In this document: positions 1 through 64,000 of the stretch, one piece after another
How the letters are laid out: every line of letters begins with the position of its first letter
Position numbering within the stretch: the first letter of the stretch is position 1
Origin: Brachybacterium aquaticum
GTDB taxonomy: Bacteria; Actinomycetota; Actinomycetes; Actinomycetales; Dermabacteraceae
DNA: 64,000 nt
Reading direction: 5' to 3'
Assembly (NCBI RefSeq): GCF_014204755.1
Contig: NZ_JACHLZ010000001.1
Coordinates: forward strand, 2,356,001-2,420,000
Notes under the pieces: model-generated
What the model saw: the letters and a program-made list of their open reading frames with translations, nothing else
Told to the model about the DNA's origin: nothing
Databases searched by the model: none
Position numbers and translations under genes: made by a program

Positions 1-663
1 GTCGGGGTGCTCCTCCTGGTAGGTCTGGAAGGAGATGAAGTCGTTGGCGGTCGCGTCGGCACGGCCCTGGAGGACCAGCTCGATGGCCTCGGCGAAGCCC
101 TGGACGGGCACGATCTCGGCGCCGAGCTCCTCCATCTGCGCGGCCCAGTTGCTGGTCGCGGACTGGGCGGCGCGGGCACCCTCGATCTGATCGACGGTCT
201 GGATCTCGGAGTCGGCGGGCACGGCGATGCGGCCGATGGAGCGGGCGTACGGCTCGGAGAAGGCGTACACCTCCTGGCGCTCGGGGGTGATGCCGACGTT
301 GTTGATCACGAGGTCGTAGCGGTCCACGTCGAGGCCGGCGATGAGGGAGTCCCACTCGGTCTCGATGTACTCCGGCTCCGCGCCGAGGCCCTCGGCCACG
401 AGGTCGGCGATCTCCTTCTCGAAGCCGACCAGCGCGCCGGTCTCGTCGTGGTAGGCGTAGGGGCGGTAGGTGCCCTCCAGGCCGATGCGCACGGTGCCGG
501 ACTCCTGGATGCGGGCCAGGACGTCCTCGCCGCCGGCGCTGCCGCCGTCGGAGGCGCCGGAGCCGCTGCCGCCGCCGCTGGAGCAGGCGGCGAGGACGGC
601 GAGCACGGAGGTGCCGCCGAGGGCGAGGGCGAGTCGTCGGGTGGGGCGGGAGCTGGTGCTCAT
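1..663 (-). CDS. Cystine/polar amino-acid ABC transporter substrate-binding lipoprotein (partial, 3' end cut)
   Basis: An extracellular lipoprotein that captures a small amino acid for an ABC importer. 221 codons are visible and the reading frame is still open at the window edge, so the C-terminus is missing. The N-terminus has a basic stretch (RPTRR), a hydrophobic core and a lipobox LAAC with Cys27. SBP family 3 hallmarks follow: RIGLEGTYRPYAYHDE, GFEKEIADLVAEGLG and WDSLIAGLDVDRYDLVINN, with EPYARS further on. GAGGA lies about 7 nt before the ATG at 663. It lies 108 bases downstream of a trans-sulfuration enzyme on the same strand, which suggests a sulfur amino-acid (cystine) substrate; permease and ATPase genes would be expected beyond the window. 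The family is clear; the substrate is inferred from similarity and neighbourhood. Confidence 0.85.
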   Translation of the reverse strand, partial: MSTSSRPTRRLALALGGTSVLAVLAACSSGGGSGSGASDGGSAGGEDVLARIQESGTVRIGLEGTYRPYAYHDETGALVGFEKEIADLVAEGLGAEPEYIETEWDSLIAGLDVDRYDLVINNVGITPERQEVYAFSEPYARSIGRIAVPADSEIQTVDQIEGARAAQSATSNWAAQMEELGAEIVPVQGFAEAIELVLQGRADATANDFISFQTYQEEHPD

Positions 664-771
664 GGGATGTCCTCGTTCCGGGTGGGTGGGGATGGGGGCG
701 GCCGACGGGGTGGTCGGCGGGGGGAGCCTGGGGCGGGCGTCGGGTTCGGCCGACGGTGCCCGCCGGCGGGA

Positions 772-1905
772 TCAGCCGGCGGCGGCGAGGGCCTGGTCGA
801 GATCGGCGATCAGGTCGTCGACGTGCTCGATGCCGACGCTGAGGCGCAGCATCTCGTCGCTGATGCCGGCGTTCGCGCGGGCCTCGGGGGTCATGGCCTC
901 ATGGGTCATGGTGGCCGGGCGGCAGATCAGGGACTCTACGCCGCCGAGGCTGACAGCGTAAGCGGGGAAGCGCAGGGCCTTGAGGAAGGCCACGCGGTCC
1001 AGGCCTCCGGCGAGCTCGAAGCTCAGCACGGCACCGCGGCCGGAGGCCTGGGAGGCGTGGACGCGCGCCTCCTCCTCGCTGTGCAGGCCCGGGTACCACA
1101 GCTGGGCGATGCGGTCGTGGTCGGCGAGGTGCTCGACGATCCGCTCGGCGCTGGCCTGCTGGCGCTCGAGGCGCAGCGGGAGGGTCTTGATGGACTGGAT
1201 GAGGCGGAAGGAGTCCTGCGGCGGAAGCACCCCGCCCTGCGCCTTCTGGGCGAGGCGGTAGGCGTCGGCGAGGCGGTCGTCGTTGGTGGTGACGGTGCCG
1301 GCGAGCAGGTCGGAGTGACCGGCGAGGTACTTGGTCGCGGACTGCACGACCACGTCGGCGCCGAGCGCGAGCGGCTTCTGCAGCACGGGGGTCATGAAGG
1401 TGTTGTCGACGATGACCAGGGCGCCGTGGCGGTGCGCGAGCTCGGCGATGCGGCGCAGGTCGGTGATGCGCAGGGTCGGGTTCGCGGGGGTCTCGATGAA
1501 GACCGCCTTGGTGGCGGGGGTGAAGTCCTCGTCGGTGAGGGCGTCGAGGTCGTCCACGAAGCGGCCGGTGATCCCGCGCCCGGGCAGCACGAGGTCCACG
1601 AGGCGGTAGGTGCCGCCGTAGACGCTGGCGGAGAGGATCACCTCGTCGCCCACCTCGAGGGTGGACAGGGCGGCGGCGGTCGCGGCCATGCCGGAGGCGA
1701 AGGCGAAGCCGTGGGCGGCGTCGTCGAGTGCCGCGAGCACGGTCTCGAGCTGGGCGCGGGTGGGGTTGGAGCCTCGCTGGTAGGCGAAGGCGCCGTCCTC
1801 GGTGGCGGGGTCGAGCTCGAAGGTGGACGCCAGGTGCACCGGCGGGACCACGGCTCCGTGCTCGAAGTCCCGCAGGGTCTGCACGGCGGCGGTCTGGATG
1901 TGCAC
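772..1905 (-). CDS. Trans-sulfuration family PLP enzyme (cystathionine gamma-synthase/gamma-lyase type)
   Basis: A cytosolic PLP enzyme of the Cys/Met metabolism family, 377 aa, the usual length. The PLP lysine is Lys192 in SATKYLAGHSDLLAG. YQRGSNPTRAQLE near residue 42, FASGMAATAAALSTL, and VDNTFMTPVLQKPL are other family signatures. I chose the GTG at 1905 because GAGGAG sits 7 nt before it; the frame stays open upstream to an ATG at 2019, but that 38-residue extension is not family-like. A cystine-type binding lipoprotein follows on the same strand, so an operon for sulfur amino-acid acquisition is plausible. Sequence alone does not separate gamma-synthase (methionine synthesis) from gamma-lyase (cysteine release), or from methionine gamma-lyase. 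Confidence 0.85.
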   Translation of the reverse strand: MHIQTAAVQTLRDFEHGAVVPPVHLASTFELDPATEDGAFAYQRGSNPTRAQLETVLAALDDAAHGFAFASGMAATAAALSTLEVGDEVILSASVYGGTYRLVDLVLPGRGITGRFVDDLDALTDEDFTPATKAVFIETPANPTLRITDLRRIAELAHRHGALVIVDNTFMTPVLQKPLALGADVVVQSATKYLAGHSDLLAGTVTTNDDRLADAYRLAQKAQGGVLPPQDSFRLIQSIKTLPLRLERQQASAERIVEHLADHDRIAQLWYPGLHSEEEARVHASQASGRGAVLSFELAGGLDRVAFLKALRFPAYAVSLGGVESLICRPATMTHEAMTPEARANAGISDEMLRLSVGIEHVDDLIADLDQALAAAG

Positions 1906-2006
1906 TGGAGCTCCTCGGTCCTCGGGTGGTCGGATGCGGTCACTGTAGGACGTGGACGCCCCGGCCACCTGGCCCGATGAACGACTGTGACGGATAAGCG
2001 AGACCG

Positions 2007-2012
2007 ATGATA
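2007..2012 (-). promoter_or_regulatory. Possible -10 box upstream of the trans-sulfuration gene
   Basis: TATCAT on the minus strand, about 100 nt before the GTG at 1905. A weak GTGACC lies about 17 nt further upstream. The leader between has no SAM-riboswitch or T-box pattern that I recognise. Only the hexamer supports this. Confidence 0.3.
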
Positions 2013-2115
2013 GCCCCAAGCCGAGGTAGGGTCACGGGCCGTCGGGCCCCGTCGGCCGCACATCACACGCACCGCCGCACACACCGCCCCACCCACCGTC
2101 GCACGCACCGACGCG

Positions 2116-2147
2116 AGGAGCCCGCGACCGAGTGGCCGCGGGCTCCT
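2116..2147 (-). terminator. Hairpin terminator after the MFS gene
   Basis: An 11-bp perfect stem (AGGAGCCCGCG / CGCGGGCTCCT) with a 10-nt loop begins 37 nt past the stop of the MFS gene. There is no U tract, as is common in GC-rich actinobacteria. Confidence 0.6.
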
Positions 2148-2183
2148 GCGAAGGGTCCGGGCGAGCACCCGGGCGAGTTCGGC

Positions 2184-3494
2184 TCAGACGCCGGCGGGGG
2201 TCACCACCGGGATGGAGCCGGTGATGGTCTCCTCGTGCTCGGCGAGGACCTGGAGGGTGCGGCGCGAGCGGACCTTCAGTGCCACGAGGGTGGCGACGAC
2301 CATGACGAAGCCGGTGCTCGCCAGCACGATCGCGACGACCATCGGGGCGCGGAAGCCGAAGCCCGCGGCGATCACCGCACCGCCGACGGCGGCGCCGAGC
2401 GCATTGGCGACGTTGAAGGCGGCCTGGTTCATCGAGGCGCCGAGCAGCTCGGAGCGGTGGGCGATGCGGATCATCCAGGTCTGCATGGCCGGGCTCAGCG
2501 AGGAGTTGACCAGGTTCACCGCGAAGAAGGCGATCATCAGCGCGGCGAGCGAGGTGTGGGCGACGGCGAAGAGCACCACGAGGGCGGTGATGTAGAGCGG
2601 GAAGCCGATCAGCAGGGTGCCCTTGAGGGAGCGGTCGGTGGTCACGCCGCCCACCACGTTGCCGATGGTCATGCCGAGCCCGGCGGCGGCGAGCACCCAC
2701 GGCACGGCGCTCGCGGAGGCGCCGGTGACGGTGGTGGTGATGTCGGCGACGTAGCTGAACACGGCGAAGGCGCCGGAGAAGCCGATCGCGGCGATGCCGA
2801 TCACGATCCAGAGCTGGAGGCGCTTCAGCGCCACGAGCTCGTCGACCATGCGGCGGCCGACGACCTTCTCCTGCTGGGGCACGGTGAGGTACAGCGCGAC
2901 GAAGGTCGCGACGAACACGCCGGTCAGCAGCAGGTAGACGGTGCGCCAGCCGGCCATCTGGCCGATGGCGGTGAGGATCGGGACGCCGATCAGGTTCGCC
3001 ACCGTCAGGCCCGACAGGGCGAGCGCGGTGCCCTTGCCCTGGGAGCCGGGGCCCATGAGGTGGGCGGCCAGCAGCGAGGCGACGCCGAAGTAGGCGCCGT
3101 GGGGGATGCCGGCGACGAAGCGCGCGAGGACGGTGAGCTCGAAGGTGGGCATCATGCCCGAGAGCAGGGTGCCGGCGGCGAGCGCGATGGCGAGCGCCAT
3201 GATCATGGTGCTGCGGCTCCAGCGCACGGAGAGCAGCGCGAGGGTGGGGGCGCCGACGACGACGCCGAGGGCGTAGGCGGTGATCGCGAGGCCCGCGCGG
3301 GCGATGCCGGTCTCGGGGTCCGAGGCCATCAGCTGGGGCAGCAGGCCCTCGGCGATGCCGGGGAGCAGGCCCATGGAGACGAACTCGGAGCCGCCGATGC
3401 CGAAACCGCCAAGGGCGATCGCGAGCAGTGCGAGACGGCGCCGGGTGGGCGTGAGTTCTGAGGACGACGGGCGGACCGTGTCGGTGGTGGCCAT
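2184..3494 (-). CDS. MFS transporter, DHA1/AraJ-like
   Basis: A 436-aa integral membrane protein with about 12 hydrophobic segments. The first segment carries GGFGIGGSEFVSMGLLPGIA, typical of the AraJ/NepI-like exporter group, where SEFV or TEFV opens TM1. A basic loop with RWSRSTMI follows TM2, as in motif A of the superfamily. The ATG at 3494 starts a normal N-terminus (MATTDTVRPSS); a GAGGTCC stretch lies before it. It is divergent from a ROK-family regulator, with an operator-like repeat between them, so the regulator may control this exporter. The substrate (sugar, drug or purine) cannot be told from sequence. Confidence 0.85.
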   Translation of the reverse strand: MATTDTVRPSSSELTPTRRRLALLAIALGGFGIGGSEFVSMGLLPGIAEGLLPQLMASDPETGIARAGLAITAYALGVVVGAPTLALLSVRWSRSTMIMALAIALAAGTLLSGMMPTFELTVLARFVAGIPHGAYFGVASLLAAHLMGPGSQGKGTALALSGLTVANLIGVPILTAIGQMAGWRTVYLLLTGVFVATFVALYLTVPQQEKVVGRRMVDELVALKRLQLWIVIGIAAIGFSGAFAVFSYVADITTTVTGASASAVPWVLAAAGLGMTIGNVVGGVTTDRSLKGTLLIGFPLYITALVVLFAVAHTSLAALMIAFFAVNLVNSSLSPAMQTWMIRIAHRSELLGASMNQAAFNVANALGAAVGGAVIAAGFGFRAPMVVAIVLASTGFVMVVATLVALKVRSRRTLQVLAEHEETITGSIPVVTPAGV

Positions 3495-3550
3495 GTGAGG
3501 ACCTCGACCTTCGGGAGCGGGGGTGGCGGACGGGCTCCTTCGCCTCGGTG

Positions 3551-3574
3551 AACAGAATAAGCAAACGCTGTTGC
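3551..3574. promoter_or_regulatory. Operator-like inverted repeat between MFS and ROK genes
   Basis: AACAG at 3551-3555 is mirrored by CTGTT at 3568-3572, and the overlapping GCAAACGCTGTTGC (3561-3574) is an imperfect palindrome resembling LacI/ROK operators. It stands out as the most A/T-rich patch of the intergenic region and would lie near the promoters of both divergent genes. Confidence 0.4.
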
Positions 3575-3682
3575 GATACGTCAAGGGGGTCCGTCGGATC
3601 GGACCCGTCACAGTGCGCCGGCCCTCCCCCGTCGTGCGCGGTCACGACGGGAACGGGGGTCCTCCCGTGCAAGGATGAGCCG

Positions 3683-4783
3683 GTGAGACCGACCACCCCG
3701 CTCGATCGCGTGGCCGGCGCGCACGACGCCGCCGTCCTCGCCGTCGCCCGCCGCGGCGACCCGGTCTCGCGCGCTGCCCTGGCCCAGGAATTGCAGGTCA
3801 CCCCGCAGGCGATCTCGAAGATCCTCGGCCGGCTCATGGAGCGCGGCCTCGTGGAGGAGGCGGGGACCGTCGGCGCCGGTCCCGGCAAGCCCACGACCCT
3901 CTACCGGATCGTGCCCGGCTCGCGCCGCGCGATCGGCCTGCACCTGACCCGCTCGCGCCTGCACTCGGTGGTGGTCGACCTCACCGGCGAGATCCTCGAG
4001 CGGCGCGAGATCGAGACCGGCGGCCTGCAGCCCGTGCCCGACCTCATCGCGACCCTCGCCGCGCAGACCCGCTCGCTCGTCGACGTCGGCCCCGGCACCC
4101 TGCTCGGCGTGGGCGTGGGGATGCCCGGTCCCGTCGACGGCGAGGAGGGCGTCTACCGCGGCACCTCGGACCCGGACCCGTGGCGGGGCGCCCCGATCCG
4201 CCGCCTCCTCGCCGCGGAGCTCGACCTGCCGGTGCTGCTGGACCACGACTCCCGGGCGGCGCTCGTGGGCGAGGCCTGGTCCCAGCCGGGCCTGCTGCGC
4301 AATGCCGCGCTCGTGCTCGTCGAGGACGGGCTCGGCGCGGCCCTGTGCATTGAGGACCGGATCGTGCGCGGCGCCCACTCCCATGCCGGGGAGGTCGGCC
4401 ACACGGTGGTGCGGCTCGGCGGGGAGCAGTGCCCGTGCGGGCGGCGGGGCTGCGCGCAGGTCGAGTACCGCGCCGCGCTCGAGCGCGGCGACGAGGAGCT
4501 GGGCGCGCAGATCCTCGCCGAGGTGGTGGTGAACCTGGTGCGGCTGGTGGACGTGGACCGGGTGGTCCTCGGCGGGCGCACGGTCTACGAGCAGCACGCC
4601 CGGAGCATGGACGCGATCCGGGACGCGCTGACCGAGGGGCTGCGGGACGAGCCCTGGGTGCACGTGGAGGTCATGCTCTCCACCCGCGGCACGGACCTGA
4701 TCGCGGTCGGTGCGGCCTGCGAGGTGCTCGAGCACAAGAACGGGCTGCCGCAGCTCCTCTTCGGCGCGGACGACCGCGGCTGA
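3683..4783 (+). CDS. ROK-family transcriptional regulator
   Basis: A 366-aa DNA-binding regulator with a winged helix (about residues 12-70, LAQELQVTPQAISKILGRLM) followed by a ROK sugar-kinase-like fold. GVGVGMPGPVD and DHDSRAALVGEAW belong to the fold, HAGEVGHTVV carries the conserved His, and CPCGRRGC near residue 250 is the ROK zinc motif. I took the GTG at 3683, preceded by AAGGATG, because homologous proteins begin just ahead of the helix-turn-helix; the frame is open further upstream. Such proteins usually repress sugar uptake or efflux genes and respond to a sugar or its phosphate. The divergent MFS gene is the obvious candidate target. Confidence 0.88.
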   Translation: MRPTTPLDRVAGAHDAAVLAVARRGDPVSRAALAQELQVTPQAISKILGRLMERGLVEEAGTVGAGPGKPTTLYRIVPGSRRAIGLHLTRSRLHSVVVDLTGEILERREIETGGLQPVPDLIATLAAQTRSLVDVGPGTLLGVGVGMPGPVDGEEGVYRGTSDPDPWRGAPIRRLLAAELDLPVLLDHDSRAALVGEAWSQPGLLRNAALVLVEDGLGAALCIEDRIVRGAHSHAGEVGHTVVRLGGEQCPCGRRGCAQVEYRAALERGDEELGAQILAEVVVNLVRLVDVDRVVLGGRTVYEQHARSMDAIRDALTEGLRDEPWVHVEVMLSTRGTDLIAVGAACEVLEHKNGLPQLLFGADDRG

Positions 4784-4837
4784 GGGAGTCCGCTCCTCCC
4801 CCACTGCTCGCGCGGCATCTCTGCTCGCGCGGGACCG

Positions 4838-5569
4838 CTACTCGCGCGGGCCGAAGATCGCCGAGCCCACGCGGACGATGGTCGCGCCCTCCTGGACCGC
4901 GATCTCCAGGTCGCCGCTCATCCCCATGGACAGCTCGGTGAGCTCCTCGGCGCCGAGCCGCTCGCGCACCTCGTCGCGCAGCTCCCGCAGGGAGCGCAGC
5001 GAGGCGCGCACCGCGGTCTCGTCGCTGGTGTTCGCGCCGATCGTCATGAGGCCCACGGGCCGCAGCCACGCGCCGCCGCGCAGGCGCTCGACCACCGGGG
5101 CGATCTCGTCGGCCGACGGGGCGTAGCCGCCCTTGGACTCCTCGCCGGAGGTGTTGACCTGGATGAGCACGTCGCGGCGCAGCTCCGCGAGCTCGGCCCG
5201 GCGTGCGAGGGCATCGGCGATGTCGTCGCGGTCCACGCTGTGGATCAGTTCGGCGAAGGCGACGACGTCCCGGGCCTTATTGGTCTGGAGGCGGCCGATG
5301 AAGTGGCGGGGCACCCCGTTCTCCGCGAGCAGGGGGTCGGCGTGCTTGGCGATCTCCTGGGCGCGGTTCTCCCCCACCGCGATCCGGCGGCCGCGCTCAC
5401 TCAGCAACTCGATCACCTGGGAGATCTGAGCAGGGGTGCGGGTCTTGGTCGCCAGCAGCAGCGTGATCTCCTGCGGGTCCCGGCCTGCGCCGGTGGCGGC
5501 GTCGTCGATCCGTCCGAGCACCTCGTCGAGGCGGGCGGCGAGCTGGGGGTCGGCTGCGGAGGAGGTCAT
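4838..5569 (-). CDS. YggS/PROSC-family PLP homeostasis protein
   Basis: A 243-aa single-domain fold-type III PLP protein thought to buffer free PLP; no enzymatic activity is established for the family. LLLATKTRTPAQI carries the PLP lysine, FIGRLQTNKARDV is the conserved phosphate-side motif, and SMGMSGDLEIAVQEG plus RVGSAIFG close the barrel. Start is uncertain: ATG 5569 (MTSSAADP) and ATG 5578 (MDAMTSS) are both possible and neither has a clear Shine-Dalgarno. The frame is open to 5659, but that extension is not family-like. In many Gram-positives this gene sits near division genes; here its neighbours are a ROK regulator and a tRNA. An in-frame GTCGGCCGAC word at 5108 encodes PSAD. Confidence 0.9.
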   Translation of the reverse strand: MTSSAADPQLAARLDEVLGRIDDAATGAGRDPQEITLLLATKTRTPAQISQVIELLSERGRRIAVGENRAQEIAKHADPLLAENGVPRHFIGRLQTNKARDVVAFAELIHSVDRDDIADALARRAELAELRRDVLIQVNTSGEESKGGYAPSADEIAPVVERLRGGAWLRPVGLMTIGANTSDETAVRASLRSLRELRDEVRERLGAEELTELSMGMSGDLEIAVQEGATIVRVGSAIFGPRE

Positions 5570-5650
5570 GGCATCCATTGTGGCCCGGACCCGGCGGTGG
5601 TGCGCCCGCCATGCGCCGTCCGAGCGCTGACCGAGCGCTGAAGGGCCGCG

Positions 5651-5724
5651 TGCCCCCACCGGGACTCGAACCCGGACTGTGCCGATTTTAAGTCGGCCGC
5701 CTCTGCCGATTGGGCTATGGGGGC
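5651..5724 (-). tRNA. tRNA with anticodon UAA (nominally Leu), short variable loop
   Basis: A full cloverleaf of 74 nt: acceptor GCCCCCA/TGGGGGC, anticodon stem GCCGA/TCGGC around loop CTTAAAA (anticodon TAA), T arm CCGGG-TTCGAGT-CCCGG and discriminator A. CCA is not encoded. The D stem is 3 bp plus a C-A mismatch. The variable region is only ACAGT, whereas bacterial tRNA-Leu normally has a long variable arm. It should read the very rare UUA codon. See the separate finding. Confidence 0.85.
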
Positions 5725-5771
5725 GGGAGCGGGGATCCGTCCCGGTCGCTCACCTTATGCTGGAACGCATC

Positions 5772-7931
5772 ATGACCGCTGCGATCCGGTCCCTCGCGGA
5801 CTCCCTGCGACGATTCGGCGACGAGCGCCTGGAGGCCCTGCTCCTCGCCCGGCCGGACCTCGCCTCCCCGCTGCCCCGCGGGCTCGGTCCGCTGGCCGCC
5901 CGCGCCGGCGGCGCCACCTCCGCCCGCCGCGCCCTGGACTCGCTCACCCTGCCGGAGCTTCATCTGGTCGAGGCGCTCGCCGTGCTCGAGGACGGCGCCT
6001 CCCCCTCCGCCCTCGCCCACGCCGTCTCCTCCGATCCGGCCACGATCGCCCCGGCGCTCGAACGGCTGATCACCCTGGCGGTGGTGTGGGGCGAGGACGA
6101 GCTGCACCTGCTGCGCCCCCTGCGCGACGGGATGCGCGCCCCCGCCGGCCTCGCGCCCGTCTCCCCCGACGACCCGTCCCCCGAAGAGGCCGCGCGCCGC
6201 GTGGAGGCCGCCCGGGAGACGCTCGGCCCGGCGCTCGAGGCCCTCGCCTGGGGCCCCAGCGCCGTCACCGGCTCGGGCAAGCTCGCGGCCGCGCTGCGCC
6301 GCGCCGGGATCGTCACGGCCGACGGGGACTCCCTGCACATCCCGCGCCCGGTCCATCTCGCCCTGCGCGGCGGGCGGGTGCGCCGCACCCACACCGCCCT
6401 GCGTCCGGGCCCCGAAGGGCCCGAGGTCACCGAGCGGATCCCCGGCTCCCGCACCGCCCAGGCCGTCGAGCGGGCCTTCGAGGCGCTGCGGCTGCTGGGC
6501 ACAGTGCGCGGCTTCGACGAGGACCCGCCCGGGGTGCTGCGCCGCGGCGGGCTGCCCCAGCGGGACCTGCGGCGCCTGGCCGAGAGGGCGGGCGCCCCGC
6601 TGCTGGACCATGCGACCGTGCTGCAGTCCGCCTGGCAGGCCGGGCTGATCGGACACGACGGCCAGGAATGGCGTCCCACGAGGGACTGGGACGCCCACCG
6701 TCAGCTGCCCGCCCCGCGCCGCTGGGCCGAGCTGGTGCTCGCCTGGGCGCGCGGCCACCATCTCGCCGCAGTGGTGGGCACCCCGGACTCCTCCGGGACC
6801 GGACGCTCGCTGATGTCGGACCTCACCCGCCGCGACGGGGTGCGCACCCGCCGCGGGAGCCTGCTGCGCCTGCTGCTGACCACCCCCGGCATCGACGCGA
6901 CCGAGGACTCCCTCGTCGCCGCGCTGGCCTGGGCGTTCCCGCTCGTCCCGCCCGAGGTGCTGCGCGAGGAGACCTCGGCGCTGCTCGTGGAAGGGAAGGC
7001 GCTCGGGGTGCTGGACGGCGGGTGTCTCACGGTGCTCGGCCAGGAGCTCGTACCGGCGCTGGACGAGGACGTCACCCTCGCCGATGCGCGCCTGGCCGCG
7101 GTGCTCGAGGATGCGGCGCCGCCGCCGGTGGACGAGGTGCTGCTGGACGCGGACCTCACCGCCGTGATCCCGGGCCGCCCAGCGGAGCGGCTGCTGCCGC
7201 TGCTGGACTGGACCGAGGTCGTCTCCCGCGGCGGGGCGCTCACCCTGCGCTTCAGCGCCGCGACCGTGCGGCGCGCGCTCGGTGACGGCCGCGACGCGGA
7301 GGCGCTGCTCACCCTGCTCGGCGAGGTCTCCCGCTCCCCCGTCCCCCAGGGTCTGGAGTACCTGCTGCGCGACGAACAGCGCCGGCACGGACGGGTGCAG
7401 GTCTCCCGCGCCGCGACGGTGCTGACCGCGGAGGCAGAGGTGCTGGACCTGCTGCAGGTCGCACCGGAGGCGACGGCGCTCGGCCTGCACCGACTCGCCC
7501 CGACGGTCGCGGTCACGCTGTCCGATCCGGGATTCGCGCTGCAGATCGCCCGCCAGGCCGGGCTGGCCCCGCACGCCGTCGGCCCCGACGGGAAGCCGGT
7601 GGCGGCAGAGCTCGCGCACTCGCTGCGCGGCGGGCCCGTGGACCCCGACCTGGTCACGGTCGAGGGTCCCGAGCTGCGCCTGCCCGCCCAGGAGGCGGTG
7701 GCGAGGATCCGCGCGGCGGAGGAGGGCGCCACCGACCTGTCGGTCACCGACCGGCTCCTGGATGCGATCGCCCGCGGGGACGAGATCCCGCTGGGGGTCG
7801 TGGACGGCCAGGGCGGGGTCGTGGTGAAGCAGGCCCGCCCGCTCTCGCTCGAGGGCGGCCGTCTGCGCGCGCGGGAGTCCGGCAGCCAGGAGGAGTTCAC
7901 CGTCCTCGTGCACCGGGTGACCCTGGGCTGA
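5772..7931 (+). CDS. Helicase-associated domain protein (XPB partner)
   Basis: A 719-aa soluble protein rich in Leu, Ala and Arg. It resembles the actinobacterial helicase-associated proteins (Helicase_C_3 / XPB N-terminal-like, the Rv0862c type) that lie beside XPB-family helicases. RGSLLRLLLTTPG and LGLHRLAPTVAVTLSDPGFALQ match the pattern I know from that group. No Walker motifs are visible, so it is probably a DNA-binding or regulatory partner and not itself a helicase. The XPB helicase lies 2.4 kb downstream, separated by a small membrane gene and gnd. I chose ATG 5772: TATGCT ends 10 nt before it and no ribosome site is seen, so the mRNA could be leaderless. ATG 5757 is an alternative. 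Confidence 0.75.
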   Translation: MTAAIRSLADSLRRFGDERLEALLLARPDLASPLPRGLGPLAARAGGATSARRALDSLTLPELHLVEALAVLEDGASPSALAHAVSSDPATIAPALERLITLAVVWGEDELHLLRPLRDGMRAPAGLAPVSPDDPSPEEAARRVEAARETLGPALEALAWGPSAVTGSGKLAAALRRAGIVTADGDSLHIPRPVHLALRGGRVRRTHTALRPGPEGPEVTERIPGSRTAQAVERAFEALRLLGTVRGFDEDPPGVLRRGGLPQRDLRRLAERAGAPLLDHATVLQSAWQAGLIGHDGQEWRPTRDWDAHRQLPAPRRWAELVLAWARGHHLAAVVGTPDSSGTGRSLMSDLTRRDGVRTRRGSLLRLLLTTPGIDATEDSLVAALAWAFPLVPPEVLREETSALLVEGKALGVLDGGCLTVLGQELVPALDEDVTLADARLAAVLEDAAPPPVDEVLLDADLTAVIPGRPAERLLPLLDWTEVVSRGGALTLRFSAATVRRALGDGRDAEALLTLLGEVSRSPVPQGLEYLLRDEQRRHGRVQVSRAATVLTAEAEVLDLLQVAPEATALGLHRLAPTVAVTLSDPGFALQIARQAGLAPHAVGPDGKPVAAELAHSLRGGPVDPDLVTVEGPELRLPAQEAVARIRAAEEGATDLSVTDRLLDAIARGDEIPLGVVDGQGGVVVKQARPLSLEGGRLRARESGSQEEFTVLVHRVTLG

Positions 7932-7982
7932 GTGTGACCCTGGGCTGAGTGTGACCCTGGGCTGAGTGTGACCCTGGGCTGA
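7917..7982 (+). repeat. 17-bp tandem repeat spanning the stop codon, 3.9 copies
   Basis: The unit GTGACCCTGGGCTGAGT occurs at 7917, 7934 and 7951, and without its last two bases at 7968. The first copy contains the last codons and the TGA of the helicase-associated gene; the others follow it directly. The unit length is not a multiple of three. Confidence 0.95.
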
Positions 7983-8170
7983 ATCGCGCGCCCGCCAGGG
8001 CGGGGCACGCGCAGGATTCGCGGCGCACGGCATGGGGAGTCCTCCCCATCGCGTGATCCCCCTCTCTGCGGGTTACGATTCCCGATGCCAGGGCCGGGAC
8101 GATCGCGTCGCCCGACCTGGGGCCCGGGGCCGACATCCCGGGGAAGATCATCAGGAAGAAGGGGAATCCC

Positions 8171-8548
8171 ATGACCTCTCCCAACTCGGGATTCGACGCG
8201 CAGGATCCGAACAACTCGCAGAACCAGGGCTTCAACTCGCCCAACCCCGGTTACGGTGCGCCCGGCCAGGGCGGCTTCACCCCGGTCGGCGGCGGCTTCG
8301 ACGTCGAGAAGATCAAGAAGAACGCTCTGATCGCCACGATCGTCGGCTTCCTCTGCGGTGGCCTCCTGCCCGGCATCCTGGGCCTGCTCGGCTACCTCAA
8401 GGCCGACCAGGAGCCCGCGACCGCGAAGAAGTTCACCAAGTGGTCCTGGATCGCGTTCGCGATCATGTGGGCGATCTCGATCATCCTCATCATCGTCTAC
8501 GTCATCTTCATGATCGCCGTCGTGGGCTCCTCGACCACGACGTACTGA
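8171..8548 (+). CDS. Small two-TM membrane protein, Asn/Gly/Pro-rich N-terminus
   Basis: 125 aa. The first 40 residues are hydrophilic and rich in Asn, Gly, Gln and Pro (NSGFDAQDPNNSQNQGF, PGYGAPGQGG). Two hydrophobic helices follow, NALIATIVGFLCGGLLPGIL and a second of about 25 residues ending IVYVIFMIAVV, joined by a short basic loop (KADQEPATAKKFTKW). This resembles the small DUF4190 or CD225-like proteins common in actinobacteria, with a disordered tail and a membrane hairpin; their function is unknown. AAGGGGAA precedes the ATG. A strong shared terminator separates it from the convergent gnd gene. Confidence 0.75.
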   Translation: MTSPNSGFDAQDPNNSQNQGFNSPNPGYGAPGQGGFTPVGGGFDVEKIKKNALIATIVGFLCGGLLPGILGLLGYLKADQEPATAKKFTKWSWIAFAIMWAISIILIIVYVIFMIAVVGSSTTTY

Positions 8549-8592
8549 GCCCAGGGAGCACGCTCCCGCCGGCACTGCGGGGCCAGGACGAC

Positions 8593-8626
8593 AGGAAGGC
8601 CCGGACCTCACGGTCCGGGCCTTCCT
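8593..8626. terminator. Bidirectional terminator hairpin
   Basis: A 15-bp perfect stem (AGGAAGGCCCGGACC and complement) with loop TCAC. It lies between two convergent genes, the small membrane gene and gnd, and could serve both. Confidence 0.85.
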
Positions 8627-8683
8627 CGTTCCCCGGGGCCGGGCCCCGGATCACGTCAGCTCAGCTGATCAGCAGTACGTCGA

Positions 8684-10144
8684 TCAGTCCTGCTTGGTCT
8701 CGCGACGGTCCTCGGACCACTCCACGTGGAAGGTGCCCTCGGCGTCGACGCGCTGGTAGGTGTGCGCGCCGAAGTAGTCGCGCTGGGCCTGGACCAGGGC
8801 GGCGGGGAGGCGCTCGGAGCGGACCGCGTCGTAGTAGGACAGGGTCGAGGAGAACACCGGCACCGGGTAGCCCGAGGCGGCCGCGAAGGCCACGATGCGG
8901 CGCCACGCCGGGATGCACTTGGCGATCTCGGTGGTGAAGTACTCGTCGGCCAGCAGCAGCGGCAGCGAGGCGTTGCGCTCGTAGGCCTCGGTGATGCGGT
9001 TGAGGAAGCGGGCGCGGATGATGCAGCCGCCGCGCCAGATGCGCGCCATCGCACCGAGGTCGATGTCCCAGCCGTACTCCTTGGCGCCGGCGGCGATCTC
9101 GTCGAAGCCCTGGGAGTAGGAGACCAGCTTCGCGGCGTAGAGCGCCTTCTGCAGGTCGTCGATGAACTGGTCCTTGTCGGCGATCTCGAGGGTCTGCGCC
9201 TCGGCCGGCAGCACCTCGCGGGCGGCCTCGCGCTGCGGGGTCGAGCCGGAGGTGGAGCGGGCGAAGGTGGCCTCGGCGATGCCGGTGACCGGGACGCCGA
9301 GGTCCAGGGCCGTCTGCACGGTCCAGGCGCCGGTGCCCTTCTGGGCGGCGCGGTCGAGGATGACGTCCACGAACGGCTTGCCGGTGGTGACGTCGGTGTG
9401 GTGGAGCACCTCGGCGGTGATCTCGATGAGGAAGGACTCCAGGTCGCCCTTGTTCCACTCGCCGAAGACGTCGCCGATGGCGGGGGCGTCCATGCCGAGG
9501 GCCTTGGACATGAGGTCGTAGGCCTCGGAGATGACCTGCATGTCGGCGTACTCGATGCCGTTGTGGACCATCTTCACGAAGTGGCCCGCACCGTCGGCGC
9601 CGACGTGGGTGCAGCAGGGGACGCCGTCCACGTGCGCGGAGATCTTCTCGAACATCGGGCCGAGGCGGTCGTAGGACTCCTTGGTGCCACCGGGCATGAT
9701 CGAGGGGCCGTTCAGGGCGCCCTCCTCACCGCCGGAGACGCCGGAGCCCACGAAGTGCAGGCCCTTCTCGCGCAGGGCGGCCTCGCGGCGACGGGTGTCG
9801 GCGAACAGGGCGTTGCCCGCGTCGACGATGATGTCGCCCTCCTCCATGAGCTCGGCGAGCTCGTCGATCACGGCGTCGGTCGGCTTGCCGGCCTTGACCA
9901 TGATGATGGCGACGCGCGGCTTCTGCAGCGAGGCGACGAAGTCGGCCATGGACTCGGAGGGGTAGAACTCGCCGTCGCCGCCGTGCTCGGCGATGACCTT
10001 CTCGGTCTTCGCGACGGAGCGGTTGTGGATGGCGACCTTGAAGCCGTTGCGGGCGAAGTTGCGGGCCAGGTTGGAGCCCATCACCGCCATACCGGTGACG
10101 CCGATGTCCGCGACATCGGCGGGGGACGGAGCGAAGCTTGCCAT
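8684..10144 (-). CDS. gnd: 6-phosphogluconate dehydrogenase, decarboxylating
   Basis: A 486-aa cytosolic enzyme of the oxidative pentose phosphate pathway. It converts 6-phosphogluconate to ribulose 5-phosphate and CO2 and yields NADPH. The Rossmann motif is GVTGMAVMGSNLARNFA, followed by HNRSVAKTE, whose Arg suggests NADP preference. GSGVSGGEEGALNGPSIMPG binds substrate; FVKMVHNGIEYADMQ holds the catalytic Lys and His-Asn, and FTTEIAKCIPAWRR lies in the C-terminal half. The length is that of the long homodimeric class. GAGGAGATCCC precedes the ATG. It is monocistronic, with its own terminator shared with the convergent neighbour. The identification is secure. Confidence 0.97.
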   Translation of the reverse strand: MASFAPSPADVADIGVTGMAVMGSNLARNFARNGFKVAIHNRSVAKTEKVIAEHGGDGEFYPSESMADFVASLQKPRVAIIMVKAGKPTDAVIDELAELMEEGDIIVDAGNALFADTRRREAALREKGLHFVGSGVSGGEEGALNGPSIMPGGTKESYDRLGPMFEKISAHVDGVPCCTHVGADGAGHFVKMVHNGIEYADMQVISEAYDLMSKALGMDAPAIGDVFGEWNKGDLESFLIEITAEVLHHTDVTTGKPFVDVILDRAAQKGTGAWTVQTALDLGVPVTGIAEATFARSTSGSTPQREAAREVLPAEAQTLEIADKDQFIDDLQKALYAAKLVSYSQGFDEIAAGAKEYGWDIDLGAMARIWRGGCIIRARFLNRITEAYERNASLPLLLADEYFTTEIAKCIPAWRRIVAFAAASGYPVPVFSSTLSYYDAVRSERLPAALVQAQRDYFGAHTYQRVDAEGTFHVEWSEDRRETKQD

Positions 10145-10367
10145 GGGATCTCCTCAGGTCGGAAAACAGTCGAGTCGGGCCGGGGCACAGCGGCCGCCGG
10201 GGAGGGGGCGCACGTGCCGTCCCGGTCCATCGGCACCCATCTTAGGGACCTGCGCGCCGCGGTGTGCGACCAGTGCCGGGGTTTGCCGCGGGCAGGGCGC
10301 CCGTTCCCGGTCCGCGCCTGAGCCGAGGCTCACCCGCCCCGCCCTGTCCTGGCGGTGGGCCCCGGCG

Positions 10368-10373
10368 TAGCCT
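10368..10373 (+). promoter_or_regulatory. Leaderless -10 box of the XPB helicase gene
   Basis: TAGCCT followed by 6 nt and the ATG at 10380. The GGAGG in between is too close to the ATG to be a useful ribosome site. The same TAGCCT word precedes the start at 42026. Confidence 0.6.
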
Positions 10374-10379
10374 GGAGGG

Positions 10380-12035
10380 ATGACCGACGGCCCCCTCATC
10401 GTCCAGAGCGACAAGTCCCTGCTGCTCGAGGTCGACCATCCCTCCGCGCAGGCCGCCCGGATCGCGATCGCCGCCTTCGCCGAGCTGGAGCGCGCCCCGG
10501 AGCACGTGCACACCTACCGCATCACCGACCTCGGCCTGTGGAACGCACGCGCCGCCGGCTACGACGCGGAGACCGTGGTCGCCGCGCTCGTGGACCACTC
10601 CCGCTACCCGGTACCCCACGCGCTGCTGATCGACGTGGCGGACACGATGGACCGCTACGGCCGCCTCCAGCTCCTCTCCGATCCGCAGCACGGCCTGGTG
10701 CTGCACGCCCTGGACCGGGCGGTGCTCGAGGAGGTCTCCCGTGCCAAGCGCATCCAGGGCATGCTCGGCGAGCGGATCGACGAGGAGACCGTGAAGGTCC
10801 ACCCCTCCGAGCGGGGCGCGCTGAAGCAGGCGCTGCTGAAGCTCGGCTGGCCCGCCGAGGATCTTGCCGGCTACGTCGACGGCGAGGCGCACCCGATCGC
10901 GCTCGCGGAGGACGGCTGCTCCCTGCGCCCCTACCAGGCCGAGGCCGTGGACGGCTTCCGCCACGGCGGCAGCGGCGTGGTGGTTCTGCCCTGCGGGGCG
11001 GGCAAGACGCTCGTGGGCGCCGGCGCCATGGCCGCCATGCAGCGGACCACCCTCATCCTGGTCACCAGCACCGTCTCGGCCCGGCAGTGGCGCGACGAGC
11101 TGCTGCGCCGCACCACCCTCACCGAGGGCGAGATCGGAGAGTACTCCGGCTCCTCCAAGGAGGTGCGCCCCGTGACGATCGCGACCTACCAGGTCCTCAC
11201 CATGAAGCGGAAGGGCGTGCACCCGCACCTGGAGCTCATGAGCGCCCGCGACTGGGGCCTGATCGTCTACGACGAGGTGCACCTGCTGCCCGCGCCCGTG
11301 TTCCGCATGACCGCGGACCTGCAGGCCAGGCGGCGCCTGGGCCTGACTGCGACGCTCGTGCGCGAGGACGGTCGCGAGGGCGAGGTGTTCTCCCTCATCG
11401 GCCCCAAGCGCTACGACGCCCCGTGGAAGGACATCGAGGCCCAGGGCTACATCGCCCCGGCGGTGTGCACCGAGGTGAGGGTGACCATGCCCTCCTCGGA
11501 CCGGATGGCGTACGCGATGGCCGAGGCGAGCGACCGGGCCCGGCTCGGCGCCGCGCACGGCGCGAAGATCGAGGTGGTCGAGCGGATCGCGGCGCGCCAC
11601 GCGGGCGAGCCGCTCCTGGTGATCGGCCAGTACCTGGACCAGCTCGAGGAGATCGCCGAGCACCTCGGCGCGGACCTCATCACCGGGCAGACCCCGGTGA
11701 AGAAGCGCCAGCAGCTGTTCGACGACTTCCGGGCCGGGACTATCGACCGCCTGGTCGTCTCGAAGGTCGCGAACTTCTCGATCGACCTGCCGGAGGCCTC
11801 GGTCGCCATCCAGGTCAGCGGCGCCTTCGGCTCCCGGCAGGAGGAGGCCCAGCGGCTCGGCCGCCTGCTGCGCCCCAAGGCCGACGGACGCTCCGCGCAC
11901 TTCTACACCGTGGTCATGCGCGACACCCAGGACCAGGACTTCGCCGCGCATCGCCAGCGCTTCCTCGCCGAGCAGGGTTACGCCTACTCGATCGTGGACG
12001 CCGACGAGCTCGAATCGGCGGCCGACGCCGGCTGA
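10380..12035 (+). CDS. DNA repair helicase, XPB/ERCC3 family
   Basis: A 551-aa SF2 DNA helicase related to eukaryotic XPB. An N-terminal XPB-type region (YRITDLGLWNARAAGYDAE) precedes the motor. Walker A is PCGAGKT near residue 204, motif II is DEVHLLP near 297, motif III is LTATLVREDG, and motif VI reads EEAQRLGRLLRPK. The RecA-like lobe 2 holds VVSKVANFSIDLPEA. Actinobacterial XPB proteins unwind DNA 3'-5' in vitro; their cellular role is less clear. The helicase-associated protein at 5772-7931 is the likely partner, as in mycobacteria, although gnd and a small gene lie in between. The ATG start is supported by a leaderless -10 box. Confidence 0.93.
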   Translation: MTDGPLIVQSDKSLLLEVDHPSAQAARIAIAAFAELERAPEHVHTYRITDLGLWNARAAGYDAETVVAALVDHSRYPVPHALLIDVADTMDRYGRLQLLSDPQHGLVLHALDRAVLEEVSRAKRIQGMLGERIDEETVKVHPSERGALKQALLKLGWPAEDLAGYVDGEAHPIALAEDGCSLRPYQAEAVDGFRHGGSGVVVLPCGAGKTLVGAGAMAAMQRTTLILVTSTVSARQWRDELLRRTTLTEGEIGEYSGSSKEVRPVTIATYQVLTMKRKGVHPHLELMSARDWGLIVYDEVHLLPAPVFRMTADLQARRRLGLTATLVREDGREGEVFSLIGPKRYDAPWKDIEAQGYIAPAVCTEVRVTMPSSDRMAYAMAEASDRARLGAAHGAKIEVVERIAARHAGEPLLVIGQYLDQLEEIAEHLGADLITGQTPVKKRQQLFDDFRAGTIDRLVVSKVANFSIDLPEASVAIQVSGAFGSRQEEAQRLGRLLRPKADGRSAHFYTVVMRDTQDQDFAAHRQRFLAEQGYAYSIVDADELESAADAG

Positions 12036-12219
12036 GCCGGGGAACGCCGTCCTCACCGCGCGTCCCGCTCCTGCGAGATGGCGCACCGCCCTGGTGCGCC
12101 CGGGGGCGCGGCGCGCCTCGTCCGCGCATCCGCGTCGTTAGAGTGGGCGTCGCACGACATCCCCGCCGCTCGTCGGCGCTTCCCCCGCCGCCCCGTCGGC
12201 CGTCCCCGAGGAGATCGAC

Positions 12220-12720
12220 ATGACCGCACCCGACGATCCCACCCGCCCCGTCGGCGGTGAGGCCGGACGTCCCGACCCCGCCGTGCCCCGCACCGAGGCC
12301 CCCTACTCCGACGCCTCCCGCGCCGACGCGCCCCGCGCGGAGTCCCCGTCGGCCGAGCCGGCCCGCCCGGCCGACGCCCCCACAGGGCGCCCCGCCACCG
12401 AGCGCCCCGCGCCGGCGGAGCCCACCCCCGAGGCCCCTGCCGGTGGCGGCGGGAAGACCGCCGGGGTGTGGATCGGCCTGATCCTCGGCGCGATCGTGCT
12501 GGTGCTGCTGCTGATCTTCGTGATCCAGAACAACCAGACCGCGCGCTTCGACTACTTCAGCGCCCAGTTCGACCTGCCGCTCGGCGTGGCGATGCTGCTC
12601 GCCGCGATCGCAGGCGCCCTGATCATGGCCCTGGTCGGCTCGGTGCGCATGTTCCAGATGAGCTGGACCATCCGCAAGCTGCGCAAGCAGCAGGAGAAGA
12701 TCCACCGCGCCACCCGCTGA
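12220..12720 (+). CDS. LapA-family (DUF1049) membrane protein with Pro/Ala-rich N-terminus
   Basis: 166 aa. Residues 1-75 are a disordered, acidic Pro/Ala-rich tail. Two transmembrane helices follow (WIGLILGAIVLVLLLIFVIQ and a second of about 20 residues starting PLGVAMLLAAIAG). Between them lies NNQTARFDYFSAQFD, close to the NxxxVxxxFxxxxxxLPL pattern of LapA/DUF1049 proteins. A basic helix (RKLRKQQEKIHRATR) ends the protein. The function is unknown in Gram-positives; E. coli LapA (YciS) acts in LPS assembly, which this host lacks. GAGGAGATCGAC precedes the ATG. It lies 54 nt before the response regulator and may or may not be co-transcribed. Confidence 0.75.
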   Translation: MTAPDDPTRPVGGEAGRPDPAVPRTEAPYSDASRADAPRAESPSAEPARPADAPTGRPATERPAPAEPTPEAPAGGGGKTAGVWIGLILGAIVLVLLLIFVIQNNQTARFDYFSAQFDLPLGVAMLLAAIAGALIMALVGSVRMFQMSWTIRKLRKQQEKIHRATR

Positions 12721-12774
12721 TCGCGTCCAGGTGACGTCCAGCGGACTCCCACGTTCAGGGAGGACGGTGTCCCC

Positions 12775-13500
12775 ATGACTGCGACCGAGGACCACGACAC
12801 CGACTTCGAGGCACGCCTCCTCGTCGTCGACGACGAACCCAACATCCGCGACCTGCTCGCCACCTCCCTGCGCTTCGCCGGCTTCGAGGTGTTCACCGCC
12901 TCCACCGGCAACGAGGCGATCCGCGAGGCCACCGAGCACCAGCCCGACCTCGTGGTGCTCGACGTGATGCTGCCCGACATGGACGGCTTCACGGTGACCC
13001 GCCGCCTGCGCGACCGCGGCGAGCAGTACCCGATCCTGTTCCTCACCGCGAAGGACGCCACCCAGGACAAGGTCAACGGCCTCACCGTGGGAGGCGACGA
13101 CTACGTCACCAAGCCCTTCAGCCTCGAGGAGGTCGTGGCCCGCATCCGCGCCGTGCTGCGCCGCACCCACGGCGGCTCGGAGACCACCGTGGACAGCGCC
13201 CTCGTGGTCGGCGACCTGCGCCTGGACGAGGACTCGCACGAGGTGTACCGCGGGGACGTGAACATCGAGCTGTCCCCCACCGAGTTCAAGCTGCTGCGCT
13301 ACCTGATGCTGAACGCGGGTCGCGTGGTCTCCAAGACCCAGATCCTCGACCACGTGTGGGACTACGACTGGTCCGGCGAGGTCGGCATCGTCGAGTCGTA
13401 CATCTCCTACCTGCGCCGCAAGATCGACGTGGTGGGCGAGCCGATGATCCACACCAAGCGCGGCATCGGCTACGTGCTGCGCGCCGCCGAGGGCGCCTGA
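12775..13500 (+). CDS. OmpR-family response regulator, PhoP-like
   Basis: A 241-aa two-domain regulator. The receiver domain (residues 13-130) has the acidic pair in VVDDEPN, the phosphoacceptor Asp63 in LVVLDVMLPDMDG, and Lys in YVTKPFS. The C-terminal winged helix holds LSPTEFKLLRYLMLNAGRVV and ESYISYLRRKID. GLTVGGDDYVTKPFSLEEVV and ARLLVVDDEPNIRDLLATSL closely follow mycobacterial PhoP and TrcR. It lies 44 nt before a histidine kinase and upstream of a PhoX phosphatase that has a PHO-box-like repeat in front of it, so a phosphate-starvation regulator is the best guess. GGGAGGA precedes the ATG. Confidence 0.9.
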   Translation: MTATEDHDTDFEARLLVVDDEPNIRDLLATSLRFAGFEVFTASTGNEAIREATEHQPDLVVLDVMLPDMDGFTVTRRLRDRGEQYPILFLTAKDATQDKVNGLTVGGDDYVTKPFSLEEVVARIRAVLRRTHGGSETTVDSALVVGDLRLDEDSHEVYRGDVNIELSPTEFKLLRYLMLNAGRVVSKTQILDHVWDYDWSGEVGIVESYISYLRRKIDVVGEPMIHTKRGIGYVLRAAEGA

Positions 13501-13544
13501 TCCGGCGACGGCCGGCACTCATCCGGAAGCGAGGACTCTGACCC

Positions 13545-15125
13545 GTGGCCCTGCCGAGCCTGCGCACGCAGCGCCCCATGTCCCTGTGGACACGGATCGT
13601 CTCGCTGATCTCGCTGCTGCTGGTGCTCGGCATCGTCGTCACCGGCAGCCTCTCGCTGTTCCTGCTGAACCGCACCCTGATCCAGTCGGTCGACACCAAC
13701 CTCCAGTCCTCGATCGGGGAGATGCTGGCGCTGGCCGAGCGGGAGCTGGCCGGGAACGACGACTCCACCGCAGCGGGGGCGTACACCCCGGTCGAGTACG
13801 CAGTGGAGATCCGCGACGACCAGGGCAACACGATCGAGCGGGAGATGTTCCACTACGGCCCAGGGTCGGTGACCGTCGAGTTCCCGCACCTGACCGACGT
13901 GCAGATCCTGCAGCGGGGCGGGCGCCCGTTCACGGTGATGGACTCCTCGGAGAACCGCTGGCGCGTGATCGCCATGCTCAACACCGGTCCGGAGAAGGGC
14001 AGCGTCTACGTCGCCCTGCCGCTGACGGGCGTGGACCGCACCATGCACGAGATGGCGCTGATCATCGTGCTGGTGGGTACCTTGGTGGTGCTGGTGGGGA
14101 TGGGGCTCGGCGGCTACGTCACCCATCGCGCCCTGGAGCCGCTGCGGGACGTGGAGGCCACCGCCTCCCAGATCGCGGGCGGTGACCTCTCCCGTCGCGT
14201 GCCGGTGACCGACACGAGCCTCGAGGTGCACGACCTGGCGCTGTCGCTGAACGAGATGCTGGTGCGGATCGAACAGGCCTTCGCCGCGCAGTCCGCCTCC
14301 GAGGAGCGCGCCACCGCCTCCGAGGCGAAGATGCGCCGCTTCGTGGGTGACGCCTCCCATGAGCTGCGCACGCCGCTGGCGGCGATCCGCGGCTTCGGCG
14401 AGCTGTACCGGATGGGCGCCCTGCGCACGGACGACGACGTCGCCTCCGCGATGCGCCGCATCGAGGACGAGGCCCGCCGCATGGGCTCACTGGTGGAGAA
14501 CCTGCTGCGCCTGGCCCGCCTGGACGAGAAGCCGGACCTCGCGCTGGAGCCGCTGGACCTCACCGACGCCCTCTTCGACGCCGCCCAGGACCTGCGCGCC
14601 CTGGACCCCGACCGGCAGGTCATGGTCGTCTCCCTCCAGGGCACCCCGCTGTCCCTGCAGCCCCACGTCCCCTTCGGCGTGCTCGGCGACGAGGCGTCAC
14701 TGCGCCAGGTGATCCTCAACCTCGTCGGCAACGCCAACCGCCACACCCCCAAGGGCTCCCCCGTCGAGCTCGCCGTGGGGCGCTGGGACGAGGACCGGGT
14801 GCGCATCGAGGTGCGCGACCACGGCGAGGGCATCGACGACGACCAGCGCGAGAAGGTCTTCGAGCGCTTCTACCGCACCGACTCCTCCCGCGCCCGCTCG
14901 GCCTCCCAGGGCGGCGGAGCGGGGCTCGGCCTGTCCATCGCGGCGTCCATCGTCCAGCAGCACCGCGGTGCGATCGGCGTCGCGGAGACCCCGGGCGGCG
15001 GCGCGACCTTCTGGGTCGAGCTGCAGGGCGCGGACCTCGAGCCGGCCCAGCAGGTCGCGCCGGACCAGACCCGCGCCCTCACCGGGAACGGCTCCCCCGC
15101 GCACGACGAGCAGCCCGGCGCCTGA
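13545..15125 (+). CDS. Sensor histidine kinase (PhoR/TrcS-like)
   Basis: A 526-aa membrane sensor. A first TM (about residues 18-42), an extracytoplasmic sensor of about 120 residues, and a second TM (IIVLVGTLVVLVGMGLGG) are followed by a HAMP domain and HisKA/HATPase_c domains. His272 lies in the H box DASHELRTPLAAIRG; the N box is VILNLVGNANRHTPKG; the G boxes are RDHGEGIDDDQ and GAGLGLSIAASIV. The GTG at 13545 has GGAAGCGAGGA before it; an ATG 33 nt downstream is an alternative. It is paired with the response regulator just upstream. The signal is not evident from the sequence. Confidence 0.92.
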   Translation: MALPSLRTQRPMSLWTRIVSLISLLLVLGIVVTGSLSLFLLNRTLIQSVDTNLQSSIGEMLALAERELAGNDDSTAAGAYTPVEYAVEIRDDQGNTIEREMFHYGPGSVTVEFPHLTDVQILQRGGRPFTVMDSSENRWRVIAMLNTGPEKGSVYVALPLTGVDRTMHEMALIIVLVGTLVVLVGMGLGGYVTHRALEPLRDVEATASQIAGGDLSRRVPVTDTSLEVHDLALSLNEMLVRIEQAFAAQSASEERATASEAKMRRFVGDASHELRTPLAAIRGFGELYRMGALRTDDDVASAMRRIEDEARRMGSLVENLLRLARLDEKPDLALEPLDLTDALFDAAQDLRALDPDRQVMVVSLQGTPLSLQPHVPFGVLGDEASLRQVILNLVGNANRHTPKGSPVELAVGRWDEDRVRIEVRDHGEGIDDDQREKVFERFYRTDSSRARSASQGGGAGLGLSIAASIVQQHRGAIGVAETPGGGATFWVELQGADLEPAQQVAPDQTRALTGNGSPAHDEQPGA

Positions 15126-15202
15126 CCTGCCGACCGGGGCCCACCGACCCCATTTCTGCTACATCCACGTGTCGAAAATCCGTTGTGATCTGCACATCCA
15201 CT

Positions 15203-15235
15203 GTTTACCCAGGCGTCACCGGCACGCATCCGTGA
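15203..15235 (+). promoter_or_regulatory. PHO-box-like direct repeats upstream of phoX
   Basis: Three consecutive 11-nt units: GTTTACCCAGG (15203-15213), CGTCACCGGCA (15214-15224) and the weaker CGCATCCGTGA, followed by GTCACCC. The first differs by one base from the Streptomyces PhoP direct-repeat pattern GTTCACCCAGG. It lies about 90 nt before the phoX start, a typical position for activation. Confidence 0.6.
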
Positions 15236-15320
15236 GTCACCCCGGGAGGGCCAGAGTGAGGGCGTCCCGCGCATCGCACACGCGGCGCGGACGTTCCCAC
15301 CACTCCCGGAGGACTCCTCG

Positions 15321-17450
15321 ATGTTCACTCGTCACCTGCCGATGGTCGGCCACACCAAGGGCAACCGCTCCGCGGTCACCTGCGCCCTCAAGTGCGGCAA
15401 CGCCTGCGCCCACCCGGACCCCAACTGCTCCTCGAACCCGACCTTCAAGGACATCGTCGACGCCGCGATCTCCCGCCGCTCCGCGCTGGGCCTCGGCGGC
15501 GTCGCCGCGGCCGTCGTGGTGGGCGGCACCGCCGTCGCCGGCGCCCCGGCCGCGCGCGCCGATCACGGCAACACCCCCAACTGGGGCGGCACGCTGAACT
15601 TCGACGCGATCGCCCCGGTCCCGAAGACCGTCGACGACGTCACCGTGCCCGAGGGCTACGAGTGGACCCCGATCATCCGCTGGGGCGACCCGCTGTTCGC
15701 GGACTCCTCCGAGTTCGATCTCGAGCACCAGACCCGCGCCTCCCAGGAGGGGCAGTTCGGCTACAACTCGGACTACCTCAACGTCATCTCCGACGGCGGC
15801 AACGACCGCACCGGCTACCTGGTCAACAATCACGAGTACACCAACGAGAACATCATGTTCTCCCCGGAGTACATCGCCTCGAACCCCGAGGACGTCGTCG
15901 ACGCGGGCATCGCCGCGCACGGCCTGTCCGTCGTCGACCTCGAGCGCGACGGCAAGGGCCAGCCCTGGCGTTACGTGCGCGGCGGCCGCCGCAACCGCCG
16001 CATCACCGGCTTCACCCCCTTCTCGGTCGACGGCCCCGCCGCCGGCTCGGATCTGCTGAAGACCGTCGAGGACCCCACCGGCAAGCTCGTGCTGGGCACC
16101 CTGAACAACTGCGCCGGCGGCACCACCCCCTGGGGCACCGTGCTCTCCGGCGAGGAGAACTTCGACCAGTACTTCGTCGGCACCGCCGGCAACGCCGAGC
16201 AGGAGCGCCTGGGCATCTCCCCCGGCGTGACCCAGCGCGGCTGGGAGCGGTACCACGACCGCTTCAACCTCAACAACGCCGGCTATGAGAACGAGGCCAA
16301 CCGCTTCGGCTGGATCGTCGAGATCGACCCCGAGGACCCCACCTCCACCCCGGTGAAGCACACCGCGCTCGGCCGCTTCAAGCACGAGGCCGGCACCGTG
16401 CACATCGCCAAGAGCGGCCACGCCGTCGTCTACTCCGGTGACGACCAGCGCAACGACTACGTGTACAAGTTCGTCTCCGCGAAGAAGTACCGCAAGGGCG
16501 ACAAGAAGAACAACATGCAGCTGCTCTCCCAGGGCACGCTGTACGTCGCGCGCTTCGACGGCAACTCCCCCGCCTCCGAGATCGACGGCAAGGCCACCGT
16601 CCCCTCCGACGGCGCCTTCGACGGCACCGGCGAGTGGATCGCCCTGGTCGACGGCAACGAGTCGCTGGTCCCCGGCTTCACCGTCGAGGAGGTCCTGGTG
16701 AACACCCGCCTCGCCGCGGACACCATGGGCGCCACCAAGATGGACCGTCCGGAGGACGTGGAGACCAACCCGGTCACCGGAAAGGTCTACATCGCGCTGA
16801 CCAACAACTCCCAGCGCGCCGCCGGAGCGATCGACGAGGCGAACCCCGTCCCGGGCAACCGCGACGGCCACGTCATCGAGCTGATCGAGGACGGCAACGA
16901 CCACACCTCCGAGACCTTCACCTGGAACATCCTGCTGCTCGCGGGCGACCCGGCGACGTCGACCACGGCCTACTTCTCGGGCTTCCCGGCGGATCAGGTC
17001 TCCCCGATCTCCTGCCCGGACAACCTGGCCTTCGACTCCGAGGGCACCCTGTGGATCTCCACCGACGGCCAGCCCGGCACCCTGCAGTACGGCGACGCGC
17101 TGCACAAGGTGACCCTCGAGGGCCCCGAGCGCGGCCGCGTCCAGCAGTTCCTCGCCGTCCCCCGCGACGCCGAGACCTGCGGCCCGGTCATCCACGACCG
17201 CGACAACTCCGTGTTCGTGGCCGTGCAGCACCCCGGTGAGAACGGCAAGTGGGGCGCGCCGACCTCCTACTTCCCCGACTTCGTCCCCGGCGGCCCGCTG
17301 CGCGGCGACAAGGTCGCCGCTCCCCGTCCGACCGTCGTGCAGGTGTGGGGCGGCAAGCCCGGCAACGGCAACTCGGGCAACAACGGGAACGGGAACAACG
17401 GGAACGGCAACTCGGGCAACAACGGCAAGGGCAAAGGCAAGAACAAGTGA
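15321..17450 (+). CDS. phoX: PhoX-family alkaline phosphatase (DUF839), Tat-exported
   Basis: A 709-aa secreted phosphatase that releases phosphate from organic esters; characterised PhoX enzymes need Ca and Fe. As in other PhoX proteins, a long N-region (about 50 residues) comes before the twin-arginine signal SRRSALGLGGVAAAVVVGG and an AxA-type cleavage site (APAARADH). The family body includes YLVNNHEYTNENIMF, GGTTPWGTVLSGEENFDQYF, GRFKHEAGTVHIA, MDRPEDVETNPVTGKVYIAL and PDNLAFDSEGTLWISTDG. The last 28 residues are a low-complexity Gly/Asn/Lys tail. GGAGGACTCCTCG precedes the ATG. The PHO-box-like repeats and the PhoP/PhoR-like pair upstream support phosphate control. The symbol rests on family membership. 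Confidence 0.92.
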   Translation: MFTRHLPMVGHTKGNRSAVTCALKCGNACAHPDPNCSSNPTFKDIVDAAISRRSALGLGGVAAAVVVGGTAVAGAPAARADHGNTPNWGGTLNFDAIAPVPKTVDDVTVPEGYEWTPIIRWGDPLFADSSEFDLEHQTRASQEGQFGYNSDYLNVISDGGNDRTGYLVNNHEYTNENIMFSPEYIASNPEDVVDAGIAAHGLSVVDLERDGKGQPWRYVRGGRRNRRITGFTPFSVDGPAAGSDLLKTVEDPTGKLVLGTLNNCAGGTTPWGTVLSGEENFDQYFVGTAGNAEQERLGISPGVTQRGWERYHDRFNLNNAGYENEANRFGWIVEIDPEDPTSTPVKHTALGRFKHEAGTVHIAKSGHAVVYSGDDQRNDYVYKFVSAKKYRKGDKKNNMQLLSQGTLYVARFDGNSPASEIDGKATVPSDGAFDGTGEWIALVDGNESLVPGFTVEEVLVNTRLAADTMGATKMDRPEDVETNPVTGKVYIALTNNSQRAAGAIDEANPVPGNRDGHVIELIEDGNDHTSETFTWNILLLAGDPATSTTAYFSGFPADQVSPISCPDNLAFDSEGTLWISTDGQPGTLQYGDALHKVTLEGPERGRVQQFLAVPRDAETCGPVIHDRDNSVFVAVQHPGENGKWGAPTSYFPDFVPGGPLRGDKVAAPRPTVVQVWGGKPGNGNSGNNGNGNNGNGNSGNNGKGKGKNK

Positions 17451-17465
17451 TCGCTGCCTGATCCT

Positions 17466-17526
17466 CGCGGGGTCCTGACCCCGCGCACCTGCGAGCGGGT
17501 CCGTCGCCACGGCGACGGGCCCGCTC
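17466..17526 (+). terminator. Double hairpin terminator after phoX
   Basis: The first hairpin (17466-17485) pairs CGCGGGGTC with GACCCCGCG. The second (17493-17526) pairs GAGCGGGTCCGTCGCC with GGCGACGGGCCCGCTC with one G-T pair. The stop of the convergent DUF4031 gene lies just beyond, so the second may act in both directions. Confidence 0.8.
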
Positions 17527-17555
17527 CTGCATGCGTGAGGTCGTGCGGCCGACGG

Positions 17556-18101
17556 TCAGTCGGGCGCGTCCATCGCCTGGCCGACGAAGCCCTCGCGCCC
17601 CTGCGCGCGGGCGAGCGCGTCGAGCCGCTCGAGCAGGGCGGCGGCGGCCCGTCGGCCGTCCTCGTCGTGCGCCTCGACGTGCGTGCGCCCGCCGGGGGTC
17701 TCGCGGGAGAGGCGGAAGGCGCCGGGCAGGTCGGGCAGCGGGTCCGCGTGGCCGCGCAGCCCGACCACGAGGTCCCGGGGTACGGGGTCGAGGCCGAGCG
17801 CGGCCGCATGCGCGGCGGTGCGCCGGGCGCGGGCGGCGGGGCGGTCGGCGAGGCGGATACGCAGGCCGGAGGCGATGAGGCGGCGGGTCAGCTCCCCGTC
17901 GCCGACGAACCGCACCCCTGCCGCGGCGAGGTCGGCGCGGGAGGATTCGGGCCAGTCGTAGTGGTCCAGGTCGAAGGCGCGCCCGGGCAGGCCGGCGCGG
18001 GCGGCCGTCTCGTGCAGTTCCTCGAGGGAGGTGTCGGAGATCAGGTGGCCCCACACGGTGCCGTGGCGGGGCCAGCGGGGGGTGTCGGCGTAGACGGTCA
18101 C
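17556..18101 (-). CDS. DUF4031 domain protein
   Basis: 181 aa. The N-terminal 80 residues fit DUF4031: TVYADTPRWPRHGTVWGHL, SDTSLEELHETAARAGLP and FDLDHYDWPESSRADL. The rest is Arg/Ala-rich with RPAARARRTAAHAA and a C-terminal helical region. The family function is unknown. The GTG at 18101 is preceded by GGAGGCGAGA and overlaps the stop of the DUF418 gene by 4 nt (GTGA), so translation is coupled. It is the last gene of a three-gene operon with an RNase HI fusion and a DUF418 membrane protein. Confidence 0.8.
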   Translation of the reverse strand: MTVYADTPRWPRHGTVWGHLISDTSLEELHETAARAGLPGRAFDLDHYDWPESSRADLAAAGVRFVGDGELTRRLIASGLRIRLADRPAARARRTAAHAAALGLDPVPRDLVVGLRGHADPLPDLPGAFRLSRETPGGRTHVEAHDEDGRRAAAALLERLDALARAQGREGFVGQAMDAPD

Positions 18102-19354
18102 CTCTCGCCTCCTGCGGGTCGGGGTGAGGTCGATCCTGCCAGAGTGCGCAGGACGAGCTCCATGGGGCCGCGCCGTCCTGCGCGGCGCAGCGCGGCGGCG
18201 AGCGGGATCATCACGAGCCACCCGGCCAGTGCGATCGCGCAGGCGCCGGCGCTGCCGAGCCTCGCGCCGAGGTCCAGGGTGTACGGCGGGAACAGGGCCA
18301 GGAACAGCACGGACTGGGCGAGGTAGGCGCTGAGGGACACGGCGCCGAGCGCCTCCACCCCGTGCACTGCGGCAGTGACGAGTCGCGGGAGCGCCGGGCC
18401 GCCGTGGGCCGCAGTGCGCACGCGGTCGGCGAGCAGCGCCGCGGCGGCGGCGAGGCCGAGGGCACCGAGCAGCCCGGTGAGCTGGTGGACCACGCCCATG
18501 ATCCCGACGGCGGTGGGGTCGGCGAGGTGCTCGTGGGCGGGGTCCAGGAGCAGCACGGCCGCCAGTGGCACGGCGCCCGCCAGACCGCAGACGATCCCCC
18601 AGCGCGCCATCGGCACGAGCAGGTCGCGGTTCTCGGCGACCTCCTCGAACAGTCGCAGCCGCGCGAGGAGCGCGCCGAGCGCCATCGGGGCGAGCAGACC
18701 GATGTCGAGGACCACGGCGAGAGCGGCGCCGCGCAGCTCCCCGGGGGCGCGCAGGGCGACGCCGGTGAGGTGGTCGGGGGCGGAGGCGGCGGCGTAGCCG
18801 GAGCCGCCGCCGAAGCCGATGGTCGCATCCGCCCATCCCCACACCGCCAGGGCCGGCAGGCACAGCGCCCCGGCGATCGGCAGCAGGGCGCGGCCGCGGG
18901 TCATCAGCACCGCGCACAGCATCCCGATCACGGCGTAGGCGGCGAGGATGTCGCCCTGGAACAGCAGGATGCCGTGGAGCAGACCGATCACGAGCAGCAC
19001 CGCGTGACGGCGCAGCATCCGGCGCAGGAACCGCCCCGGGCTCTCGCCGGCGGCGAGGGAGCGGCGGTGGAGGATGCCGAGCCCGTAGCCGAAGAGCATC
19101 GCGAACAGGGGGAAGCCGCGGTTGTCGACGAGCAGGGCGAGCAGCACGTCGGCGACCTTGTCGAGCCCGGTCGCGTCCTGCTGCTTGAGCAGCACCGTCC
19201 ACTCGTGGCCGTGCAGCCAGCCGACCGTGTTCGCCAGGGCGATCCCGGCGAGCGCCAGGCCGCGGGCGAGGTCCGGGCCGCCTGCCCGCTCGGCGAGCGG
19301 GACGGAGGCAGGGCCCCGGGAGGCCTGCCCGGCGGTGCCCGGGGCGGTGCGCAT
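18098..19354 (-). CDS. DUF418-family polytopic membrane protein
   Basis: 418 aa with about 8-10 hydrophobic helices. DUF418 features: GLALAGIALANTVGW in TM1, DNRGFPLFAMLFGYGLGIL with the conserved F-x-x-LFG, RHAVLLVIGLLHGILLFQGDIL, and in the C-terminal half ALGAVSLSAYLAQSVLFLAL. The family resembles acyltransferase-3-like membrane proteins and YeiB, and its role is not established. The ATG at 19354 shares one base with the stop of the upstream RNase H gene (TGATG). The 3' end overlaps the next start by 4 nt. Confidence 0.88.
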   Translation of the reverse strand: MRTAPGTAGQASRGPASVPLAERAGGPDLARGLALAGIALANTVGWLHGHEWTVLLKQQDATGLDKVADVLLALLVDNRGFPLFAMLFGYGLGILHRRSLAAGESPGRFLRRMLRRHAVLLVIGLLHGILLFQGDILAAYAVIGMLCAVLMTRGRALLPIAGALCLPALAVWGWADATIGFGGGSGYAAASAPDHLTGVALRAPGELRGAALAVVLDIGLLAPMALGALLARLRLFEEVAENRDLLVPMARWGIVCGLAGAVPLAAVLLLDPAHEHLADPTAVGIMGVVHQLTGLLGALGLAAAAALLADRVRTAAHGGPALPRLVTAAVHGVEALGAVSLSAYLAQSVLFLALFPPYTLDLGARLGSAGACAIALAGWLVMIPLAAALRRAGRRGPMELVLRTLAGSTSPRPAGGER

Positions 19355-20373
19355 CAGGGCCGGTCGAGCGGGGTGCCCTGGTGGTGGCGCAGCAGCCAGC
19401 GGCCGCGCTCGCGCTGCCACAGGGAGGTGCGGGCGGCGGTGCCGTCGGGGCCGACGGTGGTGTAGCGCAGCAGCACCACGCCGTCCGCGATCTCCTCGGC
19501 GACGAGGTCCACGGCCTCCACGCCCGGCAGCGGGGCGAGGTGGGAGAGGATCTCCTCCCGGTCGTAGGAGCGGCCCGAGGCGCCGATCTCGGTGAAGGCG
19601 GGGTGGAGCAGCTCGGCGGCGCTGGGAGGATCGGCGCGCAGCGCGTCGCCGAGCAGGGCCAGCTCGCGGGTGGTGACCTGCTCTAGCACGCTCGCGCCGG
19701 GCGCGTCGGCCGTCAGCACCGTCTCCTCCGGCGCGGTCGAGCAGCTGACGGGCGCGGACTGCTCGGGCGCGGTGTCGAAGAGGCTGAACAGGTCGTCGTC
19801 GGGCTCCTGCGCGGGGGCCGACGGGGTGGCGCCGGCCCCGGTGGTCGCGTCGGCCGTCGGGGCCGCGCCGGCCCGGGCCTGTCGGTCGGCCGCGCCGCTG
19901 CCGCGGTAGCCGGGCCCGACCTGCGGGTCCTGGCCCTTGGAGAAGGCGGTCGCGGCGGCGTTCGCACGCTTGTCCGCGGCCTCGTTCATGGCGTGGCCGG
20001 CGTGGCCCTTGACCCATTCGAACTCGACGCTGCGCCCCACGAGCGCGCGGTCGATGTCCTTCAGGAGCTCGACGTTCAGCACCGGCTTGCCGTCCTTCTT
20101 GCGCCACCCCTTGCGCTTCCAGCCGGGCATCCACTTGGTGACGGAGTTGATGACGTACTGGCTGTCGCACAGCACGTGCAGGTGCTGGTCGGCGTCCACC
20201 GCGGTGGCCTCGAGGAGGTCCAGGACGGCCTTGAGCTCGCCCATGTTGTTGGTGCCGTGGGGCCAGCCGCCCGCACGCCACGTACCTTCGTCGATGTACC
20301 AGGCCCAGCCGGCGGGACCGGGGTTGCCGAGGGCGGAGCCGTCGGCCGCAGCGGTGATCGTCATGCTTTCCAT
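19354..20373 (-). CDS. RNase HI fused to a C-terminal NTF2-like (DUF4440/SnoaL) domain
   Basis: 339 aa. The N-terminal 145 residues are RNase HI, which cuts RNA in RNA:DNA hybrids. The catalytic acids are visible: Asp in AADGSALGNPGPAGW, Glu in NNMGELKAVLDLL, Asp in LCDSQYVINSVTKW, and the last Asp in KGHAGHAMNEAADKRAN. The handle PGWKRKGWRKKDGKPVLN is also present. A Pro/Ala/Asp-rich linker of about 80 residues follows. The C-terminal 110 residues look like an NTF2 fold: TTRELALLGDALRADP, LLHPAFTEIGASGRSYDREE, then LRYTTVGPDG and SLWQRERGRWLLRHHQGTP. Start is uncertain between ATG 20373 and ATG 20364. It is first in an overlapping operon with DUF418 and DUF4031 genes. Confidence 0.87.
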   Translation of the reverse strand: MESMTITAAADGSALGNPGPAGWAWYIDEGTWRAGGWPHGTNNMGELKAVLDLLEATAVDADQHLHVLCDSQYVINSVTKWMPGWKRKGWRKKDGKPVLNVELLKDIDRALVGRSVEFEWVKGHAGHAMNEAADKRANAAATAFSKGQDPQVGPGYRGSGAADRQARAGAAPTADATTGAGATPSAPAQEPDDDLFSLFDTAPEQSAPVSCSTAPEETVLTADAPGASVLEQVTTRELALLGDALRADPPSAAELLHPAFTEIGASGRSYDREEILSHLAPLPGVEAVDLVAEEIADGVVLLRYTTVGPDGTAARTSLWQRERGRWLLRHHQGTPLDRP

Positions 20374-20401
20374 CGTTCCACAGCCAGGAGGCCCCTCCGT
20401 C

Positions 20402-20818
20402 ATGACCGCGCGCGCATCGCTGCGGCATTCCCCGCGCGGCCGGCTGCTGATCAGCTCGCTGGTCGGCGCGGTGGGCGGGCTCGCGGTGTGGCTGACCGTG
20501 GAGCCGGCGCTCGGGGCGATGGCCGGGGTGGCCCTGGCCGAGCAGACCTACGCCCTGCACTACGCCTACCGCTATTACCTCGAGGAGTCGGGCATCGACT
20601 TCCACCAGGACGAGGACGACGAGGGGCCGACGTTCGGGGACTTCCTGTACTTCTCCTCCGCGATCGGGATGACCTACGGCGTCACCGACAACGACGTCTC
20701 GGACCGGTCGATCCGGCTGATCGTGTGGCGCCACGCGGTGATCTCGTTCGTGTTCGCGACGATCCTCCTCGCCGCCGCGGTGAACCTGGTGGCGGGGTTC
20801 TTCACGCCGGGAGGGTGA
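20402..20818 (+). CDS. Short DUF1345-family membrane protein
   Basis: 138 aa. VALAEQTYALHYAYRYYLEE, followed by GIDFHQ, PTFGDFLYFSSAIGMTYGVTD and the last TM (HAVISFVFATILLAAAVNLV), are DUF1345 hallmarks. Full members are about 210 aa; here one TM near the N-terminus joins almost directly to the A-LHYA-RYY segment, so the central helices are missing. AGGAGG about 10 nt before the ATG at 20402 supports this start. It is divergent from the RNase H operon, with the two start regions nearly touching. The function is unknown. It could be a genuine short variant or an internal deletion. Confidence 0.72.
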   Translation: MTARASLRHSPRGRLLISSLVGAVGGLAVWLTVEPALGAMAGVALAEQTYALHYAYRYYLEESGIDFHQDEDDEGPTFGDFLYFSSAIGMTYGVTDNDVSDRSIRLIVWRHAVISFVFATILLAAAVNLVAGFFTPGG

Positions 20819-20830
20819 GGCGCGGGACGC

Positions 20831-21490
20831 TCAGGCGGTGCGCGCCCAGACCCGGCTGCGCAGGCGGAGCGTCGCGAGCGCGCCGAGCAGGAGCACCGCG
20901 GCGCCGAGGGACACCCCGACGGTCTGTGCCAGCGCGTACGCCTCGATGCCGCCGGCTCCGGACACGGTGAGCCGTGCGCACCATCCCGCGAGGGCGAGAA
21001 CGAGGAACCCTCCGACGTAGGCGAGCGCGTACGCGCCCAGCGACTGCGCCCAGAGCGTCGTCGTGGAGCGTCGGGACATCGCATCGCGCCCCACCCAGAG
21101 GTGCGACCACAGCACGGCGGACGTCCAGAGCGCGACGTCCGTCCAGTACGTGTCGGGGCGCAGGTCGGCCCCGTCGGCCCACGCCCCCAGAGGGATGACG
21201 GCGGCGGCCACGAGCAGAAGCAGGAGCTGGAGGACGAGCACGAGCGCCGTGCGCGCACGCACGTGCGCGGCGCGGCTGACGCCGAGGCCGCCGCGGAGCG
21301 TCGCCTCGGCGAGCGGATCTCGCGCCGCCAGCGCGACGGGGACGCCGACGGCGAGGAGGATCGGCACCACCGCGAGGGTCGTGATCCCTCCGGAGGCGAG
21401 CAGCAGCACGACCAGGGAGATCACGCCTCCGCCGAGGAGCACCGGTCGCTGCAGGACGAGGTCGATCCGGGCGGCACGGACGGCGTTCAT
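20831..21490 (-). CDS. ABC transporter permease subunit of the YtrA-type operon
   Basis: 219 aa with about six TM helices (PVLLGGGVISLVVLLLASGG, TTLAVVPILLAVGVPVALAA, LVLVLQLLLLLVAAAVIPLG, and others) and no recognisable soluble domain. I do not recognise a family beyond this layout. The ATG at 21490 overlaps the stop of the ATPase gene by 4 nt (ATGA), so the two proteins are very probably partners. Together with the GntR regulator they form the usual YtrA-type unit, which in other Gram-positives responds to cell-wall-active compounds. The substrate is unknown. Confidence 0.75.
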   Translation of the reverse strand: MNAVRAARIDLVLQRPVLLGGGVISLVVLLLASGGITTLAVVPILLAVGVPVALAARDPLAEATLRGGLGVSRAAHVRARTALVLVLQLLLLLVAAAVIPLGAWADGADLRPDTYWTDVALWTSAVLWSHLWVGRDAMSRRSTTTLWAQSLGAYALAYVGGFLVLALAGWCARLTVSGAGGIEAYALAQTVGVSLGAAVLLLGALATLRLRSRVWARTA

Positions 21491-22383
21491 CGGGTGGCCC
21501 CTTCGATCGATGCTGCGGTGAGCGCGAGGCGGACGAGGTCGGCGAGATCCGGTGGCCGCAGCGTCGTCCCTGCGGGGAGCCCGAGGGCGTCCTCTCCGGG
21601 CAGCAGCGCCTCCGCGGCGCCGCTCGCTCCGAGCGGCCTGGCCCCGATCGGCGCCTCCGCGGCGTGGGGGAACGTCGCCACGACGTGCCTCTCGAGGAGC
21701 TCGTCGAGCGCTCCCTGGAGGACCGAGCTCCCCTCGTGCAGCACAACCAGATGATCCGCGAAGCGCGCCATGTCCTCCAGATCGTGCGTCGACAGGAGGA
21801 TCGAGCGAGTCTCGTCCTCGGCCAGGTGGTCCCGGAGCCGGTCGATGAGGTCGGCACGGGCGAGGGGGTCGAGACGTGCGAACGGCTCGTCCAGGAGCAT
21901 CAGCTGCGGTGCGGAGGCGAGGGCATGGTCGACCGAGAACAGGGTGCGCTTCCCGGCGGAGAGGGTGCCGAGCATCGCGCGGGGGCCGATGCCGTCGCGG
22001 CGCAGCCGACGCAGGAAGCCCTCGGCGTCGATGTCGTCCCGGAGCCTGCGATGGAGCCTGATCACGTCCCCGGCGTGCCAATCGTCGGGGAACATCGGAG
22101 CATCGGGAACCAGCGAGACACCTGGGGGAACGGGCTGATCGGCTCCCCCGACGTGCCGGCCGAGCACCTCGATCGTCCCGGCTTCCGGCCGCACCGCGCC
22201 CACGAGGGAGCGCAGCAGCGTGGTCTTCCCGGCCCCGTTGGTCCCGACCACGACCGTGACCATGCCGACCGGAGCGGTGAGGCTCGCATCCACGAGAGCG
22301 ACGGCCGATGGTCGGAAACGGCTGCGGGGGTCGGGGAGCCGGACAGCGAGATGCTCCACCCGGACAGCGGGCGTCGTGCTCAT
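21487..22383 (-). CDS. ABC transporter ATP-binding protein
   Basis: A 298-aa ATPase. Walker A is GTNGAGKTTLL, Walker B is LMLLDEPFARLD and the H loop is LLSTHDLED. The signature is LSAGKRTLF, not LSGGQ, which is seen in some drug- and bacteriocin-type exporters. About 80 extra residues follow the nucleotide-binding domain (ERHVVATFPHAAEAP onward), which are probably regulatory. It overlaps the GntR stop and the permease start by 4 nt each, so the three genes are translationally coupled. Export is more likely than import because no binding protein is present. Confidence 0.87.
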   Translation of the reverse strand: MSTTPAVRVEHLAVRLPDPRSRFRPSAVALVDASLTAPVGMVTVVVGTNGAGKTTLLRSLVGAVRPEAGTIEVLGRHVGGADQPVPPGVSLVPDAPMFPDDWHAGDVIRLHRRLRDDIDAEGFLRRLRRDGIGPRAMLGTLSAGKRTLFSVDHALASAPQLMLLDEPFARLDPLARADLIDRLRDHLAEDETRSILLSTHDLEDMARFADHLVVLHEGSSVLQGALDELLERHVVATFPHAAEAPIGARPLGASGAAEALLPGEDALGLPAGTTLRPPDLADLVRLALTAASIEGATR

Positions 22384-22760
22384 CGTTCCTCCTCCTCGAG
22401 GACGCGGGTGAGGCGGCGCCGGAGCTCGTCGGCAGGGATCCCCGCGGTGCCGGCCGTCCGGACCGCCCCACCCAGCAGGTCGTCGATGCGCTCCAGCGCC
22501 CGGGCGCGCACCTCCCCAGGCTCCTGCGCGCGGACGAAGACGCCTCTGCCCTGGACCGCGTCCGCCAGGCCGTCCGCGACGAGCTCGTTGTAGGCGCGGG
22601 TGGTGGTGATGACGCTGACGCGCAGATCCCGTGCGAGGGCGCGGAGCGACGGGAGGACCTCCCCCGCCCTGAGGTCACCGCGGAGGATCGCCTCGGCCAG
22701 GTGCGCGCGGATCTGCTCGTAGATGGGCTCGGGAGCGGAGGGGTCCAGCGGGATGTGCAT
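22380..22760 (-). CDS. GntR-family regulator, YtrA subfamily
   Basis: 126 aa. A winged helix (residues 8-75: PIYEQIRAHLAEAILRGDL, LPSLRALARDLRVSVITTTR, YNELVADGLADAVQGRGVFV) with only a short C-terminal helical segment instead of a ligand domain, which defines the YtrA type. It is first in an overlapping operon with the ABC ATPase and permease, so it probably represses its own operon until an inducer arrives. The 47-bp inverted repeat starting about 40 bp before its ATG is the likely operator. Confidence 0.92.
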   Translation of the reverse strand: MHIPLDPSAPEPIYEQIRAHLAEAILRGDLRAGEVLPSLRALARDLRVSVITTTRAYNELVADGLADAVQGRGVFVRAQEPGEVRARALERIDDLLGGAVRTAGTAGIPADELRRRLTRVLEEEER

Positions 22761-22798
22761 CGTCGCCTCACCTCCCCCGGTCCGGCGGCCACCGACGA

Positions 22799-22845
22799 CG
22801 ACCGCATCTACTGTCCATAGACACTATGGACAGTAGATGCGGTCG
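22799..22845. promoter_or_regulatory. 47-bp perfect inverted repeat, putative GntR operator
   Basis: Two 22-nt arms (22799-22820 and 22824-22845) are exact complements around the spacer ACA. The inner part reads TACTGTCCATAG-ACA-CTATGGACAGTA. It is A/T-rich compared with its surroundings and lies 39 bp before the GntR start. On the minus strand CATAGTGT could be a -10 element inside it. It also lies after the GNAT gene stop and could form a terminator hairpin. Confidence 0.85.
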
Positions 22846-22874
22846 AAATCAAGGGAGCGGGAGCGAGCGGGACC

Positions 22875-23864
22875 TCAGCCCACCGCCCGCTCGTACGTCG
22901 CGTACACGTGCGCGCGGCGGAAGCCGACGGCCTCGTAGAGCCGGGTCGCGCCGGTGAGGGACTCGGCGTCGACCTCGAGGACGGCGTCCGTGAACCCGGC
23001 CTCGGCGCCGGAGGCGAGGGTGCGGGCGAGCACCGCGCGGGCCAGGCCCCTCCCCCGCGCCTCGGGGCGGGTGCCCACGAGCGCCACGTGCAGCGTGCCG
23101 GGCTTGTCCTCGGAGGTGACCGCGTAGGCGAGGACGGTGCCGTCCTCGTCCAGGGCGATGGTGGAGTGCCGGGGCCGGGAGGTGTGGGAGGTGGTCCACA
23201 GCTGCCAGGTCTCGGCGTCGATGGGGGCGGAGCCCCAGTGGTCGGCGAAGGCGGCGACGTGCGCGAGGCGCACGGCCTCGCTCTGCTCCGCGGTGGGAGC
23301 GGTGATCTCGACGCCTTCCACGGTGGGCACTTCGAGGGCCTCGCCGGGCAGCTCGCATTCCATCTCGAACCAGGAGCGCACCCGGTGGTAGCCGCGACGG
23401 TCGAGCACGGGCCGCACGTCCGCTCCGCCGACGGGCAGCTCCGGCTCGGGGTCGCGGCCGCCGCCCGTGCGCAGCACGGCGGGAAGTCCGGGGTGGCGCT
23501 CGGCGGCGAGCTCGGTGCCGCGCTCCTCGAGGCGCGCGAGGATCGTGGTGCCGAGTCCGCGGCCGCGGTGCGCGGGGTGGACGCCGCCGGCGAGGTTCAC
23601 GCGGGCGCGGCCGTCGCGGTCGGCATGCGCGGCAACGGTCACGAGGCCGAAGCCGATGAGCCCGTTCCCGTCCCATGCGGCGACGGTGTCGGTGGGAAGG
23701 GACAGCCGCGGGGACTGCAGCCACTCGCGGATGCTCGGCTCCTCGGCGGACTCGCCCGTCTGCTCGTGGGCGTCGATGGCGTTGAGCAGGGAGGTGAGCG
23801 CCGGGACGTCCTCGACGGTGAGCGCCTCGAAGCGCAGGGTGGGGGTGTCGGTCATGGTCCCCAT
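22875..23864 (-). CDS. GNAT acetyltransferase with two tandem GNAT domains (MshD-like layout)
   Basis: 329 aa. The first GNAT half carries the acetyl-CoA loop HPAHRGRGLGTTILARL near residue 100; the second carries TRPEARGRGLARAVLARTL and ends LYEAVGFRRAHVYATYERA. Twin GNAT halves of this size are seen in mycothiol synthase MshD and in other actinobacterial acetyltransferases; I cannot tell whether this is MshD. ATG 23864 or ATG 23855 (preceded by GGGGA) may be the start. It lies between a GH2 glycosidase and the GntR/ABC operon on the same strand, with no overlap. Confidence 0.8.
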   Translation of the reverse strand: MGTMTDTPTLRFEALTVEDVPALTSLLNAIDAHEQTGESAEEPSIREWLQSPRLSLPTDTVAAWDGNGLIGFGLVTVAAHADRDGRARVNLAGGVHPAHRGRGLGTTILARLEERGTELAAERHPGLPAVLRTGGGRDPEPELPVGGADVRPVLDRRGYHRVRSWFEMECELPGEALEVPTVEGVEITAPTAEQSEAVRLAHVAAFADHWGSAPIDAETWQLWTTSHTSRPRHSTIALDEDGTVLAYAVTSEDKPGTLHVALVGTRPEARGRGLARAVLARTLASGAEAGFTDAVLEVDAESLTGATRLYEAVGFRRAHVYATYERAVG

Positions 23865-23922
23865 CCTCGCGCCCCGAGGCCTGCCGCGGCCAGCGGATTC
23901 TCCGCCGTCGTTCCGCCCCGCG

Positions 23923-25878
23923 TCAGCCCTCCGTCTCGTAGGCGGCCTGCTGCTCCTGCACCGCGCGCAGGCGGGCGAGGTCGAGCTTGCGGCCGCGGGC
24001 GAAGTCGACCACGCCGTTCTTCTCCTGGAACACGTCGGTCATCTGGGTGTAGCAGTAGCCGAACATGAGCGGGTCCTCGAGCAGCACGCGGGTCAGTCCC
24101 TCGAAGCGCTCGTAGAGCTCCTCCTCGCTCGCGATCCGCTGGCCGTAGCCCCAGGACTCGGCGGCGTTGTTCCCGGCGCGCTCCGCGTCGGCGGCCTTCC
24201 GGGCCTCCTCCTCGTTCCACCAGATCCCGCCGTACTCGGAGACGAAGTAGGGCTGGCCGGCGTAGGGCACGGAGAAGGTGCCGTCGGCGAAGGGCATCTC
24301 GTCCTCGGGCTGCTCGCGACGGTTCGCGAACGGGGCGCCGTCGGCGAGCCCCGCCTGCTCGGTGCGGAACCGCTCGGGATCCTGCTCGTAGGAGTGGGAG
24401 TCGTAGACGTCCGCGCCGCGCACCCGGTGGGAGTAGCCGGAGGCGTCGAGCACGGGGCGGCTGGGGTCGGCGAGCTTGGTCGCGTGGTACATGGCGGCGG
24501 TGACGTCGTCGAGCTGCGTGAGCCGGTCGCGGAGCACCTGGTGGGTCTCGTTCAGGGGGCACCAGCCGATGATGCTCGGGTGGCTGAGGTCGCGGCGCAC
24601 GGCCTCGACCCACTGGGCGACGAAGGAGGCGGTGGGCTGCTGGTTGTCGCCCATCGGGCCGTGCCCGGACGCGCCCCAGTCTCCGAACTCCCCCCACACG
24701 AGGTAGCCGTGCAGGTCGGCCCGGAAGAGCATGCGCTGCTCGAACACCTTCTGGTGGAGGCGGGCACCGGTGAACCCGGCCTCGAGCGCGAGGCGGATGT
24801 CGGTGGTCATCGCCTCGTCGCTCGGGGAGGTCATGAACGACTCCTCCCAGTAGCCCTGGTCGAGGACGAGGCGCTGGAAGACCTTCTTCCCGTTGATGCG
24901 GTACTCGTGATCGCGCAGGGTGGTCGAGCGCAGTCCCGCGTAGGAGCGGACCTCGTCCAGCACCTCCCCGTCGGCGCCCTTCAGCCGCACCTGGAGCGCG
25001 TACAGCTCCGGGGCGCCCGGCCCCCACACCCGCACGGCCTCGGCGGGGATGACCAGCTGCAGCTGCGGGGCGAGGTCGAGGTCGGCGCGCACCTCGGCGC
25101 GCGCCACCTCCTCGCCGCCCGGCGCGGAGGCGATCACCTCGAGCACGGCGCCGGGGGTGGCACGGGAGAGCGGCACGGTCAGGGCGAAGGAGGAAGCCGC
25201 GAGCGAGGGCACGATCCGCACCTCGCGGATCTCGTCGGCAGGCACGCCCTCGAGCCACACGCTCTGCCAGATGCCGGTGGTGCGGTGGTAGCTGGCATGG
25301 GTGGCGTGGAACCAGGTGGACTGCTTGCCGCGGGCCTGGGGCACATCGTGCGGGTCGCGGGCGCGCACCACGATCTCCACCTCGGCGCCGGGGCCGACGC
25401 CGGGGACGGTGGAGAGGTCGGCGGAGAAGGGGGTGAAGCCGCCGCGGTGGCGGGCGACCTCCTGGCCGTTCGCCCAGACGGTCGCGTCGTAGTCCACGGC
25501 CTCGAAGCGCAGGAGCGGCCGCAGCCCCTCCCACTCGGCGGGGATCGTGACGGTGCGGCGGTACCAGACGGCCTCGAGGAAGTCGCGGTTCCCGATCCCG
25601 GAGGCCTCGGTCTCCGGGGCGAAGGGCACGGTGATGGTGCCCGCGAGCTCGCGCTCCAGCAGGCCGCGCTCGCGTCCGGAGTCGCCCTGGTCGATCTCGA
25701 ACTGCCACGTCCCGTTCAGGCTCAGCCAGGTGGGGCGGTGCAGCTGGGGGCGCGGGTGCTCGGGGCGGGGCACGTCGGTCGCGGCCGACGCGGGGGCGTC
25801 GAGCAGCTCGGCGAGTGCGTCGGCGCGGGCGAACAGCGCGGTGAGGCTCTCGGGCAGCGCGGAGATCGGGTGGGTCAT
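23923..25878 (-). CDS. Glycoside hydrolase family 2 protein
   Basis: A 651-aa intracellular glycosidase without a signal peptide. The N-terminal jelly-roll domain starts WLSLNGTWQFEIDQGD and has WYRRTVTIPAEWEG; an Ig-like domain and then a TIM barrel follow. The acid/base Glu is in WCPLNETHQV and the nucleophile Glu is probably in YFVSEYGGIWW. FQRLVLDQGYWEESFM fits the GH2 barrel start. Family members are beta-galactosidases, beta-glucuronidases, beta-mannosidases or arabinosidases; the specificity cannot be read here. AGGAG lies 7 nt before the ATG at 25878; the longer frame to 25920 looks spurious. A LacI-type palindrome upstream suggests sugar-controlled expression. Confidence 0.9.
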   Translation of the reverse strand: MTHPISALPESLTALFARADALAELLDAPASAATDVPRPEHPRPQLHRPTWLSLNGTWQFEIDQGDSGRERGLLERELAGTITVPFAPETEASGIGNRDFLEAVWYRRTVTIPAEWEGLRPLLRFEAVDYDATVWANGQEVARHRGGFTPFSADLSTVPGVGPGAEVEIVVRARDPHDVPQARGKQSTWFHATHASYHRTTGIWQSVWLEGVPADEIREVRIVPSLAASSFALTVPLSRATPGAVLEVIASAPGGEEVARAEVRADLDLAPQLQLVIPAEAVRVWGPGAPELYALQVRLKGADGEVLDEVRSYAGLRSTTLRDHEYRINGKKVFQRLVLDQGYWEESFMTSPSDEAMTTDIRLALEAGFTGARLHQKVFEQRMLFRADLHGYLVWGEFGDWGASGHGPMGDNQQPTASFVAQWVEAVRRDLSHPSIIGWCPLNETHQVLRDRLTQLDDVTAAMYHATKLADPSRPVLDASGYSHRVRGADVYDSHSYEQDPERFRTEQAGLADGAPFANRREQPEDEMPFADGTFSVPYAGQPYFVSEYGGIWWNEEEARKAADAERAGNNAAESWGYGQRIASEEELYERFEGLTRVLLEDPLMFGYCYTQMTDVFQEKNGVVDFARGRKLDLARLRAVQEQQAAYETEG

Positions 25879-25945
25879 CGCAGGGCTCCTGGCGCGCGGT
25901 CGGCGGTGATCTGTCCGCACCAGTCAATCGCACCGACACCCGATA

Positions 25946-25957
25946 TGCATCGTTGCA
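25946..25957. promoter_or_regulatory. LacI-type operator-like palindrome upstream of the GH2 gene
   Basis: TGCATCGTTGCA, symmetric around a central CG except for one base pair, within the A/T-rich stretch ATATGCATCGTTGCAAAC. It lies 68 bp before the GH2 start. LacI-family operators have this form; no LacI gene is in the window. Confidence 0.5.
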
Positions 25958-26323
25958 AACGGAACGTCCGGGCCGAGCCCGGGGCTGACGGGATGGCTCG
26001 ATCCACCGCAGCGCACCCCCTCGCGGCAGCACTCGTCCTCTCAGCGACGAGCGCCCGGGGCGGACGCCGGTGACCGGGTGGTATCTCACACCCCCGCGCC
26101 GCATCGTCGCCCCGTGGCGGTGCGCCGCGTACTGTGCACACAAGTGCCGTCCTCCCGCCGCGGCACAGGTCCCGCCCGGACAGCCCCGCGCCCCTCGACC
26201 CCGTCGAGCAGGAAGCGCGGCAGGCTCCGCCGCGGAGACAGCGTCGGCCGAGGAGAGCTGCTGCGTTCAGCCCTGCCCTGACGTCCTCGGGCGGGGTGCA
26301 TCGCACAGAACGGATCACCCTTC
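25958..26323 (+). other. Long intergenic region, probable leader of the DEAD-box gene
   Basis: No credible coding sequence was found. TACTGT at 26130-26135 could be a -10 box, giving a leader of about 180 nt before the GTG at 26324. No clear Shine-Dalgarno precedes that GTG. Long leaders are common on cold-induced DEAD-box genes. Several short G/C inverted repeats occur but none forms an obvious riboswitch. Confidence 0.35.
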
Positions 26324-27883
26324 GTGACCACCTCTGATTTCGCACGCCTCGGCGTGCCCACCGCCCTCGTCGACGCGCTCGCGCCGCAGGGCATCACCGC
26401 GCCGACCCCCATCCAGGCCGCGACCCTGCCGGACTCCCTGGCCGGCCGCGACGTGCTGGGCCGGGGCCGCACCGGCTCGGGCAAGACCTACGCCTTCCTC
26501 CTCCCCCTGGTCGCGCGCCTGCTCGCCGAGCCGCGCCGCCGCGTGGGCCGTCGGCCGCGCTCGCTGGTCCTCGCCCCCACCCGCGAGCTGGCCACCCAGA
26601 TCCACGAGTCGCTGCGGCCCCTCGAGAAGGCCGCGAACCTGCGCAGCGCCGTGGTGTTCGGCGGCGTGGGCCAGAACCCGCAGGTGAACGCCCTCGCCGG
26701 CGGCCTCGACGTGCTCATCGCCTGCCCGGGCCGTCTGCTGGACCTCATGGGTCAGGGCCACGCGGACCTCGGCGCCATCGAGATCACCGTCATCGACGAG
26801 GCCGACCACATGGCCGACATGGGCTTCCTGCCCATGGTGCGCCGCATCCTCGAGGCCACCCCGCGCAAGGGCCAGCGCATGCTGTTCTCCGCGACCCTCG
26901 ACTCCGGCGTGAACAAGCTGGTCAAGGAGTTCCTCCACGACCCGGTCACCCACTCCGCCGATCCGGCCACGAGCCCCGTGGGCACCATGGAGCACCACGT
27001 GCTCGAGGTGGATCCCACGCACCGCTTCGACGTGCTGCGCGACCTCGCGGCCGCCCCGGGCCGCACCATCATGTTCACCCGCACCAAGTACGGCGCGAAG
27101 AACCTCGCCCGCAAGCTCAGCGCCCGCGGCGTCGACGCGGTGGACCTGCACGGCAATCTCTCCCAGAACGCCCGCACCCGCAACCTCGAGGCCTTCGGCT
27201 CGGGGACCGCGACCACCATGGTGTGCACCGACATCGCCGCCCGCGGCATCCACGTGGACGAGGTGGCCCTCGTGGTCCACGCCGATCCGCCGGTGGAGCA
27301 CAAGGCGTACCTGCACCGCTCGGGCCGCACCGCGCGCGCCGGCGAGTCCGGCACCGTGATCACCGTGCAGACCCCGGACCAGAAGCGCGACGTCTCCGAC
27401 CTCATGCGCAAGGCCGGCATCACCCCCACCTACCACCAGCAGGTCGTCTCCACGAGCCCCGTGCTCACCGAGCTCGCCCCCGGTGAGCGGGTCGAGACCC
27501 ACGAGCCGCGCCAGCCCGAGGCGCCCGTCGACGAGGCGCGCCTGACCGGCGAGCGTCGCAGCGGCGGCCGGGGCCGCGGCGGCCAGGGCGGTCGCGGTCA
27601 GGGAGGCCGTGGCCAGGGCGGTCGCGGCGGCCAGGGCGGCGGCCGTGGCCAGGGCGGTCAGAACGGCCAGAACGGCGGCCGCGGCCGTGGTCAGGTCGGC
27701 GGTCGCAGCCAGGAGCAGGGCGCGGGCCAGGAGTCCGGCGGCGGCCGACGCCGCTCGGGCGGGCAGGGTCGCTCCGGCGGGCAGGGCGGCGCGCGGCGCG
27801 AGTCCTCCCCCACCCGCTACTCGACCTCCAGCGGCGATCGCTCCGGTGGTGGTCTCGCGGCGTTCTCCTCGGGTCGCCGCTGA
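26324..27883 (+). CDS. DEAD-box RNA helicase with Gly/Arg/Gln-rich tail
   Basis: A 519-aa ATP-dependent RNA helicase. The Q motif region is FARLGVPTALVDALAPQGI with PTPIQ. Motif I is GRTGSGKT, Ia is APTRELATQ, II is IDEADHMADMG, III is FSATLDS and VI is HRSGRTARAG. In lobe 2, TRTKYGAKNLARKL and CTDIAARGIHVDEV complete the core (to about residue 375). The last 110 residues are RG/GQ repeats (GRGGQGGRGQGG type), a disordered RNA-binding tail like those of mycobacterial RhlE and CsdA-like proteins. Roles in ribosome assembly and mRNA decay are typical. The stop overlaps the next ATG by one base (TGATG). The GTG start is dictated by the Q-motif spacing. Confidence 0.94.
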   Translation: MTTSDFARLGVPTALVDALAPQGITAPTPIQAATLPDSLAGRDVLGRGRTGSGKTYAFLLPLVARLLAEPRRRVGRRPRSLVLAPTRELATQIHESLRPLEKAANLRSAVVFGGVGQNPQVNALAGGLDVLIACPGRLLDLMGQGHADLGAIEITVIDEADHMADMGFLPMVRRILEATPRKGQRMLFSATLDSGVNKLVKEFLHDPVTHSADPATSPVGTMEHHVLEVDPTHRFDVLRDLAAAPGRTIMFTRTKYGAKNLARKLSARGVDAVDLHGNLSQNARTRNLEAFGSGTATTMVCTDIAARGIHVDEVALVVHADPPVEHKAYLHRSGRTARAGESGTVITVQTPDQKRDVSDLMRKAGITPTYHQQVVSTSPVLTELAPGERVETHEPRQPEAPVDEARLTGERRSGGRGRGGQGGRGQGGRGQGGRGGQGGGRGQGGQNGQNGGRGRGQVGGRSQEQGAGQESGGGRRRSGGQGRSGGQGGARRESSPTRYSTSSGDRSGGGLAAFSSGRR

Positions 27884-28344
27884 TGACCGCCGCCGGGGCC
27901 GCATCCGCGCCCGGCCACGGACGGCGCCGGGCCGAAGCCCCCGCCGCCCCCGGGATCGACGAGATCCTCGCGGCCTCCCGCGAGGGCGTGGACCGCGTGG
28001 AGCCCGCGGACCTTCCCGGTCTGCTCGAGGCCGGCGCGCACGTCATCGACATCCGCTCGGCCGTGACCCGCGACCCCGAGGGGCACGTGCCGGGCACGAC
28101 CGTCGTCGAGCGGCTCGTGCTCGAGTGGCGCCTGGATCCCGCGAGCGCCCACCGCATGGCGGGCGGTCCGGACCGCGACGACCTGGTGGTCGTGCTGTGC
28201 AACGAGGGCTACTACTCCTCGCTCGCCGCCCGGGACCTGCGCGACCTCGGCTTCCACCGCGCCACCGATCTCGTCGGCGGCTTCCGGGCGTACGCCGAGG
28301 CGGGCCTGCCCGTCGCCGAGCAGCCCACCCGCTACGTGGACTGA
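27883..28344 (+). CDS. Rhodanese-like domain protein
   Basis: 153 aa, one rhodanese domain. DLPGLLEAGAHVIDIRSAV opens the domain, HVPGTTVVERLVLEWRLDP follows, and the active-site Cys lies in VVVLCNEGYYSSLAA. The C-terminus LGFHRATDLVGGFRAYAEAGLP is typical of single-domain sulfurtransferases. The first 25 residues are Ala/Pro-rich and probably disordered. It shares one base with the helicase stop, so the two are translationally coupled; no functional link is known. A strong terminator follows. Confidence 0.9.
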   Translation: MTAAGAASAPGHGRRRAEAPAAPGIDEILAASREGVDRVEPADLPGLLEAGAHVIDIRSAVTRDPEGHVPGTTVVERLVLEWRLDPASAHRMAGGPDRDDLVVVLCNEGYYSSLAARDLRDLGFHRATDLVGGFRAYAEAGLPVAEQPTRYVD

Positions 28345-28370
28345 GCTCCGGCGGAGCTCCCCCGAACGGC

Positions 28371-28406
28371 CGTCCGGCCCGGTGCCCCAGGGCACCGGGC
28401 CGGACG
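28371..28406. terminator. Terminator after the helicase-rhodanese operon
   Basis: A 16-bp perfect stem (CGTCCGGCCCGGTGCC and complement) with loop CCAG. The convergent acyl-CoA ligase ends 20 nt beyond, so it may serve both directions. A smaller hairpin, GAGCTCC-GGC-GGAGCTC, overlaps the rhodanese stop codon. Confidence 0.85.
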
Positions 28407-28425
28407 CATGCTCAGCGCTGATCCC

Positions 28426-29979
28426 TCAGCGCAGCTCGCGCTTGAGGATCTTCCCGGTCGAGGTCATCGGCAGCTGCTCGGCGATGACGATGCGGCGCGG
28501 GTACTTGTAGTCCGCCATCTGCGACTTCGCCCAGTCCTTCAGCTCGTCGGCCGTGATCGTCGCGCCGTCGGCGAGGATCAGGTGCGCGACGATCTCCTCG
28601 CCGAGCCGCTCGTCGGGCACGCCCACCACGGCGGCGAGGGAGACCTGCTCGTGGCTGAGCAGCGCCTCCTCGACCTCGCGCGGGTACACGTTGAAGCCGC
28701 CGCGCACGATCATGTCCTTGGAGCGGTCCACGACGTAGTAGAACCCCTCCACGTCGCGCCGCCCGAGGTCGCCGGTGCGGAACCAGCCGTCGCGGATCAC
28801 GGCGGCGGTGTCCTCCGGGCGGCCCAGGTAGCCGGTCATGATGTTGTGGCCGCGCACGATGATCTCGCCGATCGCGCCCTCCTCGGTGACCCGCGCCCAG
28901 TCCGGGTCGGCCGGGTCGATGAGGTCCATCTCCACGCCCCAGATCGGCAGGCCGATCGAGCCGGGCCGCGGCCGGTCGGCGAGGGAGAAGGAGGCGACCG
29001 GGGAGGTCTCGGACAGGCCGTAGCCCTCCATGATCGAGATGCCGAGCGCCTCCTTCACCCCGCGCAGGATCTCGACGGGCAGGGAGGCGCCGCCGGAGAC
29101 GCCGAGGCGCAGGTGCTCGGCGAGCCCGTCGGCCTTCGCACCGCCGGTGAGCAGGCGCAGCAGCGCCCACCACATGGTGGGCACGCCGGCGAAGAAGGTC
29201 ACGCGGTGGCGCAGCAGCAGGTCGAGCGCCTGCTGCGGATCGAAGCGCGGGATCATCACGAGCGTGGCGCCCATCGAGAATCCGGCGTTCATGTTCACCG
29301 TCGCCCCGAAGGTGTGGAACAGCGGCAGCGCGACGAGGTGGGTGTCCTCCCCCGGCTTCGTGCCGAACAGCCGGTTGCAGGTCAGGGCGTTCATCAGCTG
29401 GTTGGAGTGGCTGAGCTCGGCGCCCTTGGGCCGCCCGGTGGTGCCGGAGGTGTACAGCACCACGGCGGTGTCGTTCTCGGCGCGCAGCACGGTGGGGAAG
29501 GCGGCGGGCTTGTCGGCGACCGCACCGGCGAGGGTGGGCACGCCCTCGTAGGGGCTCTCGGCCGACGGGTCCGCGGTCATCAGGACCACCTGGGGCGGCC
29601 GGGCTGCGGCCTGCGCGCCCTCGACGACGAAACGACCGATGGGCAGCTCCTCGGTGCCCTCGAAGGCGAAGAGGACCTTGGCGTCGGTGTCGTCGAGGTA
29701 GTAGGTGATCTCGCGGGGCTTGTTCAGCACGTTCAGCGGCACCACCACGGCGCCGGCCTTCAGGATCCCGAAGTAGACGATCGGGAACTGGGGCAGGTTG
29801 GGACAGCTGAGGGCCACGCGGTCGCCGGGCTCCACGCCGAGCTCGACGAGCAGGTGCGCGACGCGGTTGGCGGCGGCGTCGACCTGGGCATAGGTCAGCA
29901 CGGTCTCGCCGAGCACGACGGCCGGGGTGTCGGGGACGGTGCGGGCGCTGTCCTCCAGCACCACGGAGAGGTTGAACAT
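28426..29979 (-). CDS. Long-chain fatty-acid-CoA ligase type AMP-binding enzyme
   Basis: A 517-aa adenylate-forming enzyme that activates a carboxylic acid with ATP and CoA. P-loop-like motif A3 is LYTSGTTGRPKGAELSH; GYGLSETSPVASFS is motif A5; WFRTGDLGRRDVEGFYYVVD is A7/A8; DMIVRGGFNVYPREVEEALL is the hinge; the catalytic Lys is in MTSTGKILKRELR at the C-terminus. The size and motifs fit FadD-type ligases; the chain length is unknown. AAGGAG lies 9 nt before the ATG at 29979. It is divergent from the ArsR/CDF pair. Confidence 0.92.
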   Translation of the reverse strand: MFNLSVVLEDSARTVPDTPAVVLGETVLTYAQVDAAANRVAHLLVELGVEPGDRVALSCPNLPQFPIVYFGILKAGAVVVPLNVLNKPREITYYLDDTDAKVLFAFEGTEELPIGRFVVEGAQAAARPPQVVLMTADPSAESPYEGVPTLAGAVADKPAAFPTVLRAENDTAVVLYTSGTTGRPKGAELSHSNQLMNALTCNRLFGTKPGEDTHLVALPLFHTFGATVNMNAGFSMGATLVMIPRFDPQQALDLLLRHRVTFFAGVPTMWWALLRLLTGGAKADGLAEHLRLGVSGGASLPVEILRGVKEALGISIMEGYGLSETSPVASFSLADRPRPGSIGLPIWGVEMDLIDPADPDWARVTEEGAIGEIIVRGHNIMTGYLGRPEDTAAVIRDGWFRTGDLGRRDVEGFYYVVDRSKDMIVRGGFNVYPREVEEALLSHEQVSLAAVVGVPDERLGEEIVAHLILADGATITADELKDWAKSQMADYKYPRRIVIAEQLPMTSTGKILKRELR

Positions 29980-30059
29980 GCGAGGAGACTCCTTCGTCGA
30001 CGTCGTTGTGACGGGGGCCTCACAGTACGACCGCGCGCGTCTGTCGTGCCACATTCCCA

Positions 30060-30085
30060 TTTCGTCAGTTGCGCGAATGACAAAA
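30060..30085. promoter_or_regulatory. Operator-like inverted repeat upstream of arsR
   Basis: TTTCGTCA (30060-30067) and TGACAAAA (30078-30085) match in 7 of 8 pairs around TTGCGCGAA, itself near-palindromic. It ends 19 nt before the ArsR start, as expected for metal-responsive autorepression. Confidence 0.5.
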
Positions 30086-30104
30086 CGTGGGCAGGATCGA
30101 CGCC

Positions 30105-30449
30105 ATGAGCGAGACCCCCGAGCGCTTCCCCACCGAGCCCCAGCTCGCGGCGGCGGCGGACACCTTCTCGATGCTCGCCAGCCCCGCCCGCCTGCACCTC
30201 GTCCAGCTGATGAGCACGGGGCGCTACGACGTGGGCGAGCTGGCGGAGCGGGTGGGCCTGAGCCTGCCCACCACCAGCCAGCACCTGCGCAAGCTGCGCC
30301 TGACCGGGATCGTCTCGGCGACCCGCGAGGGCCGCCACAGCTACTACACGGTGGAGGATCCGCACGTGGTGGAGCTGGTGGAGCAGATCTTCGCGCACAT
30401 CGCCCCGGACGGCTCGCTCGCCCCCGACCCGCCTCGCAAGGACCGCTGA
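30105..30449 (+). CDS. ArsR/SmtB-family metalloregulator
   Basis: A 114-aa winged-helix repressor: FSMLASPARLHLVQLMSTG, DVGELAERVGLSLPTTSQHL and RKLRLTGIVSATREGRHSYY, then the C-terminal helix DPHVVELVEQIFAHI. Helix alpha5 has Asp, His and Glu, the kind of ligands used by Zn- or Co-sensing members (CzrA, NmtR); the cysteine-type alpha3 site is absent. The metal is inferred. I used ATG 30105; an in-frame GTG lies 18 nt upstream. The stop shares one base with the CDF transporter start, so both are co-translated. Confidence 0.88.
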   Translation: MSETPERFPTEPQLAAAADTFSMLASPARLHLVQLMSTGRYDVGELAERVGLSLPTTSQHLRKLRLTGIVSATREGRHSYYTVEDPHVVELVEQIFAHIAPDGSLAPDPPRKDR

Positions 30450-31462
30450 TGACCTCCGCAGACTCCTCGACCTCCCCCGAGTCCCCCACCCCGCCCAGCC
30501 CCTCCCGCTCGACCCCGCAGCGGGTGGACCTCACGAAGTTCGCCTGGCTCTCGATCGCCGCGGCGATCGTCACCATCACCCTCAAGGCCGGCGCCTGGGT
30601 GATGACCGGCTCGGTGGGCCTGCTCTCCGACGCCGCCGAGTCGGTGGTGAACCTCGTCGCCGCAGTGGTCGCGCTCATCGCGCTGCGCGTCGCGATCCGC
30701 CCGGCCACCGAGCGCTTCCTCTACGGCCGCGCGAAGGCGGAGTACTTCTCCGCCGCGGTCGAGGGCGTCATGATCTTCGTGGCCGCCGCGGTGATCCTCG
30801 TGACCGCCGTGGAGCGCTTCCTGAACCCGCAGCCGCTGGAGAACGTGGGCTGGGGCCTCGCGATCAGCGTGATCGCCTCGCTCGTCAACGGCGGCGTCGC
30901 GCTCGTGCTGCTGCGCGCGGGCAAGAAGCACAACTCGATCACCCTGCGGGCCGACGGCAAGCACCTCATGACCGACGTGGTCACCAGCGCCGGCGTGCTC
31001 ATCGGCGTCGCCGCCGTGGTCCTCACCGGCTGGGAGCGCCTGGACCCGATCGTCGCCTTCGCCGTCGGCGTGAACATCATCGTCACCGGCATCGGCCTGA
31101 TCTCCGAGTCCGTCTCCGGCCTGCTGGACAAGGCGCTGCCGGACGAGGAGCACGAGGTGATCACCGAGATCCTGCGCCGCCGCACCGACGGCACCGTCAC
31201 CTTCCACGGCCTGCAGACCCGCGAGGCCGGGCAGGAGAAGTACATGAACGTGCACGTGCTCGTGCCGGACGAGTGGACGGTCAAGCAGGGCCACGACTAC
31301 ATCGAGGGCCTCGAGGACGAGCTGGCCGCGGCGATGCCGATGCTGCGCGTGCTCACCCACCTCGAGCCGATCTCCGACCCCGCCAGCTACGAGGACATCC
31401 CCGAGGCGCACGTCCCGATCCACGGGGATGACCACGACCCGACGGTTCCGCCGCAGGTCTGA
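30449..31462 (+). CDS. Cation diffusion facilitator (CDF) metal efflux transporter
   Basis: A 337-aa membrane protein that exports divalent metal with proton antiport. TM2 carries SDAAESVVNLV and TM5 carries GKHLMTDVVTSAGVL, which together give the zinc-binding Asp and His-Asp residues of the YiiP type. FLYGRAKAEYFSA is the conserved cytosolic loop after TM2. The C-terminal cytosolic domain begins near EEHEVITEILRR. The disordered N-terminus (30 residues) is Ser/Pro/Thr-rich. It is coupled to the ArsR gene (TGATG), so induction by Zn, Co or Cd is expected. Confidence 0.92.
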   Translation: MTSADSSTSPESPTPPSPSRSTPQRVDLTKFAWLSIAAAIVTITLKAGAWVMTGSVGLLSDAAESVVNLVAAVVALIALRVAIRPATERFLYGRAKAEYFSAAVEGVMIFVAAAVILVTAVERFLNPQPLENVGWGLAISVIASLVNGGVALVLLRAGKKHNSITLRADGKHLMTDVVTSAGVLIGVAAVVLTGWERLDPIVAFAVGVNIIVTGIGLISESVSGLLDKALPDEEHEVITEILRRRTDGTVTFHGLQTREAGQEKYMNVHVLVPDEWTVKQGHDYIEGLEDELAAAMPMLRVLTHLEPISDPASYEDIPEAHVPIHGDDHDPTVPPQV

Positions 31463-31480
31463 CGCCCCCTTCCATCCTCC

Positions 31481-31515
31481 GAGCGCCCCGCCGATCCTCG
31501 ATCGGCGGGGCGCTC
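31481..31515 (+). terminator. Terminator after the ArsR-CDF operon
   Basis: A 16-bp perfect stem (GAGCGCCCCGCCGATC and complement) around loop CTC, 18 nt after the CDF stop. Confidence 0.85.
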
Positions 31516-31606
31516 GCGCGACTGCCGCCGGGGCCAAGGACCAGTGGCGCACGTCACCTGTGTCGCACACGGTGAACTCTTATGTCGATCATCGCTTGTG
31601 CTTATG

Positions 31607-31620
31607 GGGGTCCGTACCCC
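31607..31620. promoter_or_regulatory. Palindrome upstream of the FAD-oxidase/Dpp operon
   Basis: GGGGTCCGTACCCC (GGGGT-N4-ACCCC) directly follows an A/T-richer stretch with CTTATG words and lies 45 nt before the first gene. It could be an operator; no regulator gene is adjacent. Confidence 0.35.
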
Positions 31621-31664
31621 ACGATGGGGCGCGCACCACCGCCCCTACTCTCCCCAGGAGCACC

Positions 31665-33064
<1,400 letters not shown>

Positions 33065-33065
<1 letters not shown>

Positions 33066-34390
33066 TGACCACGACCGCCCTCGATCCCGCGGCCCTCGCC
33101 GCCGGTCTGCTCTCGCCCCTCGCCGCTCGCGAGGACCTCTCCCACGGCTTCGGCCCCGGTGGCACCTCCGTACCCGGCGCGGTCTCCCTCATGGGCGGCG
33201 CCCCGAGCGCGGACCTGCTGCCGCTGGCCGCTCTGCGCGAGGCGGCCCGTGACCTCACCACCGATCCGGCCGCCCTCGTCGACGCCCTGCAGTACAGCGC
33301 CGCGCCCGGCATCACCCCGCTGCGCGAGTGGATCGCCCGGCGCGAGGGCGTGGACGCCTCCCGTGTGCTGGTCACCAACGGCGCCTTCCACGGCCTGTCC
33401 CTCGTGTTCGACGCGCTGCTGGAGCGCGGCGACCTGATCGCGGTCGAGGACCCGACCTACCCGCTGATCTTCCGCGACCTGCAGCACCACGACGTGGACG
33501 TGCTGCCGGTGTCCCTGACCGAGGAGGGGCTGGACCTCGACGCGCTCGAGGAGCGCCTGGAGGCCGGGGCCCGCCCGAAGCTACTCTACACGGTCCCCGA
33601 CTTCCACAACCCCACGGGCCTGATCGTCCCGGCCGCGCAGCGGGAGCGGCTCGTCTCCCTCGCCGAGCGGCACGGCTTCGTGATCGTCTCCGACAGCGCC
33701 TACGCCGGCCTCGCCTTCCCGGGCGTCGAGACGCCCGCGGACTTCACCACCGACTCGGACCTCGTGGTGCGGGTGCGCACGTTCTCCAAGATCCTCGGCC
33801 CCGGGCTGCGGCTCGGCTACCTGGTGCTGCCCGCGTGGCTCGTCGGCCCCGTCACCCGCCTGCGCGCCAACCAGGACCAGCACTCCTCGGTCGTCGTCCA
33901 GGCGATCGTGGAGCGGGTCGTCGGCGCGGGCGAGCATGCGCCCCTGCACGGCGGCCTCGACGGGATCGCCGACCGCGCCCGCACCGCCTACGCCTCCCGC
34001 TTCGACCTCGTCGCGGGGCTGCTGGACGAGGCCCTGCCCGGCGGGATCGAGATCGCCCACCGCACCGGCGGGATCTTCCTGTGGGCGCAGGTGGACGAGG
34101 CCATCGACCTCGCCGCCGCCCGCCGCATCGCCCGCGAGCGCACCGGCACGGACTTCGTGCCGGGCCGCTACTTCCGTCTCGCCACCGCCGCGGACACCGC
34201 CCCGGCCCGCCGCGCCGCCGGATCCCCGTCGGCCGACGGGGCCGGCGCCCTCGAGGGCGCCGGCGCCGAGCTCACTTCCACGGACGCCGGCCGTCTGCGC
34301 GTGGGCATCAGCCATCTCGACGAGCCTGCCCTGCGCGAGGGCGTCACCCGCCTCGCCGCCGCCCTCACCGACCCGGAGGCCCGCCGATGA
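33065..34390 (+). CDS. PLP-dependent aminotransferase (2-aminoadipate/MocR-catalytic type, no HTH)
   Basis: 441 aa, fold-type I. SVPGAVSLMGGAPSADLLPL opens the family, ALQYSAAPGITPLREWIARR follows, then TNGAFHGLSLVFDALL and VEDPTYPLIFRDLQ; PDFHNPTGLIVP and SDSAYAGLAFPG bracket the cofactor site, and the PLP Lys lies in RTFSKILGPGLRLGYL. Near residues 384-412 an Ala/Gly/Ser insertion (PARRAAGSPSADGAGALEGA) interrupts the normally short stretch between the PGRYF and LRVGISH motifs; it is encoded by two adjoining perfect palindromes. The start overlaps the upstream stop (TGATG) and its end overlaps the next gene (ATGA). Confidence 0.9.
34224..34264. repeat. Two adjoining perfect palindromes inside the aminotransferase gene
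   Basis: CCCCGTCGGCCGACGGGG (18 bp, 34224-34241) is followed, sharing one G, by a 24-bp perfect palindrome (34241-34264, half-site GCCGGCGCCCTC). Both are translated in frame into an Ala/Gly-rich insertion. Confidence 0.9.
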
Positions 34391-36045
34391 GCACCACCGC
34401 CGCCACCCGCCCCAGCCGTCGTCGACTCCTGCAGGGACTCGGCGCCGGGGCCGTGGGCCTCGCCGTCGGCCTGCCGCTCGTCGGCGGGGTCCGCGAGGTC
34501 GCCCGCGCCGACGGGACCGGCGACGACCTCGAGCTGTCCTTCCTCATCTCGAACCTCGACGGCGGCTGGGTCCCCGCGAAGTCCGCGATCTCGAGCTACG
34601 AGGCGAACGTCTGGCAGCAGTTGACCGACAAGCTCGTCCACACCGACCCGAAGGGGAAGGTCACCCCGTGGATCGCCGAGTCCTGGGAGCAGAGCGAGGA
34701 CGCGACCGAGTACGTCCTGCACCTGAAGGACGGGGTCACCTTCTCCGACGGCACCCCGCTGGACGCCGACGCGGTCATCGCGAACCTGCAGGCCTGGGCC
34801 GTCGGCCGCCCCGACGAGGGCCTCCCCCGCGTGGGCCTGTTCCCCGGCGGCACCTTCGAGGGCGCCGAGGCGCTGGATCCGCTGACCGTGCGCGTCGCCT
34901 TCACCGCCCCCACCCTGTCCTTCCTGCCCACCCTCGGCTACCACGGCTGCCAGCTGATGGCGCCGTCGTCCCTGGCCGGCAGCCTCGAGGAGCAGTCCGA
35001 CCTGTCCACCCAGGTGGGCTCCGGGCCGTTCGTGCTGGAGAGCTGGGCGGCCGGGGACCACGTGCGCCTGGTGCGCCGCGAGGACTACGACTGGGCACCG
35101 CCGGCGCTCGGCGCGTCCGGCCCCGCGACGCTCGCCGCCATCACCTACACGGTGCTGCCGGACGACACGCTGCGCGCCTCCGCCGCCCGCGCCCACCAGA
35201 CCGACATCGCCTACAACGTGAACCCGCAGGTGCTGGACTCCTTCACGCAGGCCGGGTTCCACATCGAGGTGCCCCGCTACCTCGGCTTCGTGCACGGCTA
35301 CAGCCTGCGCACGAACGTCGCGCCCTTCGACGACGTGCGCGTGCGGCAGGCCTTCACCCGCGGCATCGACCGCGCCGAGATCCTGCGCACCGTGTTCACC
35401 GACGCGTGGGAGCCGGCGACCAGCTGGCTGCAGGCCGGAGTGCCCGAGACCACCGACCTCACCGAGCTGTTCGAGTACGACCCCGAGCTCGCCGACCGCC
35501 TGCTCGACGAGGCCGGCTGGACCGAGCGCAACGCCGACGGCTTCCGCACGAAGGACGGCACCGAGCTCGGCTTCACCCTCTACCCCACCCCGTACCTCAC
35601 CGGCTCCGTCCCGGAGGCGGAGCTGATCAGCCAGCACCTGCGCCGGCTCGGCATCCGTGTGCACACCCAGAAGCTCGACATCCCCACCTGGACCGAGCGG
35701 GTCACCAACGACCTCTCCCAGGGCGTCGGCGAGGTGACGCGCAGCTTCGTGGACGTGGGCACCGTGGCCGGGGTGATCACCGACGAGGGCGAGGACTGGT
35801 TCTCCGTCGGCTCCTCCGACCCCGAGCTGGTGCGCCTGCGCGACGCCGTCGCCGGCGCCGCGGACCGCGAGGAGCGGGCGGGTCTGGTGGACGAGCTGTC
35901 CCGCCACGTCCTCGAGCAGGCCTACTTCATCCCGCTCGAGCAGAACGTGCAGCGCATCTACGTGCAGTCCCCGGACCTGAAGGGCATCACCTTCAACGCG
36001 GTGGCGATCCCCTCATACCACGCCGCCACCAAGGAGCCGTCATGA
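34387..36045 (+). CDS. ABC transporter substrate-binding protein, family 5 (peptide/nickel), Tat signal
   Basis: A 552-aa exported binding protein. The twin-arginine signal SRRRLLQGLGAGAVGLAVG ends near GGVREVARAD. SBP_bac_5 features: WIAESWEQSEDATEYVLHLK, DGVTFSDGTPLDADAVIANL, GSGPFVLESWAAGDHVRLVR, RVRQAFTRGIDRAEILRTVF and a C-terminal LEQAYFIPLEQNVQRIYVQS. No lipobox is seen. Tat export suggests folding or cofactor binding in the cytosol, or simply actinobacterial preference. It overlaps both neighbours by 4 nt. Peptides, opines, nickel chelates or glycans are all bound by this family, so the ligand is open. Confidence 0.92.
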   Translation: MSTTAATRPSRRRLLQGLGAGAVGLAVGLPLVGGVREVARADGTGDDLELSFLISNLDGGWVPAKSAISSYEANVWQQLTDKLVHTDPKGKVTPWIAESWEQSEDATEYVLHLKDGVTFSDGTPLDADAVIANLQAWAVGRPDEGLPRVGLFPGGTFEGAEALDPLTVRVAFTAPTLSFLPTLGYHGCQLMAPSSLAGSLEEQSDLSTQVGSGPFVLESWAAGDHVRLVRREDYDWAPPALGASGPATLAAITYTVLPDDTLRASAARAHQTDIAYNVNPQVLDSFTQAGFHIEVPRYLGFVHGYSLRTNVAPFDDVRVRQAFTRGIDRAEILRTVFTDAWEPATSWLQAGVPETTDLTELFEYDPELADRLLDEAGWTERNADGFRTKDGTELGFTLYPTPYLTGSVPEAELISQHLRRLGIRVHTQKLDIPTWTERVTNDLSQGVGEVTRSFVDVGTVAGVITDEGEDWFSVGSSDPELVRLRDAVAGAADREERAGLVDELSRHVLEQAYFIPLEQNVQRIYVQSPDLKGITFNAVAIPSYHAATKEPS

Positions 36046-37073
36046 GCACCCTCTCCCCCACCGCCCCGGACGGTCCGACCGGGGCCCTCGCCCCCGCGGC
36101 CCCGTCGGCCGCCGCGCGCACGGCCCGGCGCTACGCCGGCTTCGCCGCGCGCCGCACCGGCCAGGCGCTGATCGTCATCCTCCTCGCCTACGTGCTGGTC
36201 TTCCTCGTGCTCGCCGCGATCCCGGGCGACCCGATCTCGGCCCAGCTCGACAACCCGCAGGCCGGGTACACCGAGGAGGAGAAGGCGCAGATCCGGGCCT
36301 ACCACGGCCTGGACCAGCCGGTGCTCGTCCAGCTCGTCGTCTCGCTGGTCCATGCCCTCCAGGGCGATCTGGGCACGTCGCTGGCGACCTCGCAGCCGGT
36401 CACCGCGATGCTCGGCGCCGCGATCCCCTCCACCCTGGCGCTGGCCTCCACCGCCCTCGTGCTCGCCGTGGCGATCGCCGCGGTGCTGGGCCTGCTCTCC
36501 CGGGTCCTGCCCGAGGGGCGGGCGAACTCGCTGGTCCGCTCCGTGCCGACCCTGTTCCTGTCCACCCCGAACTTCCTCATCGGCCTCGTGCTGATCCAGG
36601 TGCTCGCGGTGAACCTGGGCCTGTTCAGCCTGGTGGACTCCGAGAGCCCCGGCTCCACCCTCGCCGCGGCGCTCACCCTCGCGATCCCGGTCTCCGCCCA
36701 GATCGCGCAGGTGTTCATCACGGCGCTGGACGAGGCCGCCGGCCAGGACTACGCCGAGGTCGCGCTCGCCCGCGGCCTGCCGCCCGCGCAGGTCGTGGTC
36801 CGCCACCTGCTGCGCCCCTCCCTCCTGCCGACCGTGACCGTGATCGGCCTCGTGCTCGGCGAGGTGCTCGGCGGCTCCCTGATCACCGAGACGATCTTCG
36901 GCCGCACCGGCGTGGGCACCGTGGTGCAGAAGGCCGTGGCCGCCCAGGACGTGCCCGTGCTGCTGATCGCCGTGGTGCTCTCCGCCGCCGTGTTCGTGGT
37001 GGTGAACCTCGTGATCGACCTGCTCTACCCGCTGCTGGACCCGCGCCTGCGCACCGCGAAGGAGGCCCGCTGA
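36042..37073 (+). CDS. Dipeptide-type ABC permease, DppB-like
   Basis: A 343-aa inner-membrane permease. TM1 IVILLAYVLVFLVLAAIPGDP holds the conserved PGDP; GTSLATSQPVTAMLGAAIPS follows; the EAA loop DYAEVALARGLPPAQVVVRH contacts the ATPase; FGRTGVGTVVQKAVAAQDVP ends the family motif. About six TM helices are visible, after a 30-residue Pro/Ala-rich N-terminus. The ATG overlaps the binding protein stop (ATGA) and the stop shares a base with the next ATG. Confidence 0.93.
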   Translation: MSTLSPTAPDGPTGALAPAAPSAAARTARRYAGFAARRTGQALIVILLAYVLVFLVLAAIPGDPISAQLDNPQAGYTEEEKAQIRAYHGLDQPVLVQLVVSLVHALQGDLGTSLATSQPVTAMLGAAIPSTLALASTALVLAVAIAAVLGLLSRVLPEGRANSLVRSVPTLFLSTPNFLIGLVLIQVLAVNLGLFSLVDSESPGSTLAAALTLAIPVSAQIAQVFITALDEAAGQDYAEVALARGLPPAQVVVRHLLRPSLLPTVTVIGLVLGEVLGGSLITETIFGRTGVGTVVQKAVAAQDVPVLLIAVVLSAAVFVVVNLVIDLLYPLLDPRLRTAKEAR

Positions 37074-37936
37074 TGAGCGCCGCCGTTCTCACCCCCGGCG
37101 TCCGCGCCGCCGCCCGCTCCCGTGCCGCGACCGGCACCCGCCCGCCGCTGTCCGTGCTGCTCTCCGCCGCGGTGCTGCTGGTGGTGCTCGCCTGGTCGCT
37201 CGCCCCGGGGCTGCTGACCGGGCACGACCCCGCCATCGGCATCCCGGACGACAAGTTCATCGCCCCCGGCGCCGCCTACTGGCTCGGCACCGACCACCTT
37301 GGCCGTGACCTGCTCACCCGCATCATCCACGGCTCCGCCTCCTCGATGACCTCCGCCCTGATCGCGGTCGCGATCGGCCTGGTGCTCGGCGGTCTGCTGG
37401 GCCTGCTGGCCGGGTACCTCGGCGGGATCGTCGACGCGGTGGTGAGCCGCGTGGTCGAGGTGCTGCTGGCGATCCCCGGGTTCCTGCTGGCCGTCGTGGT
37501 CGTCACCGCCCTCGGCTACGACACCCGCAACGCCGCGATCGCCACCGGCGTCTCCGCCGTGGCGGTGTTCGCCCGGCTCATGCGCGCCGAGGTGCTGCGC
37601 GTGCGCACCAGCGTGTTCATCGAGGCGGCCCGCGTGAACGGCGGCTCGAGCGCCTACGTGCTCTTCCGCCACGTGCTGCCCAACGCCCTGCGCCCGGTGC
37701 TGTCGCTGGCCGTGCTGCAGTTCGGCATCGCGATCCTCGTGATCGCCGGGCTCGCCTTCCTCGGCTACGGCGATCCGCCGCCCGCCTCCGACTGGGGTCT
37801 GCTCGTCTCCGACGGCCGTGAGCACCTCATCCACGCCCCGTGGCTCGTGATCGCCCCGGGCATCGTCATCGCCGTCGTCGTGCTGTCCGTGAGCCGGCTC
37901 AGCCGCTGGCTCGACCAGGGAAGGAACGCCCGATGA
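37073..37936 (+). CDS. Dipeptide-type ABC permease, DppC-like
   Basis: A 287-aa permease with about six TM helices. YWLGTDHLGRDLLTRIIHGS is the typical DppC N-terminal motif, FIEAARVNGGSSAYVLFRHV the EAA loop, and LAFLGYGDPPPASDWGLLVSDG the C-terminal signature. It pairs with the DppB-like permease directly upstream, and its stop overlaps the ATPase start by 4 nt. Confidence 0.94.
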   Translation: MSAAVLTPGVRAAARSRAATGTRPPLSVLLSAAVLLVVLAWSLAPGLLTGHDPAIGIPDDKFIAPGAAYWLGTDHLGRDLLTRIIHGSASSMTSALIAVAIGLVLGGLLGLLAGYLGGIVDAVVSRVVEVLLAIPGFLLAVVVVTALGYDTRNAAIATGVSAVAVFARLMRAEVLRVRTSVFIEAARVNGGSSAYVLFRHVLPNALRPVLSLAVLQFGIAILVIAGLAFLGYGDPPPASDWGLLVSDGREHLIHAPWLVIAPGIVIAVVVLSVSRLSRWLDQGRNAR

Positions 37937-39645
37937 GCACTCCCCGCAGCTCCACCGCCCAGGACCCCACCGCCCCGCTGCTCCAGGTCCAGGACCTCAC
38001 CGTCGCCTACGGGGACACCGAGGTGGTCCACGGCGTGTCCTTCGCCGTCGGCGCCGGGCGGGCCCTGGCCCTGATCGGCGAGTCCGGCTCCGGCAAGTCC
38101 ACCATCGCCCGCGCGGTGCTGCGCCTGCTCGGCGCCCGCCGCGCCCGTGTGGACGGCTCCATCGCCGTCGAGGGCCGGGAGGTGACCGGGCTGCGCGATC
38201 GCGAGTTCCTGCCGCTGCGCGGCCGTGTGCTCGGCTTCGTCCCGCAGGATCCGGGCTCGTCCCTGAACCCGGTGCGCACCATCGGCTCCCAGGCCCTGGA
38301 GGCGGCGGCGCTCGTGCCCGGCGCCCGCACCCGCGCCGAGCGCGACGCCCTCCTGCTCGCCGCGCTCGAGCGGGTGGGGCTGCCCGAGCCGCAGCGCATC
38401 GCGGACTCCTACCCCCACCAGCTCTCCGGCGGGCAGCTGCAGCGCGTGCTCATCGCCCTCGCGATCCTGCCCGGGCCGCGGCTGCTGGTCGCCGACGAGC
38501 CGACCTCGGCCCTCGACGTCACGGTGCAGAAGCAGATCCTGGACCTGCTGGACGACCTGCGCCGCGAGCTCGGCATCGGCATCCTGCTGATCACCCACGA
38601 CCTCGCGATCGCCGCCGCCCGCGCCGACGAGGTCGTGGTCCTCCAGGACGGCACCCTCCAGGAGGCCGGCCCCACCGCGTCGGTGTTCACCGCGCCCCGC
38701 TCGGAGTACACCCGCGCCCTGCAGGCCGACGTGCCGGGCCTGAACCCGGACCGCTTCGCACCCCTGCGCGCCGAGCGCGACGCCCGCCATCCCCTCGACC
38801 GCACGGTCCAGGTCGCGGCCGACGCGATCACCCGCACCTTCCGCTCCCGGGACCGCGAGGTTCGCGCCCTGGACGGGGTGTCCTTCGCGATCCCCCGCGG
38901 CCGAACCCACGCCCTGGTCGGCGAGTCCGGCTCCGGCAAGTCCACCGCCGCGCGGGCCCTGCTCGGCCTGGAGACGCTGGACGCCGGGACCCTCACCGTC
39001 GGCGGCCGCACCGTCGACCCCACCGACCGCGCAGGGCTGCGCGAGCTGCGCCGCCACCTGCAGATCGTCCACCAGAACCCCTTCACGTCCCTGGACCCGC
39101 GCTGGACCGTGGAGCGGATCGTGCGCGAGCCGCTCGAGCGGTACAAGGTCGGCGACCGTGCCGAGCGCGCCGCCGCCGCGGCCTGGGCGCTGGACGCAGT
39201 GCGTCTGCCCGAGTCCCTGCGCGGCCGCCGCCCGGGTGCCCTCTCCGGCGGGCAGCGCCAGCGCGTCGCGATCGCCCGCGCCCTCGCCCTGCGCCCGGAC
39301 GTGCTGGTGCTGGACGAGCCGACCAGCGCCCTGGACGTCACGGTGCAGGCCGGGATCCTCGAGGTCCTCACCAGCCTGCAGCGGGACCTGGGCCTGACCT
39401 ACCTGTTCATCTCCCACGACCTCGGCGTGGTGCGCCAGTTCGCCGACACCCTCACCGTGCTGCGCCGCGGCGAGGTGGTCGAGTCCGGGACCGTCGCCGA
39501 GGTGCTCTCCGCCCCGCGCGAGGACTACACCCGCGCCCTGCTCGCCTCGATCCCCGTCGGGTCGGGCGGCCGGGAGGGCGAGTCGGGGACGGTCGACGGG
39601 CCCGCTGCCGCGGGCGAGCAGCTCGCCGCGGGGGTGGGCACGTGA
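37933..39645 (+). CDS. Dipeptide-type ABC ATPase with two fused nucleotide-binding domains (DppD-DppF)
   Basis: 570 aa holding two complete ABC domains. The first (residues 10-260) has Walker A GESGSGKSTIARAV, signature LSGGQLQRVLIALA, Walker B LLVADEPTSALD and ITHDLAIAAA. The second (residues 285-545) has GESGSGKSTAARALL, LSGGQRQRVAIARALA, VLVLDEPTSALD and ISHDLGVVRQF. VHQNPFTSLDPRWTV is the oligopeptide Q loop. The fusion of DppD and DppF into one chain is common in actinobacteria. ATG 37933 overlaps the DppC stop. It completes the importer. Confidence 0.95.
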   Translation: MSTPRSSTAQDPTAPLLQVQDLTVAYGDTEVVHGVSFAVGAGRALALIGESGSGKSTIARAVLRLLGARRARVDGSIAVEGREVTGLRDREFLPLRGRVLGFVPQDPGSSLNPVRTIGSQALEAAALVPGARTRAERDALLLAALERVGLPEPQRIADSYPHQLSGGQLQRVLIALAILPGPRLLVADEPTSALDVTVQKQILDLLDDLRRELGIGILLITHDLAIAAARADEVVVLQDGTLQEAGPTASVFTAPRSEYTRALQADVPGLNPDRFAPLRAERDARHPLDRTVQVAADAITRTFRSRDREVRALDGVSFAIPRGRTHALVGESGSGKSTAARALLGLETLDAGTLTVGGRTVDPTDRAGLRELRRHLQIVHQNPFTSLDPRWTVERIVREPLERYKVGDRAERAAAAAWALDAVRLPESLRGRRPGALSGGQRQRVAIARALALRPDVLVLDEPTSALDVTVQAGILEVLTSLQRDLGLTYLFISHDLGVVRQFADTLTVLRRGEVVESGTVAEVLSAPREDYTRALLASIPVGSGGREGESGTVDGPAAAGEQLAAGVGT

Positions 39646-40196
39646 CCAGCACCGACACCGCCGCGACCGAAACCGTCCCGACCGGGACCGCCACGTCCGA
39701 GACCGCCACCGCGGGCTCGACGACGCTGCGCGACGGTCGCCTCCTCACTCTCGCGCGCACCGGCTGGGACGATCCGCGCGCGGTCGCGCTGCGGGCGGCG
39801 ATGGATGCGGAGATCGCCCCGCGCTACGCCGCGCTGCGGGCCGCCGCTCCGCCGCCCGCTCCCCCGTCGGCCGACGACGTCGAGACTGTGGTCCTCGCGC
39901 TCGTGGACGGGGAGCCCGCAGCGACCGGGACCCTGCGCCGCCTCCCGGATCGTCTCGAGGTCAAGCGCCTGTTCATCGACCCCGACCATCGCCGGGCGGG
40001 TCTCGCGAGCCGCGTCCTCACCGCCCTCGAGGAGGAGGCCCGCGATCGCGGCGCGGCCGAGCTGTTCCTCCAGACCGGCAACCGCCAGCCCGAGGCGATC
40101 GCGCTCTACGAGCGGACCCGCTGGCAGCACACCGACGTCTACGCCCCCTACGATCCGACCGACGGGATCAGCGTCTGCTTCTGGAAGGAGCTCTGA
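39642..40196 (+). CDS. GNAT N-acetyltransferase
   Basis: 184 aa. The N-terminal 30 residues are Thr/Ala-rich and disordered. The GNAT core contains VVLALVDGEPAATGTLRRLP, the acetyl-CoA motif LFIDPDHRRAGLASRVLTAL, and LFLQTGNRQPEAIALYERTR. The GTG overlaps the ATPase stop by 4 nt (GTGA), so it is coupled to the importer. It may acetylate the imported compound or a breakdown product. It contains an in-frame GTCGGCCGAC word (PSAD). Confidence 0.88.
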   Translation: MTSTDTAATETVPTGTATSETATAGSTTLRDGRLLTLARTGWDDPRAVALRAAMDAEIAPRYAALRAAAPPPAPPSADDVETVVLALVDGEPAATGTLRRLPDRLEVKRLFIDPDHRRAGLASRVLTALEEEARDRGAAELFLQTGNRQPEAIALYERTRWQHTDVYAPYDPTDGISVCFWKEL

Positions 40197-40277
40197 CCCG
40201 GGAGCAGTGAGCCGGGACGGCTGAACGGACCCGCCGGGGCCTGTGCAGAGTCCGACCGCGGTGGCAGTATGCCCGGT

Positions 40278-40930
40278 ATGTCCACCGACGACCGCCTGTC
40301 GTCCACCCCACCGCCGCCGACCGCATCACCGATCCCGTCGCTGCGCGCACTGTACGCCCCGGCCGCAGCCCCGATGCCCTGCCGGGCGACGTCCCACCCT
40401 CGAGCGCCCGTTCGTTCCTACTGGTCAAAGTCACCCTCGCGCTGATCGCGAGCATCCTGATGGTGTCCGTGCACGAGCTGGCGCACCTGATCACCGGCCT
40501 CGCGGCGCAGCTGCTGGAGATCCCGGTCGCCGGGCAGGTCCTCGCGCTGCTGATCGGGGTGGCGGGCATGTTCGCCAACGCCCGCGCTTTCGCCACCCAG
40601 ATGGCCCGTCACACCGGGGACAGCAACCCCCACCGTCAGGCGATGACGCTGTACATGTGGCTGTTCGGTATGGGCGTCCCCATGGGTCTCAGCCTGCTGT
40701 ACCTCGCGGTGAGCCCCGCGGACGTCCCGCCCGGCAGCCGGATCGCGATCGTCGCCGCCGGCACCGCGGTGCTCGTGTTCGCGCCGATGGCGCACATCTT
40801 CGCCCGCGCCGTGCAGGACGTGGAGCTCGAACCGCTGCGCCTGCCGCGGGTTCCGTTCCTCGCCCTCGTAGTCCTGGTGCTCCTGGTCCTCGGCAACATC
40901 GCGCTGAGCCTCGGGGTGCGGGTGGGGTGA
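40278..40930 (+). pseudogene. HExxH-containing four-TM membrane protein with an apparent 1-nt frameshift
   Basis: The frame 40460-40930 encodes VHELAHLITGLAAQ (an HExxH motif in the first helix, as in M50-type membrane proteases) and three more TM helices. No normal start explains it: the ATG at 40460 falls inside TM1, whose first half (SFLLVKVTLALIASIL) is encoded upstream without a start codon. A plausible N-terminus (MSTDDRLSSTPPPP) begins at ATG 40278 in another frame and ends at a TGA at 40443. Adding one base near 40372, in a run of four C, joins both into one protein of about 218 aa. It could be a real frameshift, a sequencing error, or programmed slippage. Whether it is a peptidase is uncertain. 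Confidence 0.6.
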
Positions 40931-40955
40931 GCCGACGGGCTCGCGCGGCTCACCC
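40925..40955. terminator. Shared hairpin between convergent gene ends
   Basis: GGGTGAGCCG pairs with CGGCTCACCC around an 11-nt loop. The stem includes the stop of the HExxH gene and touches the stop of the convergent flavin enzyme. Confidence 0.6.
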
Positions 40956-41918
40956 GAGCAGCGCAGCCACCCGGCGATCGGACTCGGCGAGTGCGTCGCG
41001 GTCGGTGGTCGAGCCGGAGGCGAGGATCTCGTCGGCCCCCGTCGTCTCGACGAGGCGGCCGACGCGCTCCCGCAGCGTGGCCTCGGAGCCGGCCCAGCTC
41101 GCCGCGAGCCCCCGCTCGATCCGCGCGCGCTCGCGCGCGGAGAGGACGCGAGCATGGATGGCCTCCGCACTCTCCAGCGGTGGGAACGCGCCCGTCTCGC
41201 GGGAGCGGACCATCGCCCATACCTCGGGCAGCGCGAGCTCGCGGGCCTCGGCGTCGGTGTCGGCGACCAGCAGGTCCAGCGCGAGCATGACGCGCGGGGT
41301 GCTGCCGTGGTGGGGCCGGAACGCGCGACGGTACTCGGCGAGTCGCTCGCCGATCCGGTCGCCGAGCAGCGCCGGCCCGCCGAGCACCACCCCGAGCCCG
41401 AGCGAGGCGGCGGTTGCGAGGCCCGCGCCGGTGGCGAGCAGGTGCAGGGGCGGCGGGGTCGCGGCGACGGGCCGGGAGGTGAGCGCCGCCGTGCCCTCGA
41501 GGTATTCCCGCACCTCGGCGACCTCGGCCGCGAACTGCTCGTGGGTCGCCTCGGTGCGGCCGAGGGCCTCCCGCACCGGGGCGGTGAAGCCGAGGGAGCG
41601 GCCGAGCCCGAGATCCACCCTCCCGGGCGTCAGCGCCTCGAGCATGAGGAACTGCTCGGCGACGACGAGGGGACGGTGGTTGGGGAGCATGACCCCGCCG
41701 GAGCCGAGCCGGATGCGGGAGGTGCGCTGCCCGATCGCGGCCAGCAGCACGGCCGGGGAGCCCGACGCGATGCCCGGCACGGTGTGGTGCTCGGCCACCC
41801 AGAAGCGGTGGTACCCGAGCTGCTCCGCGAGGACCGCCCGCTCGAGGCTGTGGCCGAGGGCGGCCTGCTCGGAATGGTCCGCGCGCGTGCGGGAGCGGTC
41901 GAGCAGGGAGTACCTCAT
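40950..41918 (-). CDS. LLM-class (bacterial luciferase-like) flavin-dependent oxidoreductase
   Basis: 322 aa, a TIM-barrel monooxygenase-like enzyme that uses F420 or FMN. AEQLGYHRFWVAEHHTVPGI, LGSGGVMLPNHRPLVVAEQF and PGRVDLGLGRSLGF are the family signatures; the C-terminus ends ADEILASGSTTDRDALAES. The ATG at 41918 opens directly into the beta-strand (MRYSLLDRS), as usual. It is divergent from a second enzyme of the same family, with about 107 nt between their starts. The substrate is unknown. Confidence 0.9.
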   Translation of the reverse strand: MRYSLLDRSRTRADHSEQAALGHSLERAVLAEQLGYHRFWVAEHHTVPGIASGSPAVLLAAIGQRTSRIRLGSGGVMLPNHRPLVVAEQFLMLEALTPGRVDLGLGRSLGFTAPVREALGRTEATHEQFAAEVAEVREYLEGTAALTSRPVAATPPPLHLLATGAGLATAASLGLGVVLGGPALLGDRIGERLAEYRRAFRPHHGSTPRVMLALDLLVADTDAEARELALPEVWAMVRSRETGAFPPLESAEAIHARVLSARERARIERGLAASWAGSEATLRERVGRLVETTGADEILASGSTTDRDALAESDRRVAALLG

Positions 41919-42012
41919 GCCTGCGGGCAACGTCGGCCGGGCCCGAAATCTTCCCGGATCCGGGGTCGAGAACCTCTCACCGCCGCCCCGCCCGCGTCCG
42001 GGCGCGCGTGGA

Positions 42013-42018
42013 TAGCCT
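42013..42018 (+). promoter_or_regulatory. Leaderless -10 box of the second LLM gene
   Basis: TAGCCT followed by 7 nt and the ATG at 42026; no Shine-Dalgarno is present. The same hexamer precedes the XPB helicase start. Confidence 0.6.
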
Positions 42019-42025
42019 GAACAGT

Positions 42026-43030
42026 ATGAATGCGCCTCATGTGCCCCTGTCGATCCTCGATCTCGTCTCCATCTCCGAAGGCCAGAGCACCCGTGAGGCG
42101 ATCGCCGCCTCCATGGAGGGCGCACAGGCCGCAGACCGGCTGGGCTACGAGCGCTACTGGTTCGCCGAGCACCACAACACCAACTCCCTCGCCTCCTCGG
42201 CGACCTCGCTGCTGATCGATCGCGCCGCCTCGATGACCGAGCGGATCCGCGTCGGCTCCGGCGGGATCATGCTGCCGAACCACTCGCCGCTGTCCGTGAT
42301 CGAGCAGTTCGGCACCCTCGTGCAGTTCCACGGCGACCGCATCGACCTGGGCCTCGGCCGGGCGCCGGGCACCGACCAGCTCACCGCGCAGCTGCTGGCC
42401 CGCACCTCCGCGGAGCCGTCGGCGTTCATCACCGCCGTCGAGCAGATGCGCGACTGGTCCCGCGAGGAGTACACCGGCGGCCTGCCGATCCACGCGGACG
42501 TCGCCCGCGGCACGGACGTGCCGATGTGGATCCTCGGCTCCACTGCCAACGGCGCGCGCCTGGCCGCGCAGCTGGGCCTACCCTTCGCCGTCGCCTCGCA
42601 CTTCGCACCGTTCCAGTACCTGCAGGCGCTGGAGACCTACCGCGCCCACTTCGACCCGTCGGCCGACTCCGCCCAGATCGAGGCCCCCCACACCATGGTG
42701 GGCGCGAACCTCGTGATCGCGGAGACCGACGAGGAGGCGCAGCGCCAGTACACGACGCTGCAGCAGATGTTCCTCGGCGTGGTCACCGGGCAGCGCCAGA
42801 AGATCCAGCCGCCCAAGGACATCGAGGACGTCGCCGCCCCGCACCTGCTCTCGCAGGTCGACCAGACCCTGTCGATCAAGGCCGTCGGCTCCCCCGCCAC
42901 CGTCGTCGCCCAGCTCGAGGAGATCGTCGCCGCGACGAAGGCCGACGAGCTCATCCTCACCGCCTACTACTACGACCCGGCAGACCGCCTGAAGGGCCTC
43001 GAGCTGCTCGCCGAGGCCTGGGGGCTCTGA
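42026..43030 (+). CDS. LLM-class flavin-dependent oxidoreductase
   Basis: 334 aa. LSILDLVSISEGQSTREAIA is the typical start of this subgroup, then AADRLGYERYWFAEHHNTNS, VGSGGIMLPNHSPLSVIEQF, DLGLGRAPGTDQ, and PMWILGSTANGARLAAQLGL. These match the large group of uncharacterised luciferase-like monooxygenases near YhbW. The start is ATG 42026, supported by the leaderless -10 box; an in-frame GTG at 42008 is less likely. A 15-nt tandem repeat begins at its stop. It contains an in-frame GTCGGCCGAC word (PSAD). Confidence 0.92.
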   Translation: MNAPHVPLSILDLVSISEGQSTREAIAASMEGAQAADRLGYERYWFAEHHNTNSLASSATSLLIDRAASMTERIRVGSGGIMLPNHSPLSVIEQFGTLVQFHGDRIDLGLGRAPGTDQLTAQLLARTSAEPSAFITAVEQMRDWSREEYTGGLPIHADVARGTDVPMWILGSTANGARLAAQLGLPFAVASHFAPFQYLQALETYRAHFDPSADSAQIEAPHTMVGANLVIAETDEEAQRQYTTLQQMFLGVVTGQRQKIQPPKDIEDVAAPHLLSQVDQTLSIKAVGSPATVVAQLEEIVAATKADELILTAYYYDPADRLKGLELLAEAWGL

Positions 43031-43084
43031 GCCGGAAAGTTCTGAGCCGGAGAGTTCTGGGCCGGAGGGTTCTGGGTCGGCTCC
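43026..43084 (+). repeat. 15-nt imperfect tandem repeat starting at a stop codon, four copies
   Basis: Units: TCTGAGCCGGAAAGT, TCTGAGCCGGAGAGT, TCTGGGCCGGAGGGT, TCTGGGTCGGCTCC. The first contains the TGA of the LLM gene. Because 15 is a multiple of three, the second unit repeats the TGA in the same frame; in units 3 and 4 it reads TGG. Confidence 0.9.
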
Positions 43085-43138
43085 TCCGCCCCTCCCCGCC
43101 GACTGGTAGAACTGGCGGCGGGGAGAAGGGGGACCACC

Positions 43139-43714
43139 ATGAGGATCACCAACTCGGGACACGGCCGGAGCACAGTGCTGCGCACACTGGCAGGCGGAGC
43201 GCTGACCGCGACCGTGCTCGCGGGCTGCGGCCTGCTCGGCGGCGACCGCTCCGCGGACGAGGACTGGGCGCACGACGCGCAGAGCGAGCGCTACTACCCG
43301 CGCGACCTGCTCTCCCAGTCGGAGGACCAGGTGCGTGAACACTTCCCCGCGCTCGGCGACCCCGACTCGGTGACGATGACCGAGGGCCGGTTCACCGACC
43401 CGCACGGTCGAGCACCGCTTCCCGGACCGGACGACTACTGGTGGCAGGCCGTGATCGAGATCGGCCCCGAGGTCAGCGAGCAGCTCGTCACCGGTCCCGA
43501 CGGCCCGGAGCCGGTTACCGAGGACGAGGTGCGAGGTCTGCTCGTCCCCACTCTCGAAACGGACTTCGCGGACTGCGGGAGCGGCTGGGTGGACGTGACC
43601 CCGGCACTCACCGGGAAGGGCCACGCGAATGTCAGCGAGGCCGGTGACCTCATCGAGCTCGCCGCCCTCTGCACGGACGACGGCCGCCTGGTCACCTCCC
43701 TCGCCGACATGTGA
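43139..43714 (+). CDS. Putative lipoprotein of unknown function
   Basis: 191 aa. The signal has a hydrophobic core (LRTLAGGALTATVLAG) and lipobox LAGC with Cys30. The mature part contains EDWAHDAQSERYYPRD, GPDDYWWQAVIEIGPE and two further Cys (DFADCGSGW, LAALCTDDG) that could form a disulfide. I do not recognise the family. GGGAGAAGGGGGACC precedes the ATG. It lies between an LLM oxidoreductase and a CPBP-like gene on the same strand; no functional link is evident. Confidence 0.7.
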   Translation: MRITNSGHGRSTVLRTLAGGALTATVLAGCGLLGGDRSADEDWAHDAQSERYYPRDLLSQSEDQVREHFPALGDPDSVTMTEGRFTDPHGRAPLPGPDDYWWQAVIEIGPEVSEQLVTGPDGPEPVTEDEVRGLLVPTLETDFADCGSGWVDVTPALTGKGHANVSEAGDLIELAALCTDDGRLVTSLADM

Positions 43715-43753
43715 GGGCGGCCGCGGCGGTTCTCGGCCTGTCATGCTGTCCCC

Positions 43754-44578
43754 ATGACGTCCCCGGACCTTGACGCCGAGGCCCCGCCCGCCACGCCGCG
43801 GCTCGCGCTGCTGCCCGCCGCCGGGGTGTCCGCCTCCGCGCTGCTGCTGTTCGGCCTGCAGCTGGGCGGCTGGGGGCATGCGCTGCTCGTGCTCAGCCTG
43901 CTCGGTGCGCTCGCGCTCTCCCGCGAACTGGCCAAGGACCTGGCCCTCATCGGCATCGGGATCACGATCGTCTCGACCACGTCGGTGGTCGCGTCGGTCG
44001 AATGGGACCGCTTCCTCACCATCGGCACCGTGCTGATCGCCGCCGTGACGGTGCCGCTGCTGCTGGACCGGCTGGTGCTGCGTCGGCGCGCGATCCGCTT
44101 CCCGCTGCGCACCGGGGAGCCCTGGTCGCGGGCGGAGCGGGCGTACATGGTCGCCGTGCCGTTCCTGGGCTGGCTGATCCTGCCCTTCTACTTCATCACC
44201 TCGGGCGTGTACCGCAACTGGCCGCAGATCTCCGACGGCGGGGAGCTCGCGCGCTTCTTCGTGGGCGTGAACTTCGTGGGCACCTGGGACGAGCTGTTCT
44301 TCATCTGCACCTGCTTCGCGCTGCTGCGCCGCCACTTCCCGGTGCGGATCGCGAACCTGCTCCAGGCGACGATCTTCGTGTCGTTCCTGTGGGAGCTCGG
44401 CTACCAGGCGTGGGGTCCGCTGCTGACCTTCCCCTTCGCGCTCCTGCAGGGTTGGCTCTTCTCCCGCACCGGCTCTCTGCTGTACGTGCTGATCGTGCAC
44501 CTGCTGTTCGACGTGGTCGTGTTCCTCGCGATCGTCCACGCTCACAACCCCGGCATGATCCCGATCTTCCTGGTGTGA
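43754..44578 (+). CDS. CPBP-like intramembrane protein
   Basis: 274 aa with about eight TM helices. GTWDELFFICTCFALLRR and YVLIVHLLFDVVVFL occupy the places of the EExxxR and HxxxN/D motifs of CPBP (CAAX/ABI) intramembrane proteases, but the first Glu is Asp, the Arg is displaced, and the FxxxH motif in between is not evident (FVSFLWELGYQAWG). It may therefore be a non-peptidase relative. CATGCT lies 6 nt before the ATG, so it could be leaderless. A large bidirectional terminator follows. Confidence 0.65.
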   Translation: MTSPDLDAEAPPATPRLALLPAAGVSASALLLFGLQLGGWGHALLVLSLLGALALSRELAKDLALIGIGITIVSTTSVVASVEWDRFLTIGTVLIAAVTVPLLLDRLVLRRRAIRFPLRTGEPWSRAERAYMVAVPFLGWLILPFYFITSGVYRNWPQISDGGELARFFVGVNFVGTWDELFFICTCFALLRRHFPVRIANLLQATIFVSFLWELGYQAWGPLLTFPFALLQGWLFSRTGSLLYVLIVHLLFDVVVFLAIVHAHNPGMIPIFLV

Positions 44579-44618
44579 GGTCGCTGCGCCGGCCCGCACT
44601 CCGCCCGCGCACAGCACA

Positions 44619-44676
44619 GCGCCGCCGGCGCTTCGGGAAGCACCCGACGGGCAGCTTCCCGAAGCGCCGGCGGCGC
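44619..44676. terminator. Large bidirectional terminator
   Basis: A 22-bp perfect stem (44619-44640 with 44655-44676) and a 14-nt loop. It separates the CPBP-like gene from the convergent TRAP operon. Confidence 0.85.
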
Positions 44677-44691
44677 CGAGGAGGGTTCGGG

Positions 44692-45935
44692 TCAGCCGGC
44701 GGCGCCGGTCATCCCCAGGATGTTCGGCAGGAACATCGAGATCTGCGGGATGAACACGACCAGCACCAGGCCGATGAGCAGCGCCGCGAAGAACGGCAGC
44801 ATCTGCCGGATCACGGGTTCGACCCGGACGCCGCCCACCTTCGCGCTGATGAACAGGATGTTCCCCACCGGTGGGGTGATCGTGCCCAGCGACAGGTTGA
44901 AGGTGATCATCATGCCGAAGTGGATCGGATCCACCCCGAGTTCCAGCGCGATCGGCAGGAAGATCGGCGTGAAGATGAGGATCGCCGGGGTGGGATCCAT
45001 GAAGGCGCCCACGATCAGCAGGATCAGCATCATCAGCAGCAGGATGACGGTCTTCGAGTCCGCGAGCGCCAGCAGCATCACCACGGCGGTGGTGCGGGCC
45101 GAGCCCGCGATCACCGACGGCAGGTTCTTCAGGGTGAGCTGTCGGTAGATCAGGCCCAGGATCAGCGAGTACGCGACCGCGATGACCGCCGATGCGGTGG
45201 CGGTGAAGAAGCCGACCAGCAGACCGCCGATGACGACGACGATCATGAAGATCGCCGGCAGCGCCTTGGCGAGGGTCTTCAGGGCGAGCCCCAGCAGGAT
45301 CCTCTCGCCGCCGGCGCGCATCTCCGGGCGGCGCCGGGAGATGATCGCCACCACCACGATGCAGGCCAGCACCCACACCAGCCCCGGCCCGTAGCCGGCC
45401 ATGAACAGCGTGGCCACGGAGGTCGAGGAGACCAGCGAGTACACGATGAGGGTGTTCGAGGGCGGGATCATCATGCCCGCCGGGGCGGAGGACGCGTTGA
45501 CCGCGGCGGACAGCGCCGGGTCCTAGCCCTCGCGCTTCATGCGCGGACCGAGGGCGGAGCCCATCGCGGCGGCGGAGGCATGGCCGCCCCGGAGACGGAG
45601 CTGAACAGGGCGTTGCCGACCACGTTGGTCTGCGCGAGGGAGCCGGGCATCCGGCCCACGAGCACCTTCGCGGCGTCGATGAGCCGTTCGGCGATGCCGC
45701 CGGTGTTCATGAGCGATCCGGCGAGGACGAAGAACGGGATCGCCAGCAGCGTGAAGGAGCTGGCGCCGGTGAACATGCGCTGGGAGGCGACGAACACGGC
45801 CTGCTCGGTGCCGACCACCGCGGCAAGCGCGAGGATCGAGGGCAGGCCGATGGCGATCGCGATCGGTGCACCGATGCCGATGAGGACGACGACTCCGGCG
45901 ATCAGGATGATCGCGGCGAGGGTTGCGGGATCCAT
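44692..45935 (-). pseudogene. dctM: TRAP transporter large permease, disrupted by a frameshift and a nonsense codon
   Basis: The two fragments together cover a DctM protein of about 414 codons. The 5' part (from ATG 45935, MDPATLAAIILIAGV) has FTLLAIPFFVLAGSLMNTGG and ends NALFSSVSGAAM; it then frameshifts, because a G is missing after ATG at 45579-45581. Restoring it gives ASAAAMGSALGPRMKREG, but the next codon is TAG (45523-45525) where the family has Tyr. The frame then continues DPALSAAVNASSAPAGMMIPPSNTL to the normal end (ITPPVGNILFISAKV). The C-terminal piece could only be made from an internal start. Two independent lesions argue for a dead gene or for poor sequence. Confidence 0.85.
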
Positions 45936-45938
45936 GGC

Positions 45939-46472
45939 TCAGGCCCCCTTCTGCTCGGCCGCGTCGATGGCGGCCTCGGTCTGGGCGTCGTCGCCGGCGA
46001 GCATGTCCTCGCCGCGCGCGGCGCGCACCAGGTCCTCGAGGGCGAACAGGGCCATGAGCACACCCGCGATCGGCAGGGCGAGGTACATCTGCCCCACGGT
46101 GACGGGCAGGCCGGGGATCGCCTGGTCCCAGGAGATCGCCATGCCGCGGAGGCCGCCCCAGGTCAGGCCCAGCAGCGCGAAAGCCAGCACCGAGACCTGC
46201 GCGCGGATGTTGGTGATGCGCTGGGCGGGACGCGGCATCAGGCGGGCGAAGAAGTCCACCGCCACGTGGCCGCGCTCCCCGAACACCATCGCGACGGCGA
46301 AGAGCACCAGCCAGATGAACAGGTACTGGGAGAAGGTGGTGGTCCAGGCGCTCGGGGCCTGCAGCACCTGCCGGGTGAACACCTGCCACATCACCACGAC
46401 CACCAGCACCACGAACAGCACGATGCTGATCCAGGTCAGTCCCGTGACGAGCTTCCTGCGCGGCTCGCTCAT
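45939..46472 (-). CDS. dctQ: TRAP transporter small permease
   Basis: 177 aa with four TM helices. WTTTFSQYLFIWLVLFAVAM and GERGHVAVDFFARLMP are the DctQ signatures, with MWQVFTRQVL in TM1. It starts within the last 4 nt of dctP and ends 3 nt before dctM. It appears intact, but its partners are damaged, so transport is doubtful. The acidic tail (AGDDAQTEAAIDAAEQ) is unremarkable. Confidence 0.9.
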   Translation of the reverse strand: MSEPRRKLVTGLTWISIVLFVVLVVVVMWQVFTRQVLQAPSAWTTTFSQYLFIWLVLFAVAMVFGERGHVAVDFFARLMPRPAQRITNIRAQVSVLAFALLGLTWGGLRGMAISWDQAIPGLPVTVGQMYLALPIAGVLMALFALEDLVRAARGEDMLAGDDAQTEAAIDAAEQKGA

Positions 46473-47122
46473 CGCTCCGCCCCCATGTCCTCGGCGAGCG
46501 CGCGCACGCGCTCGTACAGGTCCTCGTCCTCCGGGGTGGCCAGGAACGACCGCCCCACCTCCTCGATCGCCGGCCCGAAGGCCTCGCGGTCGGTGTAGAC
46601 GTGGCGGGAGCCCTGGGTGAAGCCGCCGAGCACGCGCAGGCGCCGCTCGTCCTCGAGGGAGGAGAACAGCTCACCCACGATCGACTCGTCGCCGAGCACG
46701 GCGGTCTGGTGCGCGATGTCCACGAACGCGCCGGGAAGGTTCAGTGGTCGGAAGGCCATGGAGAGGTTCTCCACCTGCGGGGCGGAGATGACCGCCATGG
46801 CGACGCTGCCGTCGGAGACGAGCTGGACGACCTCCTGCTGCGCGCCGAGCGCTTCGTTGGCGTAGATGCGGGCGCCACAGCGGCCCTCGGTCGCCTCGGC
46901 GAGCCGCTCGCCGCAATAGGTCAGCGCCAGATAGCTGGGGTGGGTCTCGGTCTGGTTCAGGGAGACGGTGAGGATGTTCTCGACATCCGTGGCGGCACCG
47001 GCGTCGGTGGGCGCGCAGCCCGCCATCGCGAGCGCTCCCGCGCCGAGCACGGGGATGCCGGTGAGCAGCGCTCTGCGTCCTGGTCGTGGCCCTGGTGGGC
47101 GTGCGGTCGTCGTCGACCTCAT
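46469..47122 (-). CDS. dctP: TRAP transporter substrate-binding lipoprotein, internally shortened
   Basis: 217 aa against about 330-350 for DctP proteins. The signal GRRALLTGIPVLGAGALAMAG ends in lipobox AMAGC. The first lobe looks normal: YCGERLAEATEGRCGARIYA, LGAQQEVVQLVSDGSVAMAV and VLGGFTQGSRHVYTD. The sequence then passes directly to REAFGPAIEEVGRSFL, which belongs to the C-terminal end of the family, so about 110 residues, including the conserved ligand Arg region, seem missing. The frame is preserved. GAGGAGGA precedes the ATG at 47122. It is first in the TRAP operon, whose dctM is also broken. Confidence 0.75.
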   Translation of the reverse strand: MRSTTTARPPGPRPGRRALLTGIPVLGAGALAMAGCAPTDAGAATDVENILTVSLNQTETHPSYLALTYCGERLAEATEGRCGARIYANEALGAQQEVVQLVSDGSVAMAVISAPQVENLSMAFRPLNLPGAFVDIAHQTAVLGDESIVGELFSSLEDERRLRVLGGFTQGSRHVYTDREAFGPAIEEVGRSFLATPEDEDLYERVRALAEDMGAER

Positions 47123-47292
47123 GGGTCCTCCTCCTCGGGGACGCCGAGGAGCGGCGCATCTCGACGTCCTCGGCGGTGCGCCGCCATCCTGTCGTGTCCG
47201 ACGATCCGGCACCTGCCGTCGCCGAAGGTTTCCTGACTTCTCCCGCAGAGGCGTCTGCTCGTCTGCCTCGCCCCTCCCCGCCCCCCGGACAT

Positions 47293-47331
47293 GACGGGGC
47301 CCCGACCCTCCGCAGAGGATCGGGGCCCGTC
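47293..47331 (-). terminator. Terminator after groEL
   Basis: GACGGGGCCCCGA pairs with TCGGGGCCCGTC with one bulged C, and the loop contains a second short stem (CCTC-CGCA-GAGG). It lies 44 nt after the groEL stop on the minus strand. Confidence 0.75.
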
Positions 47332-47374
47332 GAGCGCTCGGGTGGAGCGGCAGGTGATCAGCCGTGAGGCTGGA

Positions 47375-49084
<1,710 letters not shown>

Positions 49085-49165
49085 TCATGTCCCACGGCGC
49101 CGACGCCCTCACGGGGCCGGAATGTTCAGGTCCCGGTGCGCGGAGGCTGCGAGCGCGGAGGCTGT

Positions 49166-49222
49166 CACTCCCGAGCACCGAGTGCCAGATCATCATAAGC
49201 ACTCTGCCCCTGAGAGTGCTAA
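49166..49222 (-). promoter_or_regulatory. groEL promoter with CIRCE (HrcA) element and a degenerate second copy
   Basis: AGCACTC (49198-49204), 9 nt, GAGTGCT (49214-49220) is the CIRCE core; AA follows. The minus-strand -10 TATGAT is at 49192-49197. A second, weaker copy, CACTC-N9-GAGTG (49166-49184), lies just downstream of the -10 box, so HrcA may bind two sites. Confidence 0.9.
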
Positions 49223-49280
49223 CCGTCCGCTGGGAGCGGACGGCCGGGCCGGGACCGGAACAGCGCGGGGCGGAAGAGCA

Positions 49281-49314
49281 GCGCGCCGCCCCTCGTGATC
49301 GAGGGGCGGCGCGC
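49281..49314 (-). terminator. Terminator after the LytR_C gene
   Basis: A 15-bp stem (GCGCGCCGCCCCTCG and complement) with loop TGAT, 46 nt after the stop at 49361. The rest of 49013-49360 holds the groEL promoter and two CCGTCGGCC-type words near 49329 and 49345. Confidence 0.8.
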
Positions 49315-49360
49315 CGGATGCTGCGGGCGGCCGACGGGGTGGCGCCGTCGGCCGGGAGGA

Positions 49361-49957
49361 TCAGCCCTCCCCGTCGCCCTCTTCCTGGTCGCCGTCACCG
49401 GGCTCGGCGACGGCGACGAAGGTGATGGGCGCCTCGTACTCGTCGCTCTGGACCGCGTCCCCGGCACCGACCTGGTCGGCGAGGGCCTGCGCGGTGTCGG
49501 CGTTGGCCTCGTCGCGGTAGAAGACGACCGGCTCCTGCTGGGCGTTCTGCGCGGTGGCGATGCTGACGTCCTCCCAGCCCTGCTCCTCGAGGGTGGACTG
49601 CCAGGTGCCGGCCAGGCCGTTGATGCCGCCGGCGTTGACCACCTGGACGGGGACGGACAGGTCCGGCTCCGCGGCGGGCTCCTCGGCAGCGCTGGACTCC
49701 TCCGCGGCGGCGGACTCGCTCTGCTCGCTCTCGGCCGCGACGGTCGGGTCCTCGGCGCGCTCGTCGCCGTCGCCTCCGACGCCGCCGATCACGAACAGGA
49801 GCACCACGAGCATCACCGCGGCAGCGCCGATGATGATGATGTACAGCAGGTTCTCCCGCCAGAAGGGCAGCTCGGCGCGATGGGCGCCGTGGAAGGTGAC
49901 GGCGTCCGCCTCGTCGTCGAATCGGTCCGGCGGGTAGGGATACTGGGAATCAGCCAC
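49361..49957 (-). CDS. LytR C-terminal domain membrane protein (VirR/Rv0431-like)
   Basis: 198 aa. A cytosolic N-terminus (QYPYPPDRFDDEADAVTFHG, RAELPFWREN), one TM helix (LLYIIIIGAAAVMLVVLLFV), an acidic Ser/Ala/Glu linker, then a LytR_C domain: SVPVQVVNAGGINGLAGTWQ, LEEQGWEDVSIATAQN, VVFYRDEANADTAQALADQV. Mycobacterial VirR has this layout, lies next to a DUF3263 gene near groEL2, and affects envelope permeability and vesicle release. The GTG at 49957 is preceded by TCTAAT at 6 nt spacing, so it may be leaderless. Confidence 0.85.
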   Translation of the reverse strand: MADSQYPYPPDRFDDEADAVTFHGAHRAELPFWRENLLYIIIIGAAAVMLVVLLFVIGGVGGDGDERAEDPTVAAESEQSESAAAEESSAAEEPAAEPDLSVPVQVVNAGGINGLAGTWQSTLEEQGWEDVSIATAQNAQQEPVVFYRDEANADTAQALADQVGAGDAVQSDEYEAPITFVAVAEPGDGDQEEGDGEG

Positions 49958-49963
49958 GGACCC

Positions 49964-49969
49964 ATTAGA
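49964..49969 (-). promoter_or_regulatory. Leaderless -10 box of the LytR_C gene
   Basis: TCTAAT on the minus strand, 6 nt before the GTG start; no Shine-Dalgarno is visible. Confidence 0.5.
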
Positions 49970-50019
49970 CCAGCTCCGGGACTCACGGGCACGGAGCACA
50001 CGCCTGGTGGCGGAGCGTC

Positions 50020-50355
50020 TCAGGCCACGCGGTGGTCGTCGCCGGCGGCGGTGTCGCCGTCCTCGGAGGTGCGCCGGCCGCGCAGGCGGTTGACGACGGC
50101 GGGGGCGGCGCGCAGGGCCGCGGGCTCGTCGAGCAGGGCGTTCAGCCGCACGTAATAGGCGACCTTGGACATGCCGATCTCCTCGCGGATCGCCCGCTCC
50201 TTGGCGCCGACGTAGCGGAAGGCGCGGCTCTCGAGCGCGAGGATCCGCCGGTCGCGATCGCTGAGGCCGCCCTGCGGTCCCGGCAGTGACGCATCGGACA
50301 TCGTTTCCGGTGCGTCGGCGGCGCCACGAGGACGCGAAGCGGGGGCGGAGGGCAT
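50020..50355 (-). CDS. DUF3263 protein (Rv0430-like)
   Basis: 111 aa. The conserved core is LSDRDRRILALESRAFRYVG, KERAIREEIGMSKVAYYVRL and NALLDEPAALRAAPAVVNRL, which resembles a small helix-turn-helix protein. The function is unknown. It lies just upstream of the LytR_C gene on the same strand, as in mycobacteria. ATG 50355 has TACCCT 6 nt before it (50362-50367), supporting a leaderless start; ATG 50301 is an alternative with a shorter tail. Confidence 0.85.
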   Translation of the reverse strand: MPSAPASRPRGAADAPETMSDASLPGPQGGLSDRDRRILALESRAFRYVGAKERAIREEIGMSKVAYYVRLNALLDEPAALRAAPAVVNRLRGRRTSEDGDTAAGDDHRVA

Positions 50356-50501
50356 GGAGCGAGGGTACGCGGAGGCTGCGCCGCCGCCCCCCAGGCTCGC
50401 CGTCGGGCACCGCGAGGTGAGGCACCGCTCAGCGCGCGGCCCGGTGCCGGGCTCTCCGGAACCGGGGCGGCCGCGACCTGTCGAGATGATTGACTGGCCG
50501 C

Positions 50502-51179
50502 ATGCCCGCTGCGCTCAACGAGACCATCGCCGGCGACTGGGCCGAAGCCCTCGCCCCTGTCGAGTCGTGCATCCATGCCCTCGGTGACTTCCTGCGCGAG
50601 GAGGTGGCCTCCGGCCGCGGGTACCTACCCCCCGGGGACCGGGTGCTGCGAGCCTTCACCCGGCCGATGTCCGAGGTGCGGGTGCTGATCGTGGGCCAGG
50701 ACCCCTACCCCACGCCCGGCCATCCCATCGGGCTGAGCTTCGCGGTCGAGCGTGACGTGCGACCGCTGCCCCGCTCGCTCGCGAACATCTACCGCGAGCT
50801 GGAGACGGACCTGGGGATCGCCCCGGCGCCGCACGGCGATCTGGGCGCCTGGCAGGAACAGGGGGTGCTGCTGCTGAACCGGGTGCTCACCGTGACCCCG
50901 GGCGGGGCCGCCTCGCACCGCCGTCGCGGCTGGGAGGAGGTCACCGAGCAGGCGATCCGCGCCCTGGTCGCACGGGGCGGCCCCTTGGTCGCGATCCTGT
51001 GGGGGCGCGATGCGCAGTCGCTGATCCCGCTGCTCGGCGAGGTGCCCCACGTGGCGAGCCCCCATCCGAGCCCGCTGTCCGCCTCGCGCGGCTTCTTCGG
51101 CTCCCGCCCCTTCTCCCGCACCAACGCCCTGCTGGAGCAGCAGGGCGCGACCCCGATCGACTGGAGGATCCCCGCATGA
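50502..51179 (+). CDS. ung: Uracil-DNA glycosylase, family 1
   Basis: A 225-aa base-excision repair enzyme that removes uracil from DNA. The catalytic water-activating motif is [20 protein letters not shown] (the usual His after GQDPY is Pro, as in many actinobacteria), with [20 protein letters not shown] in between, and the leucine loop is [30 protein letters not shown] holds the uracil-pocket region. The ATG at 50502 gives a normal N-terminus; no clear Shine-Dalgarno was found. A short in-frame open stretch overlaps its stop (ATGA) but soon ends. Confidence 0.95.
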
Positions 51180-51210
51180 CCGCACTCACCAGCGCGCCGG
51201 ATCCCACTGG

Positions 51211-51867
51211 TCAGTCGGCGACGTCGACGCTGTCCAGGATCGCCTCGACCTCGGGATCCATGGCCGTGGTGCCGACGGTGCGCAGGTGGAACATCAGCAC
51301 GTCGTCGCCGACGTCGCCGCAGTAGAGCTGCTCGACCGCGTCCTGACCGTCGGCGGTGCCGGTGATCTCCCAGCCCACCAGCTCGATCCCGTCGACGGTG
51401 CGGGAGGGCAGCTCGGCGGGATCGCTCTGCTCGTCGAAGCCGAAGCCCATCCGGTCCGACTCCATCTCGCACGTCACCAGCGCATGCACGCCCGGGAGGG
51501 AGCCCTGGAACACCGCGAGCTCGCGTGGCGCCGACGAGAGCTCGTCGGCCGGCTCCTCGTCGCGGACGGTCACGTACTGCCCGGAGGCCGAAGGCACGGA
51601 ACCGGGGGCGTCGACGATCCACCCCACGGGATGCTCGAGCGAGAACACCTCGTTGGAATGCGTCGCGAGCTCGACCGCGGGCGTCGTCGGCCCCGGCGCC
51701 GCGCCGCCGCCGGCACGGTCCCGCCACAGCACCACCCCGATCACGCCCGCCAGCACGGAGAGCAGGAGCAGGAGCACACAGCAAGCGCCGAGGAGCATCC
51801 ACGGCGTGCGCGAGGTCCCTGAGGGAGACGGGCTCCCGGGCATGTTCACAGGCATGTTCTCAGGCAT
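51211..51867 (-). CDS. Membrane-anchored protein with Pro-rich N-terminus (paralogue B)
   Basis: 218 aa. Short N-terminus (PENMPVNMPGSPSPSG), one TM (PWMLLGACCVLLLLLSVLAG), then an extracytoplasmic domain: FSLEHPVGWIVDAPGS, VHALVTCEMESDRMGFGFDE, ELVGWEITGTADGQDAVEQL and YCGDVGDDVLMFHLRTVG. Two Cys could form a disulfide. It is clearly related to the gene just upstream (same order of motifs), so a tandem duplication is likely. I do not recognise the family. GGAGG lies 7 nt before the ATG, which is inside the end of the upstream gene (8-nt overlap). Confidence 0.75.
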   Translation of the reverse strand: MPENMPVNMPGSPSPSGTSRTPWMLLGACCVLLLLLSVLAGVIGVVLWRDRAGGGAAPGPTTPAVELATHSNEVFSLEHPVGWIVDAPGSVPSASGQYVTVRDEEPADELSSAPRELAVFQGSLPGVHALVTCEMESDRMGFGFDEQSDPAELPSRTVDGIELVGWEITGTADGQDAVEQLYCGDVGDDVLMFHLRTVGTTAMDPEVEAILDSVDVAD

Positions 51868-52540
51868 CCGCCCACCTCCAGCTGTCCAGGACCTCGCGCA
51901 TCCGCGGTGACAGCTCGGTGCCGCCATGGCTCTCGACCACGATCTGCACCACCTCGTCGCCGACGTCTGCGCAGTACATCTCCCCCACCACGTCCTGCCC
52001 CTCGTGGGTGCCGAGCGTGCGGTGGGCGGGAAGCTCCCGCCCTCCGAGCTCGACCGGCTCGAGCTCCTCCGGGTCCCCGCTCTCGTCCCATCCGAAGCCC
52101 GTCCAGATCGCCTGGGTGCGGCAGGTCATCACGGCATGGAACTCGGAGGCGAAGAGGTAGACGGTGATGCTGTCCGCGGCGTTCTCGTCGAGGTCGGTGG
52201 GGTCCACGTCCGCGCTCGCGATCTGTGCGACCACGCCTGCGCCGGACTCGTTCGCGCGCTCGGTGAGATCCGCCCACTCCGCCGGATAGGAGAAGGAGAA
52301 GGCCTCGTGGGAGAACGTGACGGGCGGCGGAGTCGTCGGATCCGCGGGCTCGTCGGAAGCCACGGCCCCGGAGCGGCTGCCGATCACGTACATCGCACCG
52401 CCGCCGACGCCGAGGACCACGAGCACCACCAGGGTGAGCAGGCAGGCGCCGAGGAACCACAGCAGCGGGCCCGGCCGCCTGGTGCCCTGCACCTGCGGCC
52501 CGCTCTGCCCCTGCACTCCGCCCTGCATCGGCTGTCCCAT
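51860..52540 (-). CDS. Membrane-anchored protein with Gln/Gly-rich N-terminus (paralogue A)
   Basis: 226 aa. A Gln/Gly-rich cytosolic tail, one TM (LLWFLGACLLTLVVLVVLGV), then an exported domain: HEAFSFSYPAEWADLTERAN, FHAVMTCRTQAIWTGFGWDE, LPAHRTLGTHEGQDVVGEMY and CADVGDEVVQIVVESHGG. The pattern C...GFGxDE...G-QD-V...YC-DVGD-V is shared with the next gene. The fold may be like PsbP or LpqN-type lipoproteins, but this is a guess. GGGAGGGGGAGGCG precedes the ATG at 52540. Confidence 0.75.
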   Translation of the reverse strand: MGQPMQGGVQGQSGPQVQGTRRPGPLLWFLGACLLTLVVLVVLGVGGGAMYVIGSRSGAVASDEPADPTTPPPVTFSHEAFSFSYPAEWADLTERANESGAGVVAQIASADVDPTDLDENAADSITVYLFASEFHAVMTCRTQAIWTGFGWDESGDPEELEPVELGGRELPAHRTLGTHEGQDVVGEMYCADVGDEVVQIVVESHGGTELSPRMREVLDSWRWADA

Positions 52541-52724
52541 CGCCTCCCCCTCCCGTTGGTCGCCCCGTCGTGCCCCCGCACCCGGCCGCGGCGCGGCCGG
52601 GTCACGCGCCATCGTACGGAGCCCGTCGGCCGCGCGGGCCCACCGTCGGCGGCGCGCCCACTAGTGTGGTGCTTCGCCGGACGACCGCGAACGACGCGAC
52701 CCCGCACGACGCCTGGAGGAACCG

Positions 52725-54509
52725 ATGCCCCTTAACGCCGCCCAGTTCACGCCGCAGGGCCCGGGAGTGGACTACGACCCCCACTGGTATCGCAAGGCCG
52801 TGTTCTACGAGGTGCTGGTGCGCGCCTTCGCCGACGGCAACGGTGACGGCACCGGCGACTTCTCCGGACTCATCGATCGTCTGGACTACCTGCAGTGGCT
52901 CGGCATCGACTGCCTGTGGCTGCCGCCCTTCTTCGCCTCCCCGCTGCGCGACGGAGGCTACGACATCTCCGACTACGAGGCGGTGCTGCCCGAGTTCGGC
53001 TCGATCACCGACTTCGAGCGTCTGGTCTCCGAGGCGCACCGGCGCGGGATCCGCGTGATCATCGACCTGCCGATGAACCACACCAGCGACAAGCACCCCT
53101 GGTTCCTCGAGTCCCGCTCGGACCCCGACGGCCCCTACGGCGACTTCTACGTCTGGTCCGACACGGACGAGAAGTACCAGGAGGCGCGCATCATCTTCGT
53201 GGACACCGAGGAGTCGAACTGGACCTTCGACCCGGTGCGCCGCCAGTTCTTCTGGCACCGCTTCTTCTCCCACCAGCCCGACCTGAACTTCGAGAACCCG
53301 GCCGTGCGGAAGGCCATGTTCGACGTGGTGAAGTTCTGGCTGGACAAGGGGATCGACGGCTTCCGCGCCGACGCGATCCCGTACCTCTACGAGGAGGAGG
53401 GGACCGACGGGGAGAACCTCCCGGCCACCCACGAGTTCCTCGCCGACCTGCGCCAGTACGTGGACGCGCACTGGCCCGGCCGCGTGATCATCGCCGAGGC
53501 GAACCAGTGGCCCGAGGACGTGGTGGAGTACTTCGGCTCCGAGGAGCGGCCCGAGTGCCACATGTGCTTCCACTTCCCGGTGATGCCGCGGCTGTTCTAC
53601 GCCCTGCGCGAGGGCAGCGCCCGCCAGATCATCGACATCCTCGAGGACACCCCGGAGATCCCCGCCGGCGCCCAGTGGGGCACCTTCCTGCGCAACCACG
53701 ACGAGCTGACCCTGGAGATGGTCAGCGGCGAGGACCGCTCGGCGATGCTGGGCTGGTACGCGCCGGACTCGCGGATGCGCGCGAACGTGGGCATCCGTCG
53801 GCGCCTGGCGCCGCTGCTGGACAACTCCCGCTCCGAGCTGGAGCTGATCCACGCGCTGCTGCTGTCCCTGCCGGGGTCGCCGTTCCTCTACTACGGGGAC
53901 GAGATCGCGATGGGCGACAACATCTGGCTCGAGGACCGCGACGCGGTGCGCACCCCGATGCAGTGGACCCCGGACCGCAACGCCGGGTTCAGCGAGATCA
54001 CCGACCCCGGCAAGCTGTACCTGCCGGTGATCCAGTCGCTCGTCTACCACTACACGACCACCAACGTGGAGGCGCACATGGCGCACTCCAGCTCCCTGCT
54101 GCACTTCGTGCGCTGGATGCTGGCGGTGCGCAAGGAGCACGACGCCTTCGGGCTGGGCGTCTACCGCAACGTCCCGGCGGACTCGGACCGGGTGCTGGCC
54201 TTCACCCGCACCTACGACGGCTCCGAGCACGGCGAGGAGGCGGAGCAGCACGCGGAGACGCTGCTGTGCGTGTTCAACCTGTCCGGCCAGCCGGTCACCG
54301 CGTCCCTGGAGCTCGGCGGCCTCGCCCGGCGCACGGTGCGGGACCTGTTCGGCGGGCACGAGTTCCCGGCGATCGGCGAGGACGGATCGCTGACCCTGAC
54401 CCTCGGCGCGCACGGCTACTACTGGTTGAAGGTGCGCCCTCTGCACCCCGACGGCGAGCCGATGACGGTCACGACCGCCTTTCCGGTCATCTCGTCCGAC
54501 GACGACTGA
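52725..54509 (+). CDS. treS: Trehalose synthase (maltose alpha-D-glucosyltransferase), GH13
   Basis: A 594-aa cytosolic enzyme that interconverts maltose and trehalose. YEVLVRAFADGNGDGTGDFS and LWLPPFFASPLRDGGYDISD open the barrel; the nucleophile Asp is in GFRADAIPYLYEEE, the acid/base Glu in IIAEANQWPEDVV, and the third acid in FLRNHDELTLEM. The insertion FYVWSDTDEKYQEARIIFVD is typical of TreS. No maltokinase domain is attached. GGAGGAACCG precedes the ATG. An MFS-CBS gene follows after 33 nt in the same reading frame, which suggests an operon, possibly linked to osmotic or carbon stress. Confidence 0.96.
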   Translation: MPLNAAQFTPQGPGVDYDPHWYRKAVFYEVLVRAFADGNGDGTGDFSGLIDRLDYLQWLGIDCLWLPPFFASPLRDGGYDISDYEAVLPEFGSITDFERLVSEAHRRGIRVIIDLPMNHTSDKHPWFLESRSDPDGPYGDFYVWSDTDEKYQEARIIFVDTEESNWTFDPVRRQFFWHRFFSHQPDLNFENPAVRKAMFDVVKFWLDKGIDGFRADAIPYLYEEEGTDGENLPATHEFLADLRQYVDAHWPGRVIIAEANQWPEDVVEYFGSEERPECHMCFHFPVMPRLFYALREGSARQIIDILEDTPEIPAGAQWGTFLRNHDELTLEMVSGEDRSAMLGWYAPDSRMRANVGIRRRLAPLLDNSRSELELIHALLLSLPGSPFLYYGDEIAMGDNIWLEDRDAVRTPMQWTPDRNAGFSEITDPGKLYLPVIQSLVYHYTTTNVEAHMAHSSSLLHFVRWMLAVRKEHDAFGLGVYRNVPADSDRVLAFTRTYDGSEHGEEAEQHAETLLCVFNLSGQPVTASLELGGLARRTVRDLFGGHEFPAIGEDGSLTLTLGAHGYYWLKVRPLHPDGEPMTVTTAFPVISSDDD

Positions 54510-54542
54510 GCGCCGCACACACCCCCGCGCGCCGCGATCGGG

Positions 54543-56153
54543 ATGATCGCCGTCGCCGCCGCGGCCGCGTTCCTCGCCACCTTCGACGAGACGTTCCTGA
54601 ACGTCGCCCTCACCCCGATCATGGGGACCTTCAGGGTGGACGTCGCCTCGGTGCAGTGGCTGACCACCGGGTATCTGCTGGTCGCGGCCGTGTTCGTGCC
54701 GGTCGCGGGTGTCCTCTACCACCGCATCCCGACGCGGCCGCTGTTCGTCGCGGTGGTCGCGCTGATGGTGGCCGGCTCCGTGGTCGGGGCGCTCGCCCCG
54801 ACCTTCACGGTGCTGCTGCTGGGGCGTCTGCTCCAGGCGGTCGGCACGGGACTGCTCACCCCGATCGGCATGAACATCACCCTCGCCGTCGCCCCGCGGG
54901 AGAAGCTGGGCCTGGCGATGGGGATCATGGCCGCGATGACCACCCTCGGCCCCTCGATGGCGATCGTCGTCTCCGGCGCGCTGCTGTCCGTCGCGCCGTG
55001 GACCACCCTGATGTGGGTGTTCGGCGGGCTCGCGCTCGCGGTGCTCCTCGCCGGGGCGCTGCTGCTGCGCACGGTCGCCGAGCTCGGCCGTCCCGTGCTC
55101 GACGTGCCGTCCTTCGTGCTGGTCGCGGTCGGTCTGGTGGGTCTGCTCTACGGCATATCCACCGCTTTCAGCGGCAGCGGCCTGGTCCCCGCCCTCAGCG
55201 CGCTCGCGGGGGTGCTCGCCCTGGCCGGCTTCGTCCTGCGCCAGCGCCGGGCCGCCCATTCCCTGCTGGACCTGCGCCCCTTCCGCTCGGCGCCGTTCGT
55301 GCTGGGCGTCTGCATGACCATGCTGGGGCTGCTGTTCGTGTTCGCGATGAACGTGGTCATCCCGCTGTTCCTGCAGTCCGCAAAGGGGCAGACCCCGATG
55401 GGCGCCTCCCTCACCCTCGTCCCCGGCATCCTGCTCACCGTCGTGCTCGGCCCGATCGCGGGTCGCCTGTTCGAGCGCCACGGCGGGCGGGTGATGATCC
55501 CGGCCGGCTTCACGATCATGGCCGTGTTCACGCTGGTGGTGGGCGTCGCCGCCGGGAACGAGTCGGTGCTGCTGCTCGGCGCGCTGTACATCCCCGCGGT
55601 GCTCGCGACCTCGCTCGTCATCGGCCCCTCGCAGACCTTCGGTCTGTCGCACCTCGGCCGTGAGGAGAGCCCCCACGGCGCCACTATCGTCTCGACCAGC
55701 TTCCAGATCGCCGGCTGCCTGGGCACCTCGCTCGGCGTGGGCGTCTACGGCGCGGTGACCGCGCTCGGCCTCGAGAGCGGGGCGGAGCAGGACGCCGCCG
55801 CGACCTCCGGCTTCCTCTCCGACGGCGACGTCATGCGCTATCTCGCCGCCGAGCACCCGAGCTCCACGAACATCTGGTCGTTCGCGACCGGGGAGTCCGA
55901 GGACCTCGACGAGGCGCTGCGCGACCTCGTGTCGCTGCCGGTGATGCGCCTGGCCGCCCGCGAGGTGGTCACGGTCGATGCCGACGCGTCGATCGCCGAG
56001 GCGGTCGCACTGCTCTCCGACCAGCACCTGAAGAAGGTGCCGGTGGTGGCGGGCGAGGACGGCCGGATGGTCGAGATCGTGAACCGCTCGGCGATCACCC
56101 GCCTGGCGCTCTCGCGCCATCTCGAGGCGCGCGCCGAGCTCGTGGATGCCTGA
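54543..56153 (+). CDS. DHA2-type MFS transporter fused to CBS sequence, apparently shortened at the junction
   Basis: 536 aa. Residues 1-400 are a 14-TM type drug/proton antiporter: FLATFDETFLNVALTPIM in TM1, LGRLLQAVGTGLLTPIGMN (motif C-like), and ATIVSTSFQIAGCLGTSLGV near the end. The last helices are absent. At about residue 419 the chain passes into the end of a CBS repeat (GFLSDGDVMRYLAAEHPSS), followed by a complete second one (MRLAAREVVTVDADASIAEA through KKVPVVAGEDGRMVEIVNRS). Because both the MFS end and the start of CBS1 are missing and the frame is kept, an internal deletion in an MFS-CBS gene is likely. The start is unusually close to TM1, and no strong Shine-Dalgarno was found. 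Confidence 0.8.
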   Translation: MIAVAAAAAFLATFDETFLNVALTPIMGTFRVDVASVQWLTTGYLLVAAVFVPVAGVLYHRIPTRPLFVAVVALMVAGSVVGALAPTFTVLLLGRLLQAVGTGLLTPIGMNITLAVAPREKLGLAMGIMAAMTTLGPSMAIVVSGALLSVAPWTTLMWVFGGLALAVLLAGALLLRTVAELGRPVLDVPSFVLVAVGLVGLLYGISTAFSGSGLVPALSALAGVLALAGFVLRQRRAAHSLLDLRPFRSAPFVLGVCMTMLGLLFVFAMNVVIPLFLQSAKGQTPMGASLTLVPGILLTVVLGPIAGRLFERHGGRVMIPAGFTIMAVFTLVVGVAAGNESVLLLGALYIPAVLATSLVIGPSQTFGLSHLGREESPHGATIVSTSFQIAGCLGTSLGVGVYGAVTALGLESGAEQDAAATSGFLSDGDVMRYLAAEHPSSTNIWSFATGESEDLDEALRDLVSLPVMRLAAREVVTVDADASIAEAVALLSDQHLKKVPVVAGEDGRMVEIVNRSAITRLALSRHLEARAELVDA

Positions 56154-56488
56154 GGGGCGCCGGCCCCCGAGGCGCACAGTCGTCTGATGCGCACGGGCGT
56201 CTGATGCGTCACGGAGGCAGGGGGATCCGCCCGCGGCGGCTCCCCCTGCCTCCTGCGCACGCGGGCGGTGGCCGTTCGCGCAGGTCGATCGGGGGTGCGG
56301 GCGGCCGACGGGGGCCGTCGGCCGAGGCGTCCAGGGCCCCGCGCCGCCTGTCCTCTGTGACGCAGGGCATGGGGACTCCAAGGGGCGTGTGTCATTCTCG
56401 TGCCTCGGCATCGCGCGTCCCGGTGCGTGCCACGACCCCGCGTCCCGTGTGGAAGGGCCGGGCGGACCCGCGAGGAAGGGAGAGCACG
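56154..56488 (+). other. Intergenic region with terminator and promoter space
   Basis: No credible gene was found. It contains a long hairpin (56213-56253), a small direct repeat (GTCTGATGCG, twice near 56180-56210), and two adjacent palindrome-related words (GGCCGACGG at 56302 and CCGTCGGCC at 56315). The promoter of the variant-LRR gene should lie in the last 150 bases; no convincing -35/-10 pair was seen. Confidence 0.5.
56213..56253 (+). terminator. Terminator after the treS/MFS-CBS genes
   Basis: GGAGGCAGGGGG pairs with CCCCCTGCCTCC, with an inner CCGCC-CGC-GGCGG stem and a 2-by-2 internal loop. Confidence 0.85.
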
Positions 56489-57994
56489 GTGGCAGAGCAC
56501 CGTTCGACGGCGCAGGAGGCGGAGGACCCGGGCACGAGCCCGGAGCGGCTCCTCGAGCTCACCGAGAAGCACCCTCAGCTGCACCGGCTGCTCGCGCTGA
56601 ACCCATCGACCCCGGACGTCGCCCGGCAGTGGATCCTCGCGACGAACCCCTGGGCGAAGAAGGCCTACGAGCAGAGCACCGGCACCGCGGAGCCCGAGGT
56701 GACCCGCGGGACAGGCGATGCCGGTGCGAGCGAGGAGGCCGACGAGGGCGAGCCCACCCAGGCCCACGCCGTGGTGTTCGACGAGGATCCCTCGGAGGCC
56801 GACGAGGGCGAGCCCACGCAGGCCCAGCCGGCCGTGGTCGACGAGGACCCGGAGGAGGGCGAACCGACGCAGGCACACGCCGTGGTCGTCGACGATGACA
56901 ACGCCGGATCGGCTGGGGAGCCGGCTGGCCGCCCTGACCCGTCGGCCGACGCGGACCCCGACAGCCCCACGGTCTGGGGCGACTACCCCGACGACCTGCT
57001 GTGGGGCGGCTCCGCCGCAGCCACCGCCGCAGCGGCCGGCGCAGGGGCCGCGCCGAGCAGGCCGGACGACTCCCCGACCATCGCCCGGCCCTCGGCCACG
57101 ACGCCCCCGCCGGCCGCGCCCCTGGGGTCCGGGACCTCCCCCGCGGTCCCGGACGAGCACCGGGCCGGGTCCCCCGTCGTCCGGGTGTCCCCGCAGAGCG
57201 GGGTCGTCCCGCTCGGCGCCTCCGCCGCCAGTGCGGGCACCCCCGTCACCGCGCCTCAGCGGGTCGGAGCCGCGGGCGGCCCTGCGGCCGGCACCGCCAC
57301 CGCGAGCACGGGAGCCCCCGTCACCGCGCCCCAGCGGGTGGGGTCCGCGGGCGCAGGTGCCGCGGGCGCCGGCGCGCCCTCCACCACCGCACCCCAGCAG
57401 CCGGTGCAGGAGGGCGACTCCTCCTCCAGCACGAAGAAGCTGCTGCTCGCCGCCGGCGGCTGCCTCGTGCTGGGGCTCGTGCTGCTGCTCGTGATCGCTC
57501 TGGCCGGGCGTGCGCTGTTCACCTCGGGCGAGGAGGAGTACGAGCGCGACAGCACCACCACCGCTGCCGAGGCCACCACCACCGAGGGCCCCACCTCCGA
57601 GGAGGCCACCACCGAGGAGGAGACCCCGTCCCAGGACCCCGTCTCCCCCGCCCCGGAGGACGCTCAGGACCTCGCGCAGGTCGTCTCCCCCACCGGGAAC
57701 ATCAGCTGCGTGCTGGGCGAGGACGGGGTGGGCTGCTCGGTCGTGGAGCGCAGCTTCGCCGGCGACCTCCAGGACTGCGACAGCGGCCCCTTCTCGATCC
57801 AGGTCGCGGACGGCGATGCGGCCATGGCCTGCGGCTCCTCGTTCCTCAGCGGCGAGGCGCAGACCCTCTCCTACGGCAGCAGCACCACCGTGGGCGACAG
57901 CGCCTGCACCAGCAGCTCCGAGGGTATGACCTGCTGGAACGTCATGACCGGCAAGGGCTTCAGCGTGAACCGCTCGGGATACGAGACGTTCTGA
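56489..57994 (+). CDS. Single-pass membrane protein with variant leucine-rich repeat, acidic Thr-Gln repeats and Cys-rich exported domain
   Basis: 501 aa. Residues 10-55 match the variant LRR domain of actinobacterial proteins (SPERLLELTEKHPQLHRLLA, LNPSTPDVARQWILATNPWA). Residues 80-135 hold three copies of EGEPTQAHAVV / EGEPTQAQPAV in an acidic context. A long Pro/Ala/Thr linker has two near-identical units (APVTAPQRVG). One TM (LLLAAGGCLVLGLVLLLVIA) is followed by a Thr/Glu spacer and a C-terminal domain with six Cys (VVSPTGNISCVLGEDGVGCS, LQDCDSGPF, MACGSS, SACTSS, MTCWNV). The GTG at 56489 follows GGAAGGGAGAG. The function is unknown; sensing or cell-envelope roles are guesses. A terminator and tRNA-Thr follow. 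Confidence 0.8.
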   Translation: MAEHRSTAQEAEDPGTSPERLLELTEKHPQLHRLLALNPSTPDVARQWILATNPWAKKAYEQSTGTAEPEVTRGTGDAGASEEADEGEPTQAHAVVFDEDPSEADEGEPTQAQPAVVDEDPEEGEPTQAHAVVVDDDNAGSAGEPAGRPDPSADADPDSPTVWGDYPDDLLWGGSAAATAAAAGAGAAPSRPDDSPTIARPSATTPPPAAPLGSGTSPAVPDEHRAGSPVVRVSPQSGVVPLGASAASAGTPVTAPQRVGAAGGPAAGTATASTGAPVTAPQRVGSAGAGAAGAGAPSTTAPQQPVQEGDSSSSTKKLLLAAGGCLVLGLVLLLVIALAGRALFTSGEEEYERDSTTTAAEATTTEGPTSEEATTEEETPSQDPVSPAPEDAQDLAQVVSPTGNISCVLGEDGVGCSVVERSFAGDLQDCDSGPFSIQVADGDAAMACGSSFLSGEAQTLSYGSSTTVGDSACTSSSEGMTCWNVMTGKGFSVNRSGYETF

Positions 57995-58030
57995 CCCACG
58001 CTCCGTCGGGCCTCGAGGCTCCCGAACGAC

Positions 58031-58066
58031 GAACAGGCCGCCATGGGCATCCATGGCGGCCTGTTC
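58031..58066. terminator. Terminator between the LRR gene and tRNA-Thr
   Basis: A 16-bp perfect stem (GAACAGGCCGCCATGG and complement) with loop GCAT. It lies after the LRR gene stop on the plus strand and 8 nt past the tRNA 3' end on the minus strand, so it may terminate both. Confidence 0.85.
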
Positions 58067-58073
58067 CCTATCG

Positions 58074-58145
58074 AGCTGGAGACGAGATTCGAACTCGCAA
58101 CCACCTGTTTACAAGACAGGTGCGCTACCGTTGCGCCACTCCAGC
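58074..58145 (-). tRNA. tRNA-Thr (anticodon UGU)
   Basis: 72-nt cloverleaf: acceptor GCTGGAG/CTCCAGC, anticodon stem CCTGT/ACAGG with loop CTTGTAA (anticodon TGT), T arm GCGAG-TTCGAAT-CTCGT with a G-T end pair, discriminator T. CCA is not encoded. Confidence 0.93.
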
Positions 58146-58220
58146 GGGAGGGACCGGCCGCCGAGGCGACCGGTCCCCATGAGTGTAGAGGCTGAGGCCC
58201 GAGCGGGCCCGCTCAGGCGA

Positions 58221-59036
58221 TCAGCCCTGGCCGCTGCCCGAGGCGCCGCCCGCGTCGGAGGCGGCGGACCCGCCCGCGGCGAGCACGGCCTCGCGCAGCG
58301 CCCCCTCGGTGCTCCACTGCTCGAACTGGGTGCCGTCGATCTCGATGTACGGGGTGCCGCCGCCGTTCTCCTCGCCGTACGGGTCCGCGACCTGGCGCAC
58401 CCACGGCTGGTAGGTCTTCGCGCTCATGCAGGACTGCACGGAGTCCGAGGCGCCGGCCTCCTGGGCGTAGCCCCAGATCTCGTCGTCGGTGAGACCCGCG
58501 GTGCCCTCGGCGGGCTGGTTGGCGAACATCAGCTGCTGGAAGGGGAGGACGTTCTCGGGGTTGTCCTCGTACACGCACACCAGGGCGTTGGCGGCGCGGG
58601 AGGAGTAGTCGCCGGAGGTGGACTGGGTGTCCAGGAAGCGGCGCGGCACGAGGTGGATCGTGGCCTCCTGGTCGTTGACCATGGTCTCGAGGTCGGCACC
58701 GTTGATCTGCTCGAACTGGCCGCAGTAGGGGCACATGAAGTCGAGGTGGAGCTCCACCACGGGCTTCCCGGAGTCCTCGGGGGCGCCGAGCACAAGGTAG
58801 GGCTGGTCCTCGGCGACACCGGCCGGGGTGGCCACGGGGCCGGCGGGCTGCAGCGAGCGGTAGATGAACACGCCCGCGCCGGCGACGAGCACGAGCGCGA
58901 CCACGGTGACCGCGGCGATGACGACGGTGCGGACGGTGCGCTGACGCTTGAGCTCCGCCTGCCGCTGCTTGCGCAGGGCCTCGCGCTGGGCTTCGCGGCG
59001 CTCCTGCGCCGACATGGAGGGACCGGACGCGGCCAT
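58221..59036 (-). CDS. DsbA-family membrane-anchored thiol-disulfide protein
   Basis: 271 aa. A charged N-terminal helix (AQERREAQREALRKQRQAEL) leads into one TM (VRTVVIAAVTVVALVLVAGA) and an exported thioredoxin-fold domain with the redox motif CPYC in HLDFMCPYCGQFEQING. GTPYIEIDGTQFEQW near the end supplies the cis-Pro loop. Actinobacterial proteins of this shape introduce or repair disulfides in exported proteins. Other Cys (LVCVYED, SCMSAK) could form a structural disulfide. GAGGAGATCCC precedes the ATG. Substrates might include the Cys-rich domain encoded on the other side of the tRNA. Confidence 0.9.
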   Translation of the reverse strand: MAASGPSMSAQERREAQREALRKQRQAELKRQRTVRTVVIAAVTVVALVLVAGAGVFIYRSLQPAGPVATPAGVAEDQPYLVLGAPEDSGKPVVELHLDFMCPYCGQFEQINGADLETMVNDQEATIHLVPRRFLDTQSTSGDYSSRAANALVCVYEDNPENVLPFQQLMFANQPAEGTAGLTDDEIWGYAQEAGASDSVQSCMSAKTYQPWVRQVADPYGEENGGGTPYIEIDGTQFEQWSTEGALREAVLAAGGSAASDAGGASGSGQG

Positions 59037-59157
59037 GGGATCTCCTCGCCCCGCGAGGGGCAGCTGTCGATGATGGGGTCGAGGGGAGTTTATCGGTCCC
59101 GACCTGAGCGGGCCCGGGGCGCATGGCGCACCTCACGCGTGAAGTCCGCGATCGGGC

Positions 59158-61494
59158 TCAGCGCCTCCACACGGCGATGTCGGCCAGCCGCGGGCCGTCC
59201 GGGAACGGGAAGTAGTCGACCATCCCCTCCCGGGCCACGAGGGCGAAGACGATCGCGCCGAGCAGCAGCAGGAGCAGCACCAGCACGATCGCGCCCCACA
59301 TCATGTCCGGGGCGGCGGCATCCATCATCCGATGCGCGCCGTTGCGGGTGGTCCGGCTGCCGAGCCCCACCCAGGTGATCAGCAGGGTGATGGCCATCGC
59401 GACCGCGAACGCGACCCCGTCGGGCGGAGGTGTGCCCTGGAGCAGCGTCCAGCCGGCGTCGAGGGCGACCCCCACCAGCAGTCCGAGCACGAGGGGCAGC
59501 ACGGCCTGCAGCGCGATCTCGAGGAGGCCGAGCAGGAAGCGGAAGGGGCTGGCGAGCGCGGCGGCCGCGGTGGGCCCGGAGCCGGTCGCACCGCGCATCC
59601 GCTGCGCGGAGACGGCACGGTGCGTGCGCTCCCAGGCGCGGGCCACCGCGCCGAGCAGCAGCATCATCGCGAGCGCCACGTACGGGGCGAGCGCCGCGAG
59701 CGCCACGATCAGCACGTGCCCGAGCCACACCAGCAGCGGCCGACGGGGCGGTGGCGGCGCGCCCCACACTCCGGGCGCGATCATCTGGCCGGGGTGCTGA
59801 CCGGGGTGCTGTCCCGGCATCTGCTGCGGTGCGATGCCCTGCCCCGGCCACTGCTGGGGGGTGTGCTGGACGGGCGCCTGCTGGACGGGCGCCTGCTGGA
59901 CGGGGGCATGCTGCACCGGCGACTGCGGGGCCTGCGCCCGCGGCCAGGCCGGCTGCGCCGCCGGGCGGGGCGCGGGCTGGGCCCGCTGGACGGGGCCCTG
60001 CTGCACGGGGGCCTGCTGCACGGGGATCTGCCGGGTCGGGAAGCGGCTGCTGCGCTGCGGCGCGGCCGGGAACTGTGACTCGCCGTGCTGCACCCCTCCG
60101 TTCTGTGCAGTGCCGTGGTGGGAGGCGGCGGGCTGCCCGTATACCGGGCGCTGCGGGGGCAGCTGCTCCGTCGGCGGCTCCTGGGGGGTGTCCCGTCGGC
60201 CGACAGGGCCGTGCGGGGGCGGCACGGCCGGCATCGCCCGCGTGGGGTTCTGCACCACCGGGATCACCTCGGTGACGGGCACGTCCGGGGTGGAGATGCG
60301 GGGCAGCATCTCGGTGGGCTCCTCGCCGTCGTCGATCACGGGGAGCATCTCGGTCGCCCCCTCGGGCACGGGCCCCGCATCACCCGCGGCGTGTGCGGCA
60401 CGCGCCTCGTCGGCCCGCACATCGTCGGCCCACGCCTCGTCAACCCACGCCTCGTCGGCCTCGTCGGCCGAGCCGGCAGCCGTCACACCCGCGAGCCCGG
60501 CCCCGCTCGCGACCCCGGCCCCACCCGCGACCCCGGCCCCACCGGCGAGGTCCGCCGTGCGGCCGTCCGCGCCCAGCGCCTCGGTGACTCCGGGATCGTC
60601 GTAGCGGGTGAGGTCCAGCTCTGCGAGTCGGACCAGCATCTCCTCGGGCTCGGGGCGCTCGGCCGGGTCGGCGCGCAGCGCGGAGCGCAGCCAGTCGGCG
60701 AGCTCGGTGGGCAGCCCCTCGACGTCCAGCTCCCCGCGCTCGGCGCGCAGGAACACCAGGTCCGCGCGCCCCGAGCCGAAGGGCTCGCGGCCGGTCGCGG
60801 CGAAGGAGAGCAGCGCCGCCCAGGACCACCAGTCGCCCTCCACGCCGGCGCGGTTCGTGCTGACCACCTCGGGGTCGAGATAGGCGGCGGTGCCCATCAC
60901 GAGCCCGGTCGAGGTCAGGCGCGACTCCTCCGCGGCGATCGCGATGCCGAAGTCGATGATCACGGGGTCCAGCCGGTCCCCGTCGGGGTCGAAGCCCACG
61001 AGGTCCGCGTCCCGCGCGCCGCGCAGCAGGACGTTGCTGGGTTTGAGGTCGCGGTGGATCACCCCGGCGGCGTGGATGTCGCGCAGGGACTCCCCCATCG
61101 CCAGGCCGATCTCCCGCACCGCCTCGGGGTGCAGCCCGCCGTGGTCGCACACCGCGTCCTCGAGGGTGGGGCCGGGGATGAACTCGGTGACCACGAAGGC
61201 GTCGGGCGAGTCGAGCTCCGCATCCAGGATCCGCACGATCGAGTCGTTGCGGACCATCCGCTGGGCGGTCACCTCGCGCGAGAGCCGCTCGCGGGCGCGG
61301 GGGTCGTCGGCGATCTCGTGGCGCAGCAGCTTGATGGCCACGTCGTTCCCGTCGGCGTCCTGCGCCCGGTAGACGATCCCCATCCCGCCCGCGCCGATCC
61401 GGCCCAGGATCTGGTAGCCGGACTCCTCGGCGAGCGCGCGCAGGCGCGGGTCGGTGGTGACCGGCGAGCGTCGGGGCGTGCGGGACTCGGACAT
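59158..61494 (-). CDS. Ser/Thr protein kinase with FHA-ligand-like repeats, Gln/Pro repeats and polytopic C-terminus
   Basis: 778 aa. The PknB-type kinase domain is near residues 25-290: GRIGAGGMGIVYRAQD, catalytic Lys in VAIKLLRHE, HRDLKPSNVLLRGA, DFG in VIIDFGIAIA and TGLVMGTAAYLDPE. A linker of about 300 residues holds Gly/Ala repeats (GAGVAGGAGVASGAGLAG), an Asp/Glu/Ala stretch, several T-x-x-[LI] units (TEMLPVI, TEMLPRI, TEVIPVV, TRAMPAV) and VQQAP repeats. The C-terminal 200 residues contain about five TM helices instead of an exported PASTA or sensor domain. ATG 61494 is supported by the leaderless -10 box. Its substrates and signal are unknown; a membrane-organising role is a guess. 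Confidence 0.9.
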   Translation of the reverse strand: MSESRTPRRSPVTTDPRLRALAEESGYQILGRIGAGGMGIVYRAQDADGNDVAIKLLRHEIADDPRARERLSREVTAQRMVRNDSIVRILDAELDSPDAFVVTEFIPGPTLEDAVCDHGGLHPEAVREIGLAMGESLRDIHAAGVIHRDLKPSNVLLRGARDADLVGFDPDGDRLDPVIIDFGIAIAAEESRLTSTGLVMGTAAYLDPEVVSTNRAGVEGDWWSWAALLSFAATGREPFGSGRADLVFLRAERGELDVEGLPTELADWLRSALRADPAERPEPEEMLVRLAELDLTRYDDPGVTEALGADGRTADLAGGAGVAGGAGVASGAGLAGVTAAGSADEADEAWVDEAWADDVRADEARAAHAAGDAGPVPEGATEMLPVIDDGEEPTEMLPRISTPDVPVTEVIPVVQNPTRAMPAVPPPHGPVGRRDTPQEPPTEQLPPQRPVYGQPAASHHGTAQNGGVQHGESQFPAAPQRSSRFPTRQIPVQQAPVQQGPVQRAQPAPRPAAQPAWPRAQAPQSPVQHAPVQQAPVQQAPVQHTPQQWPGQGIAPQQMPGQHPGQHPGQMIAPGVWGAPPPPRRPLLVWLGHVLIVALAALAPYVALAMMLLLGAVARAWERTHRAVSAQRMRGATGSGPTAAAALASPFRFLLGLLEIALQAVLPLVLGLLVGVALDAGWTLLQGTPPPDGVAFAVAMAITLLITWVGLGSRTTRNGAHRMMDAAAPDMMWGAIVLVLLLLLLGAIVFALVAREGMVDYFPFPDGPRLADIAVWRR

Positions 61495-61501
61495 GTCCGC
61501 C

Positions 61502-61507
61502 ATGCTA
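61502..61507 (-). promoter_or_regulatory. Leaderless -10 box of the kinase gene
   Basis: TAGCAT on the minus strand followed by 7 nt and the ATG at 61494. Confidence 0.55.
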
Positions 61508-61699
61508 CGAGGCCCCGCCCGGGAGCCGCGCTGCCTTCACGGCTCCCGCACAGGCTCCCCTCCAGCTCCCTCCGGGTGGGAAACCCCCTCCCCGCACCGG
61601 GCTCCGGCGTGAGACGATCCGAGCGCGGCGCGGTGGGCGCCGCCCCGGGGCTCCGTCCCGGCCCGCATGCCACGAGGGCACCACGAGGAAAGAGGCGCC

Positions 61700-62377
61700 A
61701 TGCGCTCCACCCTGTTCGACGCCGCCAACCATGAGCGCCAGACCAACGAGAGGTGGGCGCTGCAGTCCTCCAAGATGCTGCGCTGCGCGCTGGGTCCGCA
61801 GTCGCCGGAGATCATCTCGTCGGCCGGGGCGATGGTCGCCTACCAAGGCCAGATGGACTTCGCCTACCAGGGCTCCGGCGGCGGCATGAAGCTGCTGAAG
61901 AAGATGGCCACCGGCGAGGGCGGGAACATGATGCGCACCCGCGGGCAGGGCGAGATCTTCTTCGCCCGCAGCAACAACGAGATCTTCCTGCTCCAGCTCG
62001 AGGGCGATGCGCTGACCCTGAACACGCGCAACATGCTCGCCTTCGACAGCTCCATCCAGTGGGACATCCGCTCGGTCGGCGGGGCGGGGATCATGGCCGG
62101 AGGACTGTTCAACCTGTTCCTGCAGGGCCACGGCATGGTCGCGGTCACGAGCGACGGCCCGCCGCTGCTGCTGGACTGCTCCCAGCAGCCCACCTTCGTG
62201 GACCCGCAGGCGGCGGTGTGCTGGTCGGCGAACCTGCAGCCGCAGATCAAGAACGACTTCAAGATGGGCTCGCTCATCGGTCGCGGCTCCGGGGAGTCCT
62301 TCCAGCTGGGCTTCCACGGCCCCGGCTTCGTGGTCGTCCAGCCCTCCGAGGGCCCGGTCGTCGCCGCGTCCGCCTGA
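61700..62377 (+). CDS. AIM24 family protein
   Basis: 225 aa without signal or TM segments. Family features: EIISSAGAMVAYQGQMDFAY, RTRGQGEIFFARSNNEIFLL, NTRNMLAFDSSIQWDIRSVG and GLFNLFLQGHGMVAVTSDGP, with repeated beta-hairpin character. Bacterial AIM24 proteins have no established function; the yeast relative organises the mitochondrial inner membrane. GAGGAAAGAGG precedes the ATG. It is divergent from the kinase and lies 46 nt before the next gene on the same strand. Confidence 0.9.
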   Translation: MRSTLFDAANHERQTNERWALQSSKMLRCALGPQSPEIISSAGAMVAYQGQMDFAYQGSGGGMKLLKKMATGEGGNMMRTRGQGEIFFARSNNEIFLLQLEGDALTLNTRNMLAFDSSIQWDIRSVGGAGIMAGGLFNLFLQGHGMVAVTSDGPPLLLDCSQQPTFVDPQAAVCWSANLQPQIKNDFKMGSLIGRGSGESFQLGFHGPGFVVVQPSEGPVVAASA

Positions 62378-62411
62378 GCGCTCGTCCAGCACCGGTCCGT
62401 CCGGTCGCGTC

Positions 62412-62417
62412 TACCAT
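62412..62417 (+). promoter_or_regulatory. Leaderless -10 box of the ATP-grasp gene
   Basis: TACCAT, 6 nt, then GTG at 62424. An ATG inside it (62416) is followed two codons later by TGA and cannot be the start. Confidence 0.5.
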
Positions 62418-62423
62418 GGCCCG

Positions 62424-64000
62424 GTGACCATCTCACCCCCGCCGGCCCTGGTCGAGGAGCTCACCGCCCTCGGCCCCTCGGGCCGACGGCGGGCGGCGAC
62501 GTCGGCCGCCGCCATGTTCGCGGCCGACGTCTCCACCGCCGCGCCCGTCATCGACCCCGTCCCCGTCGTGCTGGACGCCGAGTCCTGGTCGGAGCTGTCC
62601 GCCGGACTGCTCCAGCGCGTGCGCTTGCTGGACGCCCTGTACAAGGACCTGTACGGTCCGCGCACCGTGCTCGCCGGTGACATCGCCCCCGTCGGCGCCC
62701 TGCTGAGCGACCCCGCCTACCTGCGCCCCGCGGTGGGGATGCCGGCCCGCGGCGCCCACCACCTCTTCGCGGTCACCACGACCGTCTCCCGCACGGCCGA
62801 CGGCGCCTGGGTGGTCCACGAGGACACCACCGACGTGCCCCGCGGCGCGGGGATCGCGCTCGAGCTGCGGCGGGTGCTCTCCCGCTCCGCGCCGACGCTG
62901 TACCGCTCCACCCCGGTGCGCCGACTGCACCCCTACTTCGACATGCTGCGCACGTCCCTGCACCACCGCACCCGCGCCGACGGCCGGCCCGGGCGCACCG
63001 TGGTGCTCGCCGACGACTCCGCGGAGCCGCTGACCGCCTTCGACCACAGCTGGCTGGCGAACCTGCTGGGCGCCCCGATGATCTCCGTCGGCGACCTGCG
63101 CACCGGCTCGGGCACCCTGACCCTGCGCCTGTCGGGCCTGGCCTCCGATCCGGGCGACTCCGTCGACGCGGTGCTGCGCCTGATCCCCTCGCAGCTGCTG
63201 GACCCGCTGGACCTCGGCCCCACCCCGCTCGGCGGGGTGACGGGACTTGTGGAGGCGGCCCGCTGCGGGGACGTCGAGCTTCTGAACCCGCTGGGGGCGG
63301 GCCTGCTGGAGAATGCGCAGCTGCGCGAGGCGCTGCCGGACCTGTGCCGGCAGATGCTCCACGAGGACCTGCTGCTGCGCCCCGCGGGCGGCGCGGAGCC
63401 CGCCGGCTGGCTCTGCACCGACCCCGCCGGCGGCGACGAGCTCGTGGAGCGGCCGGCGCGCCTGACCCTGCTGGTCATGGCCACCGAGGACGGTTACGAG
63501 GTGCTGCCCGGCGGCATCGCCCGCACCGCCGACGAGCACCCCGAGACGCTCAAGGACGTGTGGGTGACCGTCGCCGAGAGCGCCGCCGTGCCCGACGAGG
63601 AGCCGGTGCCACCGCGGGCCGCGGACCTGCCGGATCCCTCCCGCGCGGTCGTCTCCTCGTTCCCGGCGATGACGAGGTCGGTCGGCTCGGACCTGTTCTG
63701 GTTCGGTCGCTATCTCGAGCGGGTCGACTCCACCGCGCGCCTGCTGCGCACGATCCTGGACACCTCCAACGACCTGGGCTCCGAGCGGGGCCGCAGCGCC
63801 CGCACTGCCCGCACCGTGCTTCTGCGCACGGTGACCGAGGTGACCACCACCTATCCCGGCTTCCACGACATGGACCTGCAGGACCCCGAGTCGGTGGGCA
63901 CCGAGATCCTCTCGCTGCTGACGGACCTGAGCCGCCCCGGCTCCCTCGCGCAGTCCTACGCCGCGCTCGCCCACACCACCCGCACGCTGCGCGAGCTGAT
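62424..64000 (+). CDS. Circularly permuted ATP-grasp / alpha-E domain protein (partial, 3' end cut)
   Basis: 525 codons visible, still open at the window edge. The N-terminal part resembles circularly permuted ATP-grasp proteins: LLDALYKDLYGPRTVLAGD, GAHHLFAVTTTVSRTADGAW, VVHEDTTDVPRGAGIALELR, then VVLADDSAEP and PLGGVTGLVEAARCGDVELL. The alpha-E domain begins near residue 415 with RSVGSDLFWFGRYLERVDST, as in its typical start. ATP-grasp and alpha-E genes usually occur together, often with transglutaminase-like and proteasome-type genes, and may make a peptide-like product; here both parts are on one chain. Those partners would be expected beyond the window. Confidence 0.88.
   Translation, partial: MTISPPPALVEELTALGPSGRRRAATSAAAMFAADVSTAAPVIDPVPVVLDAESWSELSAGLLQRVRLLDALYKDLYGPRTVLAGDIAPVGALLSDPAYLRPAVGMPARGAHHLFAVTTTVSRTADGAWVVHEDTTDVPRGAGIALELRRVLSRSAPTLYRSTPVRRLHPYFDMLRTSLHHRTRADGRPGRTVVLADDSAEPLTAFDHSWLANLLGAPMISVGDLRTGSGTLTLRLSGLASDPGDSVDAVLRLIPSQLLDPLDLGPTPLGGVTGLVEAARCGDVELLNPLGAGLLENAQLREALPDLCRQMLHEDLLLRPAGGAEPAGWLCTDPAGGDELVERPARLTLLVMATEDGYEVLPGGIARTADEHPETLKDVWVTVAESAAVPDEEPVPPRAADLPDPSRAVVSSFPAMTRSVGSDLFWFGRYLERVDSTARLLRTILDTSNDLGSERGRSARTARTVLLRTVTEVTTTYPGFHDMDLQDPESVGTEILSLLTDLSRPGSLAQSYAALAHTTRTLREL

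Follow-up and report, generated by a model that had tools for sequence, protein, structure and literature searches.

A class I tRNA gene with anticodon UAA, very probably leucine-specific, in Brachybacterium aquaticum and other Actinomycetes

The tRNA locus

The window is the whole stretch of 64,000 nucleotides analyzed here (positions 2,356,001-2,420,000 of the Brachybacterium aquaticum genome, which forms one contig of 3,449,336 bases). Near one of its ends lies a tRNA gene (Table 1), which ARAGORN calls as tRNA-Leu with anticodon taa at 5650-5724 minus and which the Rfam tRNA model matches with an E value of 9e-11. Both programs confirm an earlier note on this DNA, which had described a class I tRNA of 74 nt with anticodon UAA and a variable loop of 5 nt, ACAGU; the note gave no strand, and the strand is minus. 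The acceptor stem has 7 bp, the D stem 3 bp, and the anticodon and T stems 5 bp each. Folding of this strand gives z = -2.73, an equal fold being reached in 1 of 200 shuffles. In the available text of one review (PMC7609411), class II is defined by a variable region of at least 10 nt, and allo-tRNA or selC-like genes, comparable to tRNA-Sec, by a longer acceptor stem combined with a long variable arm. The 5-nt loop and the 7-bp acceptor stem place the window tRNA in neither group.

The protein encoded downstream is probably of the YggS type, and a helicase-domain gene diverges from the tRNA on the other side. A scan of 5450-5950 for a promoter and a terminator found nothing, a weak test in GC-rich DNA. 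Three blocks of a Brachybacterium paraconglomeratum locus (L159; Micrococcales, Dermabacteraceae) are collinear with the window at 84-91% identity. The window holds one other tRNA, a tRNA-Thr(UGU) of ordinary structure (58073-58145 minus).

Table 1. Features of the tRNA-Leu(UAA) locus, in window positions.
Feature	Position	Strand	Evidence
Class I tRNA-Leu(UAA) gene, 74 nt, CCA not encoded	5651..5724	-	ARAGORN; Rfam RF00005, 61.1 bits; sequence
Anticodon UAA inside loop CUUAAAA	5688..5690	-	ARAGORN; sequence
Variable loop ACAGU, 5 nt (positions 44-48), supplying U48 of the A15-U48 pair	5676..5680	-	cmscan alignment; ARAGORN structure
D arm: 3-bp stem, C13/A22 unpaired, leucine-type D loop AAUCGGCAGA (A14, A15, G18, G19, A20a)	5699..5715	-	ARAGORN; identity scoring; alignment of relatives
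Discriminator A73	5651..5651	-	sequence
Alanine-racemase N-terminal domain protein, encoded on the tRNA strand, downstream	4838..5569	-	Pfam PF01168, E 7.7e-15; ORF list; start chosen by eye
Helicase_C_3 domain protein, divergent neighbor of the tRNA	5772..7931	+	Pfam PF13625, E 9.9e-25; ORF list; start chosen by eye

The tRNA complement of the genome

The Rfam tRNA model detects 49 tRNAs in the genome, and ARAGORN also names 49. The UAA anticodon is found on one of them, the class I gene, which as the sole UAA tRNA of its genome is like a bldA-type gene. A second tRNA-Leu(UAA) of class II, for which the earlier note had advised a search, is absent from the 49 tRNAs detected in this one-contig genome, and by standard decoding the class I gene alone can therefore read UUA. 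The remaining tRNA-Leu (CAA, CAG, UAG, and GAG) have variable regions of 13-17 nt, vs. 5 nt in the UAA gene, and long arms are also found on four tRNA-Ser and one tRNA-Tyr.

Distribution of the class I and class II forms

Within the family of the window genome, a match is present in 44 of 47 genomes, the three misses being drafts of 410-530 contigs, and all 30 of the family matches read are class I tRNA-Leu(UAA). A wider census was based on 296 evenly drawn Actinomycetes genomes, the same set being used for every pattern. A strict class I UAA pattern has one match in each of 127 genomes and none when reversed. A class I pattern without the D arm, A73 included, matches 159 genomes (those read individually being among the matches listed), and eight further genomes with a 6-nt loop, matched by the strict pattern alone, bring the class I total to 167. 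The class II UAA pattern matches 44 genomes, including family f25, whose sequences presumably match Streptomyces bldA. No genome matches both the class I and the class II patterns, against 24.8 expected; the corresponding P of ~1e-18 assumes independent genomes, an assumption that does not hold. Neither pattern matches in 85 genomes, whose D arms or loops may differ, and to that extent the census is incomplete. A class I search with two mismatches reaches 209 genomes and is unfit as a census, since class I Leu(CAA), class I Leu(UAG), and some non-tRNA stretches are picked up as well. The class I tRNA-Leu(UAA) is common in the sampled Actinomycetes and no local oddity; the rarity implied by the earlier note was wrong.

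A phylum-level sample gave matches in 40 of 198 genomes, of which two look chance-like by eye. Named genomes contribute at least 119 stretches, for example in Nocardia, Mycobacterium, Corynebacterium, Rhodococcus, Gordonia, Amycolatopsis, and Microbacterium. Outside Actinomycetota, the matches listed include single cases in Planctomycetota, Rokubacteria, "Deltaproteobacteria," Chloroflexaceae, and one cyanobacterium, and one Blastocatellia stretch among them in which ARAGORN finds no tRNA. The phylum of the gene-bearing "Deltaproteobacteria" MAG has matches in 9 of 148 genomes, which are tRNA-like in that MAG and perhaps in one more. A second UAA gene, of class II by a strict pattern, occurs only in the Rokubacteria MAG among 16 named class I genomes, a finding that counts against the leucine reading.

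Several variants accompany these genes. A class I sub-form with a 6-nt variable loop is seen in L191-type loci and in genomes G094, G127, G052, G056, G068, G080, G098, and G300. Class I tRNAs with the leucine anticodons CAA or UAG occur in many Actinomycete genomes (families f10, f20, f37, and others). At three loci outside Actinomycetota (L157 384-670, L177 1499-1655, and L154 216-780), the class I UAA gene follows a tRNA-Cys, joined by a tRNA-Gly in L157; we take this tRNA-Cys to class I UAA order to resemble glyW-cysT-leuZ of E. coli.

A locus shared with bldA-type genes in other families

The neighborhoods of class I and class II genes were compared in 12 regions. Family f42 contains both forms, class II in G309 and class I in G151, G173, G258, and G333. 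Enolase, DUF501, and Ppx/GppA genes lie upstream on the tRNA strand in all five of these genomes, and a Bax-inhibitor-like gene lies downstream in four, the contig of G151 ending ~1.2 kb past the tRNA. The three upstream genes are common to f42 and G183 (f43, class I). An upstream oxidoreductase gene is common to G062 (f23, class I), G141 (f41, class II), and three of the five f42 genomes, and the downstream Bax-inhibitor-like gene of f42 recurs in G141 and G064 (f25), both class II, at 32-35% identity. Because these neighbors are common to class I and class II genes, the two forms are positional counterparts in families f42, f43, f23, f41, and f25, and in some families other than that of the window genome (f23, f42, f43) the class I gene occupies the bldA position. 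Among the 12 regions, no common neighbors are found in G193 (f43, class II), G049 (f10, class I), or the window genome, and the window tRNA does not lie in the Streptomyces gene neighborhood of bldA.

One tentative and rather doubtful reading of this arrangement is that in Actinomycetota a separate class I lineage with a characteristic core (A9, C13/A22, A46-G47-U48) took the place of the bldA-type class II gene at its locus on more than one occasion. This lineage is also borne by phages and tRNA arrays, on which class I Leu tRNAs for further leucine codons are found as well. Were such an exchange true, bacteria would in nature need no long arm for leucylation, and the short form might owe its spread to escape from enzymes that grip long-armed tRNAs, for instance seryl-tRNA synthetase or tRNA-targeting toxins.

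Leucine identity elements

Leucine identity in E. coli lies in A73, A15-U48, G18G19, A20a, and contacts between the D and T loops, and neither in the anticodon nor in the long arm, as described in the accessible part of PMC9976931. The elements A73, A14, A15-U48, G18G19, and A20a are all present in the window tRNA. When the 49 tRNAs of the genome are scored for A73, A14, A15, U48, the GGNAG motif, and unpaired 13-22 (the last criterion being our own, adopted after inspecting class II Leu genes), the full set is found in five, which are exactly the five tRNA-Leu, class I UAA included.

The alignment of relatives adds to this picture. Among 140 distinct relatives of the same 74-nt length, the pairs of the acceptor, anticodon, and T stems are each kept in 131-140 sequences with many compensatory changes; U8, C13, A14, A15, G18, and G19 are invariant, and U48 and A73 are each kept in 139. 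Most relatives were found by patterns that fix AGAGGC, CTTAAA, and GTTCRANNC, so that invariance there, A20a included, is by construction; the eight positions just named lie outside the fixed letters. Among 265 distinct relatives with any D-loop length, A73 is kept in 263 and U48 in only 221, the latter figure counting against the leucine reading. Positions 9, 13, and 46 also set the class I core apart from that of class II Leu, again to the disadvantage of the leucine reading: A9 is found in 244/262, C13 in 259/262, and A46 in 231/246 class I sequences, whereas class II UAA genes have G9 (30/30) and G13 (29/30). These differences imply that a plain deletion of the arm from a class II tRNA-Leu is not the whole story.

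We put at roughly 88% the probability that the window tRNA, the sole UUA tRNA, is a class I leucine tRNA charged by an ordinary leucyl-tRNA synthetase (LeuRS) through A73 and the core rather than through a long arm. The tRNA is very probably leucine-specific; its expression, its charging by LeuRS, and its wobble reading are inferred. An ordinary LeuRS would recognize A73 together with the D-loop/T-loop core (A14, A15-U48, G18G19, and A20a) and would have no need of the long arm. A further expected effect of the short arm is to keep seryl- and tyrosyl-tRNA synthetase off the tRNA, which would read UUA and, probably by U34 wobble, UUG.

Leucyl-tRNA synthetase

In the window genome, a single LeuRS exceeds the family cut-off; weaker hits of the LeuRS profile, in other open frames, are probably related synthetases. 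A LeuRS above the cut-off is found in 29 of 30 Actinomycete genomes (18 with the class I gene, 12 with class II). Its two layouts are a short type of ~830-890 aa and a long type of ~940-1040 aa, in which additional sequence lies near profile position 142. Class I bearers have 7 short-type and 11 long-type enzymes, and class II bearers have 7 short-type and 4 long-type enzymes, no hit reaching the cut-off in one further genome. The C-terminal domain of bacterial LeuRS contacts the tRNA elbow in the complexes, according to the text available for PMC3927953.

A special adaptation of LeuRS in these lineages could be what permits a class I tRNA, an explanation to which we give little credence. The 29 enzymes were aligned as a long-type set of 15 (11 class I vs. 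4 class II) and a short-type set of 14 (7 vs. 7). Nine of 950 columns separate the two kinds of bearer in the long-type set, as such an adaptation would predict, but at least one fully separating column also arises in 113 of 200 label shuffles. In the short-type set, none of 827 columns separates them, and the 10 near-separating columns are reached in 33 of 300 shuffles. Separating columns thus do not go beyond label shuffles in either alignment, and both LeuRS layouts are found with both tRNA forms.

Reading of UUA codons

UUA is rare in this DNA, as the earlier note had stated: the window genome has 5 TTA among 9,235 leucine codons in 229 ORFs (17 stretches, 384 kb, ~11% of the genome). By eye, four of the five fall close to ORF starts whose true position is probably further downstream, one of these codons being inside the tRNA-Leu(UAA) gene, and the fifth sits in a spurious-looking ORF. 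The meaning of the codon was examined in other class I genomes, at 149 loci picked by a class I match, where 617 TTA codons fall in 277 of 792 mechanical ORFs; some of these ORFs are probably in the wrong frame, a source of noise seen, for example, in CTT, which reaches only 33.6-47.5% leucine. Leaving aside pairs in which both codons are TTA, leucine stands opposite TTA in 59.7% of 1,624 pairs, compared with 55.6% for TTG and 57.5% for CTA. The value is 65.8% of 923 pairs under a stricter filter (TTG 66.4%, CTA 68.0%) and 68.1% of 436 pairs under the strictest (TTG 73.2%, CTA 70.9%). At TTA sites with at least three comparisons, leucine is the commonest residue in 124 of 173. Near class I genes, TTA aligns with leucine as TTG and CTA do.

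The tRNA might carry another amino acid, UUA being reassigned or ambiguous in these bacteria. The long arm is the textbook mark of bacterial tRNA-Leu, and the departure of the core from class II Leu at three positions points the same way. Against this stand the identity set, which the window tRNA has in common only with the four further Leu tRNAs of its genome, the alignment of TTA with leucine, and the position of the class I gene, which in other families is that of a class II tRNA-Leu(UAA). Another identity, one of two options left open by the earlier note, is on these grounds improbable. The other option, acceptance of the class I tRNA by LeuRS, agrees with the identity set, the TTA-leucine alignment, the single LeuRS, and the locus occupied by either class elsewhere; the charging itself is a prediction.

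The earlier note also called a bldA-like regulatory function conceivable. A developmental switch of the bldA kind, in which scarce UUA codons would be read only on maturation of the class I tRNA, we rate as equally improbable. The rarity of UUA would suit such a switch, as would the class I genes of f23, f42, and f43, which lie in the neighborhood of class II UAA genes, the Streptomyces type included. However, none of the five TTA codons is convincing by eye, the sampled genes being practically TTA-free, and no regulatory target gene is seen in the sampled ~11% of the genome. A switch of this kind thus finds no support in this genome, although the bldA position is occupied by class I genes in other families.

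Mobile copies

Class I tRNA-Leu(UAA) is found on Rhodococcus phage Trina, cyanophage P-RSM6, plasmid tRNA arrays of Mycolicibacterium and Mycobacterium, and a 1.35-Mb Arthrobacter plasmid. The analysis covered four of seven phage records (the other three belong to phages already among the four) and eight of 12 plasmid records; the four phage and eight plasmid records together contain seven class I tRNA-Leu(UAA), one half gene, and four other tRNAs (Trp, Lys, Arg, and class I Leu(CAA)). Viral contigs yield at least 120 stretches, in which 119 class I UAA tRNAs were read with a pattern that itself fixes the short loop. The fetched loci also include class I Leu tRNAs with CAA, UAG, GAG, CAG, and AAG anticodons. 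That the window gene is a non-functional or mobile stray, as its close relatives on phages, plasmid tRNA arrays, and viral contigs might suggest, is the least probable explanation and a very unlikely one, given that it is the only UAA tRNA of the genome, that it is retained across the family, and that its stems are kept with compensatory changes.

Two of the mobile or clustered loci have features of their own. In Rhodococcus phage REQ2 (L075 301-351), ~51 bases correspond to the 3′ portion of a tRNA-Leu(UAA) and lie beside the integrase gene, a proper 5′ half being missing; the fragment looks like an attachment site, and the class I tRNA gene is therefore probably an integration target. In Cylindrospermum sp. 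NIES-4074 (L190 1815-4535), a tRNA array has all five leucine anticodons on tRNAs with variable loops of 5-6 nt, next to long-armed Ser and Tyr tRNAs.

Significance

Cytosolic tRNA-Leu is called class II in the accessible text of two reviews (PMC9976931; PMC7609411). In the window genome, UUA is left to a class I tRNA alone, and this form matches in 167 of 296 sampled Actinomycetes. A full-text literature search, with subscription papers mostly outside its reach, returned no description of a bacterial class I tRNA-Leu(UAA), of a class I/class II exchange at the bldA locus, or of the scale of the class I form. A specialist should find that scale and the possible exchange surprising. The independence of E. 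coli LeuRS from the arm, a laboratory result, gains a natural test in these genes, and the bldA locus suits a clean swap experiment. Software that relies on the long arm to assign tRNA identity could get class I Leu genes wrong.

Comparison with known systems

The window tRNA is like bldA of Streptomyces in its anticodon UAA, A73, A14, A15-U48, and leucine-type D loop, and class I genes of other families lie in the neighborhood of bldA. The window tRNA differs in that bldA has a class II arm of 13-17 nt with G9 and G13, whereas the window-type tRNA has A9 and C13. The regulatory role of bldA is established in the available text of PMC4932002; the same role is without support for the window tRNA.

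A bacterial leucine anticodon on a short variable loop has already been published for a tRNA-Leu(UAG) of a mycobacterial tRNA cluster, which differs in its anticodon and in supplementing a normal class II gene as an additional copy within a cluster of mobile appearance (PMC6582537, in the part available). In M. tuberculosis, tRNA-Leu-2, 3, and 5 have long loops, the remaining ones being undescribed in the accessible part of that source (PMC11541572).

Human mitochondrial tRNA-Leu(UUR) is likewise a UUR leucine tRNA charged without a long arm, its identity depending on A73 and A14, as far as the available text of PMC9976931 goes. It is organellar and served by its own mitochondrial LeuRS, whereas the window tRNA is bacterial and the other Leu tRNAs of the same cell are class II. 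The same partial source describes minimal or truncated E. coli tRNA-Leu variants that lack the long arm and are still active, being leucylated while A73 and the D/T-loop contacts remain (PMC9976931). Those variants are laboratory constructs, in contrast to the natural gene of the window.
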